Positions 1 to 49,725 of a DNA stretch of 49,725 bases are shown here, piece by piece. Origin of the DNA: an uncultured Bacteroidota bacterium (GTDB lineage: Bacteria; Bacteroidota; Bacteroidia; Bacteroidales; UBA12077). The notes under the pieces were generated by a model. That model was not told where the DNA came from and made no database searches. It saw only the letters and a program-made list of their open reading frames with translations. Made by a program: the position numbers and the translations under genes. Within the stretch, counting starts at the first letter, position 1. Every line of letters begins with the position of its first letter. The stretch lies in assembly GCA_913055895.1 (NCBI GenBank), contig CAJXLE010000004.1, positions 1 through 49,725 on the forward strand, in the 5' to 3' direction.

Positions 1-444
1 AATATTTACGGCCTTTTTGTCGGACTGGCGGCTTTATGTTATGGCATCAATGCCAACGAGATCAAATTCAAATTGAAAGGCCTCAGGGGTATTGAAATAA
101 CGGCACTTTCATTCACTATTGCCGGACCTGTTGGATTGGCTTATTTATTGGGGTCTGATTTTTCGCAAGTAGCAGAAACCGAACATTATATACAAAACCT
201 GGGCTATGTTTTTATGCTGGCTATGTTTAGCTCAGTAGCTGCTTTGTCCATTTTTTACACCTTTCTCCAGTATGTGGATCCATTGTTTGGGACTTCGGTA
301 ACCTATTTGATACCGGTGTTTGCAATTTTTTGGGGTGTATTGGATGGTGAACAGATTATCCCTTTACAATTTCTGTTTATCGGAGGTATTTTACTCGGTG
401 TGTACCTTGTAACCCGGAATAATTATTCAAAATCAATATTCTAA
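1..444 (+). CDS. EamA/DMT-family transporter, C-terminal part (5' truncated by window edge)
   Basis: The reading frame is open from base 1, so the gene begins outside the window; about 147 residues are visible. The sequence is strongly hydrophobic, with four or so membrane segments separated by short polar turns. The last third (a 'dplfgtsvtYLIPVFAIFWGVLDGE' type stretch, followed by a final helix) matches the second EamA repeat of drug/metabolite transporters. Such proteins are inner-membrane exporters of small metabolites, and the substrate cannot be told from sequence. The polar tail after the last helix is short. No neighbour on the left is visible. Family assignment is fairly secure; function is open. 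Confidence 0.8.
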   Translation, partial: NIYGLFVGLAALCYGINANEIKFKLKGLRGIEITALSFTIAGPVGLAYLLGSDFSQVAETEHYIQNLGYVFMLAMFSSVAALSIFYTFLQYVDPLFGTSVTYLIPVFAIFWGVLDGEQIIPLQFLFIGGILLGVYLVTRNNYSKSIF

Positions 445-631
445 AGAATATTGTTATTACCCGGTTCCAGGATAATATATTTGGTACAGGAATAATTAAA
501 AAAAACTTTTTTTCTTTTTGCAAATTAAAAAAAATAGACGGGATCGAAGGTGCCCCTCAGATAAAATTAGCCACTCATGCCTGGGATTGAGGATTGCCGG
601 AGTCCACTAAGCTCCAGGGTATAGAAGTATC

Positions 632-1399
632 TTACATGGATTGGAGGATGCAGCTGAGTTTATGGGCATCTTCCAGTGCATAGCCATAAAAATCGTTGTT
701 GAAATAGCAGTAAACCTCCCCGACACCGCCATCCTTTATCATCCGTTTGATTGAGTCGGCCCATACCAGGAGTTGCTGCTCTGAGTATTTCGATGCATAG
801 GGTTCATCCGGCCCGTGAAAACGGAAGTAGGCAAAGTCTGACGAATTCATCACATGGGGAGGCATGTTTAAACCCGACACGTTGCAAAATGCCGCATTGT
901 ATCTCTCCAACAGCTTCCCGGTTTGTTCATCCCACCAGGAAGGATGCCTGAATTCCATGACATTTCTCTTTTCCGGGTCCAGGCCTTCCAGAAAAGTCCC
1001 GAGTGTTTCAAAGTTTTCCCTTGTGTTGTGAAAGGAGGGAGGGGTCTGAAAGAGGATGCATCCAGCCTGGTGGCCCATCTGTTCCACCAGGGAGTAAAAC
1101 TTCCTGACATCCCGGCCGGCATCCCGGAACTTCTTGCGGTGCGTGATCTGCCGGTGGGCTTTGAACGTCATTTTAAAGTTCTCGGGCAGCTTCTTCTTCC
1201 AACCTTTCAGCATATTGGCAAAAGGATGGCGGTAAAAAGACATGTTCAGCTCCACGGTGTCAAAATGTTGTGCATAATGGCTGAGCCATTCACTTCTTTT
1301 TAGGTCGGAGGGGTAGAATACATCCACCCAATGCCCGTAACTCCATCCACTGGTACCTATACGAATCATACCTTTTGGACCTTTTGATTTTGATGACAT
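632..1399 (-). CDS. DUF72 domain-containing protein
   Basis: This 255-residue protein carries the DUF72 hallmark at its N-terminus (IRIGTSGWSYGHW, residues 12-24). A 'FDTVELNMSFYRHP' stretch, a 'FRHPSWW' motif and a 'YFRFHGPDEPYASKYS' motif follow. The fold is a TIM barrel related to YecE; its reaction is unknown. Length matches the family. The start at 1399 gives ten extra residues; Met11 (codon 1367-1369) begins exactly where family homology begins and is a good alternative. The gene is divergent from the NAD synthetase gene. Family call is firm, biochemical role unknown. Confidence 0.88.
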   Translation of the reverse strand: MSSKSKGPKGMIRIGTSGWSYGHWVDVFYPSDLKRSEWLSHYAQHFDTVELNMSFYRHPFANMLKGWKKKLPENFKMTFKAHRQITHRKKFRDAGRDVRKFYSLVEQMGHQAGCILFQTPPSFHNTRENFETLGTFLEGLDPEKRNVMEFRHPSWWDEQTGKLLERYNAAFCNVSGLNMPPHVMNSSDFAYFRFHGPDEPYASKYSEQQLLVWADSIKRMIKDGGVGEVYCYFNNDFYGYALEDAHKLSCILQSM

Positions 1400-1484
1400 G
1401 GAATTGTTTGTTAAATTTAAGGAAAATATTGGAGGTGACCGGTGTGGCTTTTTCCTTCCAAATCCTTTTCAGACACCACAGCCT

Positions 1485-2414
1485 ATGGATAAGGACGCTT
1501 TGGCAGACAGACTTCGCATCAGCGCACAGGAGGTAGGTGAAAAACTTTCCCTTGACCTGAAGCATTATTTGCAGGCAACAAACCGCGAAAGGATGGTCTT
1601 TGGGTTGAGTGGTGGTCTGGATTCTGCAGTTGTTGCTGCACTGTGTGTAAATATCCAGGACCCCGATAAAATCACGGCGCTTGTCATGCCCGATAAGGAG
1701 GGCAACAGGCAAAATACCATGGATGCCATAGAGCTGGCCCAAAACCTGGGTATCCGTTACAGGGTGATATACCTGGATCCCTACCTGGAAAGTGCCAGGG
1801 TGCGTTTCCCTATACCTTTTATCGGATACCGGATGAAGGCACGACTGGTACGTTTTTTTTATAAAAAGATGAAACGCCAAACAGGAGAGACGCCTTTTCA
1901 GACGATCCTGAAAGGAGGTGCTGGATTTGCCTATAACCGCTATCTGAACAAAGGTACAGCCAATTACCGTTTTAAACACCGTCTGCGACTTACTTTCCTG
2001 TACCAGGCAGCTGAAGAGACCAATGCCATGGTCGTGGGGGCAGCAAACCGTACCGAATACCTCACCGGCTTTTTCGTAAAATATGGCATCGACCACAATG
2101 CCGACATCATGCCTTTGCTGAACCTCTACAAAACACAAATCTATGAACTGGCTTCCTGGCTGCAGTTGCCGGATAAATTCATCCAAAAACCCCCCAGTCC
2201 CGATATGATACCCGGCATCACAGACGAATATGCTTTTGAGGTGCCCTACCTGGAGCTCGACGCCCTGCTCTATGCCCTTGAGAATGATATTGAACCCGAC
2301 AGTGATATGTCCCATCATATGGAGTATGTGCGTTCGCTCTGCAATAATTCTAAACACATGCGCCATATGTATGTCCCTGATGCAGGACTGAACAATACCC
2401 TGCGGATGAGTTGA
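1485..2414 (+). CDS. nadE: NAD+ synthetase (NadE-like, ammonia-dependent type)
   Basis: This predicted NAD+ synthase amidates nicotinic acid adenine dinucleotide with ATP, the last step of NAD synthesis. The N-type ATP pyrophosphatase signature SGGLDSA lies at residues 42-48. The family motifs 'GAANRTEYLTGFF.KYGD/H' and 'KPPSPDMIPGITDE' follow. No nitrilase/glutaminase domain is present, so ammonia is the expected nitrogen donor. The frame also permits an ATG at 1398, but that codon overlaps the start of the divergent DUF72 gene and the 29 added residues do not resemble the family, so 1485 is preferred (309 aa). That is somewhat longer than the usual ~250-275 aa; a basic insert lies around residues 115-150. 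The NUDIX gene follows 84 bases downstream. Confidence 0.85.
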   Translation: MDKDALADRLRISAQEVGEKLSLDLKHYLQATNRERMVFGLSGGLDSAVVAALCVNIQDPDKITALVMPDKEGNRQNTMDAIELAQNLGIRYRVIYLDPYLESARVRFPIPFIGYRMKARLVRFFYKKMKRQTGETPFQTILKGGAGFAYNRYLNKGTANYRFKHRLRLTFLYQAAEETNAMVVGAANRTEYLTGFFVKYGIDHNADIMPLLNLYKTQIYELASWLQLPDKFIQKPPSPDMIPGITDEYAFEVPYLELDALLYALENDIEPDSDMSHHMEYVRSLCNNSKHMRHMYVPDAGLNNTLRMS

Positions 2415-2498
2415 TCGTTGCCAGGGCTTCTGGCAATGTCATGCGATGCTCCTGCGCTTGCGGTTTGTCTGACCGTAAAGCAGCAAAAGACTTGATCC

Positions 2499-2948
2499 AT
2501 GCAACACAAACCCCAATATTATTACAGCCAGTCGGCTGTCATTCCTTATTTCAGGAAGAACGGCCGACCTGTGGTGATGCTTATATCCACCAGGAAGAAG
2601 CAAAAATGGACCCTTCCCAAGGGGATCATTGAACCCGGCCATTCACCGGCTGGTTCTGCCGCCAAAGAAGCTTTTGAGGAAGCTGGCATCAGGGGTCAAA
2701 TCCGTGACCAACGGTTTGATTATTTTGAATATTACAAATGGGGCGGTATATGCACTGTCGATGTTTTCCTGATGGAAGTGAGCGAGGTGCTCGACCAATG
2801 GCCGGAGAAAGACGAAAGGCAGCGAACACTGGTAGATCCCTGCCAGGCCCCGGACCTGATTGGCAGGGAAGCCATCAAACCCGTCCTCGAGCATTTTTGC
2901 CGGGAGCAGGACCGATGGTCCGGTCGTCCCGATACAGCCAGGAGGTAA
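2499..2948 (+). CDS. NUDIX hydrolase
   Basis: This is a 149-residue single-domain NUDIX protein expected to cleave a nucleoside diphosphate linked to another group. The Nudix box spans residues 42-64. The catalytic KEAFEEAG core (E57, E60, E61) is intact, but the first conserved Glu of the box is His48 and the usual Arg is Lys56. Both changes occur in the 'PKG...KEA(F/W)EEAG' subfamily. The Arg-rich C-terminal tail after residue 135 looks disordered. The gene sits 84 bases after nadE on the same strand, which suggests, but does not prove, a nucleotide-cofactor theme. The substrate cannot be named. Confidence 0.85.
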   Translation: MQHKPQYYYSQSAVIPYFRKNGRPVVMLISTRKKQKWTLPKGIIEPGHSPAGSAAKEAFEEAGIRGQIRDQRFDYFEYYKWGGICTVDVFLMEVSEVLDQWPEKDERQRTLVDPCQAPDLIGREAIKPVLEHFCREQDRWSGRPDTARR

Positions 2949-3010
2949 AAAAATGATGGCCTCCCCGCAACTTTGTCCGTCGTATTTACATCTAATCAAT
3001 AAAAGAACGT

Positions 3011-3601
3011 ATGTTAGGATTGCGCTGGAGGTCAAATCTTGTATGGGTTGTTGTAGCGCTGATGATGGCATGGGTGTATGTGTCCTGTGAGGAGAAGGAC
3101 ACCCAGATGGTTCATGAACTCAATGCACCCGACAACCTCTCGCAGGAGGTTTATGAGGTCTATTCCAGATTGCTTGTCGAGCGGCTGGACAGGGAGAATT
3201 TCCTGGTCATACAGCAGGAAACCGACACCACACTTCACCGTCCTGCCTGCCGGAACCTTTTGGCATCCGATACAACTTCCCTTCTTGAATCAACCATGAA
3301 CGACTATGTGTCCGGCAACAAACAATCCGCTAACTTCGATTACGCCTTTTCCACCGATCAAACCATACAGCTGATCACAAGAGAGGAATTTGATTCATAC
3401 GAGAACTGGGAGGGTTTTACAAAAAATTATCCCGATGCCGGCGGAATACTCTTTCTCCGACTTCCCGGCTTCAATGATGAACATACCCAGGCATTGCTGG
3501 AGTACACCTGGCGCACGGGCGATTATACGAAAGACACCTACCTTGTTTATATGGTGAAGGCCGAAAATAACTGGGACATTCGGGTCCACGAACCCCTCTG
3601 A
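3011..3601 (+). CDS. Hypothetical lipoprotein
   Basis: This 196-residue protein has a basic N-terminus, a hydrophobic stretch (residues 10-24) and a lipobox-like VYVSC ending in Cys26, so it is probably lipidated and periplasmic or outer-membrane-facing. The mature part is acidic and mixed alpha/beta, with no motif I recognise. It has two further cysteine-free halves and a C-terminal stretch 'TYLVYMVKAENNWDIRVHEP' that looks like the end of a small beta domain. It begins 62 bases after the NUDIX gene and may be co-transcribed. The non-coding, repeat-like stretch starts right after it. Existence as a gene is likely; function unknown. Confidence 0.7.
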   Translation: MLGLRWRSNLVWVVVALMMAWVYVSCEEKDTQMVHELNAPDNLSQEVYEVYSRLLVERLDRENFLVIQQETDTTLHRPACRNLLASDTTSLLESTMNDYVSGNKQSANFDYAFSTDQTIQLITREEFDSYENWEGFTKNYPDAGGILFLRLPGFNDEHTQALLEYTWRTGDYTKDTYLVYMVKAENNWDIRVHEPL

Positions 3602-4030
3602 GTTTTTGGGCCAACACCGGAAAGTTGGCTTTGCATCCTGATAAGTGCTGTTTCTTTCCACTTCGTCAGGCTTTTCACTGCCTCCAGGGCTTTCGCAGGC
3701 TTTTCAGCGCGGCTTGTCAGAACCTTGATTCAGTCTTCCCAGGGCGTTCACGCAATATTCTCGGAGCCTGCACCGCCTTGTTTTCAGGGCCTGCACCCAG
3801 TCTCCATTGAGCCATGGTCCCGTCTTCCCAGAGCCTTCCTGCGACATTCAGATTGTTTTTGCGGTGGCTTAATATTGCTTCAATTAGGTCTTCCCGGGGT
3901 CTCAACTTTCTTTATCGCCAGCCGGGTTTCACCCCGTGCATCCATATGAGCGTCCTTGAAAAAATGGAACACCACCCAGGATTCCCGGTACTGTTTTGTT
4001 TCTGATATTCAATGTGTTGAACTCCGCATA
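3602..4030. other. Gene-free stretch with degenerate direct repeats
   Basis: I find no convincing gene here. The stretch holds an imperfect repeat starting with GTCTTCCC at 3733, 3822 and 3888. The first two copies align over about 28 bases with six mismatches. Related pieces (CTCCAGGGCTTT near 3680, TTTTCAGGGCCTGCACC near 3781) recur between them. A 62-codon reading frame on the minus strand (3717-3905) is arginine-rich and reads through the repeats, so it is not taken as a gene. This may be a decayed coding or mobile sequence; nothing intact is recognisable. Confidence 0.5.
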
Positions 4031-4049
4031 ATTTAGAAAGATTCTAAAT
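4031..4049. promoter_or_regulatory. Palindromic operator candidate upstream of the Fe-S protein/hcp unit
   Basis: This is a perfect 8-base inverted repeat, ATTTAGAA-AGA-TTCTAAAT. Its core also fits a 7-1-7 pattern, TTAGAAA-G-ATTCTAA, with one mismatch, similar in geometry to Fur/PerR-family boxes. It lies about 75-80 bases upstream of the start site implied by the promoter at 4082-4114, a position typical for an activator. The regulator's identity is inference; Crp/Fnr, Fur and Rrf2 families are all possible for an hcp-type target. Confidence 0.5.
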
Positions 4050-4081
4050 AGAATGCCTGCAGGGAAAATCTTTGTGAATTA

Positions 4082-4114
4082 TTTGGATGCTTAATTTAAA
4101 TAAACTTATTTTGG
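4082..4114 (+). promoter_or_regulatory. Bacteroidota-type promoter for the Fe-S protein/hcp unit
   Basis: TTTG at 4082-4085 is followed after 21 bases by TATTTTGG at 4107-4114. This is seven of eight matches to the TAnnTTTG -7 element used by the Bacteroidota primary sigma factor, at the proper spacing. A short inverted repeat, GTATT-AC-AATAC (4114-4125), overlaps the expected start site and could be a second regulatory site. The implied leader before the ATG at 4182 is about 60 bases. Confidence 0.55.
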
Positions 4115-4181
4115 TATTACAATACTTAAATAACACATAAGAGTGCACACCTTTCATATCAATTTATAACTGTACTTTAAG

Positions 4182-5114
4182 ATGAAAAGACAAATTATAC
4201 ACATAGATGAGGAGAAATGCGATGGTTGCGGCCTTTGCGTTCCCAACTGCCACGAAGGCGCCCTCCAGATCATCGATGGTAAAGCCCGCCTGGTAAGCGA
4301 CCTGATGTGCGACGGACTGGGAGCATGTATCGGACACTGCCCCCAGGGAGCCATTACACTGGAAGAAAGGGAAGCCGAAGCTTACGATGAACGGGCTGTC
4401 ATCGAGCAGATGGTTGCCAAAGGATTCAACACCCTAGTGGCACACCTCAACCACCTGAAAGAGCACAAAGAATTTGGCTACATGAAACAGGGAGTGCGTT
4501 ACCTCCAGGAACATCGAGATGAACTGGATTTTGACCCCGATGCGGTGATTGCCCGGGTACACAGCGGCGGGAAAACATCCGTCGCCGGGTCTGGCGGATC
4601 CAACCACCAGCATGCTTCTGAAGGTTCAGACAGATGCGGCAGTGGAGGCTGCCCCGGCAGCCAGGAGCAAACACTGGAAGCACCGGCGGGGGAAACCCTG
4701 ACCCAAACCGAGCCTCTGGCTCAGTCCCAGGCCTCCCGACTCAAACACTGGCCCGTGCAGATGCACCTGGTCAATCCCACCAGCGAGCATTTTTACGAGG
4801 CCGACCTCCTGCTGGCTGCCGACTGCGTTGCCTATGCCATGGGCGATTTTCACAACCGCTACCTGAAGGGAAGGCCCCTGGCCATTGCCTGTCCCAAATT
4901 AGACAGCAACAAAGAAGTGTATGTACAAAAGCTTATAGCCATGATCAATGAAGCCCGCATCAATACCATCACCCTGATGAAGATGGAAGTGCCCTGCTGT
5001 GGGGGATTGCAGCAAATGGCACAGATGGCCGTGGAAAACGCCCGGCGCAAAGTGCCCATAAAAGCAATAACCGTTGGTGTCCAGGGTGATGTACTCGGTG
5101 AGGAATGGATATAA
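4182..5114 (+). CDS. 4Fe-4S ferredoxin-like protein associated with Hcp
   Basis: This 310-residue cytosolic Fe-S protein is likely an electron carrier for the hybrid cluster protein encoded next. Residues 13-23 form a full CxxCxxCxxxC cluster motif. The second motif is C43-x5-C49-x3-C53, where the usual second Cys is Leu46; this 'CDGLGACIGHCP' form seems characteristic of the hcp-linked family. A Gly/Ser/Gln-rich linker (about 128-185) contains CGSGGCPGS (C152, C157). The C-terminal domain carries ADCVAYA (C215), ACPKLD (C237) and EVPCCGGL (C272-C273), further possible ligands. The hcp start lies 36 bases downstream, so the two are almost surely one transcription unit. Confidence 0.82.
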   Translation: MKRQIIHIDEEKCDGCGLCVPNCHEGALQIIDGKARLVSDLMCDGLGACIGHCPQGAITLEEREAEAYDERAVIEQMVAKGFNTLVAHLNHLKEHKEFGYMKQGVRYLQEHRDELDFDPDAVIARVHSGGKTSVAGSGGSNHQHASEGSDRCGSGGCPGSQEQTLEAPAGETLTQTEPLAQSQASRLKHWPVQMHLVNPTSEHFYEADLLLAADCVAYAMGDFHNRYLKGRPLAIACPKLDSNKEVYVQKLIAMINEARINTITLMKMEVPCCGGLQQMAQMAVENARRKVPIKAITVGVQGDVLGEEWI

Positions 5115-5150
5115 TACAATTTAATGCAAACCAAAAAAAAACAATACATT

Positions 5151-6821
5151 ATGAAAGACAAGAAAATGTTTTGCTTTCAGTGCCAGGAAGCGGCAAAAAA
5201 CGAAGGATGCACCATCAAAGGTGTTTGTGGCAAATCTGATGAAGAAGCCAACCTGATGGACCTGCTGGTATATGTGATCAAGGGAATATCAATCTATGCA
5301 CAGAAAGCCAGGGAAAACAATGTGGACTATCACAAGAGCCGCGTCGACAAATTTGTCTTCGACGGCCTTTTCGCTACCATCACCAATGCCAATTTCGACA
5401 AGGAGGCCATCAACGAATACATTCGAAAAGGATTGGACATCAGGAACAACCTGCGCCAAACACTAAAGAACAAAGGCGTGCAGCTTGACAACGACCAGCT
5501 GCACGATGCAGCCACCTGGCAGGGCTTCACCCCCGATGAATTCCTCCGTAAAGGCCAGGACATCGGCGTGCTCGACACCCCGAACGAAGACATCCGCTCG
5601 CTGCGCGAATTGATCACATACGGGGTGAAGGGTGTTGCTGCCTATGCCGAACATGCCTGGAACCTGGACGAAAAATCCGACGACATATACAATTTCATGC
5701 AGGACGCCCTGGTGGCTGCCACCGACGACAGCCTGGGCGTGGAAGACCTGATAAGCTGGGTCATGGCCACGGGCAAACACGGCGTCGATGTGATGGCCCT
5801 GCTGGACAAAGCCAACACCACAGCCTACGGACATCCGGAAATCAGCGAGGTCAACCTGGGCGTGCGCAACCGTCCCGGTATCCTGATCAGCGGCCACGAT
5901 ATGAAGGACATGGAAGAGCTGCTCGAACAAACAAAGGATACAGGTGTTGACGTCTACACCCACAGCGAAATGCTGCCTGCCAACTACTATCCGGCCTTCA
6001 AAAAATACGACCATTTCGTTGGCAACTATGGCAACTCCTGGTGGAAGCAGAAGGAAGAGTTTGAAACCTTCAACGGACCCATCCTTTTCACCACCAACTG
6101 CATCGTGCCGCCTTCGAAGAAAGCCACCTACCGCGAGCGCATCTATACCACAGGTGCTTCCGGACTGGAAGGATGCACCCACATACCCGGCCGCCAGAAC
6201 GGCCAGCCCAAGGACTTCTCACCCATCATCGAGCATGCCAAAAAATGCGATCCCCCGCAGGAGATCGAAACCGGTAAGATCGTAGGAGGCTTTGCCCACA
6301 ACCAGGTCGAACAGCTGGCCGATAAGGTGGTGGATGCCGTGAAATCAGGCGCCATACGCAAGTTCTTCGTCATGGCAGGATGCGACGGCCGTTTTAAGAG
6401 CCGCGAGTATTACACCCGCTTTGCCGAAGAGCTGCCCGACGATACAGTGATCCTTACAGCCGGATGTGCCAAGTACCGTTACAACAAACTCAACCTGGGC
6501 GATATCGGCGGCATACCCAGGGTGCTGGATGCAGGACAGTGCAACGACTCCTATTCGCTGGCCGTAATCGCCCTGAAACTGAAAGAGATATTCGAGCTCA
6601 ACGACATCAACGAGCTGCCCATCGAATACAACATCGCCTGGTACGAGCAGAAAGCAGTTATTGTCCTGCTCGCATTGCTCTATCTCGGCGTGAAAAACAT
6701 TAAGCTGGGTCCCACCCTGCCGGCCTTCCTCTCACCCAACGTGGCCAACGTGCTGGTGGAACAGTTCGGCATCAACGGCATCAACACCGTCGAAGAAGAC
6801 ATGAAAGCCATGCTGCAGTAA
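5151..6821 (+). CDS. hcp: Hybrid cluster protein (hydroxylamine reductase)
   Basis: Hcp carries a cubane 4Fe-4S and a hybrid 4Fe-2S-2O cluster and reduces hydroxylamine and, physiologically, nitric oxide. The N-terminal motif C8-x2-C11-x8-C20-x5-C26 is the class I spacing of strict anaerobes. Hybrid-cluster ligands are recognisable in order: the His of 'LISGHDMKD', the Glu of 'THSEMLP', the Cys of 'TTNCIVPP', the Cys of 'MAGCDGR', the Cys of 'LTAGCAKYR', the Cys of 'DAGQCND', and the Glu and Lys of 'WYEQKAV'. The start at 5151 (556 aa) is chosen because the family begins with MFCFQCQE; an in-frame ATG at 5124 would add nine Lys/Gln-rich residues. It follows the Fe-S partner by 36 bases. Confidence 0.95.
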
Positions 6822-6830
6822 AAAAACATA

Positions 6831-6881
6831 CCCCGCTAAGCGGACCCCTTAGCGGACCCCTTAGCGGTCCCCTTAGCGGGG
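6831..6881. repeat. 12-bp tandem repeats forming a long hairpin after hcp
   Basis: Three tandem copies of CGGACCCCTTAG occupy 6841-6876; the third has one change. They are enclosed by CCCCGCTAAG (6831-6840) and its exact complement (6872-6881). Extended arms of 16 bases (6831-6846 and 6866-6881) pair with one mismatch around a 19-base loop. It sits between the hcp stop and the cupin start. It could end or stabilise the hcp transcript, but no T-run follows, so a repetitive extragenic element is equally possible. Confidence 0.75.
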
Positions 6882-6896
6882 TTAAATAGACTGATT

Positions 6897-7235
6897 ATGA
6901 AGACGATACACATTAGTGAGGCGGAATCGAGAAAGAATCCCCACGGGGTAGATGCCCGCAAGCTATACGACTCCGAACATGCCATGGTCACCCACATCAC
7001 GTTGCAACCGGGTGAACAGCTTAAGCGGCACATCACTCCTGTGGATGTATATTTTTATGTGCTGGAAGGCAGGGGTGTCATTGAGATTGGTGAGGAAAGC
7101 CGGGAGGTGACGGCCGACACCATCATTGACAGTCCCGCCCGTATTCCGCATTGCTGGTACAACAAGTCGGAACAGGTGCTTCGTGTGCTGGTCAACAAAG
7201 TTCCCAGGCCCCGGGAGCAGACCCGTTTGCTCTAG
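6897..7235 (+). CDS. Cupin-domain protein
   Basis: This 112-residue single cupin domain shows the conserved beta-strand pattern. Likely metal ligands are H45, E57 and H85 ('LKRHITPVD', 'VLEGRG', 'RIPHCW'). The first motif lacks the usual HxH pair, so metal binding may be weak or altered. Small cupins act as sugar isomerases, dioxygenases or sensors, and nothing here fixes the function. It lies 75 bases after hcp, separated by the repeat hairpin, so co-transcription is uncertain. It is convergent with the ZIP transporter, with nine bases between stops. Confidence 0.82.
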   Translation: MKTIHISEAESRKNPHGVDARKLYDSEHAMVTHITLQPGEQLKRHITPVDVYFYVLEGRGVIEIGEESREVTADTIIDSPARIPHCWYNKSEQVLRVLVNKVPRPREQTRLL

Positions 7236-7244
7236 TCTTTGGGA

Positions 7245-8054
7245 TCAGGCAAAAAGGAGCAGGCTGGCGGCCATAATGGCCATACCAGCTATCATCCCAT
7301 AAATGGACCAGTGGTGTTTGCCGTATTCACGGGCGGCCGGCAGCAGTTCGTCGAGGGAGATGAACACCATGATGCCGGCCACAGCGGCAAAGAGGATGCC
7401 GAAGATCAGGGGCGAGAGGAAGGGCATGAGTATCAGGTATCCGATGATGGCCCCTACCGGCTCTGAGAGTCCTGAAAGGAAAGAATGCCAGAAAGCCTTT
7501 TTCTTGTTGCCCGTGGCGTAATATATGGGCACCGATACCGCGATGCCTTCGGGTATGTTGTGTATGGCAATGGCCATGGCGATGGCCACACCCAGCGCCG
7601 GGTCATTGAGTGCCGACATGAAAGTGGCCAGTCCTTCCGGGAAGTTGTGTATGGCAATGGCCAGGGCTGTAAAAAGTCCCATCTTCATGAGCTTTATGTC
7701 CTTTACGCCACCCTTGTTGTTGCCCAGTTGCTCAACTTTTCTGACCTCGTGGGGGTTCTCCCCAGAAGGGATCATGTAATCGATGAGGCCGATGAAAAGG
7801 ATGCCGCCAAAAAAGGCCAGTACGGTGAGGTTATAGCCCTGTTGGGCTCCCAGCTCTTCCACCAGTGATTCTTTGGCCTTAAAAAATATCTCGATCATGG
7901 AGACATAGATCATCACACCTGCCGAGAAACCCAGGGCCAGTGACAGGAAGCGGGTGTTGGTGGTTTTTGTGAAAAAAGCCAGTACGCTACCTATCCCGGT
8001 TGACAGTCCTGCGAAAGCGGTAAGTCCAAATGCCAGCAGTAGATTTTCAGTCAT
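7245..8054 (-). CDS. zupT: ZIP-family divalent metal transporter
   Basis: This 269-residue inner-membrane protein has eight predicted membrane segments, matching ZupT in length. The two metal-binding helices carry the signature pairs [10 protein letters not shown] and [10 protein letters not shown]. ZupT-type carriers import zinc and, with lower specificity, iron, manganese or cobalt. The cytosolic loop before the first HNFPEG helix is charged (residues about 98-120) but lacks a His-rich cluster. The gene stands alone on the minus strand. The 224-base upstream gap shows no clear metal-repressor palindrome. Family call is firm; metal specificity is inferred. Confidence 0.93.
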
Positions 8055-8278
8055 TGTTGTAGGCTTTAAGGGTGTGACATCATTGGGTTTTCCGGCTGAG
8101 AAGCTCCGGATTGCGGGCTATTTGCCTGAAAAAGGCTCCTTTATCCTCAGGCTATATGGCTCCTTTCTTACAGTTCAGATAACATACACATGAAACATCC
8201 AATCCATCACCACTCATATTTACCGAACTTAATGTGGTACGATTGAGCCGGCCATTTGTTTGATACAGCTGCCTGGAT

Positions 8279-8746
8279 TTATGCGTCCCCCGATGCCTCG
8301 TAAGCCTGATCCACTGATAGGTCCTGTTGTTTGGATGCTTCCACTGCCAGCTCGTCGCACCGTTCATTTTCGGTGATGTTGGCATGGCCCTGTACCCAGT
8401 ACAGCCGCACCAGGTGTTTGCGGTATAGCTCCAGCAGTCTTTTCCACAGGTCGGGATTTTTTTTCTTCTTAAAATTTTTCTTTTCCCAGTTAAAGACCCA
8501 TCCTTTTTCGATGGCGTCGGCCACATATTTGGAGTCGGTATAGATGGTGACTTTTGATCCTTCTGATTTTAATGCTTCCAGGGCTTTGATCACTGCCAGC
8601 AGTTCCATCCGGTTGTTGGTGGTCTTGCGGAAACCCTCCGAGAGTTCCTTCCTGTGGGGCCCCGACATCAGCACCACCCCATAGCCGCCAGGTCCGGGAT
8701 TGCCCCGCGATGCCCCGTCGGTATAAACTGTGATCTCGTGTGCCAT
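8279..8746 (-). CDS. rnhA: Ribonuclease HI
   Basis: This is a 155-residue RNase HI, which cuts the RNA strand of RNA:DNA hybrids during replication and repair. The catalytic acidic residues are all present: D10 (in VYTDGASRGNPG), E48 (NNRMELLA), D71 (YTDSKYV) and D131 (ERCDELA), with H121 as the assisting His. The basic protrusion is well developed (WEKKNFKKKKN, residues 87-97). Length is the same as the E. coli enzyme. No N-terminal hybrid-binding domain is present. The gene is apparently monocistronic on the minus strand. Confidence 0.95.
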   Translation of the reverse strand: MAHEITVYTDGASRGNPGPGGYGVVLMSGPHRKELSEGFRKTTNNRMELLAVIKALEALKSEGSKVTIYTDSKYVADAIEKGWVFNWEKKNFKKKKNPDLWKRLLELYRKHLVRLYWVQGHANITENERCDELAVEASKQQDLSVDQAYEASGDA

Positions 8747-8840
8747 AGTTGTTTTTTGGTAAATATCAACATGTTCCTTATACAGCTATAAGGAGACAGA
8801 TCAAAGATAATCAAAAAAAGGATGTTTGCGATCCGGGCCG

Positions 8841-8890
8841 AAAAGAAAGGAACACCTGCGGGTTGCATTAAAAACCGGCAGGTGTTCCTT
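8841..8890 (-). terminator. Intrinsic terminator after the S46 peptidase gene
   Basis: A perfect 13-base stem (8847-8859 with 8878-8890, arm AAGGAACACCTGC) surrounds an 18-base loop. Read on the minus strand the stem is followed by TTTCTTTT. It lies 65 bases after the stop codon of the peptidase gene, which is transcribed toward it. Confidence 0.75.
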
Positions 8891-8954
8891 GTGGTATGTT
8901 TGTTATGTAGGGTGGCACAAAGGGATTGCGATCTCAAGTGCCGAAGACCTGGCC

Positions 8955-11114
8955 CTATTTGCCGACGATGGTCATCTCGTCGATGAGCCGGTCGGCTCCG
9001 GCGAATTTGTCGATGACAAAGAGCACGTAGCGTATGTCGACGCTGATGGTGCGTTGCAGTCTGGGTTCAAACTGTATGTCGCCGGTCATGGCTTCCCAGT
9101 TGCCGTCGAAGGCAATGCCGATCAGCTCTCCTTCGTCGTTCATCACCGGGCTGCCTGAGTTGCCGCCGGTGATGTCGTTGTCGGAGATGAAGCACACGTT
9201 CATTTGTCCGTTCTCGCCGTAGGGTCCGTAATCCTTATCCCGGTAAAGCTGTTTAAGCTTTTCGGGGACGATGAACTCATCGTTGGTGGGATCTTCTTTT
9301 TGCATGATGCCCTCCACGGTGGTGTAATAGTCATAGTGCACGGCATCCCTGGGATAGTAGTCGTTAATATCGCCATAGGTAAGGCGCATGGTGAAGTTGG
9401 CATCGGGGTAGAATTTCTTGTCGGGTTGCATCTCCCGCAGGCCCTGCATGAAAAGGCGCTGCCCTTTGCTCAGCTTTTGGTCGTAGCTGCGGAATTTGCC
9501 GCCCATCTGACGTACTTTGTTCTGGATGGACTGGGCAGCCGCAAAGGCCGGGTCGTTCTCCAGGGCTTCCAGGCTGGGATCGTCCAGGAAGTCATTCAGG
9601 CGGTCCATCGAAACCAACATGGAATTGTCGAATACCATGTCGGTATATTTTTGGTAGCTGCCGTCGTAGAAATTCTCGATGCGTTTGAAGATGTCGGGTT
9701 GCAGGTCGTCTGGCACGTTTTCGTGGAACACTTCCAGCATCTCGCTCATCAGCTTCCTGTCGGTAGGTGCGTGGTAGTCCTTGTAGAAATCCTTCATCCG
9801 CTCGCGTATGTTGCTGACTTCGGCTTCGATGGCTTTGGTGCTGTCGGGGTTGTTTTTGAGCACCCGGTACAAGCCCTGCAGGCGGGAAGCAAACCGGCCG
9901 ATTTCATAACCACCGAACAGTGCCTCGTTCAGGTACAGGACCGTTTTGTAATATTTTCTGCGGTCTTTGTATGCTTCCTCGATGTTTTCCAGGGTGTTGC
10001 CATATTTTTCGCGGCGCTGTTCATTTTCGGCTGCCCACTCTCTGAAGCGGTCCTCCAGCTGCTGACGGTCGCCTATCACATCCAGCCGGTTGAGGCCTTC
10101 GTTTTGTCCGATGCTGTATTTATAGTAGTTGCTGACCCGCGAATGCTTGGATGAGTATTTGAGTTCCAGTTCTTCGCTTGAGCTCATGGCTTTCTCCATA
10201 ATGTTCAGGATCTTCTCCCTGACCTCTATGCGGGTGGGGTTCACCAGGTTTTTGGCTTCCTTCACCCCGTAGGAAGTCATGTAGCGGTCGGTGCCCCCGG
10301 GAAACCCCATGATCATGCTGAAATCGCCCTTCTTGATTCCTTCCAGGGATATGGGCAGGTGGTGGTCGGGCTTGAGGGGTTCGTTCTCTTCAGAGTATTC
10401 GGCGGGTTTGCCGTCGGGTCCGGCATAAACCCTAAAGACGCTGAAGTCACCCGTATGGCGTGGCCACATCCAGTTGTCGGTGTCGCCGCCGTAGTTGCCT
10501 ATTGATTTGGGAGGCGCGCCAACCAGCCGTACGTCTTTGTATGTTTCGTAGACCATCAGGTAGAATTCGTTTCCTGAAAAGAAGGGTTTGACGCGGGCGT
10601 TGTAGTGGTTGTCTTCGGTGGCTTCCTTCTCAATCTGCGAGGTAACCTGGCGTATTTTCCTGGAACGTTCTGACTCGCTCATGCCTTCTTCCAGGGCGGA
10701 GTTGACCCTGTCGCTGACATCTTCCATGCGCACGAGGAAGGAGACGGTGAGGCCTTCGATCGGTTTCTCCTCTTCGAACGACCTGGCCCAGAAGCCATTT
10801 TTCAGGTAGTTGTTTTCCTGGGTGCTCACTTCATGGATGGCGCCCTCGCCGCAATGGTGGTTGGTGAGGATCAGCCCTTTGTCCGATACAATCTCGCCGG
10901 TGCAAAATCCGCCGAAATTAACGACTGCATCTTTTATGCTGGACTGGTTGATGCTGTAGATGTCCTCGGCCGAGAGCTTGAGGCCCATCTCCTGCATGCG
11001 GTTCATGTTCATTTTCTCCAGCATGGTTAAAAGCCACATGCCCTCATCGGCTTTAGCTGCAAAGCCAATGGTCATGATAAATCCCAATAGTAAACTTGTT
11101 GCTTTTTTAATCAT
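8955..11114 (-). CDS. S46-family dipeptidyl-peptidase (DPP7-type)
   Basis: This 719-residue exported serine peptidase releases dipeptides from oligopeptides in the periplasm, feeding peptide-based growth. It starts with a signal peptide (residues 1-22). The chymotrypsin-like catalytic residues are the TNHHCG His (86/87), an Asp near 'RHTGDFSVF', and S653 in GGNSGSP. Eighteen residues after the Ser lies G671. In characterised Porphyromonas enzymes this position is Gly in DPP7 (hydrophobic P1) and Arg in DPP11 (acidic P1), so DPP7-like specificity is expected. Length matches the family. The helical lid domain occupies the middle third. A good terminator follows the gene. Confidence 0.92.
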   Translation of the reverse strand: MIKKATSLLLGFIMTIGFAAKADEGMWLLTMLEKMNMNRMQEMGLKLSAEDIYSINQSSIKDAVVNFGGFCTGEIVSDKGLILTNHHCGEGAIHEVSTQENNYLKNGFWARSFEEEKPIEGLTVSFLVRMEDVSDRVNSALEEGMSESERSRKIRQVTSQIEKEATEDNHYNARVKPFFSGNEFYLMVYETYKDVRLVGAPPKSIGNYGGDTDNWMWPRHTGDFSVFRVYAGPDGKPAEYSEENEPLKPDHHLPISLEGIKKGDFSMIMGFPGGTDRYMTSYGVKEAKNLVNPTRIEVREKILNIMEKAMSSSEELELKYSSKHSRVSNYYKYSIGQNEGLNRLDVIGDRQQLEDRFREWAAENEQRREKYGNTLENIEEAYKDRRKYYKTVLYLNEALFGGYEIGRFASRLQGLYRVLKNNPDSTKAIEAEVSNIRERMKDFYKDYHAPTDRKLMSEMLEVFHENVPDDLQPDIFKRIENFYDGSYQKYTDMVFDNSMLVSMDRLNDFLDDPSLEALENDPAFAAAQSIQNKVRQMGGKFRSYDQKLSKGQRLFMQGLREMQPDKKFYPDANFTMRLTYGDINDYYPRDAVHYDYYTTVEGIMQKEDPTNDEFIVPEKLKQLYRDKDYGPYGENGQMNVCFISDNDITGGNSGSPVMNDEGELIGIAFDGNWEAMTGDIQFEPRLQRTISVDIRYVLFVIDKFAGADRLIDEMTIVGK

Positions 11115-11479
11115 TTTTCACTGTTTTTATGGATTATACATTTAATCAAAGGCCTGTCCGAAAAACATATGGTACACTTGGGTGGCAGGGGCTGATTTTT
11201 CGGGGAAAAGGGGTGTTCCAAGGTATTTGGTGATCAGATAAACGGTGGTTTCCATTTCAGAAGCTTCAGTTGATAATGTTTTGTGTTGGCCAAATGGAAA
11301 TGACCATGAAACAACAACCATCTTGTGTGATATGAATGGTTGTCTTTTCTGATACGTTTGACATGGAATGCCGTGAGGGCTGTTCTTTCCCGTATTAGCC
11401 CGAAAGGGCTCATCCATATGTTGTTTATCCGACAGGATCCTCTCTTTAAAGCGAATTAAGCAAAGAGCGAATTTAAGCA
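11115..11479. other. Intergenic stretch between the peptidase gene and rlmN
   Basis: No gene I trust lies here. A 112-codon minus-strand frame (11142-11480) has no recognisable domain and ends in an odd aromatic tail. One hairpin is present: ACAACCAT (11314-11321) pairs exactly with 11336-11343 and is followed on the plus strand by CTTTTCT, which is weakly terminator-like. The stretch must hold the promoter of the minus-strand peptidase gene; I could not pick a convincing one. Confidence 0.5.
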
Positions 11480-11510
11480 TTTAAATTTTAAATAAAAAGA
11501 GTTAGGTTTG
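11480..11510 (+). promoter_or_regulatory. Promoter candidate for rlmN
   Basis: TAGGTTTG at 11503-11510 is an exact TAnnTTTG -7 element. TTTA at 11480-11483, nineteen bases upstream, is a three-of-four match to the TTTG -33 element. The implied start site leaves a leader of about 20 bases before the ATG at 11536. Confidence 0.5.
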
Positions 11511-11535
11511 CAGATAAACGCGATAGGAGTGCAAG

Positions 11536-12585
11536 ATGGCATCAGGTAAAAGGAACATACGTGAACTGACGGAAGATGAGCTGATGGCTTTTTTCAGCGA
11601 CCGTGGACTAAAGGCTTTTCATGGCAAGCAGGTGTATGAGTGGCTGTGGAAGAAAGGTTCGACCAACTTTGATGAAATGTCGAACATCTCGAAGGGCACC
11701 CGGCAGTTGTTGCAGGAGAACTTCCGGATTGAAAAACTGGAAGTCGACCAGGAGCAGGCCAGCAGCGACGGGACGCTCAAACTGGCTTTCCGGACAGCCG
11801 AAGGCGAGCTGGTGGAGGGCGTGCTCATTCCTTCGGGCAACCGGGCAACTGCCTGCATCTCTTCGCAGATAGGATGCAAGCTGGCCTGTACTTTTTGTGC
11901 CACCGGCAAGATCCCTTTCCGCAGAAATCTCACGGCAGGTGAGATATACGACCAGGTGACGGCCATCAGGCGAAAAGCCGGTGAGTTGTATGGCCTGTCG
12001 CTTTCCAATATTGTGTATATGGGCATGGGCGAGCCGCTGATGAATTACGACCAGGTTGTTGCTTCCATTGCCCTGCTAACCGGCAGCAAAGGATTGGGCA
12101 TGTCGCCCAGGCGCATCACCGTCTCGACGGTGGGCATTCCGGAAGGCATCCGGCGGCTGGCCGATGAAGGAATACGCAGTGAACTGGCTGTTTCGCTGCA
12201 CTCGGCTCTCGAGGAGACCCGTTCCAGCATGGTGCCCGTCAACAGGAAGTATGGTCTGGATGTCCTGCGCCGGGCCCTTCAGCATTTTCATGAAAAAACA
12301 GGCAAACGCATCACTTTTGAATATTTGCTGATGGGAGACGTCAACGACAGCCTTTCACAGGCCAGGGCCCTTGCTGATTACTCCAGGAATTTCCCTGTGA
12401 AGATCAACCTGATTGAATACAACGAGGTGGAGGGCACCGGCTTTAAAAAATCCGATGCTGAAAAGACCGCGGCTTTTAAGGAGTTTCTGGAAAGCCGCAA
12501 CATGGTGGTAAACCTGCGCAGGAGCCGTGGCGAAGATATTGATGCCGCCTGCGGACAGCTGGCAGGCAGGAACAAGAAGGAGTGA
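11536..12585 (+). CDS. rlmN: 23S rRNA (adenine-2503-C2)-methyltransferase RlmN
   Basis: This radical-SAM enzyme methylates A2503 of 23S rRNA and A37 of some tRNAs. The 4Fe-4S-binding C114-x3-C118-x2-C121 motif lies in 'IGCKLACTFCATG'. The second catalytic Cys is C339 near the end ('DAACGQLAG'); the other methyl-carrying Cys expected upstream is not obvious in the 'SRGEDIDAACG' context, where only C339 is seen. The 'YMGMGEPLMNYD' and 'STVGIPEGIRRLADE' motifs are typical. At 349 residues it is family length. Its stop lies two bases from the convergent hypothetical gene's stop. Confidence 0.95.
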   Translation: MASGKRNIRELTEDELMAFFSDRGLKAFHGKQVYEWLWKKGSTNFDEMSNISKGTRQLLQENFRIEKLEVDQEQASSDGTLKLAFRTAEGELVEGVLIPSGNRATACISSQIGCKLACTFCATGKIPFRRNLTAGEIYDQVTAIRRKAGELYGLSLSNIVYMGMGEPLMNYDQVVASIALLTGSKGLGMSPRRITVSTVGIPEGIRRLADEGIRSELAVSLHSALEETRSSMVPVNRKYGLDVLRRALQHFHEKTGKRITFEYLLMGDVNDSLSQARALADYSRNFPVKINLIEYNEVEGTGFKKSDAEKTAAFKEFLESRNMVVNLRRSRGEDIDAACGQLAGRNKKE

Positions 12586-12587
12586 TG

Positions 12588-13139
12588 TTATTTTTTCTTC
12601 TTATCTTCAGGTGGCTCAAAGCTGTAGGCTATCCCCTCGATATAGAAGGTTGGTACTTCGCCGAATCCGCCCTGTGATTCTTCACGCGTCACCAGGATCA
12701 TCACCCCTCCCTTGTTGGCCGCACGTTTTTTCATGCGTATGGTGGCAGTGCGTTCGGCCGATTTGATGGTGCGGTTGTTGGCCGATGATTTGCCCTTTAC
12801 TGCACCTACTTTATAAAGGTCTTTCACCGACTTTTCGTCCCTTGTCAGCACAACATTTTTCCAGTCGTTTTTTGCAATTGATTCAACAAGGGGTTTGTTG
12901 AACACTTCTTTCCGGCCCGAGTCGAAAATGATCTTCTGGATGTTCTTGGTCTTCATCGATTTGACTTCACCTGTAGTGGTGTCCTCATATTTGACATCGG
13001 TGCGATAGATGCTTTTGACCTGCACCACCAGTTTTTTCTGGCCCAGCATGTAGATGGTATCCAGTTTGGTCACTTTTTGCGCAAATGCCGTTGTGCTCAG
13101 TAAAAAGGCAATGATTAAAAGGAAAATATTCTTCATCAT
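12588..13139 (-). CDS. Secreted hypothetical protein
   Basis: This 183-residue protein has a clear signal peptide (residues 1-20, cleavage after AFA). The mature part is very basic, with a Lys/Arg-rich middle (residues about 115-145) and a Lys tail. The N-terminal third has a pattern common in Bacteroidota periplasmic proteins ('DTIYMLGQKKLVVQVKSI', then 'MKTKNIQKIIFDSGRKEVFNK'), where a surface-exposed motif describes cellular 'node' values. I do not recognise a domain. It is convergent with rlmN and divergent from the MutS-like gene. Real gene likely; function unknown. Confidence 0.75.
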   Translation of the reverse strand: MMKNIFLLIIAFLLSTTAFAQKVTKLDTIYMLGQKKLVVQVKSIYRTDVKYEDTTTGEVKSMKTKNIQKIIFDSGRKEVFNKPLVESIAKNDWKNVVLTRDEKSVKDLYKVGAVKGKSSANNRTIKSAERTATIRMKKRAANKGGVMILVTREESQGGFGEVPTFYIEGIAYSFEPPEDKKKK

Positions 13140-13305
13140 GACGTTGATTGATTGAATTTGCCGATCAATTGTATTATGGTCTTGCCGGGGTGGAAATGTT
13201 TGATGTTATTGAAATTGGTCATCTGCAATGACAGATTTCCATTCTACCCCTTCAAAATTATCCAATAATGTAATTCATTCTACAAAAATCTTGCTAAAAG
13301 AGTAT

Positions 13306-13313
13306 TATTTTTG
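13306..13313 (+). promoter_or_regulatory. -7 promoter element candidate for the MutS-like gene
   Basis: TATTTTTG is an exact TAnnTTTG match 23 bases before the ATG at 13336. No clear TTTG is found at the expected upstream distance. Further upstream, a nested imperfect hairpin (GGGGT at 13187-13191 with ACCCC at 13246-13250, enclosing GTCAT-CTGCA-ATGAC at 13218-13232) lies between the two divergent genes. Confidence 0.4.
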
Positions 13314-13335
13314 AATCCATTTTAAGAGCAATTTT

Positions 13336-15129
13336 ATGCGAGGTAAAGAAACGGAATATTATCAGCAGTTGTATACGACTTATTCAAGCCGGCATCAAAA
13401 AGTGCGGAAAAGGTTGAACATATTGTCATTACTGCGTTTGATCACTTTTGTTGCCGGGGTGTATTTCAGCTACCAGCTGATTGCTCTACATCTTTTGACA
13501 GGCTTGCTTTTTACGGTGGTGGTTTTGGGGGCCTTTATTTACCTGGTTTGGCTTTTTGCAAAGAACAAGCGTCATTTGACCCTCCTGTCAAATCTTATTC
13601 GTGTCAATGCCAATGAGATAGAAGCGTTGAGGGGACATGTGGGCAGTTTTGATGCGGGCAGCGTTTTCCAGGATCCCTCGCATGAATACGCCATGGATTT
13701 GGAATTGTTTGGCCAGGGGAGCCTTTATCAGCATGTCAACCGCACCTCCACCTATGCCGGGAAGAACCAGCTGGCAAACTGGCTGATGAATCCCCTGAAC
13801 GAGAAAGGCGCCATTGAACTGCGACAGGAAGCCATCCACGAGCTGAAAGACATGGTTGAGTGGCGGCAGCTTTTCACGGCCACCGGTTACCATATTCAGC
13901 CCGAACACTACAGGGATACACAGCTGATAGCCTGGAGCAAGGAGTCATCGTCGATTGCCCGACAACCTTTGTTTAAGCTTGGCCGCTGGGTTCTTCCCCT
14001 TTTGACCCTGGCCATGCTGGGGCTTTTTCTTTTTGGTCTGCTGCCTGTAGGTTATTTTTTGTTGGTCCTGGCCGTTAACCTGGTCATCCTGAGAAGGGCT
14101 TCCAGGCAGATATCCTCCCAGCACCGGGGGGTGACCAGGCAGATCCCCACCCTTCGAAATTACGGCCGTTTGTTTCATCAGGTTGAGAAACAAACGTTTC
14201 AATCGCAGAACCTTCAGCAACTGCAAAACATTTTCTTTTCCGACCATCAGCCGGCCAGCAAGTCTATCAGGAAGCTCTCGCGCATTTCTGATGCCCTGGA
14301 CAACCGGTACAACATGATTGTGGGCACTTTGCTCAATGTTTTATTTTTGTGGGACCTGCACCAGGTGGCCAGGCTGGAGGGCTGGCACCACCGGCATGCC
14401 GGAGAGGTAGAAAAGTGGCTTGAGGCTTTGGGTTGTTTTGACGCTTACCTGAGCCTGGCCAATTTTGCCTCTAACAACCAGGAATTTTCATTTCCCCGTG
14501 TTACCCCCAACGTTATCTTGCGGGGAACAGAGGTGGGACACCCGCTGATCAACAGGGATAAAAGGGTTGCCAACAACCTTTCCATCGAGAAGCAGGGGAC
14601 GGCCCTGATCATCACCGGGGCCAACATGGCAGGGAAAAGCACCTTTCTGAGAACCATCGGGGTGAACCTGGTGCTGGCCATGACCGGGGCCCCCGTTTGT
14701 GCCGGGGAGATGGACTTTCAGATCACCCGCCTGTTTACCAGCATGAACATCACCGATTCCCTCTCGCGCAATGAATCCTACTTTTATGCCGAGATCAAAC
14801 GTCTCAAGCAGCTTACCGACCTGGCAGCCAGCCGACAGAACATGCTTGTGCTTCTGGATGAGATACTGACCGGCACCAACACACGCGACAAGGAAAAAGC
14901 ATCCAAAGCCTTTGTGGAAAGGCTGTTGCAGATGAACATCACCAGCATCATTGCTACACACGACCTGTCGCTTACCTCCCTTGCCGGCGATCATCCTGAA
15001 TTGATCCGCAATGCCAGCTTTGAAGTGGAGTTGGAGGAGGGGCGGATGAAATACGATTATAAGCTCAGGGACGGGGTGGCCCAAAATATGAATGCCCTGG
15101 CCCTTCTGCGGGACATGGGCCTTATTTGA
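13336..15129 (+). CDS. Membrane-anchored MutS-family ATPase
   Basis: This 597-residue protein ends in a complete MutS ATPase domain: Walker A GANMAGKST at 428-436, the 'SMNITDSLSRNESYFYAEIKRL' motif, Walker B with D508-E509 ('VLLDEILTGTNTRDKE') and an 'IIATHDLSL' switch. It lacks the mismatch-binding domain of MutS1. Instead it has two pairs of membrane segments, at about residues 28-78 and 215-252, with a core/lever-like helical region between and after. It is therefore a MutS-related protein fixed in the inner membrane, not canonical mismatch repair. Similar proteins are annotated 'MutS family DNA mismatch repair protein' in Bacteroidota; their role is not established. It precedes parE by 142 bases. 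Confidence 0.88.
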   Translation: MRGKETEYYQQLYTTYSSRHQKVRKRLNILSLLRLITFVAGVYFSYQLIALHLLTGLLFTVVVLGAFIYLVWLFAKNKRHLTLLSNLIRVNANEIEALRGHVGSFDAGSVFQDPSHEYAMDLELFGQGSLYQHVNRTSTYAGKNQLANWLMNPLNEKGAIELRQEAIHELKDMVEWRQLFTATGYHIQPEHYRDTQLIAWSKESSSIARQPLFKLGRWVLPLLTLAMLGLFLFGLLPVGYFLLVLAVNLVILRRASRQISSQHRGVTRQIPTLRNYGRLFHQVEKQTFQSQNLQQLQNIFFSDHQPASKSIRKLSRISDALDNRYNMIVGTLLNVLFLWDLHQVARLEGWHHRHAGEVEKWLEALGCFDAYLSLANFASNNQEFSFPRVTPNVILRGTEVGHPLINRDKRVANNLSIEKQGTALIITGANMAGKSTFLRTIGVNLVLAMTGAPVCAGEMDFQITRLFTSMNITDSLSRNESYFYAEIKRLKQLTDLAASRQNMLVLLDEILTGTNTRDKEKASKAFVERLLQMNITSIIATHDLSLTSLAGDHPELIRNASFEVELEEGRMKYDYKLRDGVAQNMNALALLRDMGLI

Positions 15130-15271
15130 AGGGGCAATGTTCATAACCCTGTTGATATCTTTGTTTTAACCCACCTGTTAACAAAATAATTAACAATCTC
15201 CTCCGTACTTGTTGAAAAAAGAGTGGTTGAGCAAGTATTCTTTTCTTTATTTTTACAAAAAATTCGTGGGT

Positions 15272-17110
15272 ATGGTCGCAAACTATTCTGAAGAGAGCAT
15301 CAGAACATTAGAGTGGAAAGAACACATTCGAAGGCGTCCGGGAATGTACATCGGTAAGCTGGGAGACGGTAATTCCCAGGACGATGGCATTTACGTGTTG
15401 CTGAAAGAGGTAATGGACAACTCCATCGATGAGTATATGATGGGTTACGGCAAGCGGATAGATGTAGAGGTCAAGGACCGCCGCATAAATGTGCGCGACT
15501 ATGGCAGGGGCATACCCCTGGGCAAGGTGAAGGATGTGGTCTCCCGGATGAATACCGGGGCGAAGTACGACAACAAAGTGTTCAAAAAATCGGTGGGTCT
15601 GAACGGTGTTGGTGTTAAAGCGGTCAATGCCCTGGCGGAAAAGTTCAGGATAGAATCGTTCCGGGAAGCTAAGAAAACAACCGTTGAGTTTTCCCGCGGC
15701 GATCTTCTGGAGGAGCATCATGACCAAAGCACGGAACAGGTCAACGGCACACTGGTGTCTTTCTCCCCCGACCCCGAGCTTTTTGGTGATTACCATTATA
15801 TTGAGGAGTATGTGGAGAACATGCTCCGCAACTACGTCTATTTAAATTCCGGGCTGACCATCCGTTTTAACGGCCATTCGCTTTATTCGGAAAACGGGTT
15901 GAAAGACCTCCTTGAGGAGAATATGAGTTCGGAAGGTCTTTACCCGATCATTCACCTGACGGGAGAAGATATTGAAGTAGCCCTGACACACGGCAACCAG
16001 TATGGCGAGGAGTATTACAGCTTTGTCAATGGTCAGCACACCACCCAGGGGGGCACCCACCTGAACGCCTTCCGGGAAGCGCTGGTCAAGACGCTCCGGG
16101 ATTTTTACAAGAAGGATTACGAGGCTTCGGACATCCGTACTTCTATCATTGCGGCGGTAAGCATCAAGGTGGAAGAGCCTGTCTTTGAGTCGCAAACCAA
16201 AACCAAGCTGGGGTCCAAGGATATGGAGCCTGATGGTCAGTCGATCCGCAATTTCATCAACGATTTCATCAAGACCCGCCTGGACAATTACCTGCACATG
16301 AACCAGCAGACTGCCGATGTGTTGCTGAAGAAGATTGTGGCTTCGGAGAAGGAGCGAAAAGAGATCAACAGCGTAAAAAAGCTGGCCAAGAAAAGGGCTA
16401 AGAAAGCCAATATGCACAACCGCAAGCTCAGGGATTGCCGCATCCATTATAACAGCAACCATGAACGCCGGATGGAATCGACCATTTTTATCACCGAGGG
16501 CGATTCGGCCAGCGGCTCGATCACCAAGGCACGTGATGTCAACACACAGGCCGTGTTCAGTTTGAAGGGCAAGCCCCTCAACACTTACGGTCTGACCAAA
16601 AAGATTGTCTACGAGAACGAAGAGTTCAACCTCTTGCAGGCGGCCCTCAACATTGAAGACGGGCTGGAGAACCTTCGCTACAACAACATTGTGATAGCCA
16701 CCGATGCCGACGTCGATGGCATGCACATCCGGCTGTTGCTGATTACTTTCTTCCTGCAGTTTTTCCCCGACCTGGTCAAGAACGGCAACCTTTATATACT
16801 GCAGACCCCGCTTTTCAGGGTGAGGGATAAGAAGCAAACCCTCTACTGCTATAGCGAAGAGGAGAAAGAGCAGGCCGTGCAAAAACTGGGAAAAAAAGCC
16901 GAGGTCACCCGTTTTAAGGGACTGGGGGAGATCTCTCCCGACGAGTTCAAGCGTTTCATCCGCGAGGATGTAAGGCTGGAGCCCGTGCGGCTCCACAAGG
17001 AAGATGCCATCAAGAACCTTTTGTCCTTTTATATGGGCAAAAACTCTCCCCAAAGACAGGAATTCATCGTGGACAACCTCAGGGTTGAGGAACAACTTAC
17101 AGAAGCCTGA
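15272..17110 (+). CDS. parE: DNA topoisomerase IV subunit B (ParE)
   Basis: This is the ATPase subunit of topoisomerase IV, which unlinks daughter chromosomes with ParC. The GHKL ATP-binding site is seen at 'EVMDNSIDE' (N50) and '[11 protein letters not shown]' (around 76-85). A transducer domain follows, then TOPRIM with '[11 protein letters not shown]' and '[12 protein letters not shown]'. The start at ATG 15272 (612 aa) is preferred over an upstream in-frame TTG at 15209, because family homology begins at '[20 protein letters not shown]'. A TATTTTTA element lies at 15248-15255. parC follows after 93 bases. Confidence 0.93.
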
Positions 17111-17203
17111 TGCCTTTGTCGCAAGGGACGATTGTGTTTGTCAGAAGGGAGTGATGCGCAGGCAGGGTGTCAATTTACAGGTATATTTTAAGCAGAGACC
17201 AAT

Positions 17204-19813
17204 ATGAGTGATTATAAAGACGATAACCACCAAAACGAGGAATTTGACTCCGGCCATCAAGGGGACCCGGCCGGGGGTAACGGGAATGCAGGCAACGGAG
17301 AAGCCATGCACCGCATCACCCATTTGTCGGGTATGTACAAGGACTGGTTCCTGGATTATGCTTCCTATGTCATCCTGGAACGCGCGGTGCCCCATCTTAA
17401 CGACGGACTGAAGCCGGTGCAGCGGCGCATCCTTCATACCATGAAGCAGATGGATGACGGCCGCTATATCAAAGTGGCCAACATCATAGGCTATACCATG
17501 CAGTACCATCCGCACGGCGACGCCTCCATCGGCGAAGCCCTGGTCCAGCTGGGCCAGAAGGACCTGCTGATCGATACCCAGGGCAACTGGGGCAATATGA
17601 TGACTGGCGACAGCTCAGCTGCACCCCGCTACATTGAGGCCCGTCTCTCCAATTTTGCCCGCGAAGTGGTTTTCAATCCCAAAACCACCCAGTGGAAAAC
17701 ATCCTATGACGGCCGCAACCAGGAGCCGATCACCCTGCCCGTGAAATTTCCCCTGTTGCTGGCCCAGGGGGTGGAAGGGATAGCCGTAGGACTGGCATCC
17801 AAGATCCTGCCCCACAACTTCAATGAACTGATCGATGCGGCCATCTCTTACCTGAAGGGGGCGTCTTTTAACCTGTATCCCGATTTTCCCACCGGCGGCA
17901 TTGCTGACTTTTCGCGTTACCAGGACGGCAAACGCGGCGGCCAGGTCAAGGTGCGGGCCCGCATCGAAAAAAGGGACAAGAAAACCCTGGCCATCACCGA
18001 GATACCCTTTGGCAAGACCACCAACTCACTGATCGATTCCATCCTCAAAGCCAACGACAAAGGCAAGATCAAGGTCAAACGCATCGACGACAACACCGCC
18101 GAAGAGGTCGAAATACTCATACACCTGTCCAACGGTACATCTCCCGACAAGACCATTGATGCCCTCTACGCCTTCACCGACTGCGAAGTCTCCATCTCCC
18201 CCAATGCCTGTGTCATAGATGATTTTAAGCCCCGTTTTATGCGCGTCAGCGATATGCTGACCATATCTGTCGACAACACCCGCGAGATGCTCCGCCAGGA
18301 ACTTGAAATACGCAAGGGTGAGCTGCAGGAAGCCTGGCACATGTCGTCGCTGGAGAAGATTTTCATCGAGAACCGCATATACAATGATATAGAAGAATGC
18401 GAAACCTGGAAGGCCATCCTGGAGACCATCGACAAAGGCCTGGAGCCTTTCAAGCCCCAGCTCATGAGGGAGGTCACCCGCGACGACCTGGTTAAGCTGA
18501 CCGAGATACGGATCAAGCGCATCTCCAAGTACGACTCCAAGAAGGCCGATGAATATATCCGCAAGCTCGAGAAGGAGATGGAAGAGGTGGAAAACAAGCT
18601 GGCGCGGCTCACCAAACATACCATCCAGTATTTCCAGCAGATTAAAAAGAAGTTTGGAAAAGGCAGGGAGCGCAAAACTGAAATACGCAACCTGGAATCC
18701 ATTGAGGCAACCAAGGTTGTTGAAGCCAATGAGAAGCTTTATGTCAACCGCAAGGACGGCTTCGTCGGCACGAGCCTGAAGAAGGCCGAGTACGTAGGAG
18801 AATGTTCTGACATTGACGAGATCATCGTCTTTCTCAAAAATGGCAAATACATCATCACCAAGGTCGATGAGAAGATCTTTGTGGGTAAGGACATCCACTA
18901 TGTTGGTGTCTTCAAACGCAATGACGAGCGCACCATCTACAACCTCATCTACCGCGACGGCCTGAATGGCCCGATCATGATGAAACGATCTCCCATCTCA
19001 GGCATCACCCGCGACCGGGAATACGATATCACCAAGGGCAGTTCCGGTTCACGGATCTTGTACATGAGTGTGAATCCCAACGGGGAAGCCGAGAAGGTGA
19101 AGGTATACCTCCAGCCCAAGCCCAGGCTGAAGAAGAAAATGCTGGAGCTGGATTTCAGCACCCTGGCTATTAAGGGACGAAACGCCCAGGGCAACATCCT
19201 CACCAAACATGCTGTGCACAAAGTGGTGCTTCAGGAGAAGGGACAACCTACCCTGGGAGGCAAAAAGATCTGGTTCGATGAAGATGTGCTGCGCCTGAAC
19301 ACCGACGGTAATGGAAAATATCTCGGGGAATTCAGTGGCGATGATAAGATCCTGGTGGCCACCAACCGGGGTACTTTTAAGTTCACCTCCTTCGACCTGA
19401 CCAACCATTATGAGGATGAAATACGGCTGATAGAAAAGTTTGATCCCGATATGGTCTACACCGCCGTCTACTTTGATGGGGAACAGGGATATTATTACGT
19501 CAAACGCTTCCGGGCGGAATATACCACCAAAGAAACAAGCTTTATTGGTGAACATGAACAATCAGAGCTTGTTTACCTTTTTAAGGATGCCTACCCAAGG
19601 ATTCAGCTTGAGTTTGGCGGAAGAAACAAGAACAAGGAGGACAGGGAAGTCCATCTCTTTGACTTTATTGGCGAAAAAAGTTACAGGGCCAGGGGCAAGC
19701 GACTGACCCAGGCAGAACTGGAAAAGATACATTTGCTGGAGCCACTGGCCGAGGAAGAAGAAGAGGAGTCCGGTCAGGAAGATGAGGAGGACCAGATGAG
19801 CCTGCAGTTTTAA
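17204..19813 (+). CDS. parC: DNA topoisomerase IV subunit A (ParC)
   Basis: This is the DNA-cleaving subunit that pairs with the ParE encoded just upstream. After a 35-residue acidic, Gly/Asn-rich N-terminal extension come the winged-helix features: 'LKPVQRRILHTM', the quinolone-region motif YHPHGDAS (101-108) and the catalytic Tyr143 in 'APRYIEARLS'. A coiled-coil gate (about residues 430-500, Lys/Glu-rich) and a C-terminal domain with degenerate beta-pinwheel blades follow. The tail is extremely acidic (Glu-rich, residues about 845-865). At 869 aa it is typical for Bacteroidota. No GyrA box is evident, supporting topoisomerase IV over gyrase. Confidence 0.92.
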   Translation: MSDYKDDNHQNEEFDSGHQGDPAGGNGNAGNGEAMHRITHLSGMYKDWFLDYASYVILERAVPHLNDGLKPVQRRILHTMKQMDDGRYIKVANIIGYTMQYHPHGDASIGEALVQLGQKDLLIDTQGNWGNMMTGDSSAAPRYIEARLSNFAREVVFNPKTTQWKTSYDGRNQEPITLPVKFPLLLAQGVEGIAVGLASKILPHNFNELIDAAISYLKGASFNLYPDFPTGGIADFSRYQDGKRGGQVKVRARIEKRDKKTLAITEIPFGKTTNSLIDSILKANDKGKIKVKRIDDNTAEEVEILIHLSNGTSPDKTIDALYAFTDCEVSISPNACVIDDFKPRFMRVSDMLTISVDNTREMLRQELEIRKGELQEAWHMSSLEKIFIENRIYNDIEECETWKAILETIDKGLEPFKPQLMREVTRDDLVKLTEIRIKRISKYDSKKADEYIRKLEKEMEEVENKLARLTKHTIQYFQQIKKKFGKGRERKTEIRNLESIEATKVVEANEKLYVNRKDGFVGTSLKKAEYVGECSDIDEIIVFLKNGKYIITKVDEKIFVGKDIHYVGVFKRNDERTIYNLIYRDGLNGPIMMKRSPISGITRDREYDITKGSSGSRILYMSVNPNGEAEKVKVYLQPKPRLKKKMLELDFSTLAIKGRNAQGNILTKHAVHKVVLQEKGQPTLGGKKIWFDEDVLRLNTDGNGKYLGEFSGDDKILVATNRGTFKFTSFDLTNHYEDEIRLIEKFDPDMVYTAVYFDGEQGYYYVKRFRAEYTTKETSFIGEHEQSELVYLFKDAYPRIQLEFGGRNKNKEDREVHLFDFIGEKSYRARGKRLTQAELEKIHLLEPLAEEEEEESGQEDEEDQMSLQF

Positions 19814-19827
19814 TTTTTATATGCTTT

Positions 19828-20340
19828 ATGAAGGTGTTTCTGATTGGTTTCATGGGCAGTGGCAAGACCACGGCTGCCAAAAAGCTGGCAGAGGCTTTGA
19901 ACTGCGGCTGGCTGGATATGGATCAGTGGATTGAACGGGATACGGGCATGAGCATTCCATGGATATTTGAACAGCAGGGAGAGTTGGCTTTTCGGGACCT
20001 CGAGTACCGATACCTGCGGCGCATGGACCACAGCATCATGCAGGTTGTAGCCACTGGTGGTGGAACACCCTGTCACCATGGTAACATGGAATACATGAAC
20101 AAAAAGGGATGGACGGTTTATTTGAAGATGAGTCCCGAACAGCTCTATTCGCGTCTGAAAGATCAGAAGGGCCACCGGCCCAAGTTGATGGAGCCACGCG
20201 AAGAAAACCTGAAGGACTATATTATTCAGAAGATACGCGACAGGGCTCCCTATTATGAGAAAGCCCACATCCAGGTGCCGGGGTATCATATCGACATCCC
20301 CGAGCTGGCAGAGCAAATCAGGACCCGGATGAAGCAATAA
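19828..20340 (+). CDS. aroK: Shikimate kinase
   Basis: Phosphorylates shikimate at O3 in the chorismate (aromatic amino acid) pathway. Walker A GFMGSGKTT lies at residues 7-15. Substrate-binding D30/D32 are in 'LDMDQWIE', R56 in 'FRDLE', and the GGG loop is at 77-79. A lid Arg lies in 'KGHRPKL'. Length of 170 residues is standard. It begins 15 bases after parC on the same strand, so it probably shares the topoisomerase transcript. No other shikimate-pathway gene is nearby. Confidence 0.94.
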   Translation: MKVFLIGFMGSGKTTAAKKLAEALNCGWLDMDQWIERDTGMSIPWIFEQQGELAFRDLEYRYLRRMDHSIMQVVATGGGTPCHHGNMEYMNKKGWTVYLKMSPEQLYSRLKDQKGHRPKLMEPREENLKDYIIQKIRDRAPYYEKAHIQVPGYHIDIPELAEQIRTRMKQ

Positions 20341-20433
20341 AAAGCTGCCTGTCTGAGTATTATAAAAAGATGAGACAGTCGCCTTAAGAATAATCAAGAA
20401 AAGGTTGTTGATAAATCATGGTGGCGAAACCCA

Positions 20434-20584
20434 TAATTGCCATATAGCCATGCCAAATAAATTAACCGGCAATTAGTCAGCAGGTAAGCTCCTGCGTTGA
20501 AAACTCAACTTAAATGTTAATAAAAACCAGCTGATGGCTCTTTGCTGGTAGGGTTTCAATTCATAACTTGCATAGTCCAACCCT
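20434..20584 (+). promoter_or_regulatory. Candidate structured RNA leader of the class II ribonucleotide reductase gene
   Basis: Five successive stem-loops precede the nrdJ start. The stems are 20434-20441/20468-20475 (TAATTGCC, perfect 8 bp), 20480-20484/20491-20495 (GCAGG), 20496-20500/20505-20509 (GTTGA with AAAC loop), 20526-20531/20544-20549 (ACCAGC) and 20550-20555/20579-20584 (AGGGTT). Stems 2 and 3, and stems 4 and 5, abut with no spacer. No T-run follows, so it is not a simple terminator. The canonical cobalamin-riboswitch core was not found, although AGTCAG (20475-20480) and CCTGC recall parts of a B12 box. A TATATTTC at 20607-20614 could alternatively be a promoter downstream of these stems. 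Confidence 0.45.
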
Positions 20585-20637
20585 GAAAGAAAACACCGAG
20601 AGAAAATATATTTCACCATACAAAAACCGCAATATAG

Positions 20638-23211
20638 ATGTACGTAAAAGGCAGAGCAACGGAACAGGACACAAAAAACACAGGCCCCTCAACAGGGAAA
20701 TTAAAAACCCACACATTTGATGAGGCCTTTCAAAGCTCCCTGGAGTACTTCAATGGCGATGAGCTGGCAGCCCGTGTATGGGCCAACAAGTATGCCTTGA
20801 AAGACTCTTACGGGAACTTGTTTGAGAAAAATCCCGATGACATGCATCGGAGACTGGCCAGGGAGATTGCCAGGATAGAGCAGCGCTATCCCAACCCCAT
20901 GAGTGAGGAGCAGGTTTATGAACTGCTGAAGGATTTCAAATACATCGTGCCGCAGGGTGGACCCATGGCCGGTATAGGCAATGACTACCAGATCGCTTCA
21001 CTTTCCAACTGTTTTGTGATAGGCAGTGGTGCCGACTCCTACGGTGGCATCATGAAAACCGACCAGGAGCAGGTTCAGCTGATGAAGCGGCGGGGAGGTG
21101 TAGGTCATGACCTTTCGCACATCAGACCTTCAGGAAGTCCTGTCCTCAATAGCGCCCTCACCTCCACCGGTGTGGTGCCTTTTATGGAGCGCTTTTCCAA
21201 TTCCACACGTGAGGTGGCCCAGGATGGTCGCCGGGGTGCCCTGATGCTTACCATCTCCATCAAGCATCCCGATGCCGAGAGTTTCATAGATGCCAAGCTG
21301 GAGACGGGCAAAGTGACGGGTGCCAATGTCTCGGTGAAGATCGACAATGAATTCATGGATGCGGTGATCAACAACAAGCCCTATCAACAGCAGTTCCCGA
21401 TAGATTCGGACAACCCCGGTTACAAACAAACCATCGATGCCCGTGAGTTGTGGCACAAGATCGTTCATAATGCCTGGAAATCGGCCGAACCCGGCATACT
21501 ATTCTGGGATACGGTAACCAACGAGTCGGTTGCCGACAGCTATGCCGATCAGGGTTTCCGCACCGTCTCCACCAACCCCTGCGGGGAGATACCCCTGTGT
21601 CCTTATGACAGCTGCCGTTTGCTTGCCATCAACCTGTACAGTTATGTCGATGAACCTTTTACAGGAAACGCCAAGTTCAACTTTGAGAAATTCAGGGACC
21701 ATGTGGTTTATGCCCAGCGGATCATGGATGACATCATCGACATCGAGGTGGAGAAAATAGACGCCATCATACACAAGATTGAGAGCGATCCGGAGAACTT
21801 TGAGATCAAGCGGGTTGAATACAACATGTGGCAGAACATACGCAAGAAAGCCCTGGAAGGCCGGCGCACCGGTGTGGGCATCACAGCCGAGGGCGACATG
21901 CAGGCCGCACTGGGCTTGACCTACGGCAGTGAGAACGGCATCGATTTCTCCGAGGAAGTTCACAAAACCATCGCCCTGGAAGCTTATCGTTCTTCGGTTC
22001 AGCTGGCAAAGGAAAGAGGCCCCTTCGGGATATATGATGCTGAGAAGGAGAAGAACAACCCGCTGATCAACCGGCTGAAGGATGAAGATGAGCAGTTGTA
22101 CCAGGACATGGTTCAATACGGTCGCCGCAACATATCCCTGCTGACCATTGCACCTACCGGCACCACCAGCCTGATGACCCAGACCACCTCGGGCATTGAG
22201 CCGGTGTTCATGCCGGTGTACAAACGCCGCAGAAAGGTCAACCCCAGCGACAACCAGAGCAACGTGACTTATGTGGATGAAGTAGGCGACTCATGGGAGG
22301 AGTATAACGTCTTCCACCACAAATTTATCGACTGGCTGAAGATACACGGATACGACCCCCAGGAGGTCCGTCGTTACAACGATGAACAGATCGATCAGAT
22401 CATAGCCGAAACACCATACTATAAAGCCACCTCCAACGATGTGGACTGGGTGAGCAAGGTAAAAATGCAGGGTCGCATACAACAATGGGTCGACCATTCG
22501 ATCAGCGTCACCATCAACCTCCCGGAAAACACTCCCGAAGAGATGGTGGGCAAGCTTTATATCACCGGCTGGCAAAGCGGCTGCAAAGGCATCACCGTTT
22601 ACCGCGAGGGATCCCGCAGTGGTGTGCTCATCAGCAACAAGAACAGCAAAGAGCAGGATACCAGTTCCATAAAAAGGCCCCGCGTGCTGGATGCCGAGAT
22701 CATACGTTTCAAGAATGAGGACGAAGACTGGATAGCTTTCGTCGGCCTCAAGGATGGACGGCCCTATGAGATCTTTACCGGTCTGGCCGATGAAGAAGTT
22801 CTGCCCATCCCCAAGTCGGTGACCCAGGGCAAGATCATCAAGGTGAAAAAGGAATCGGGCTCCAGCCGTTACGATTTCCAGTATACCGATAAGTTTGGAT
22901 ACGAAAACACCCTTGGCGGCATCTCCCATATGTTCAACAAGGAGTTCTGGAATTATGCCAAGCTTATTTCCGGGGTGCTTCGTCACGGCATGCCCCTGCC
23001 CGATGTGGTCAACCTGGTTTCCTCACTGAGCCTGAACACCGAAACCATCAACACCTGGAAAAAAGGTGTTGAGAGGGCGCTCAAGCGATACATCCCCGAC
23101 GGCACCAAGGCCAGGAAGGGAACCAAATGTGAAAACTGCGGCTCCGAGAGCCTTATTTACCAGGAGGGTTGTTTAATATGCCAGAATTGTGGTTTCTCTA
23201 AGTGTGGATGA
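20638..23211 (+). CDS. nrdJ: Adenosylcobalamin-dependent (class II) ribonucleoside-diphosphate reductase
   Basis: Makes deoxyribonucleotides using coenzyme B12, with no oxygen or radical-generating subunit needed. The radical-site loop is 'NPCGEIPLC' (N313, C315, E317). The disulfide partners are C125 ('LSNCFVIG') and C326, with spacings (190 and 11) almost identical to the Thermotoga enzyme. The 'PTGTTSLMTQTTSGIEP' motif and a C-terminal zinc-ribbon (CENCG...CQNCG, about residues 831-853) ending KCG are present; the latter probably carries the redox-active tail cysteines. 857 residues is family length. It appears monocistronic, with a strong terminator after it and the structured leader before it. 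Confidence 0.95.
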   Translation: MYVKGRATEQDTKNTGPSTGKLKTHTFDEAFQSSLEYFNGDELAARVWANKYALKDSYGNLFEKNPDDMHRRLAREIARIEQRYPNPMSEEQVYELLKDFKYIVPQGGPMAGIGNDYQIASLSNCFVIGSGADSYGGIMKTDQEQVQLMKRRGGVGHDLSHIRPSGSPVLNSALTSTGVVPFMERFSNSTREVAQDGRRGALMLTISIKHPDAESFIDAKLETGKVTGANVSVKIDNEFMDAVINNKPYQQQFPIDSDNPGYKQTIDARELWHKIVHNAWKSAEPGILFWDTVTNESVADSYADQGFRTVSTNPCGEIPLCPYDSCRLLAINLYSYVDEPFTGNAKFNFEKFRDHVVYAQRIMDDIIDIEVEKIDAIIHKIESDPENFEIKRVEYNMWQNIRKKALEGRRTGVGITAEGDMQAALGLTYGSENGIDFSEEVHKTIALEAYRSSVQLAKERGPFGIYDAEKEKNNPLINRLKDEDEQLYQDMVQYGRRNISLLTIAPTGTTSLMTQTTSGIEPVFMPVYKRRRKVNPSDNQSNVTYVDEVGDSWEEYNVFHHKFIDWLKIHGYDPQEVRRYNDEQIDQIIAETPYYKATSNDVDWVSKVKMQGRIQQWVDHSISVTINLPENTPEEMVGKLYITGWQSGCKGITVYREGSRSGVLISNKNSKEQDTSSIKRPRVLDAEIIRFKNEDEDWIAFVGLKDGRPYEIFTGLADEEVLPIPKSVTQGKIIKVKKESGSSRYDFQYTDKFGYENTLGGISHMFNKEFWNYAKLISGVLRHGMPLPDVVNLVSSLSLNTETINTWKKGVERALKRYIPDGTKARKGTKCENCGSESLIYQEGCLICQNCGFSKCG

Positions 23212-23250
23212 TCAAACAAAGCAAGCTCTGTCATTGATTATTCCAATATT

Positions 23251-23285
23251 ACATCCGGCCCGTAGAGGGGTCGGATGTTTTTTTT
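23251..23285 (+). terminator. Intrinsic terminator after nrdJ
   Basis: An 11-base stem (23251-23261 with 23268-23278, one G-T pair), loop GTAGAG, runs directly into eight T residues (23278-23285). It lies 40 bases after the nrdJ stop. Confidence 0.88.
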
Positions 23286-23501
23286 ATCGCGGCGGCGCAA
23301 AAACTTTGACGGCCCTGGTTGGTTGTAGAAGTTTCTGCGCACGGGTGGGGAGGCATCTTCGTGTTTGTAGTATTTATACTGACTCTGAGAAAAGAAGGAT
23401 GCAAACCACTGAGGAATTTATCCCCTCTCGTATGGTTTGTTCCTTTCATTTTGGTTAATATTGTTGCAAAATTTTATCAAACCCTATAAGGTCAAAAAGG
23501 C

Positions 23502-24848
23502 ATGTGGTATACCCCACGGCGCAATGTCAGCAATGTAACCGGGCTGCAGGTGGTTAACATCCTGCGTGTCGTCACCTTCCTGATCATTGCCATTGTATTC
23601 ACCAAGATAGGTCTTTCCAAGGAACAGATCGGCCTGTTTGAGGTCTCCCTGTTTATTGTGAGCATTTCCAATTTCTTTTGGGTGACGGGTATTATCCAGG
23701 CCTTTCTTCCCCTGTATAAAGGCAGCAGTACTTTTGGCAACCTGGCCAACGAAGACCAGCGCAAATCGCCGGAAATTTTCAACACCTACATCACGCTTCT
23801 GGCTTTCAGTCTTTTTGTTTTTTTCGTTGGCCTGGTCATCCAGGAGCATTTTTCGGTTTTCGGCTACCGCGGTAAGGTGCCGCTGCTCAATGTCACCCTT
23901 TGGTACCTGCTGCTGAGCAGTCCCGCCAACCTGGTGGAGTACATCTATATGGTGCGCAACAAGTCGGGCAACACCCTCAGCTACGCCTACATCACGTATA
24001 CCGTCCAGTTGTTTGCCGCCATTCTGCCCCCCATCTTTGGATACGATGTCATTTGGTCGCTCAGGGGTCTGGTTGTGGTGGCTGTTATCCGCAATATATG
24101 GCTGTTGACGTTGATTCACAACTATGCCAGCATCCGTTTTTCCTTCCCTTTTATTAAGGAGTTGCTGTATTTTGCCACCCCTCTGCTTTTTAGTGCCCTG
24201 ATCAGTGGTTCGGCACAATATGTCGATGGACTGGTGGTGTCCATCCATTTCCCCGCCGAAAAGTTTGCGATATTCCGTTTCGGGGCCAAGGAGTTGCCTT
24301 TTGTCATCATGTTGGCTACCGGACTCAGCAATGCCATGCTGACGGAATTTTCCAGCAAGGAAAACATAGAAGAGACCCTGTATAAGATCAAGCGCAAGTC
24401 GCTTAGGATCATGCACACGATGTATCCCCTTTCCCTGGTGCTGCTGCTCTTTGCCGATCCCCTGTACAAGCTTATGTTCAGTCCTGAATTTACCAGGAGT
24501 GCCGACGTATTTGTCGTTTACCTGCTGACCATCCTGAGCCGCATGCTTTTTCCCCATACCATCCTGATGGGCATGAAGAAAAACCGTACTGTCTTGAGGG
24601 TGTCGGTGATAGAGGTGGTCATCAACGTGGGATTGAGCCTGTGGCTTGTGCACCACTATGGTACGGTGGGTGTGGCACTGGGAACCATCATTGCTTACTT
24701 CCTGGCCAAAATGGCCCTGGTCATATACAATTATGTGCGACTGGGCATTCCTCCCCAGCAGTACATCCCTGTTAAGTGGTATGTCGGCTACAGCATTGTG
24801 CTGGGAGGCGTCTTCATATTGCTTGACCGTGGCATACTGGTTATATAA
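23502..24848 (+). CDS. Lipid/polysaccharide flippase of the MOP superfamily
   Basis: This 448-residue inner-membrane protein has about twelve predicted membrane segments and the layout of Wzx-like oligosaccharide flippases. Typical features are an N-terminal 'NVTGLQVVNILRVVTFLIIAIVFTK' segment, a Lys-rich cytosolic loop ('SSKENIEETLYKIKRKSLR') near residue 290-305 and a 'GTVGVALGTIIAYFLAKM' segment near the end. Such proteins move lipid-linked sugars across the inner membrane for envelope polysaccharide synthesis. No glycosyltransferase or polymerase gene is adjacent, so its substrate is unknown. It stands alone, with terminator-like hairpins on both sides. Confidence 0.82.
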   Translation: MWYTPRRNVSNVTGLQVVNILRVVTFLIIAIVFTKIGLSKEQIGLFEVSLFIVSISNFFWVTGIIQAFLPLYKGSSTFGNLANEDQRKSPEIFNTYITLLAFSLFVFFVGLVIQEHFSVFGYRGKVPLLNVTLWYLLLSSPANLVEYIYMVRNKSGNTLSYAYITYTVQLFAAILPPIFGYDVIWSLRGLVVVAVIRNIWLLTLIHNYASIRFSFPFIKELLYFATPLLFSALISGSAQYVDGLVVSIHFPAEKFAIFRFGAKELPFVIMLATGLSNAMLTEFSSKENIEETLYKIKRKSLRIMHTMYPLSLVLLLFADPLYKLMFSPEFTRSADVFVVYLLTILSRMLFPHTILMGMKKNRTVLRVSVIEVVINVGLSLWLVHHYGTVGVALGTIIAYFLAKMALVIYNYVRLGIPPQQYIPVKWYVGYSIVLGGVFILLDRGILVI

Positions 24849-24970
24849 GCTGCCATTTAATCTGCCATTTCTGTCTTTGACACATGCTGAATGTCAGCTT
24901 ATTTCGCTGGTTGTTTGTCGGCAGGAAAAGAGATGCAATGTTTTTGCGGGGGGCATTCTCAAATACCACA

Positions 24971-25024
24971 CAGGGGCGCTCTGTCTGGTGGGTGGTTTGC
25001 GGAGCGCCCCTGGTGTTTTCTTTG
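24971..25024 (+). terminator. Terminator between the convergent flippase and kbl genes
   Basis: A perfect 11-base GC-rich stem (24971-24981 CAGGGGCGCTC with 25002-25012) encloses a 20-base loop and is followed on the plus strand by GTGTTTTCTTTG. It lies 122 bases after the flippase stop. It may also stop the convergent kbl transcript, though no T-run is seen on that side. Confidence 0.7.
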
Positions 25025-25039
25025 AAGAGGACCGTTGAA

Positions 25040-26263
25040 CTAGCCCTTGTATTTTTTCAGGACATCCAGTACATAGTCGATATCCCCTTCGGTATGGTCG
25101 GCACATACCTGGAAACGGATCTCCTCATCGCCCTGGGGTACCACCGGGTAGCTCAGGCCGGTGGCCAGGATGCCGTTTTCGGTGAGGTATTCGACAATGG
25201 CTTTGGTCTTTTGGGTGTCGCGCACCATCAGGGGTACCACGGGATGTGCCCCTTCAATGGTTTCGTAGCCGGCCTCTTTCAGTCCCTCCTGGAAACGCTC
25301 GGTCATGCTGCTGAGGTGCTTGACTATGTTGCGTCCTTCCTCTGAGTCGAGGATGTTCACCGCCTGGATGGCAGCTTCGCATTCCGACACGGTGATGGGG
25401 TTGGAATAAACATAGGTGGGAGCAGTCTCGCGCAGGTAGGTGACCACCTCGGAGGAGGAGACCACGTATCCGCCGTTGACGCCAAAAGCCTTGCCCAGGG
25501 TTCCTATGAGCACATCTACTTTGGAGTTGGTGTACTCTTCCGTACCCCTTCCTGTGTCTCCTATGGCACCCACGCCATGTGAATCATCCACAATGGAGAT
25601 GACACCTTCTTCGTATTGATCGTTGTAGCGTTCACATATTTCCATGAGCTTGTCGAGCGGGGCGTGATCGCCACGCATGCTGAAGATGCCGTCGGTGAGC
25701 ACCAGCGCCCTTTTGGCTTTGCCTGCATTTTTCTTCAGGGCTTCCTCCAGGGCTTCCATGTCGTTGTGCTTGTAGATCTCTTTTCCCATTGGTTTGCCCA
25801 GGCGGATGGCATTGATGATGCAGTTGTGGTTCAGCTCATCGCTGATAAGCACCGTCTCTTTAGTGGTTAGCGGGTAGATCACACCCAGGCTGGTGGCATA
25901 AGCCGAGCTGAAGATCATGCCCTCCTGGCGTCCGTGGAATTTGGCCAGTCGCTTCTCCAGGTTGATGTGCGGGGTGTAGGTGCCTACTATAAAACGTACG
26001 GCACCGGGACCAACACCAAATTCCTTGGCTCCCTTCTCTTCAGCCTCTATCATATCCTGCCGCATGGACAATCCCAGGTAAGCATTGGCATTCATGCGGA
26101 TGAATTCTTTGTCGCCATAGCCTTCCAAAAGGTAGCGGGGGCCTTTGCCATTGCGCGGACTTAGAATTTTGCGTACGACTTTTTCTTTTCCCTTTGCCCT
26201 GCCACTTTCTTCCAGTTGCTTGACGTGATCGGACAGTGCTTTGTTCAGTTTATCGAGTGCCAT
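25040..26263 (-). CDS. kbl: Glycine C-acetyltransferase (2-amino-3-ketobutyrate CoA ligase)
   Basis: A PLP-dependent alpha-oxoamine synthase that converts 2-amino-3-ketobutyrate and CoA to glycine and acetyl-CoA. The PLP-binding Lys is K258 in 'LIGTLGKAFGVNGGYV', with D226 and H229 in 'VDDSHGVG'. 'DELNHNCIINAIRLGK' (142-157) is the acyl-CoA/substrate-site motif of the family. The 407-residue length fits Kbl; BioF or a serine palmitoyltransferase homologue is less likely because the adjacent divergent gene encodes threonine dehydrogenase. A clear AGGAGG precedes the ATG. Confidence 0.92.
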   Translation of the reverse strand: MALDKLNKALSDHVKQLEESGRAKGKEKVVRKILSPRNGKGPRYLLEGYGDKEFIRMNANAYLGLSMRQDMIEAEEKGAKEFGVGPGAVRFIVGTYTPHINLEKRLAKFHGRQEGMIFSSAYATSLGVIYPLTTKETVLISDELNHNCIINAIRLGKPMGKEIYKHNDMEALEEALKKNAGKAKRALVLTDGIFSMRGDHAPLDKLMEICERYNDQYEEGVISIVDDSHGVGAIGDTGRGTEEYTNSKVDVLIGTLGKAFGVNGGYVVSSSEVVTYLRETAPTYVYSNPITVSECEAAIQAVNILDSEEGRNIVKHLSSMTERFQEGLKEAGYETIEGAHPVVPLMVRDTQKTKAIVEYLTENGILATGLSYPVVPQGDEEIRFQVCADHTEGDIDYVLDVLKKYKG

Positions 26264-26267
26264 AAAT

Positions 26268-26273
26268 CCTCCT
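26268..26273 (-). promoter_or_regulatory. Strong Shine-Dalgarno of kbl
   Basis: AGGAGG lies four bases before the kbl ATG. Such sequences are uncommon in this window; the only equals are before the first aldo/keto reductase and, in weaker form, lysS. It fixes the kbl start. Confidence 0.7.
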
Positions 26274-26486
26274 TTTTTTGTGGAACGGGTTTAAATGTAA
26301 TCTTTTAGTATTTAGTGTTTTATGGATGGTGCCACAAGATGGTAAATTTATGAAATTCTGTGGAAATGATCACTGCTGGTCCGGGGATTTTTAAAGAGAA
26401 GCGACCTGTTATAGATCACCTGTAAAGTTTTTGATTTATATTATATTAGCGAACAAAATGCAGAGGTAATTCAAAACCACTTGATA

Positions 26487-27437
26487 ATGAAAAAAATATT
26501 GGTTATAGGAGCAGCCGGACAGATCGGGACGGACCTGACCGGTGAGCTTAGAAGCCGTCATGGGGGCGAACAAGTTGTGGCTTCCGACATCAAGCTGGCC
26601 CCGGAAGATGTCATGCAGGGCGGTCCTTTTGTCAAGCTGGACGCCATGGATAACAAAAAGCTTGAAAAGATCATTGATGAATACGGAATTACCGAAATCT
26701 ATCACCTGGCAGCCATCCTTTCCGGCAATGCAGAAAAGAACCCCAAGTGGGCGTGGGATTTGAACATGAACAGCCTGTTCAACGTGCTGGATGTTTCAAG
26801 AGCCAAGGGCATACAAAAGATCTTTTGGCCCAGCTCGATGGGGGCTTTCGGACCCACCACACCCGAATGGGATACCCCGCAGGTGACGGTGATGGAGCCC
26901 ACCACGGTATACGGCATCAGCAAGTTGGCCGGTGAACGGTGGGTGGAATATTACCACACCAAGTATGGCATGGACATCAGGAGCCTGCGCTATCCCGGAC
27001 TGATCAGCTACAAGACGGAAGCCGGTGGTGGTACCACCGACTATGCCGTGGAGATATTTTACCAGGCCATCAAATGCGGCAAATATGAGTGCTTTCTATC
27101 CGAAGACATTGCCCTGCCGATGATGTTTATGGACGATGCCGTAGAGGCCACCATTCAGCTGATGGATGCCCCCTCCAAAGACATCCGGGTAAGGTCGAGT
27201 TACAACCTTGGCGGCATCAGTTTTACGCCCAGGGAGCTGGCCGATGAGATCCGCAAGTACATACCGGAGCTGGAAGTAACCTACAAACCCGACTTTCGCC
27301 AGGAGATTGCTGAATCTTGGCCACGGCGCATCAGCGATGATGCTGCACAGCGCGACTGGGGCTGGCAGCAGCAGTACGACCTGGAGAAGATGTCCCGGGT
27401 GATGATCGAGAAGATTCGCGAGAAGATGGGTGTATAA
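26487..27437 (+). CDS. L-threonine 3-dehydrogenase, short-chain (epimerase-like) type
   Basis: An NAD-dependent extended short-chain dehydrogenase that oxidises threonine to 2-amino-3-ketobutyrate, the substrate of Kbl encoded divergently next door. The Rossmann motif is GAAGQIG (residues 7-13), the catalytic Ser is in 'WPSSMGAFG', and Tyr/Lys in 'TVYGISKLAGERW'. The 'RSLRYPGLISYKTEAGGGTTDYAVEIFY' segment is characteristic of this threonine dehydrogenase family and separates it from sugar epimerases. ATG 26487 (316 aa) is used; the frame extends two codons to a TTG. The 223-base gap to kbl must hold both promoters. Confidence 0.92.
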   Translation: MKKILVIGAAGQIGTDLTGELRSRHGGEQVVASDIKLAPEDVMQGGPFVKLDAMDNKKLEKIIDEYGITEIYHLAAILSGNAEKNPKWAWDLNMNSLFNVLDVSRAKGIQKIFWPSSMGAFGPTTPEWDTPQVTVMEPTTVYGISKLAGERWVEYYHTKYGMDIRSLRYPGLISYKTEAGGGTTDYAVEIFYQAIKCGKYECFLSEDIALPMMFMDDAVEATIQLMDAPSKDIRVRSSYNLGGISFTPRELADEIRKYIPELEVTYKPDFRQEIAESWPRRISDDAAQRDWGWQQQYDLEKMSRVMIEKIREKMGV

Positions 27438-27460
27438 AATAAAGCTTTGCCAGGAGCGGA

Positions 27461-28603
27461 TCATGGCATTTCAACCCAGTGGACCGGGTAGCCGGCTTTT
27501 TCAAAGGCCGTGCGTATCGTCTGCAGGTTCTCTCCCTGATACAGTTGCCGGTCGCTCAGGTAAAGCGAATACAGGAAATCATACCATTTAGGAGGCTCTT
27601 TCTCAGAAAGGGCCTTTTTTTTCAGGAAACCCTCTCTTTTTTCCAGCACCTGCTCCATTTGTTTCATGGACCGCACCACCAGCGAGTCGGTGGCATTCCT
27701 GCCGGCTTTTTGGCGTATCTCCCAAAGGGGATGGGTGATGAGCATTCCCGTTTGGTGGGTCATGGCAATACGTGTGGTACAGCGGGCTGCCCGCTCCCGG
27801 TTGAGGGCATGATATTTTTTCAGGGCTTCATAACACTCCATGGTGTCGGAGACAAACTGCCGGAGGTCGTCCAGGAACTCCCTGTAGTAATAGGTATCTT
27901 CCGGGTATTTTACTTTTTTGGATGCATCCCTTGTCAGGGGAGGGTGAAGCATGCCCTCACCGATCACCGGGTGACCGGCAATGCTGGCGGTGAAATATTC
28001 CATCAGTCCGTTGTGCAGCATAGAAAAGACATTGCCGATGGCCAGGGTGTCATCCAGCTGGCAAAAAGCGCGGTGCCCTGCTTCGTGGTATATGATGGTG
28101 GGGGAGATGCGTGCTCCCGGGTTCAGGATATATTGTTCGGGGCTGCAGTTGATGTAATCACCCAGGTACAGCTCCAGTTCACGGTACTTTTTTTTATTTG
28201 TGAAGTCGAGCAGGTCGCCGAAATGTTTTTTGTAGTAGGAGAGCGCCTCAAGGGTGTGGTGCACGGCAAAGACTGCATAAAACTCTTTGCCATAGGCTTC
28301 CAGCACCAGGTTGTTGCCCCGGGTGGTCCAGCTTAGCGGCACGGGGCTGCCATGCAACTCCTGAAACTCGGGGACATTGGCGGCAAAGCTTACCGAATCC
28401 AGTTTGTATACGTGTAAAGAGTCGATGAGGCGGTGGTGTATGACCCCGTCGTCTTGTATGAACCCAACTTCCACCGTGTCGATCTCCAGCCTGCCGTCCT
28501 GATGAACCAGGGTGGCAGCCCGGTAGGTTTTTTGGGCGGGTGCCGCTGCAACAATCAGCAACAACGTGGTCAACAGGATGATAAAATGCGGCCGTACCGA
28601 CAT
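27461..28603 (-). CDS. Secreted HEXXH zinc metallopeptidase-like protein of unknown family
   Basis: This 380-residue protein has a signal peptide (residues 1-23). It carries H173-E174-AG-H177 in 'IIYHEAGHRAF', and 25 residues later N198-xxx-E202 in 'HNGLMEYFTASIAG'. This HEXXH plus NxxxE layout is that of gluzincin peptidases, with E202 as likely third zinc ligand. The N-terminal half resembles no peptidase propeptide I know; the C-terminal half is helical and rich in Lys/Glu. It lies 67 bases after the M14 carboxypeptidase on the same strand, suggesting co-transcription and joint peptide breakdown. Activity is inferred from motifs only. Confidence 0.75.
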   Translation of the reverse strand: MSVRPHFIILLTTLLLIVAAAPAQKTYRAATLVHQDGRLEIDTVEVGFIQDDGVIHHRLIDSLHVYKLDSVSFAANVPEFQELHGSPVPLSWTTRGNNLVLEAYGKEFYAVFAVHHTLEALSYYKKHFGDLLDFTNKKKYRELELYLGDYINCSPEQYILNPGARISPTIIYHEAGHRAFCQLDDTLAIGNVFSMLHNGLMEYFTASIAGHPVIGEGMLHPPLTRDASKKVKYPEDTYYYREFLDDLRQFVSDTMECYEALKKYHALNRERAARCTTRIAMTHQTGMLITHPLWEIRQKAGRNATDSLVVRSMKQMEQVLEKREGFLKKKALSEKEPPKWYDFLYSLYLSDRQLYQGENLQTIRTAFEKAGYPVHWVEMP

Positions 28604-28670
28604 GTGGTTATCCCCTCCTTTCTCTTGGTCTCTTCCATTGCCAGTTCAAATATAGGCAAAAAAGACCATA

Positions 28671-30461
28671 TTACCAGAGGTGGGTCAAACCCTTTGCCTG
28701 GTCAAGCCTGGCCACCGGGTAGCGTCCTACAATGCTTTTGGACCAGGGCGAATGGTTGAATATGTATTCAAGTTGTGCCCTGTGGTCGTTGGCAAATTCG
28801 GGGTCTTCCTTTTTCTTTTGCCGGTATTGCTTGGCCAGGTCGGGGTGGTTCTCCAGGTAACGCATGGCATTGGCCTCAAACCTGACACCCGGGTTGTTCC
28901 AGTCCCTCCTCTCCAGGCAGGGATCAAAGAAAGCCCAGCGGAAGAAGGAATCTTTGGCCTCCGGCTCCAGCATCTCAACAACATAACGGTTGTTGAGCTG
29001 ATTGACCGGCACCACGTAGTCGCCCTTATAAAAAGACAACCTTTCCTTTTTAGTGGTTGTGGCTACTTTGGTGTGGTAATGCCGCCCGTTGTAGGAGCGC
29101 TCCATTTGCTCATGATCGGTGATGTAGTAGGACACCACTTCCAGCACCGTGTCTTTGTTGAGGCGGTGCATGAGGGTGCCATTGACCTTCATTCGGTCAA
29201 CAACATGGCGCCAGGCCTGGGGGATGATATAGTAATCGGGTGCCTTTACCTGGCGTGTTGGTTTGTAGTGGCTGTAATAGGGGATGGTGTCGGTGAAGGG
29301 TTGCGAATGGTCGTAACCCCGATAGGTCAGGCCGGTGAGCTCGCTTTTGACTTCTCCCCGGCGGTATCCCCTGAACTCGATTGACCGGCGGCGCGTGGTA
29401 TCCAGTTGGTAATCAAGTGCATATTTTTCTTTTTGTTTGGTTGTTTGTCGGGCTTTTAGCCTGGCTTTCCTAATGGCCTGGCTGTGCTTGCTGGTAAAGG
29501 CCGTGAGGTTTTTTATGAAATGATACACCGATTTGACACGGTCGGGGAAAGGTTTGTATACATGGTTTTCTGTCATAAAACCCAGGACATTGAACATGTG
29601 AGCATATCCCGTCGATACCCTGGGCGATTGAAGGTAGGAGACAATTCCGTTTTCAGGGTTCCTGTTGTTGAACATGACATAGGGAATCATCTCGTAGGGG
29701 GTTTCTTTCATCCCCTTGTACAGGGCAGGTAGCATTTTATCCCGCAGGAACGATTCAAGGGAGGGGGGAAAAGTGCTGGGCTGAACGGGGATCAGTGTAA
29801 TGGTGTACTGATGGTCGGATCCGTTGGTGGTGTGGGTGTCGAGAAAGACATCCGGCTGCCACGTCTGGAACATGTAGGCCAGGCTCTGTGCATTTTTTGA
29901 GTCCTGCTTGGCATAGTCCCTGTTCAGATCGAGGTTTCTCCTGTTGCCCCTTCTTCCTCTTTCCCTGGGGCCATCCTGGTTGGTGCGTATGTAAGGGGTG
30001 CGTTTGAGTGCCCCGCCCACCGAGTACACCGGAACTATACAAACAACCGTGTTTTCCAGGTATTTGCCCATCCCGTCCTTGTCGAGCAGGATGTCGTTGG
30101 CAAACTGCAGGCTGGCATCTATGCCGCAGGGCTCACCCGGATGCACCCCGTTGTTGATCAGGATCACCCGCTTGTCTTTCTGTTGCAGCGTGGCGGGGTT
30201 GAATTCCTGGTCCTGTGAGATGACAAACAGGTGGAGGGGTTTGCCGGCATCGGTTTGTCCGTATTCCAGGAGCCGTGCTTCTGAAAAGGCATCATCCAGC
30301 TTTTCGTACTTTTGGATGGCTTCAGGATGCGACACCGACTGGTTCTTCTCGTAATTCAAATTGATGACATCGTCTTGTGGCCTCTCCTGCCCGCATGAGA
30401 TGGCTATCAGTGAGAGTACTGCGGGTGCCAGAAATTGTAATATCCGGGTCCGTCCTTTCAT
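28671..30461 (-). CDS. M14-family zinc carboxypeptidase, predicted lipoprotein
   Basis: This 596-residue protein starts with a signal sequence and lipobox LIAISC (Cys23), so it is likely outer-membrane- or periplasm-anchored. Zinc ligands are H107 and E110 ('GVHPGEPCG') and H210 ('LDTHTTNG'). Substrate-binding R181 lies in 'NLDLNRDY'. A Glu in 'FMTENHVYKPF' may be the general base. A long C-terminal beta-rich part (about 390-596) has no recognised domain. The start at 30461 is chosen because the signal peptide begins there; the frame reaches back to 30506. It precedes the HEXXH protein on the same strand. Confidence 0.87.
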   Translation of the reverse strand: MKGRTRILQFLAPAVLSLIAISCGQERPQDDVINLNYEKNQSVSHPEAIQKYEKLDDAFSEARLLEYGQTDAGKPLHLFVISQDQEFNPATLQQKDKRVILINNGVHPGEPCGIDASLQFANDILLDKDGMGKYLENTVVCIVPVYSVGGALKRTPYIRTNQDGPRERGRRGNRRNLDLNRDYAKQDSKNAQSLAYMFQTWQPDVFLDTHTTNGSDHQYTITLIPVQPSTFPPSLESFLRDKMLPALYKGMKETPYEMIPYVMFNNRNPENGIVSYLQSPRVSTGYAHMFNVLGFMTENHVYKPFPDRVKSVYHFIKNLTAFTSKHSQAIRKARLKARQTTKQKEKYALDYQLDTTRRRSIEFRGYRRGEVKSELTGLTYRGYDHSQPFTDTIPYYSHYKPTRQVKAPDYYIIPQAWRHVVDRMKVNGTLMHRLNKDTVLEVVSYYITDHEQMERSYNGRHYHTKVATTTKKERLSFYKGDYVVPVNQLNNRYVVEMLEPEAKDSFFRWAFFDPCLERRDWNNPGVRFEANAMRYLENHPDLAKQYRQKKKEDPEFANDHRAQLEYIFNHSPWSKSIVGRYPVARLDQAKGLTHLW

Positions 30462-30619
30462 AAGATGAAGTTTTTTCTTTTTATTGGAAAATGCGATTGA
30501 CTCCATTCAGACTGCTTATGTGAGCAGCATGGCCAAATGTGACTTTTGACTACAGAGAAGGGGAAAGGTTTAGCAGGAATCAGTTGTATGGGGGTGGATT
30601 TTTTAGGATGGGTAATGGA

Positions 30620-30886
30620 TCACCACCGGCGTTTACGTTCCCTTTTGGCGCCGTTTGTTTTTTGCCCTTTTTGCGGGGTGGGCCGCGTTTCCTTTCTTTT
30701 TTTGATCTTCTCCTGGTCGCGGTCGCTTTCGGGCAGGAGCATGGTTTCAACAATGGCAGGTTCGGCCGGTATTTTGGGTGGTTTACCGGGTATCGGGGGA
30801 TGGTGCATTTCGGCCGTCTCCTTTTGCGAGGTGCAGCCTGCCAGGGCGCCCATCAATAAGGTTAGTAGCAAAAATTTTCTCCACAT
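30620..30886 (-). CDS. Small proline/lysine-rich lipoprotein
   Basis: This 88-residue protein has a textbook lipoprotein signal (hydrophobic 5-16, LAGC with Cys18). A short mature part follows that is rich in Pro, Lys, Arg and Glu and probably disordered; the last 25 residues are strongly basic. I recognise no family. It is 158 bases upstream of the M14 gene on the same strand and may share its transcript. The lipobox makes it more than a chance frame. Confidence 0.6.
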   Translation of the reverse strand: MWRKFLLLTLLMGALAGCTSQKETAEMHHPPIPGKPPKIPAEPAIVETMLLPESDRDQEKIKKRKETRPTPQKGQKTNGAKRERKRRW

Positions 30887-31050
30887 ATAAAAACTAACGC
30901 AAAAAACATTCCAAAGATTGTTTAATACCTGCCGGATCGGGTCTCGTTAATGTAAATCTTAATGAACCCTCTATGTTTTATTATAATGTTAACTCATGAT
31001 TTGGATGTGCGGACAATATCTGCCATGAGATCCACATAGAATACCCCTTG

Positions 31051-31084
31051 CCACATGGTAGAAGTCTGTGCATGTGGGTTTTTT
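31051..31084 (+). terminator. Orphan terminator-like hairpin on the plus strand
   Basis: CCACATG (31051-31057) pairs with CATGTGG (31071-31077) around a 13-base loop, followed by six T residues (31079-31084). Both flanking genes are on the minus strand, so no annotated plus-strand gene would use it. The surrounding gap (30887-31157) shows no reading frame I trust. Confidence 0.45.
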
Positions 31085-31157
31085 AAGTTTGCTGTTTGTT
31101 AAATATTTGGATTTTGTGTGGTTTATTCCGCACCTGCGGCATAAAGTCTCATCTTTT

Positions 31158-32033
31158 TTACGGGAGCGTTTGGTGGTACCAGGAGGCAAGTACCTTTCCT
31201 GTCTGATGGGGGTGGTCCTCCTGGATAAAATGTTTGCCTTTCCCGATGTATCGGGTTTCCAGGTTTGACATGTTCCGTCTGCACCAGTTCACCACCTCTT
31301 CATCCACCATGGCACCAGGTCTGGCATATATCAACAATTTGGGCAGGGTTGTTTCCAGCAGGAATTGGCTGATATCCTCAAAAATACGTTGGATATCGGC
31401 GGGTCTACCTCCTATGGGTATGTCCCTGGCCCAGGCCAGCATGGGTTTTCTGTGTCGCGGTTTTCTGAACGGGGCTTTGTAGCTTTTCTTTTCGTCCCTG
31501 GAAAGGTTTCTCAGTGTCAACAGGGGCATGACCATGTTGAGAAAGGCATTGAAGCCATAAATCATAATTTCTCCCAGCAGTGGCATTCGTAAAAACCTAA
31601 AAACCAACCGGTAAAGAGGTGGCAGCTGTTGCCAGTCCCATGGCCTGATAAAAGCTTCCATGAAAGCCATACCCACTATGTTGTGGGGATTTTCGCGGGC
31701 ATAGTGAAAACCCAGGGCCGATCCCCAGTCGTGCAGCACCAGGGTGATGTGCTCCAGGCCCATCTTATTGATGAAAGCTTCCAGGTAAAAGTAATGGTCG
31801 TGAAACCGGTAGGGGATAAACGGTTTATCGGAATGACCGGTTCCCGGAAGGTCGGGTGCAATACACCTGCCATAGGCGGATAAATGTGGCATGACATGCC
31901 GCCACAAGAAGGAATGGGTGGGATTGCCGTGAAGGAAGAGGATGGGGGCTCCCCGGCCTTCCTCCCGGTAGGCCATACGCAGACCATGGATGGTAAGATG
32001 TTGGATGTCATGCATATTGACCAAATTTATCAT
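31158..32033 (-). CDS. Haloalkane-dehalogenase-like alpha/beta hydrolase (HLD-II type)
   Basis: This 291-residue alpha/beta hydrolase has the complete catalytic pentad of HLD-II haloalkane dehalogenases: N37 (LHGNPTHSFLWR), nucleophile D102 and W103 (LHDWGSALG), acid E126 ('MEAFIRP') and base H268 ('GKGKHFIQEDHP'). Spacings N-D 65, D-E 24 and D-H 166 equal those I recall for Rhodococcus DhaA. The enzyme family hydrolyses carbon-halogen bonds to an alcohol and halide in the cytosol without oxygen. The start overlaps the methyltransferase 3' end by 26 bases; Met7 (32015) would reduce this to 8. The cap-domain entrance differs, so the true substrate is open. Confidence 0.85.
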   Translation of the reverse strand: MINLVNMHDIQHLTIHGLRMAYREEGRGAPILFLHGNPTHSFLWRHVMPHLSAYGRCIAPDLPGTGHSDKPFIPYRFHDHYFYLEAFINKMGLEHITLVLHDWGSALGFHYARENPHNIVGMAFMEAFIRPWDWQQLPPLYRLVFRFLRMPLLGEIMIYGFNAFLNMVMPLLTLRNLSRDEKKSYKAPFRKPRHRKPMLAWARDIPIGGRPADIQRIFEDISQFLLETTLPKLLIYARPGAMVDEEVVNWCRRNMSNLETRYIGKGKHFIQEDHPHQTGKVLASWYHQTLP

Positions 32034-32634
32034 TGGAGTAAACCCTTATACCGGTGGCATTGCCGTGGAACCGGTACTCGCCGGTGAGCCTTGAACCGTC
32101 CATAAGCTGGTTCATCCCGCCATGCCTGAGGTACTCCCTAAAGTGCCGGTAATGGTGCTTCCCGGCAAATCTCTCCACTACATGAATGGTTAACCTGGCG
32201 GGCCAACGTATGGGTTTTTCAAAGAGATAATCCACAACAACCAGGCTACCCCGGGGGTGGATGATGCGTTCTGCCTCGCTGACGATCATGCGGGATACAT
32301 GTAAAGGTTTCTCGTGCAAAGCAAAGCTGATGATGCCCAAATCGAAAGTGTTGTCGGGGAAGCTCATGCGGCTGGCATCCTGCTCGTTACATGACACCTT
32401 GTGGCTTCCTTTGCTTGCCTGTTCGAGCATTGAACTGGAAAGGTCCACGCCGGTGAGGTTGCTGAAACCGGCTTTTTTTAGGTATTTGAGCTGATTGCCC
32501 GTGCCGCAGCATATATCTATCACCCGTTCATGGGGAAGATGACTGGCTATGTCCACCACCTTTTTCCTTAAACGATGCATGACAGCGTGAAGCAACGGAT
32601 CATAAACGGGTGCCAGTAATTTGTATTCGTCCAT
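32008..32634 (-). CDS. Class I SAM-dependent methyltransferase
   Basis: This 208-residue protein has a standard Rossmann methyltransferase fold. Motif I is VIDICCGTGN (38-47), the acidic loop is 'LTGVDLSSSML', and 'FDLGIISFALHEKP' is motif IV, resembling UbiE/COQ5-type enzymes. The C-terminal part ('RHFREYLRHGGMNQLM') is that of small-molecule methyltransferases. ATG 32634 is preferred, as homology starts at 'MDEYKLLAPVYDPLLH'; the frame extends 13 codons upstream. It overlaps the hydrolase gene downstream, implying translational coupling. Its substrate is unknown. Confidence 0.83.
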   Translation of the reverse strand: MDEYKLLAPVYDPLLHAVMHRLRKKVVDIASHLPHERVIDICCGTGNQLKYLKKAGFSNLTGVDLSSSMLEQASKGSHKVSCNEQDASRMSFPDNTFDLGIISFALHEKPLHVSRMIVSEAERIIHPRGSLVVVDYLFEKPIRWPARLTIHVVERFAGKHHYRHFREYLRHGGMNQLMDGSRLTGEYRFHGNATGIRVYSNDKFGQYA

Positions 32635-32752
32635 CCGGCTGAGGATTAATAATAAAATATCTCGTTGATTCAACGAAAGCCCATAAACTTTTGTTGAACG
32701 TATTTAATTATTAAATTTAAAAATAATTTTTGATCAACAGATATTTCGCGAA

Positions 32753-32758
32753 AGGAGG
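32753..32758 (+). promoter_or_regulatory. Strong Shine-Dalgarno of the first aldo/keto reductase
   Basis: AGGAGG lies five bases before the ATG at 32764. It fixes the start and suggests efficient translation. The tandem copy downstream lacks one, having an A-rich leader instead. Confidence 0.65.
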
Positions 32759-32763
32759 CATAT

Positions 32764-33762
32764 ATGATTTACAGAAAGCTGGGGCAAAGCGAACTGCAGG
32801 TGTCAGCCATAACATTTGGAGCATGGGCCATCGGTGGCTTCATGTGGGGCGGTAGCGATGAGAAGGATGCCATACAGGCTATCCAGAAAGGCTTTGACAT
32901 GGGGGTAACCACCATCGATACGGCCCCCATCTATGGCATGGGTCTAAGTGAAGAGCTGGTGGGCAAAGCCATTCAGGGACAAAGAGAAAAGTTCCAGATC
33001 ATGACCAAGTTTGGCATCAAATGGCAGGAAGCCGGTAACCAGCAACAGTTCAGCTCACAGAAAGATTATGAGCAACTCATGGAACAAATCTATCTTTCTG
33101 CTAAGAAGGAGGTTATCATGCGGGAGTGTGAAGACAGCCTCAGGCGACTGAACACCGATTATATCGACTACTATCAGCACCACCGGCCTGCTGAGGATGC
33201 TCCCATATCGGAGGTGATGGAAGCCCTGGAGAAACTGCAGGACCAGGGAAAGATCCGGGCAGCCGGGGTGAGCAATTACAGCCTTGAGCAAATGACCGAA
33301 GCCAACCGGCACCTGCAGGTTCAGGCCAACCAGTTGCCTTACAGCATGGTGAAAAGGGATATCGAAAACAAGATCATACCGTGGGTCCTTCAAAACAAGA
33401 GAAGCGTCATAGCTTACAGTCCCTTGCAGCGAGGGGTGCTGACCGGTAAGTACACACCGGGACATCAGCTGAAGGAGGGCGACCACCGCAAGAGCTCACG
33501 TTTTTTCCAAACAGAGAACATACGAAAGATCAATGCATTCCTGGCCAAGCTGGAACCCATAGCCACCCGCCATCAGGCCAGCCTGGCCCAGCTTGTCCTC
33601 AACTGGACCCTGCATCAGCCCGGCATCACCGTGGTGCTTGCCGGAGCCAGGAACCCCCTGCAGGTGGAGGAAAATGCCCGGGCAGCCGACATTCAGTTAA
33701 GTGAACAGGAGGTGGGCACCATCAACACCCACCTCGAAAAGCTGGAGCTGGACCTGTCATGA
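32764..33762 (+). CDS. Aldo/keto reductase (tandem copy 1)
   Basis: This 332-residue NAD(P)H-dependent oxidoreductase has a TIM barrel and the tetrad D52, Y57, K83 and H141. The 'GAWAIGGFMWGG' N-terminus and 'TTIDTAPIYGMGLSEELVGKA' are of the subgroup that reduces small aldehydes and sugars. The usual Trp after the catalytic His ('HWP') is Arg142 here ('HHRP'), which may alter the substrate pocket. C-terminal 'VLAGARNPLQVEENARAAD' is the NADP-binding end. The next gene encodes a close paralogue. Divergent from the methyltransferase/hydrolase pair. Confidence 0.9.
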   Translation: MIYRKLGQSELQVSAITFGAWAIGGFMWGGSDEKDAIQAIQKGFDMGVTTIDTAPIYGMGLSEELVGKAIQGQREKFQIMTKFGIKWQEAGNQQQFSSQKDYEQLMEQIYLSAKKEVIMRECEDSLRRLNTDYIDYYQHHRPAEDAPISEVMEALEKLQDQGKIRAAGVSNYSLEQMTEANRHLQVQANQLPYSMVKRDIENKIIPWVLQNKRSVIAYSPLQRGVLTGKYTPGHQLKEGDHRKSSRFFQTENIRKINAFLAKLEPIATRHQASLAQLVLNWTLHQPGITVVLAGARNPLQVEENARAADIQLSEQEVGTINTHLEKLELDLS

Positions 33763-33834
33763 AGCCCTGTAAGTGAACATTTTACTATATATTATTGTAC
33801 GGAGTTTTTGCATAACAGATTAAAAAAAAGACAT

Positions 33835-34833
33835 ATGATTTACAGAGAACTGGGAGAAAGTGGCATCAAAATTTCAGCCATCACTTTTGGCGCATGGGCT
33901 ATTGGAGGATTCATGTGGGGCGGAAGCGATGAGAAGCAGGCCATAGGAGCCATTCGTCGGGGCTACGACCTTGGCGTGACCACCATTGATACAGCCCCCA
34001 TCTACGGGCTCGGTTTAAGCGAAGAATTGGTTGGCAAGGCCGTCAAGGGCAACCGCGAGAATTACCAGATCCTCACCAAATTTGGCATGCGTTGGAACCG
34101 CACGGGATCGCAGGAAGATTTCAGCTCGGATAAAGGTTTTGAAGATTTATGGAGTGGGGTGTACCTGGACGGCACCAGGGACAGCGTCATGAAAGAGGTT
34201 GAAGACAGCCTGCGTCGTCTGGGCACCGATTACATTGATTATTACCAGATGCACTGGCCGGTCGACAACGCCCCCCTCGAGGAGACCATGGAGGCGCTGG
34301 TGCGTCTTAAGGAGCAAGGGAAAATACGCGCTGCAGGGGTTTGCAACTTTTCCGCCGATCAGCTTCGTGAAGCAGAAAAAACAGTTCGCATAGAAGCCGA
34401 CCAGGTGCCTTACAGCATGGTTCGCCGTGACATTGAAAAGTATGTGGTGCCCTATGTTCAGCAACACCACAAAGGTATCATAGCATACAGCCCGATGCAG
34501 CGGGGTTTGCTCACCGGCAAATTTGAACCCGGCACCAAACTTTCCGAGGGCGACAACCGTAAGTTTTCTCGGTATTTTAAACCCGACAACATAAGAAAGA
34601 TCAACGAGTTCCTGGATCAGATCAAACCCATAGCCCGGAATCACGATGCCACCCTGGCACAACTGTCATTGAGCTGGACCATTCATCAACCCGGCGTTAT
34701 CTCTGCACTGGCAGGTTCGAGAACCCCCCACCAGATAGATGACAATGCCCGGGCAGCCGACCTGGAGCTGGCCCCGGAGGAACTGCAAACCATCTCAGAT
34801 CATCTGGATAAGCTCAACCTGGATTTGGACTGA
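33835..34833 (+). CDS. Aldo/keto reductase (tandem copy 2)
   Basis: A 332-residue paralogue of the preceding gene, collinear with no gaps over most of its length, and identical at well over half the positions by eye. The same tetrad (D52, Y57, K83, H141) is present, and here the standard 'MHWP' is kept. ATG 33835 is used; the frame reaches a TTG at 33808. It starts 72 bases after copy 1. The pair is a local duplication, with copy 1 the one that changed next to the catalytic His. Probably co-transcribed; substrates unknown. Confidence 0.9.
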   Translation: MIYRELGESGIKISAITFGAWAIGGFMWGGSDEKQAIGAIRRGYDLGVTTIDTAPIYGLGLSEELVGKAVKGNRENYQILTKFGMRWNRTGSQEDFSSDKGFEDLWSGVYLDGTRDSVMKEVEDSLRRLGTDYIDYYQMHWPVDNAPLEETMEALVRLKEQGKIRAAGVCNFSADQLREAEKTVRIEADQVPYSMVRRDIEKYVVPYVQQHHKGIIAYSPMQRGLLTGKFEPGTKLSEGDNRKFSRYFKPDNIRKINEFLDQIKPIARNHDATLAQLSLSWTIHQPGVISALAGSRTPHQIDDNARAADLELAPEELQTISDHLDKLNLDLD

Positions 34834-34894
34834 AATTTTTCCATGACCCGGGGTGCAACACGTATGATTTTGTTATTTTAGTCCAAAACATCAT

Positions 34895-35692
34895 ATGGAC
34901 TATTACCGAGACCGTGTAGTATGGATCACCGGTGCATCTTCAGGCATAGGTGCAGCCCTGGCCGTTGAAATGGCAGGACGGGGAGCCCGTCTGGCCCTCT
35001 CAGGAAGAAACCGAAGGGAGCTGGAGGCTGTCCGGCACCAATGCCAGGCCAGCAATGCTCAAGCCGAAATATTTCCTTTTGATGTACAACAGGCATCTCA
35101 AATAACTGACGTGGCAGGGAAAGTACTCCGCCATTTCGGGCATGTCGATTTATTGATCAACAATGCCGGTATAAGTCAGCGATCAAGGGCTGTCGACACA
35201 CCCCTGCAGGTCGACCGTAAGATTATGGAGGTCAATTATTTCGGGAACATTGCCGTTGCCAGGGCTGTGCTTCCCCATATGCTTCGCAGGGGATACGGCC
35301 ATATTGCCATTACAACCAGCATAACCGGCCATTTTGGGTTTCCCCTGCGTTCAGCCTATTCCGCCTCCAAACACGCCCTCTGTGGATTTTATGAAAGCCT
35401 GCGTGCGGAGATGGCGGATCAGAACATACACATCACCTTCATCACACCCGGGCGAATACGAACCAGCATTTCCAGACATGCCCTGAATGAAGAGGGTAAG
35501 GAGCAGGGTGTGATGGATCCGGGACAGGAAAAAGGAATGCCAGCCGACCAATCGGCCCGCATCATCATAAAAGGTCTGAGAAGGCACAAACGTGAAATAC
35601 TGGTCGGCCGGAAGGAAATCCTGATGGTTTTTATTCATCGGTTTTTTCCCGGCATCTTTTACCGCATTGTTCGTAAAATCAGCCATATATAA
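34895..35692 (+). CDS. Short-chain dehydrogenase/reductase
   Basis: A 265-residue classical SDR. The cofactor loop is TGASSGIG (12-19), NNAG is at 89-92, the catalytic N114, S142, Y155 and K159 are all present, and 'PGRIRTSIS' follows. The C-terminal stretch 'RRHKREILVGRKEILMVFIHRFFPGIFYRIVRKI' is hydrophobic and basic, as in DHRS7-like membrane-associated SDRs. It begins 61 bases after copy 2 of the aldo/keto reductase on the same strand. Likely reduces a lipophilic carbonyl; the substrate is not determined. Confidence 0.88.
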   Translation: MDYYRDRVVWITGASSGIGAALAVEMAGRGARLALSGRNRRELEAVRHQCQASNAQAEIFPFDVQQASQITDVAGKVLRHFGHVDLLINNAGISQRSRAVDTPLQVDRKIMEVNYFGNIAVARAVLPHMLRRGYGHIAITTSITGHFGFPLRSAYSASKHALCGFYESLRAEMADQNIHITFITPGRIRTSISRHALNEEGKEQGVMDPGQEKGMPADQSARIIIKGLRRHKREILVGRKEILMVFIHRFFPGIFYRIVRKISHI

Positions 35693-35794
35693 ACACTCCC
35701 TTGGCGAATCTTTTCTGATTTTTTCCCGGTTTTTCTGGTTGCCGGAAAAGAATTTTTGGTTATTTTTCTACCGGCGATAAAATTTAAATAAGTG

Positions 35795-36883
35795 ATGGGA
35801 GAAAAGATCATTAGCGGAATACAGCAAATCGGAATTGGTATTGACGATGTATGGAAAGCCTGGAGATGGTACAACAGGATTTTTGGGACCGACATCCGGG
35901 TTTTTGAGGACAAAACGACGGCCAACCTGATGCTTCGCTATACGGGGGGTGTGCCACAAAAGAGGCATGCAGCGCTTGCCTTTAACCTGCAGGGTGGCGG
36001 GGGCTTTGAAATATGGCAGTATACCGACCGCAAGCCAATGGAGGCCGATTTTGATGTTCGCCTGGGCGACCTGGGTATCTTCGCAGCCAAGGTTAAATGC
36101 CGCGATGTTCACGACACCTACCGCCAATATGCGTCTATGGATGTGGACCTGCTGGGGCCGCCAAAGAAAGGGCCCGACGGGCATGAGACTTTCTTTTTGA
36201 AAGATCCTTTTGGCAACCTGTTCCAGGTGATGCAGGGCAACCATTGGTATAAGAATGAAAAAAAGCCAACCGGCGGTGCTTACGGAGCTGTCATCGGGGT
36301 TACCGACATAGAAGAATCCCGTAAAGTTTATACGGATATCCTGGGATACGACCAGGTGATTTATGATCAATACAGCCGGTTCGACGATCTGTCGGTTGTA
36401 CCGGGCGGCGACCATTCCCTTCGTCGTGTGTTGCTTACCCATAGCCAGCCCCGGGAAGGTGGTTTTTCCCCTTTACTGGGCGATTCGCGGATCGAGCTGG
36501 TACAGGTGGGGGACCGCAAGCCCGAAAAAATCTATCGCAACCGTTACTGGGGCGATCCGGGGTTCATCCACCTGTGTTTCGACGTCCATGGGATGGAACA
36601 GCTTAAACAAGAATGTGCCGGTTCGGGATATGCTTTCACCATCGACAGCAATGTACGTCAGGAAGACAGCCACAGTTTTGATATGGGCGATGCCGCCGGC
36701 CATTTTTCCTATATAGAAGATCCCGACGGCACCCTCATTGAGTTCGTTGAAACCCACCGTGTTCCCATTCTTAAGAAGCTTGGATGGTACATCAACCTGA
36801 AAAAAAGAGATCCTAAAAAGCCCCTGCCCAACTGGTTGATCAAAGCGATGTCTCTCAACCGCGTGAAATTCAGAAATAAGTAA
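35795..36883 (+). CDS. VOC-family protein with two glyoxalase-like domains
   Basis: This 362-residue protein is a tandem of vicinal-oxygen-chelate modules, roughly residues 5-150 and 165-330. Each ends in a 'DP(F/D)G(N/T)L(F/I)(Q/E)' motif ('LKDPFGNLFQVMQG' and 'IEDPDGTLIEFVETH'). Candidate metal ligands are the His/Glu of these and of 'GFIHLCF'. Members are lyases, dioxygenases or binding proteins. The ATG at 35795 is preferred to the GTG one codon before. A 60-residue basic C-terminus follows the second module. Same strand as the SDR, 102 bases on; a joint pathway is possible but not shown. Confidence 0.85.
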   Translation: MGEKIISGIQQIGIGIDDVWKAWRWYNRIFGTDIRVFEDKTTANLMLRYTGGVPQKRHAALAFNLQGGGGFEIWQYTDRKPMEADFDVRLGDLGIFAAKVKCRDVHDTYRQYASMDVDLLGPPKKGPDGHETFFLKDPFGNLFQVMQGNHWYKNEKKPTGGAYGAVIGVTDIEESRKVYTDILGYDQVIYDQYSRFDDLSVVPGGDHSLRRVLLTHSQPREGGFSPLLGDSRIELVQVGDRKPEKIYRNRYWGDPGFIHLCFDVHGMEQLKQECAGSGYAFTIDSNVRQEDSHSFDMGDAAGHFSYIEDPDGTLIEFVETHRVPILKKLGWYINLKKRDPKKPLPNWLIKAMSLNRVKFRNK

Positions 36884-37227
36884 ATTTTTACGTCAATCCT
36901 CACCCTGAGCTTTATTCCATCGCAGGGATGACCTTTTTTCCTGCCCCCTGGTTGTATGGAACGGCAGCAGAAAAATATTTATCTTTGATTTCCGTTTTAA
37001 GAACCTTTTGGCAGTCTTTTTTGTTTGGTTGAAAAATGCTCCTTCGGGCGGGGCGAGTTACACAAGAGCAAAACAAAAAAGAGGCCGTCTCTTGAAAGCC
37101 CTGCTTATGTAACCATATAGAAAAATCAGGGGAAGGTGAATGATATATTTTTCATTTTCCTTATTGACTGGAGCACAGGAATCAAGCTTTGAACCTGAAC
37201 GATATTTGTGAAAAAAACAGTTTATCC
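36884..37227. other. Intergenic stretch between the VOC gene and the LETM1-like gene
   Basis: No gene is seen. It is AT-rich, with runs of A and T. A short minus-strand terminator-like hairpin lies at 37071-37093. A TTG codon at 37189 is in frame with the next gene and could extend it by 13 residues. No repeats were recognised. Confidence 0.5.
37071..37093 (-). terminator. Minus-strand terminator-like hairpin without an obvious gene
   Basis: AAGAG (37079-37083) pairs with CTCTT (37089-37093) across a five-base loop. On the minus strand, CTCTT runs into TTTTGTTTT. No minus-strand gene is annotated upstream of it, so its use is unclear; a relic is possible. Confidence 0.35.
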
Positions 37228-37710
37228 ATGAAAGATGAAGAGAAGGAACGATCGCGTCTATATAAGCAATATGCCGAACAGGAAGGAAAGCAGAAAGAGG
37301 AGGAACATGTGAATTTTGCATACCGTTTTGCCGATGGTGCCAAACGTTCGGTGGAAGATTTTTTGCAGGGCATGGGTGAAGAATACAATGAAACCCTTGA
37401 GATGTCCCGCTTTTTCTTCAAGCTTTTAGAAGACAAGCTCCGACTGAGAGAGCGGGAAACACCACCATCCAAGGAGGAGGTAAAAAAGGCCATAGAGCAG
37501 TTAAAGGATATGGGGAGGGTTGGTGTTTTCGCTTCGGTGTCGATACTGCCTGGCGGTGGCTTATCGTTGCTGGGACTGGAAGTGCTGGCCAGAAAGTTTG
37601 GCGTCAAAAACTTCTCTTTTATCCCCTCGGCTTTTAGAAAGCGTTTGTACAAAGATGACAGCGGAAACCGGAACACGGCATTTCCACCGGAATCTTCAGA
37701 TAACGAATGA
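37228..37710 (+). CDS. LETM1-like domain protein
   Basis: This 160-residue protein (start ATG 37228; TTG 37189 is possible) has a charged, coiled-coil-like N-terminal half (residues 1-75). A C-terminal segment (80-140) follows: 'PPSKEEVKKAIEQLKDMGRVGVFASVSILPGGG..LLGLEVLARKFG'. The PGG turn, the preceding hydrophobic helix and the Pro-Ser-x-Phe end resemble the LETM1/RBD-like region of mitochondrial and Bacteroidota proteins. No membrane helix longer than about 18 residues is seen. Role unknown; in mitochondria LETM1 is linked to ion exchange and ribosome binding. Family call is moderate. Confidence 0.6.
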   Translation: MKDEEKERSRLYKQYAEQEGKQKEEEHVNFAYRFADGAKRSVEDFLQGMGEEYNETLEMSRFFFKLLEDKLRLRERETPPSKEEVKKAIEQLKDMGRVGVFASVSILPGGGLSLLGLEVLARKFGVKNFSFIPSAFRKRLYKDDSGNRNTAFPPESSDNE

Positions 37711-38171
37711 TCGGATTCCTGAACACACCACCCTTCTGATTGCTTGTCACATTTTTCTGTACCTGACCCAAACATTTGCCGTTTGTGCTTGTTTGAAATA
37801 CCAAACAACCTCCTCCCGTATTTCTTGGTGCAGGAACTGTTTTGCTCTCCTGCAACTACCCGTATTCATAAGGATTGGGTAAAAAAGCAGACATTCGTGT
37901 AATAAACCGGATGTTTGTGTGTCTAACATCGAAAAAGAACAGGAATTATAAAAGACATCTTTGCCATATATGGGTAGGAAAAGCCTTTGGATCAGGGCAT
38001 TGACGTTCGTTTTTCCAGCAAACACAACAGGATACACCCAGATAGACCTCCCGGTGCCGGCGGTTTGAGTATCATATAACCCTGTTATAAGAAGATGATC
38101 GGATGCACGTTCCCGCCACAGCAGGAAAATTGCAACCAGTCAGCATATTAAATAAAAATAAACATCTAAAT
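37711..38171. other. Intergenic stretch upstream of the outer-membrane receptor
   Basis: No gene is seen in 461 bases. A weak hairpin (37891-37897 with 37908-37914, seven pairs including one G-T) may end the LETM1-like transcript. I could not find a clear TAnnTTTG promoter. The in-frame extension of the next gene to 38103 lacks signal-peptide character and is rejected. Confidence 0.5.
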
Positions 38172-40622
38172 ATGAAAAGATTTTTTGCTATTGTATCACT
38201 GCTCTTGATTGTAAGCACCGGTGTTTTTGCCCAGGGGCCGGCAGAAGGTTCCCGCCGCTCACCCGGTTCCAAAGGTATGATTGAAGGTAAGGTTTTGGTC
38301 AGGGGAGATGGTCCACTGGAATATGCCAATGTAGCCCTTTACCGCCGGGGCGACTCCTCGCTGGTGACAGGTACGGTGACCGATGTGGATGGAGCCTTTC
38401 AACTGAAAAATGTACCGATGGGGAAATACTATATGGAGTTCAACTTCATCGGCTTCCGGAAGACCACCATGGATGATGTCCGGCTTACCCCTTCGGGAAG
38501 GAAAAAGGATATTGGCACGGTTTACCTGCAGGAGGCCACCCAGGAGATTGAAAGTGTTGAGGTGACGGCCGAAAGGCCCCAGGTGCACTATAAGGTGGAC
38601 AAGAAGGTGATCAACGTAGACAGGGATTATACGGCGGAAGGAGGCTCAGCCATCCAGGTGCTGGAGAACGTGCCTTCCATCCAGGTTGACATTGAGGGCA
38701 ATGTGGAACTAAGGGGCAGCTCCAGCTTCCGTGTTTTGGTCGACGGCAAGCCCTCTGTGCTGGAGGGCAGCGATGCCCTTCAACAGATCCCTGCCTCTAT
38801 GATAGATGATATAGAGATCATTACCAACCCCTCAGCCAAGTACGATCCGGAGGGAACGGCAGGCATCATCAACGTGATCATGAAGAAAGAACGTGATCCC
38901 GGTCTCAATGGTATGGTCAAGGCATCGGTGGGAAGCAACAATGCCTATGACGGTACCGTCAACCTGAATTACAGGGTAAGTGAGAAAGTGAACCTTTTTA
39001 CTACCCTGAACTACCGTGATTTTAACTTCGACATGGACGGGAGGAGCAACCGGGAAAACTATTACCCCGATACCACCTCTTTCCTTGATCAAAGGATGTC
39101 CAACACGATGGAGCGTGATGGCTATTCAGCCAAAGCCGGCATGGATTATCACTTCAACGAAACCAGCACCCTTTCTCTCTCGGCCAGGGCAGGCAACTTT
39201 AGCTTTGGCAGGGGAGGCTCCACCCGCATTGAATCCTATACGATGCCCGCATCGCAGCGCAGTTACGAGATCTCCTCCACCCATTTTGACATCAGCCACG
39301 ACTATGTGGCCTTTAACCTTGACTTTCAGAATAAGTTCAACGACAAGGGCCATAAGCTCGATGCCTCGGCAAACTATTCCTTTTCCGATAATCAAAACAA
39401 CAACAGCTTTGAAGAGGTGGATGCCACCTCGGAATGGGAGAAGCTCAACAACGATCCTTACCGGCAACGAACCCTCGAGACCAGTGATGAGGGTGAGCTG
39501 CAGGTGAAAATCGACTATGTGTTGCCCACTTCGGCGGGAAAACTTGAGGCCGGCTACCAGGGCAGGTACGACCGCAGAGACCAGGATTATGGTATGGAAA
39601 GTTTCCGGAGCGGATCGTGGGAGCAGTTGAGCAACAACAACGTGGAGTACAGCCGGATGATCCAGGCTCTTTACAGTACCTTCTCCGGGAAGGTGCTGGG
39701 TGTTGACTACAAGCTGGGTTTGAGGGGCGAATACACCGACCGCCTGCTTACCCAGAAAAGGCTTGATGAGGAATACGGCATCGACCGGTTCGACATTTTT
39801 CCCAGTGCCCACTTCTCCAAAAGCTTTTCACGCGGCGAACAGGTCTTTGCCAGCTACAGCCGGCGCATCAACCGTCCACGCAGCTGGTTCATCGACCCTT
39901 TTCAAACATACCGCGATCAGTATAACCTGAGACAGGGCAATCCTGCCCTGGAGCCTGAATACACGGATTCTTATGAAGCCGGTTACAAGAACACTTTTGG
40001 CAAATCGTTTGTCTCCCTCGAAGGCTACTACCGCAAAACCAACAACGAGATTACCCGCATCATGGAGCTGGGAGACAACAACACCATGATCCATACCTTT
40101 GAAAACCTGGATTCTGAGACCAACCTGGGGTTTGAACTGATGTTCAACACAAGTTTGTCCAAATGGTGGAACCTGAACGTCAGTGGCAACCTTTACCGTT
40201 TTGCCATCGATACCCGGATCAACGGGGAACAGGTGGAGAAGAAAAGCAACAACTGGAGTGCCAGGGCCAACAACACCTTTAAGCTTCCGATGGGCCTGCG
40301 GCTGCAGCTGATGGCCATGTACCGCGGTCCGTCCGTGACAGCACAGGGCAGCCGGGAAGGTTTCCTGATGACCAGCGCCGCCATCAAACAGTCGTTCCTT
40401 GACGACAAACTCTCGCTGACAGTCAGTGGCCGTGATCTTTTCCAAAGTATGAACAGGGAGATGACCTCTTCGGGACCCGGCTTTGAAAGCTTTGAATACC
40501 GTGAACATGAGTCGCCCATTGTCCGTTTTAGCGTGAGCTACACCATCAACAATTATAAACGTCAAAGAGACAGGGGACAGGGCGAAGGAGGCGATTATGA
40601 AGGCATGGACCAGATGTTTTAG
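38172..40622 (+). CDS. Outer-membrane beta-barrel receptor (TonB-receptor-like, OMP_b-brl_3 type)
   Basis: This 816-residue protein has a signal peptide (1-21, VFAQ) and a carboxypeptidase-regulatory-like beta domain ('IEGKVLVRGDGPLEYANVALY', about 38-115). A plug domain follows ('VDKKVINVDRDYTAEGGSAIQVLENVPSI', 'LVDGKPSV', 'ITNPSAKYDPEGTAGIINVIMKK', about 120-225), then a large barrel. It ends in an aromatic Phe, as expected for barrel proteins. There is no SusD partner, so it is the solitary kind, probably for a small ligand or metal. The start is moved from 38103 to the Met of the signal peptide. A good terminator follows. Confidence 0.9.
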   Translation: MKRFFAIVSLLLIVSTGVFAQGPAEGSRRSPGSKGMIEGKVLVRGDGPLEYANVALYRRGDSSLVTGTVTDVDGAFQLKNVPMGKYYMEFNFIGFRKTTMDDVRLTPSGRKKDIGTVYLQEATQEIESVEVTAERPQVHYKVDKKVINVDRDYTAEGGSAIQVLENVPSIQVDIEGNVELRGSSSFRVLVDGKPSVLEGSDALQQIPASMIDDIEIITNPSAKYDPEGTAGIINVIMKKERDPGLNGMVKASVGSNNAYDGTVNLNYRVSEKVNLFTTLNYRDFNFDMDGRSNRENYYPDTTSFLDQRMSNTMERDGYSAKAGMDYHFNETSTLSLSARAGNFSFGRGGSTRIESYTMPASQRSYEISSTHFDISHDYVAFNLDFQNKFNDKGHKLDASANYSFSDNQNNNSFEEVDATSEWEKLNNDPYRQRTLETSDEGELQVKIDYVLPTSAGKLEAGYQGRYDRRDQDYGMESFRSGSWEQLSNNNVEYSRMIQALYSTFSGKVLGVDYKLGLRGEYTDRLLTQKRLDEEYGIDRFDIFPSAHFSKSFSRGEQVFASYSRRINRPRSWFIDPFQTYRDQYNLRQGNPALEPEYTDSYEAGYKNTFGKSFVSLEGYYRKTNNEITRIMELGDNNTMIHTFENLDSETNLGFELMFNTSLSKWWNLNVSGNLYRFAIDTRINGEQVEKKSNNWSARANNTFKLPMGLRLQLMAMYRGPSVTAQGSREGFLMTSAAIKQSFLDDKLSLTVSGRDLFQSMNREMTSSGPGFESFEYREHESPIVRFSVSYTINNYKRQRDRGQGEGGDYEGMDQMF

Positions 40623-40665
40623 GCAGGATAGATAAATCTTTGTTGCGTTCCAGGTAAATTGCCTT

Positions 40666-40707
40666 TCGGCGGATTCCCTTCTATACAGGGGGTCCGCCGA
40701 TATCTTT
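40666..40707 (+). terminator. Terminator after the outer-membrane receptor gene
   Basis: TCGGCGGA (40666-40673) pairs with 40693-40700. The stem continues inward for five more pairs including two G-T pairs, and is followed by TATCTTTT. It is 44 bases after the stop. Confidence 0.78.
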
Positions 40708-40872
40708 TAACAGGGATTTGTTGCCTGAGGCATAAGGTTAAGCAAAATTCTTTGAAAAATGGGTGTTAATACGTAGGTTTATATACTATGACCGGGGTTT
40801 ACTTTTACTGATATTTTCAATACTTTTGTTGGGCTGAGGATGCAGGAATAAAAAAACAAAATCTGTTTGTAA

Positions 40873-41313
40873 ATGCCGGCCATGGAAGAAGAACATAAAT
40901 CGGACGATGCCGTTGGAAGCTTTTCTAAGCTGATAAACTCCCTTTACCAGATGAGGCTTGCGGGTAAGTACCAGGCCGCCATCGAGGCGATCGATGATGC
41001 CCTGTCAAGCCATTTTCATGTTGATCCGCCAGACAGCTCCCCCTTTCCAGAAGATTTCCTGAGCCAGGTTTATCAGGAACAGAATGAAATATCGATGGAC
41101 GGCAACGAATTGCTGGGCCGCTTGCTGACAGAGAAAGGCGATTTGCTCTATTGCCAGAACCGCTATAAGGAAAGCCGGCAGGTACTGAAGGATGCCCTGA
41201 ACGTCTTTTTTTATCTGAACGACCGGCAGGATTCCTTTTCCTTCCAGCGTATGAACAGGATGGTATGGATCAATCAAAAGATCAGCGAGATTGACAAAAC
41301 CGTGGCTTCCTGA
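40873..41313 (+). CDS. Small TPR-like hypothetical protein
   Basis: This 146-residue acidic protein is predicted all-helical. 'LYQMRLAGKYQAAIEAIDDALSSHF' (about 24-48) and 'LTEKGDLLYCQNRYKESRQVLKDALNVFF' (about 84-112) resemble tetratricopeptide-repeat helices separated by a Pro/Ser-rich linker. No signal peptide or membrane segment. Start at 40873 or at Met4 (40882). It stands alone on the plus strand and converges on pgi. Likely a protein-interaction module; partner unknown. Confidence 0.7.
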   Translation: MPAMEEEHKSDDAVGSFSKLINSLYQMRLAGKYQAAIEAIDDALSSHFHVDPPDSSPFPEDFLSQVYQEQNEISMDGNELLGRLLTEKGDLLYCQNRYKESRQVLKDALNVFFYLNDRQDSFSFQRMNRMVWINQKISEIDKTVAS

Positions 41314-41334
41314 CACCGGCTCACCCGTTCCTTC

Positions 41335-42684
41335 TTATTCCCCGTTTTCCCGAAGTTTTTCCATCAGGCGTTGCCTCTCTTTCTCATAGCCGGGTTTGCC
41401 AAGAAGTCCAAACATGTTTGTCTTGTAGGCTTCCACACCAGGCTGGTTGAAGGGCTCCACATCCAGCATGTACCCGCTTATGGCACAGGCTTTCTCGAAG
41501 AAATAGATGAGTTGTCCCAGGTTGTATTCGTCGATGCGGGGGATGGAGATGGTCATGTTGGGCACATCTCCATCGGTGTGGGCCAGGCGGGTGCCTTTTT
41601 CCGCCATGGCGTTGACCTCCTGCATGCGTTTGCCGGAGAGGTAATTCAGGTTGTCGGTGTCGTCGTTGGCTGGGGGCACGCTAAGGTGGTGCCGGGGTTC
41701 CTCCACCGACAGGATGGTTTCAAAGAGTATCCTTCTGCCTTCCTGTATGTATTGACCCATCGAATGCAGGTCGGTGGTGAACTGTGCTATGGAAGGGAAG
41801 ATGCCCTTGTGGTCTTTGCCCTCGCTTTCCCCGAAGAGCTGTTTCCACCATTCCATGAAGAAGTACAGGCGTGCCTGGTAGATGCCCAGTATCTCGATGG
41901 CTTTGCCTTTCTGGTAAAGGGCATTGCGCATCACTGCATATTGTGCAGCCGGGTTGTTATGGTATTCCACCTCCGAGCTCGTTCGTTGTCTCATGGCTTC
42001 GGCACCCTCCAGCAGCTTGTGAAGGTCATAGCCTGCCATGGCGATGGGGACCAGTCCCACGGGTGTGAGCACCGAATACCTTCCTCCCACGTCATCAGGT
42101 ATCACGTAACTTTTATAGCCACGCTCGTTGGTGAGTTTGCGCAGGGCACCCTTCTCCCTGTCGGTGACGGCTATGATGCGCCGGGATGCTTCCTGTTGCC
42201 CCTTCTTTTCTTCCAGGTGCTCCTTGAATATTCTGAAAGCTATGCCCGGTTCGGTGGTGGTGCCGCTTTTTGAGATGACCACAATACCATATTCACGGTC
42301 ATTCAACCACTCCCTGAGCTCATGGTGGTAGTCCTCATCAATGTTTTGTCCGGCGAAAACGATCTCGGGACGGGATTTGTCAGAGCCGAAATAGGGGGAA
42401 AGGGCTTCGATCACCGCTTTGGCGCCCAGGTAGGAACCACCTATGCCAATGATCAGCACCGTGTCGAGGTCTTTGGTAAAAGATTCAGCCGTGCGGGCCA
42501 TTTCGATGAGTTCTTCCCGGCTGGTTTGTTGCGGCAGGTCAAGCCAGCCAAGAAATTCGTCGGGATCGCCGCTTTTTTCCTCCAGCTTGCTGATGATGCG
42601 GGTGGTTTGATGCTGGAAAGCTTCCATGTCCCTGGGCTCTACATAGCCCTTGGTATCTGTTAGGTTGATTTTCAGTTCATCCAT
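41335..42684 (-). CDS. pgi: Glucose-6-phosphate isomerase
   Basis: Interconverts glucose-6-phosphate and fructose-6-phosphate in glycolysis. At 449 residues it is the short (Bacillus-type) form. Motifs: 'LIIGIGGSYLGAKAV' (sugar-phosphate loop), 'VISKSGTTTEP', 'VGGRYSVLTPVGLVPIA' and 'QFTTDLHSMGQYIQEG'. Catalytic Glu lies near 'WWKQLFGESEGKDHKG', and Lys in 'NQPGVEAYKTNMFG'. Last gene of lysS-gpsA-pgi, with six bases between gpsA and pgi. Confidence 0.96.
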   Translation of the reverse strand: MDELKINLTDTKGYVEPRDMEAFQHQTTRIISKLEEKSGDPDEFLGWLDLPQQTSREELIEMARTAESFTKDLDTVLIIGIGGSYLGAKAVIEALSPYFGSDKSRPEIVFAGQNIDEDYHHELREWLNDREYGIVVISKSGTTTEPGIAFRIFKEHLEEKKGQQEASRRIIAVTDREKGALRKLTNERGYKSYVIPDDVGGRYSVLTPVGLVPIAMAGYDLHKLLEGAEAMRQRTSSEVEYHNNPAAQYAVMRNALYQKGKAIEILGIYQARLYFFMEWWKQLFGESEGKDHKGIFPSIAQFTTDLHSMGQYIQEGRRILFETILSVEEPRHHLSVPPANDDTDNLNYLSGKRMQEVNAMAEKGTRLAHTDGDVPNMTISIPRIDEYNLGQLIYFFEKACAISGYMLDVEPFNQPGVEAYKTNMFGLLGKPGYEKERQRLMEKLRENGE

Positions 42685-42690
42685 GATGTG

Positions 42691-43698
42691 TTATTTAAGT
42701 CTGTTTGAAAGGAGTTTGACTTCAACAGCAGGGGATATGTTTTCATACAGGATGTGGTAAATGGTTTCACATATCGGCATATCGGCCTGGTAGGCTTTGT
42801 TGATCTCCATGATGCTCCTGCTGGCGTAATAACCCTCGGCAATCATGTTCATCTCCAGCTGGGCCGACCTGACCGAATAGCCCTTGCCGATCATGTTTCC
42901 GAAGGTTCTGTTGCGGCTGAACTGAGAATAAGCTGTCACCAGCAGGTCGCCCAGGTACACCGACTGGTGCAGATCCCTGGATATGGGGTGCACGGCTTCA
43001 ACAAATCTTTTTATTTCCTGCATGCCGTTGGAGATAAGCACAGCCAGGAAATTGTCGCCATAGCCCAGGCCATGACATATGCCGGCAGCAATGGCAAAAA
43101 TATTTTTCAGGATGGCGGCATACTCAGTGCCGTAGATGTCCTCGCTCACGTTGGTTTGCATATAATGGGTGCGCAATATGCGGGCCACATCCCGGGCCAG
43201 CTGTTGGTCCTGTGATGCCACCGTTAAGTAAGAAAGCCGCTCGAGGGCCACCTCCTCAGCATGACACGGTCCGCTGATCACCACGAAGCGTTGCAGATCC
43301 AAACCAAAAGTGTTGCTGAAATGTTCGGCCACAATGGTGTTGTCTTCCGGAATGATGCCTTTGATGGCCGATACGATGATCTTGTCGTTGAGGTCCTCCT
43401 GCAGACCCCTGAGGGCTTCTTTCAGAAAAGCCGCCGGAATGACAAAAATAAGTACATCCGATTCGCGCACAATGGCGTTGATGTCGTTGTAAAACTGTAT
43501 TTTACGGGTATCGAAGCTGATGGAGCTGATGTAGTTTTTGTTGTGGTGGTACTCCTTCAGGTATTCAATGTTGGAATGGTCGCGCAGGTACCAGTTGACC
43601 TGGTCCAGGTTTTCGTGGAGAATTTTCATGAGCGCAGTAGCCCAGCTGCCTCCACCAAGCACCCCGATTTTTTGGTTGGTTGCCATGTTCAGGTTCAT
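42691..43698 (-). CDS. gpsA: NAD(P)H-dependent glycerol-3-phosphate dehydrogenase
   Basis: Makes sn-glycerol-3-phosphate for phospholipid synthesis. N-terminal Rossmann motif 'VLGGGSWATALMK', 'HAEEVALERLSYLTVAS' and the catalytic Lys region 'YAAILKNIFAIAAGI' fit the family, as does 'NRTFGNMIGKGYSVRSAQLEM' in the C-terminal domain. The ATG at 43698 directly follows the lysS stop codon with no spacing; Met5 (43686) is where family homology starts. 335 residues is normal length. Confidence 0.93.
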   Translation of the reverse strand: MNLNMATNQKIGVLGGGSWATALMKILHENLDQVNWYLRDHSNIEYLKEYHHNKNYISSISFDTRKIQFYNDINAIVRESDVLIFVIPAAFLKEALRGLQEDLNDKIIVSAIKGIIPEDNTIVAEHFSNTFGLDLQRFVVISGPCHAEEVALERLSYLTVASQDQQLARDVARILRTHYMQTNVSEDIYGTEYAAILKNIFAIAAGICHGLGYGDNFLAVLISNGMQEIKRFVEAVHPISRDLHQSVYLGDLLVTAYSQFSRNRTFGNMIGKGYSVRSAQLEMNMIAEGYYASRSIMEINKAYQADMPICETIYHILYENISPAVEVKLLSNRLK

Positions 43699-45420
43699 TT
43701 AGGATTCAAGCCATTGTTTGACCTCATCCAGGCTGGGGTTGGTCAGTCCCAGCTGGTGCTTCTTATTGATGCCGCATATCTCATTGTGGAGCTTACCGGG
43801 TTTGGCCCCCCTGAGTTTATCTACCGTGGTGTAACCCGATTTTTGGATCACGGGTATCCACTCTTCAGGAATGCCCATCTCCTTGAATTTTTGATGGTTG
43901 TCGGGCTGTGGTTTTTTCTCAGGCCGCATCTGGGGGAAGAAAAGCACATCCTGGATGGAATGGGCGTTGGTCATGATCATGGTAAGCCGGTCGATGCCAA
44001 TACCCAGCCCGGCAGTAGGGGGCATGCCATGCTCGATGGCCCTGAGAAAATCCTCGTCCATCATCATGGCTTCCTCGTCGCCTCTTTGTCCCAGCATGAG
44101 CTGTTGTTCGAACCGCTCCCTCTGGTCGACCGGGTCATTCAGCTCTGAATAAGCATTGCAGATCTCTTTCCCGTTGACAATGGCTTCAAAGCGCTCTACC
44201 AGTCCCTCCTGTGAGCGGTGCTTTTTGGCCAGGGGCGACATCTCGATGGGGTAATCGGTGATGAAGGTGGGTTGGATGAGCCTGGGCTCTACCTTTTCGC
44301 CGAATATCTCGTCGATAAGTTTGCCCTTGCCCATGCTGTCGTCGACCTCAATGTCGAGGCTGCGTGCGGTTTCAGTCAGCTGCTGCTCGTCCATCGCCGA
44401 GATGTCAATGCCCGTGAAAGCTTCTATGGCTTCGAACATGGTGTAACGTTTCCAGGGACGTTTGAAATCGACCAGGTTTTCGCCCACCTGTATGCGGGTG
44501 GTTTGGTGCAGGTCGAGGGTGATGCGCTCGATCATCTCCTCCACCGCATCCATCATCCAGTTGTAGTCTTTGTAGGCTACATACAGCTCCATCTGGGTGA
44601 ACTCGGGGTTGTGGTAACGGTCCATGCCCTCGTTGCGGAAATCCTTAGCAAACTCGAAGACTCCTTCAAAGCCCCCGACAATGAGCCTCTTGAGATACAG
44701 CTCGTTGGCGATGCGCAGGTACAGTGTCTGATCCAGTTTGTTGTGGTGGGTTTTGAAAGGCCTGGCTGCTGCACCTCCATAGATGGGCTGAAGGATGGGC
44801 GTCTCCACCTCCAGGTAGCCCTGTTCGTTCAAAAATGAGCGCATCGACTGGATCAGGCGTGTGCGCTGGATGAACACATCCTTGCTCGACTGGTTGACAA
44901 TAAGGTCGAGGTAACGCTGTCGGTAACGCTGCTCGGGATCGGTGAAGGCATCATAAACCTGGCCGTCTTTTTCCTTGACGATGGGCAGGGGTTTGAGTGA
45001 TTTGCTCAGGACCATGAACTCCTCTACGTTGATGGAGATCTCTCCAACCTTCGTCTTGAAAATACTCCCCTTCACACCTATGATGTCGCCGATGTCGAGC
45101 AGTTTCTTGAAGACTTTGTTGTAATATGTCTTGTCTTCCCCGGGACAAATGTTGTCGCGTTTGACGTATATCTGTATCCGGCCTTTCTCGTCCTGAAGCT
45201 CTGCAAAAGATGCATTGCCCATCACCCGCCTGTTCATCATTCGGCCTGCCAGGCTCACCGACCGGAAGTTGCCCTTCTCCTCATCATAGTGCTCCAGGAT
45301 TTCGGTGGTGGTGGTGTTGACCTCATAACCCTCCGCCGGATAGGGATCGATGTTGAGCTTTCTGAGTTCTTCCAGTGAATTCCTTCTTTGTCGTTCTTGC
45401 TCACTTAGTTCTGACAACAT
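43699..45420 (-). CDS. lysS: Lysyl-tRNA synthetase (class II)
   Basis: Charges tRNA-Lys. 573 residues: an N-terminal OB-fold anticodon-binding domain ('[31 protein letters not shown]'), then the class II core with motif 2 ('[18 protein letters not shown]') and motif 3 ('[12 protein letters not shown]'). An extra ~65-residue C-terminal helical extension ('[30 protein letters not shown]') is typical of Bacteroidota. Start 45420 is chosen over 45471 because the family begins there, an AGGAG precedes it, and the TATCTTTG promoter lies between the two candidates. First gene of lysS-gpsA-pgi. Confidence 0.95.
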
Positions 45421-45448
45421 AATCTCCTGATTTTTTAACAAATTTTTG

Positions 45449-45456
45449 CAAAGATA
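45449..45456 (-). promoter_or_regulatory. -7 promoter element of lysS
   Basis: TATCTTTG on the minus strand is an exact TAnnTTTG match, ending 28 bases before the lysS ATG at 45420. No convincing -33 TTTG was found. It supports the shorter lysS start and suggests lysS is not only read through from the fetAB genes. Confidence 0.45.
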
Positions 45457-45487
45457 GAATTTTTCATGCAATTCGGCATAGAACTGA

Positions 45488-46291
45488 TTATCCCATGTGG
45501 TTATTCTTTAGAACCCCTTTTTTCATATTACCCAGGCCATCAAAAACCAGGCGGTTGGCCAGGGTGATGGTCAGCACCACGCTGAGCAGGGTGGCCACAA
45601 AGATGGTGAGCATCAGCATCACCTGGTATTTGATGGCCACTTCCGGAGAGGAACCCCCCAGTATCTGGCCGGTCATCATGCCCGGCAGGGATATCAGGCC
45701 GATAACCGTGATGCTTGCTATCAGGGGGTTGAAGGCTGTTTTCAGGGCCTCGCGCATGAAGGGTCGCAGCGCTTCACTCCGGCTGGCTCCGTTGGCCAGG
45801 TAATAACGGTAACGTATCTTCTCATGGTGCAGCTTCTGGTAAAAAGTGTTGAGACCAAGAACGTTCGTCTTCAAGCAGTTGCCAAGCAATATCCCGCTGA
45901 TGGGTATGAAATACCGTGCATCGAAAAAGTAGTCCAGTTCGATGATCAGGCCAATGAAATAGGCATCGATCAGGGCCAGGCTGACGACCAGGGAGGTGAT
46001 CAGGGGAATGATGAAAAAACGCCGGGCAAGATAGGCCCTTCTTATGATGGTGAAGGCTGCGATCAGCACCATTGCGATCCACCACAAGGCATTGATCCAG
46101 GGGTTGTTGTATTCGAAGAGCACTTCCAGGTAAAGGCCCACTACAAAGAGTTGAAGGGTCATCCTGCCCACTGCAATGAGGCTGTCTTTGACCAGTCCCG
46201 TTTTGAAATGGTAAAAGATGGCAACAGGTACCAGTATCAAAAGATATCCTATGAAAAGGTTCAGGTAGCCTATGTCAAGTGTTTGTTGCAT
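45488..46291 (-). CDS. fetB: ABC transporter permease, FetB/UPF0014 type
   Basis: This 267-residue inner-membrane protein has seven or so membrane segments and the family motif '[39 protein letters not shown]'. FetAB of E. coli is linked to iron export and oxidative-stress resistance. The frame extends to 46435, but the first 48 residues are Arg/Ser/Thr-rich shadow of the ATPase gene. Met at 46291 overlaps that gene's end by 17 bases, typical of coupling. Permease call is firm; the exported substrate is inferred from the family. Confidence 0.88.
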
Positions 46292-46925
46292 GTTCGTCCA
46301 GGTTGTAGATTCTGTCCGAGTGGTCTGTCCAGCTTTGGTTGTGCGAGGTGGACAGGACGCTGCCCCCGTTCTCCCCGAAGACCAGGGAGACCAGTCGACC
46401 GATCGATTTGCTGTCGAGCGAGGCAGTCGGCTCATCGAGGATCATCAGGGGTTTATCAAGCAGTAAGGCTGAAGCTATGGCAATGCGTTGTTTCTGGCCT
46501 CCCGATATCTCGTCCAGGTTCTTCTCCAGGATGGCCGCAGGCAATCCCAGAGCATCCAGGGTCCTCTCCACGGTAGGCCTGCCCGGACGATGCTGCCTGT
46601 TTTGCCGGAAAGAAAAAGGCATGTAAAAAAGTTCCCGCGCCGTTTGGAGGGGCAGGTGCAATTCCTGGGGAACAAAGGCGATTTGTGAGCGGATGTATTC
46701 TATGTTTTCGCAATGAAGGGGACGATCCAGTACCTTCACCGAACCCGAGACAAAAGGAATGAAGCCCAGTACCAGGTGAACAAGGGTGGTCTTGCCGGTG
46801 CCCGACTCGCCGGCCAGTGTCACCTTCTCACCTTTGCCCACATGCATGCTGAAACCATCATAAAGCCATTTACCGTCAAAATGCAGGCTCAAATCGTTTA
46901 TTTCTATTGTGTCTGACATTCCCAT
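46275..46925 (-). CDS. fetA: ABC transporter ATP-binding protein, FetA type
   Basis: This 216-residue ATPase pairs with the FetB-type permease whose start it overlaps. Walker A is GESGTGKTT (39-47), the Q-loop 'FVPQELHLP', signature 'EISGGQKQRIAIA', Walker B 'PLMILDEPTASLD' and the switch His in 'STSHNQSWTD' are all complete. Met3 (46919) is an equally good start. The gene is divergent from the acyltransferase gene, 116 bases away. Confidence 0.87.
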   Translation of the reverse strand: MGMSDTIEINDLSLHFDGKWLYDGFSMHVGKGEKVTLAGESGTGKTTLVHLVLGFIPFVSGSVKVLDRPLHCENIEYIRSQIAFVPQELHLPLQTARELFYMPFSFRQNRQHRPGRPTVERTLDALGLPAAILEKNLDEISGGQKQRIAIASALLLDKPLMILDEPTASLDSKSIGRLVSLVFGENGGSVLSTSHNQSWTDHSDRIYNLDEHATNT

Positions 46926-47041
46926 TGATGATTCGGGATTTGAACAATTCTTTTTTAATTTGCAGATTGAATGTAAGGATGCATTTTCTTGTTCAAAGCT
47001 AAGGATAATCTCTCAAATCGGAGACAACCACCCGGAAAATA

Positions 47042-47773
47042 ATGTTTATGATAAGAAATATTTTACTCGGACTGTATTTTTGGATACTGATGGTGTTGAC
47101 CATTATCGTGTACCTGCCTTATCTACTTCTCCGGCTGATTTCTGAAACGGCAACCAACAGGTACCTGCGTTTTTTTATTCGTGGCTGGTCACGGCATATC
47201 CTGTCTGTGGCCGGTGTTAAGATTGATGTGCAGGGGTTGGATAACCTCCCCGCCACCAGGAAACTGGCTGTTGTGAGCAACCACCAGAGCTATTTTGATA
47301 TTCCTGTTCTGATAGTCGTTATGCCTTTCTTGTTGGGGTTTGTGGCCAAAAAGGAGCTGGGCAGGATTCCCATCGTGAATTTATGGATGGGCGCCATGGG
47401 ATGCGTGTTGATCGACCGCAAGCAGCCCGGCCATTCGCTGGAAAAAATTCGCAGCAGGTTCGCAAAAGCAGAGAAAGGTTACCCGGTGGTGCTTTTTCCC
47501 GAGGGGACCAGGAGCCGCGGGGCATGTATGGGGCGTTTCAAGACCGGGAGCCTGCAGATGCTTTTCTCTTCCGATCTGCAGATTGTACCGGTTTCCATCA
47601 GTGGCAGCTACCGTCTGCTGGAAGAGCACAACACATTGAAGAAGGGCACCGTCCGGGTTACCATCCATCCTCCCGTCACCGGGCATAAGGAGGATGAAAA
47701 AAATCCCAAGGAGCTGGTAGAGCAGCTGCGTCAAACCATCCGAAGTGGTCTCGACCTGGAAGAAGGCCTGTGA
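47042..47773 (+). CDS. plsC: 1-acyl-sn-glycerol-3-phosphate acyltransferase (PlsC family)
   Basis: Adds the second acyl chain to make phosphatidate, or a related lyso-lipid acylation, at the inner membrane. The acyltransferase motif H81-x4-D86 is seen in 'NHQSYFDIPV', and 'FPEGTRSRG' is the glycerol-phosphate site (about 153-161). One or two N-terminal membrane segments (residues 6-33) anchor it. 243 residues is standard. A second ATG two codons on is possible. Convergent with the large outer-membrane protein gene, 14 bases between stops. Confidence 0.9.
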   Translation: MFMIRNILLGLYFWILMVLTIIVYLPYLLLRLISETATNRYLRFFIRGWSRHILSVAGVKIDVQGLDNLPATRKLAVVSNHQSYFDIPVLIVVMPFLLGFVAKKELGRIPIVNLWMGAMGCVLIDRKQPGHSLEKIRSRFAKAEKGYPVVLFPEGTRSRGACMGRFKTGSLQMLFSSDLQIVPVSISGSYRLLEEHNTLKKGTVRVTIHPPVTGHKEDEKNPKELVEQLRQTIRSGLDLEEGL

Positions 47774-47787
47774 TGGGATGTTACCGT

Positions 47788-49725
47788 TCAGAAGTTGGCG
47801 CGCAATTCCACCTGCCCGGTATGGATGGTCTTGTGGCCATGCGAAGAACGTCCTGAGTAGTTCAGGTTTAGGTCGAGGTTCTGGTAAAGCTCTTTCTGCA
47901 GGATGATGTTCCAGGTAGCGTTGTTGCCGGGTTTGAGACCGCGAAGCATCTGGTAGGCCACCGGTGTGTTTGTTTCGGCGTCATAATCAAAGCGTATGTA
48001 GCTGACCTTGCCCCGGATGCGGAATTTTTCCACCCTGCTCACCTGCATCTCAAGGTTGAACCTGTGTTGCAGGGCTTTCTCCGGTCCCTGTATGTTGTTT
48101 TTATCGGCCAGTTCATACCCAGCCTCCATACGCAGGGAGGAGGAAGGATGGTACCGCAGCGACAGGGATTCTTCCAGCTTATGAATCCGGTAGTTTTTGT
48201 TCTCGAAAAACTCACTCGTGTGGCTTTCTTCGGAATAGGCGACCTTATTGAGCAGCGTCAGCCCCGGTTGTATGTTCCATGTCAGATGCACCCCGTGCTT
48301 TTGGTTTTCCGTCATGTCGGTGCCGTTCATCAGGAGCGACTTGTTGCGGCTCGCCAGGTAGATGTAGTCGAGGTGGTAACTGCCGCTGCCTTTGTTGAAG
48401 GAAAGGGTGTTTCGCAGGTTGGAGCTCAGGGAGAGGACCCCGGCATCATCAATGGAATAGGCAAAAGGGTTGAGGTTTTTCCAGAAATGATCCTGCTGGT
48501 TTTTCCTGCGTATGCGGTAGGCCAGCTTGTTGGAGAAACGTGAGAGGAAACGGGCAATGTTGCCCGTATCTTTTATGGCATGGGCAGGATCCAGGTGGAG
48601 CGTTTGATTGAAGGCATGGGTGTGGGTTTTGTAATATTCACCCGAAGGCCTGTATACACGGAGAAAGTCGGCCTGGTCGCGAAAACGTGCTTTCTCAAAT
48701 TCATCCAGCTCTTTGATGCCATTGTCGTTGTAGTCCGACCAGGTGTATACCCCCTGCCCGTCGGGCACTTCGATGTAGGTGAACTCTTTTCTGGGCTCCA
48801 GTCCGGCCCCTATCTCCAAATTGGTGGAGGTACGCAGAGCGTTGCTGAGAAGGCGCATGCTGTGTTCTATGCGACCGATCAGGTGGTCTTCGGGTTTGAC
48901 TTGCGTCAGGCTGGTGTCGGGTATCTTGAGTTTTCTGTAAGTGACACGCGCCGAAAGCCGGTTGTTCTCAAGGGAATGTATCTTCAGACCTATGTTCAGA
49001 TCCTGCCCCCGGCTGACGGGAGTTAGATGACCACGATGGGGCTGCTGGTCCGTGCGGTACTGGTAGTTGATGAAGTACTGGTTTTTCAGGGAGTCGGGAC
49101 TTTTCAGGTAGACTTTCCATTCGTTGAAGGAAAAGCTCTCTCCTGTCAGCGTGTCGGCCTGCCACCTGTTGTATTCGGCATTGTTGTTTACTCCTGCCAC
49201 CAGGTGGGGGAAATGTTTGCTGGCATGGGCCTGGTAGCGCAAAAAACGGGTATGGGTGCGCTCACCCCGGGTCTCCAGAAAATTGCCATCCAGGTCCAGG
49301 TGGTAGGACTGCCACTGCAGGTTCGTGGTCAGGTGGTTCCTGTATCCGCGGTACCCGCTTTTGTAATTGAGGTATTCAAAACGGTAGCGCGAGCGGCCTG
49401 CACGATGGTGTCGGTACTGAACAGAACCGGAAATCATGTTTTCATGCCCGCCCACCTCTCTGTTCCGTAAGTTCCAGTCTCTTTCATATTCCACAGCCCG
49501 GAACCTTTCCACCGATGAGAAATTCTTATGGACACCCCGGTAGGAGAGTGAAGTGGATATTTTTGAGCGGGAAGTGTCGGTCACCAGGAATTGTTTGTGC
49601 AGGTCAAAATGCAGGGCATAGCCTTTGTTGTCGGACTGGTCGAGGCTGGAGAAAGTGTTCAGGTCGTTGTTGGACATGGCCAGCTCGAAAGAAGAGCTGA
49701 GGGTGGGTGTGAGGCTGCCCGACCC
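47788..49725 (-). CDS. Large outer-membrane beta-rich protein, C-terminal part (truncated by window edge)
   Basis: The frame is open to the right edge, so the Met at 49677 is internal and the N-terminus lies outside. At least 645 residues are visible: aromatic-rich alternating strands ('YRYRFEYLNYKSGYRG', 'YHLDLDGNF', 'NQYFINYQYRT') and a terminal Phe as in outer-membrane barrels. A 'VYTWSDYNDNGIKELDEFE' segment (47% of the way in) is an EF-hand-like DxNxNGxxxxxE loop. It also resembles a recurrent motif in very large Bacteroidota surface proteins. Function is unknown; secretion or adhesion is possible. Confidence 0.75.
   Translation of the reverse strand, partial: GSGSLTPTLSSSFELAMSNNDLNTFSSLDQSDNKGYALHFDLHKQFLVTDTSRSKISTSLSYRGVHKNFSSVERFRAVEYERDWNLRNREVGGHENMISGSVQYRHHRAGRSRYRFEYLNYKSGYRGYRNHLTTNLQWQSYHLDLDGNFLETRGERTHTRFLRYQAHASKHFPHLVAGVNNNAEYNRWQADTLTGESFSFNEWKVYLKSPDSLKNQYFINYQYRTDQQPHRGHLTPVSRGQDLNIGLKIHSLENNRLSARVTYRKLKIPDTSLTQVKPEDHLIGRIEHSMRLLSNALRTSTNLEIGAGLEPRKEFTYIEVPDGQGVYTWSDYNDNGIKELDEFEKARFRDQADFLRVYRPSGEYYKTHTHAFNQTLHLDPAHAIKDTGNIARFLSRFSNKLAYRIRRKNQQDHFWKNLNPFAYSIDDAGVLSLSSNLRNTLSFNKGSGSYHLDYIYLASRNKSLLMNGTDMTENQKHGVHLTWNIQPGLTLLNKVAYSEESHTSEFFENKNYRIHKLEESLSLRYHPSSSLRMEAGYELADKNNIQGPEKALQHRFNLEMQVSRVEKFRIRGKVSYIRFDYDAETNTPVAYQMLRGLKPGNNATWNIILQKELYQNLDLNLNYSGRSSHGHKTIHTGQVELRANF

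Follow-up and report, generated by a model that had tools for sequence, protein, structure and literature searches.

DnaA regulates nrdAB in E. coli and has been proposed to act on ribonucleotide reductase (RNR) genes in B. subtilis and Caulobacter, as well as on dnaB in Caulobacter (PMC8203912); in E. coli it also binds upstream of uvrB and mutH (PMC8203912, PMC11317965). The E. coli DnaA box reads TTWTNCACA (PMC7561715), residue T435 of the protein is involved in its recognition (PMC5742627, PMC7561715), and ChIP-seq has revealed a preference for double boxes 2-3 bp apart (PMC11317965). A second described system is that of NrdR, reported to be nearly universal in bacteria (PMC4009431).

We examined the region before nrdJ in the window (the whole stretch of DNA that was analysed, 49,725 nucleotides). 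Two or more conserved boxes lie in the promoter region of this RNR gene. Their sequence, TTWTYAACA, consistently differs from the E. coli DnaA box at a single position and does not match its strict consensus. NrdR (TIGR00244) was absent from the organism's own genome, a 94%-complete draft in 285 contigs, and scored over the cut-off in 1 of 39 genomes. Membership of nrdJ in a NrdR regulon was discarded, since the nrdR gene is missing from the genome. The exception among the 39 is G033, which has a true nrdR (G033:C153:4439-4873) and gave no nrdJ match with the NrdJ query.

The control region of nrdJ

The gene that a preliminary description, made from the sequence alone, had named as nrdJ downstream of a series of repeats is confirmed as such by TIGR02504. 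Its product matches the domains PF02867 and PF00317 only, and the ATP-cone domain was not found in it. With NrdJ as query, nrdJ was the single RNR large subunit detected in the own genome, where nrdD was not found. The features of the locus are the following; the aroK-like gene scores below the NCBIfam cut-offs.

19828-20340, + strand: upstream gene of the shikimate kinase family (aroK-like; PF01202, E 8.7e-41)
20406-20414, + strand: box 0, TGTTGATAA, an exact 9-mer 89 bp upstream of box 1
20495-20503, + strand: box 1 (distal), CGTTGAAAA, 20 bp upstream of box 2 and in the same orientation
20515-20523, + strand: box 2 (proximal), putative DnaA-type box TGTTAATAA (reverse complement TTATTAACA), invariant in the genus, 18 bp upstream of the TTG
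20541-20544, + strand: -33 promoter element TTTG, invariant in the genus, 19 bp upstream of the -7 element
20564-20571, + strand: -7 promoter element TAACTTGC (TAnnTTGY type), identical in all four congeners
20576-20637, + strand: predicted short 5' UTR, with a start at about 20574-20579 judged from placing the -7 element at -12 to -5
20638-23211, + strand: nrdJ, adenosylcobalamin-dependent (class II) ribonucleotide reductase, 857 aa (TIGR02504, E 1.7e-170)

The within-genus comparison covered the window and three congeners, whose NrdJ proteins are 86-92% identical and whose upstream regions are alignable. Three blocks are identical in the four species, namely GTTGAAAACT (20496-20505, at box 1), AATGTTAATAAA (20513-20524) and TTTG (20541-20544), and in TTTCAATTCATAACTTGC (20554-20571) all but two positions are. 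Box 1, box 2, TTTG and TAACTTGC are thus invariant in the genus while the arms of the inverted repeats described below vary. Moreover, a box-like 8-mer is kept 87-89 bp above box 1 in all three congeners, and the sister genus carries GTTAATAAC at the position of box 1. In one congener (G002; L005:1580-1950), about 300 extra bases lie between the conserved promoter and nrdJ and hold a near-identical direct repeat of about 40 bp.

The vegetative promoter of Bacteroidota has a TTG near -33, separated from the -7 element by about 19-21 bp. This arrangement, with TAnnTT(n)G near -7, is found before nrdJ. In F. psychrophilum, TAnnTTGY at -12 to -5 is the SM5 element, the sigma-A type being TAnnTTTG (PMC9723704). 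With the -7 element placed at -12 to -5, transcription of nrdJ would start at about 20576. The promoter that the preliminary description had put at 20607 is a weak sigma-70-type match that is not conserved in the congeners; the conserved promoter is the pair formed by TTTG at 20541 and TAACTTGC at 20564. That description had also considered operator DNA upstream of the promoter, and in kind this was right, although the operator elements are not inverted repeats: they are direct-repeat 9-mers, TGTTRAWAA (= TTWTYAACA), two helical turns apart. It is close to certain that the region is a DNA control region of nrdJ.

The same architecture (GTTRAWAA, 14-20 bp, TTG, 18-21 bp, TAnnTT(n)G) was searched for in 110 nrdJ upstream regions of Bacteroidales and found in 51 of them, a redundant count because some genomes were fetched twice; shuffles, reverse strands and coding sequence gave 0 matches. 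In the 47 nonredundant promoters with the full architecture, the box-TTG gap is 16-18 bp and the TTG-TA gap 19-20 bp. The search pattern did not demand a T directly before GTT, and yet it was there in 46 of 46 promoters, which defines the element as the 9-mer TGTTRAWAA. A second copy of the box lies 20-22 bp upstream in many lineages, and another clade has three copies spaced 10 and 12 bp.

Boxes at other genes and their candidate binder

A genome-wide search of the 39 genomes with the promoter pattern picked up, apart from nrdJ itself, one dnaB and a family that recurs before mutS. When GTTRATAW was scanned on the sense strand (220 bp before the matched start; within 250 bp for the nrdJ loci), it was present upstream of nrdJ in 58 of 77 cases, of dnaB in 22 of 30 and of mutS in 15 of 30, versus 34 of 445 control genes. 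The corresponding Fisher p values (3e-36, 2e-16 and 1e-8) treat the loci as more independent than they are, since those of each gene are related. The motif also preceded dnaN in 4 of 30 cases; we discarded dnaN as a box-bearing gene because, in the genus, the box falls inside the coding sequence of the preceding gene. No sense-strand box was found in the 12 nrdD upstream regions, two of which have an uncertain gene start. The module therefore tracks replication rather than RNRs as such.

Searches for tandem boxes pointed to parAB promoters, to the dnaB-ispE intergenic region with TGTTAATAACTTGTGGATAAC and to conserved box clusters. The parAB operon promoters of L353 and L373 carry tandem TGTTAATAA boxes 2-3 bp apart, the spacing that E. 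coli DnaA prefers, and a canonical TGTGGATAA accompanies a variant box between dnaB and ispE in L354 as well as within the promoter of nrdJ in L075. The boxes of nrdJ are hence shared with other replication and repair genes (dnaB, mutS and some parAB). In the window, by comparison, the two 9-mers are separated by 11 bp (20 bp start-to-start), not by 2-3 bp; some other lineages and genes have start-to-start spacings of 10-13 bp (about 1-4 bp between boxes).

Several further loci were noted along the way. Matches of the promoter pattern at feoAB were set aside because they carry a different palindrome, AATACC..GGTATT; this promoter inverted repeat, seen at the feoAB-like genes of L252, L244 and L251 in the sister genus, is probably a metal-regulator site. 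In the sister genus, the box-plus-promoter pattern also recurs before a predicted membrane transporter gene (L242 family; G007:C9:627760 etc.). A box cluster, conserved between the two genera, follows uvrA and a TIGR00730 (LOG) gene and precedes a gene whose product of about 450 aa has no clear known domain (G000:C85:2054, that is L182; L181, L185, L187, L194, L195, L201 and L192; GTTATTAACAATTGTTGATAACTTATGTTGATA in L194).

The DNA-binding motif in domain IV of DnaA is kept in the organism and its relatives, with Ala at the position of E. coli T435: the domain reads KDHATV or RDHATV in the Bacteroidales sampled (dnaA loci L121-L137) and RDHSTV in Pedobacter (L120). We hypothesise that this T435-to-Ala substitution is linked to the base change in the box (TTATTAACA versus TTATCCACA). 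The boxes most probably represent a Bacteroidales variant of the DnaA box, with C6 of the E. coli TTWTNCACA replaced by A. Given the one-base difference, the Ala at T435, the neighbouring canonical boxes and the known control of RNR genes by DnaA, DnaA is the best candidate for the binder. The 20-bp spacing speaks against it, as do the missing boxes upstream of dnaA and the search for an oriC dense in them, which proved none. We put the probability that DnaA binds the boxes and links the one RNR detected with replication, in the manner of E. coli nrdAB, at roughly 0.6. From the far box and the two boxes that begin at about -61 and -81, DnaA would act on RNA polymerase at nrdJ; as the level and the ATP/ADP state of DnaA vary over the replication cycle, dNTP production by NrdJ would then follow replication. 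The direction of regulation, like the binder and the start site, is something we infer: DnaA may activate or repress nrdJ, and a position upstream of the -33 element would allow activation.

The boxes might instead be operators of another Bacteroidota transcription factor, one that takes the place of NrdR and coordinates nrdJ with dnaB and mutS. The conserved architecture and gene set fit such a factor too, NrdR is missing, and the box is near-palindromic (GTTAATAAC), with a 20-bp spacing that would let two dimers bind on one face of the DNA. The dnaA promoter, too, lacks a box: TGTTRATAA was not found upstream of dnaA in the family. However, the 9-mer is one base from the DnaA consensus and otherwise agrees with it down to the W at position 3, canonical DnaA boxes adjoin variant boxes in places, the gene set is typical of DnaA regulons, and no candidate for the other factor was identified. 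We regard this explanation as rather unlikely, though it is the one to be taken most seriously beside DnaA.

Less likely readings: origin, leader RNA and constitutive promoter

Could the boxes form the chromosomal origin (oriC), with the regulation of nrdJ incidental? Several boxes and long AT-rich conserved stretches lie upstream of nrdJ in the sister genus, and in Bacteroidetes oriC commonly lies far away from dnaA (PMC4755523). However, the GC skew does not switch at nrdJ, either in the window or in two contigs of the sister genus (G006:C23 and G005:C35), on which ground oriC at nrdJ was rejected; moreover, the boxes are phased to the promoter and denser box clusters occur elsewhere. We consider this explanation very improbable. 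GC skew was uninformative in the scaffolded CP070654 chromosome, and no oriC dense in boxes was proven. In the sister genus, four TGTTRATAA boxes and AT-rich stretches form a conserved intergenic cluster beside a lolC/E-like permease gene (G007:C5:39627, G010:C4:96000, G014:C44:105416, G005:C35:190696 and others, L371, L376, L379, L380). Its distance from the GC-skew minimum is about 12 kb in G010 and 36 kb in G005, and it is a candidate oriC or DnaA-titration site.

The preliminary description had suggested a regulatory RNA, possibly cobalamin- or nucleotide-sensing, built on five perfect inverted repeats at 20434-20584. All five exist where it had placed them, and two pairs abut directly as it had said (stems 2/3 and 4/5). 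No strand is assigned to them.

20434-20475: inverted repeat 1, TAATTGCC (20434-20441) / GGCAATTA (20468-20475); none of its 16 arm positions is invariant within the genus, 2-3 of 8 pairs kept in congeners
20480-20495: inverted repeat 2, GCAGG (20480-20484) / CCTGC (20491-20495); 2 of 5 pairs remain in G002 and G001
20496-20509: inverted repeat 3, GTTGA (20496-20500) / TCAAC (20505-20509); 5' arm (within box 1) invariant in the genus, 3' arm variable
20526-20549: inverted repeat 4, ACCAGC (20526-20531) / GCTGGT (20544-20549); 3' arm begins inside the -33 element, 1-5 of 6 pairs in congeners
20550-20584: inverted repeat 5, AGGGTT (20550-20555) / AACCCT (20579-20584); spans the -7 element, 0-4 of 6 pairs in congeners

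The number of non-overlapping stems (5 observed versus 2.5 in dinucleotide shuffles, P 0.033; paired bases, P 0.005) exceeds chance modestly, in a region whose ends were fitted to the stems after the fact, and the folding energy does not stand out (z -1.57 for the 151 nt, z -1.23 for the whole intergenic region). This modest excess and the adenosylcobalamin cofactor of the enzyme speak for a divergent cobalamin or nucleotide riboswitch. However, the conservation and covariation check that the preliminary description had set beforehand came out negative in the three congeners: the stems are lost within the genus with no compensatory changes (covariation score 0.222, equalled or exceeded in 155 of 500 shuffles), the consensus fold of the congeners reaches only -2.5 kcal/mol, and the apparent retention of stem 3 comes from its 5' arm, which is a conserved box. 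The Rfam scan it had also proposed found no family at gathering score in the window, only noise in the leader at permissive thresholds, and nothing in 20 loci of relatives. With a start at about 20576, stems 1-4 and half of stem 5 would be untranscribed from it. Two ordinary cobalamin riboswitches sit at other places in the own genome, so that the standard class is in use, but not before nrdJ. A B12-repressed switch would, besides, be counterproductive for an enzyme that uses B12. A conserved structured RNA was therefore rejected, and a structured regulatory RNA in the leader is hardly to be expected.

A purely constitutive promoter, whose boxes would be an AT-rich upstream element contacting RNA polymerase, agrees with AT-rich boxes at a fixed distance from the -33 element but is just as implausible, given how strictly the 9-mer is kept, its G and T positions being fixed, the two or three copies at helical spacing, and the fact that dnaB and the uvrA-LOG cluster have boxes in either orientation and at other distances.

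Significance and comparison with described systems

NrdR is largely missing in the sampled relatives, and the control of DNA building-block supply needs another answer there; a box shared by nrdJ, dnaB and mutS offers a concrete and testable one. It is probable that TTWTYAACA marks an order-wide replication regulon of Bacteroidales (nrdJ, dnaB, mutS, parAB), run by a DnaA shifted by the T435-to-Ala change or by an undescribed factor, which would replace NrdR for RNR. We found no earlier description of the motif in the open-licence literature. The box may also help to locate replication origins and DnaA boxes in Bacteroidota, a dominant gut phylum in which both are poorly defined.

Among described systems, the SM5 promoter class of F. 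psychrophilum (TAnnTTGY; PMC9723704) resembles nrdJ in having TAACTTGC at the -7 position, but relatives outside the genus have TAnnTTTG or TAnnTTAG before nrdJ, which makes a dedicated sigma factor doubtful. The cobalamin riboswitch (RF00174) shares with the locus the B12 link of the downstream enzyme; its covariance model, however, has no match in the nrdJ leader, its two true members lying elsewhere. NrdR and its boxes (PMC9110341) likewise provide paired operator sites controlling RNR genes. Those boxes are palindromes about three helical turns apart, whereas the nrdJ boxes are direct repeats two turns apart, and NrdR is missing in the own genome and nearly all relatives.

The closest parallel is E. 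coli nrdAB under DnaA (PMC8203912, PMC11317965, PMC8682772), where an RNR gene likewise has at least two DnaA-type 9-mers in its promoter region, within a wider gene set that covers replication and repair genes. The E. coli enzyme is class Ia and the one here is class II; the E. coli box has C at position 6 where the nrdJ box has A; the E. coli boxes are adjacent whereas those of nrdJ are 20 bp apart, and DnaA binding at nrdJ is putative. E. coli DnaA also binds upstream of nrdD, which here has no box, and this counts against DnaA. Taken together, the nrdJ promoter works like a DnaA-regulated RNR promoter, and we describe it in these terms rather than file it as a proven member of that class.
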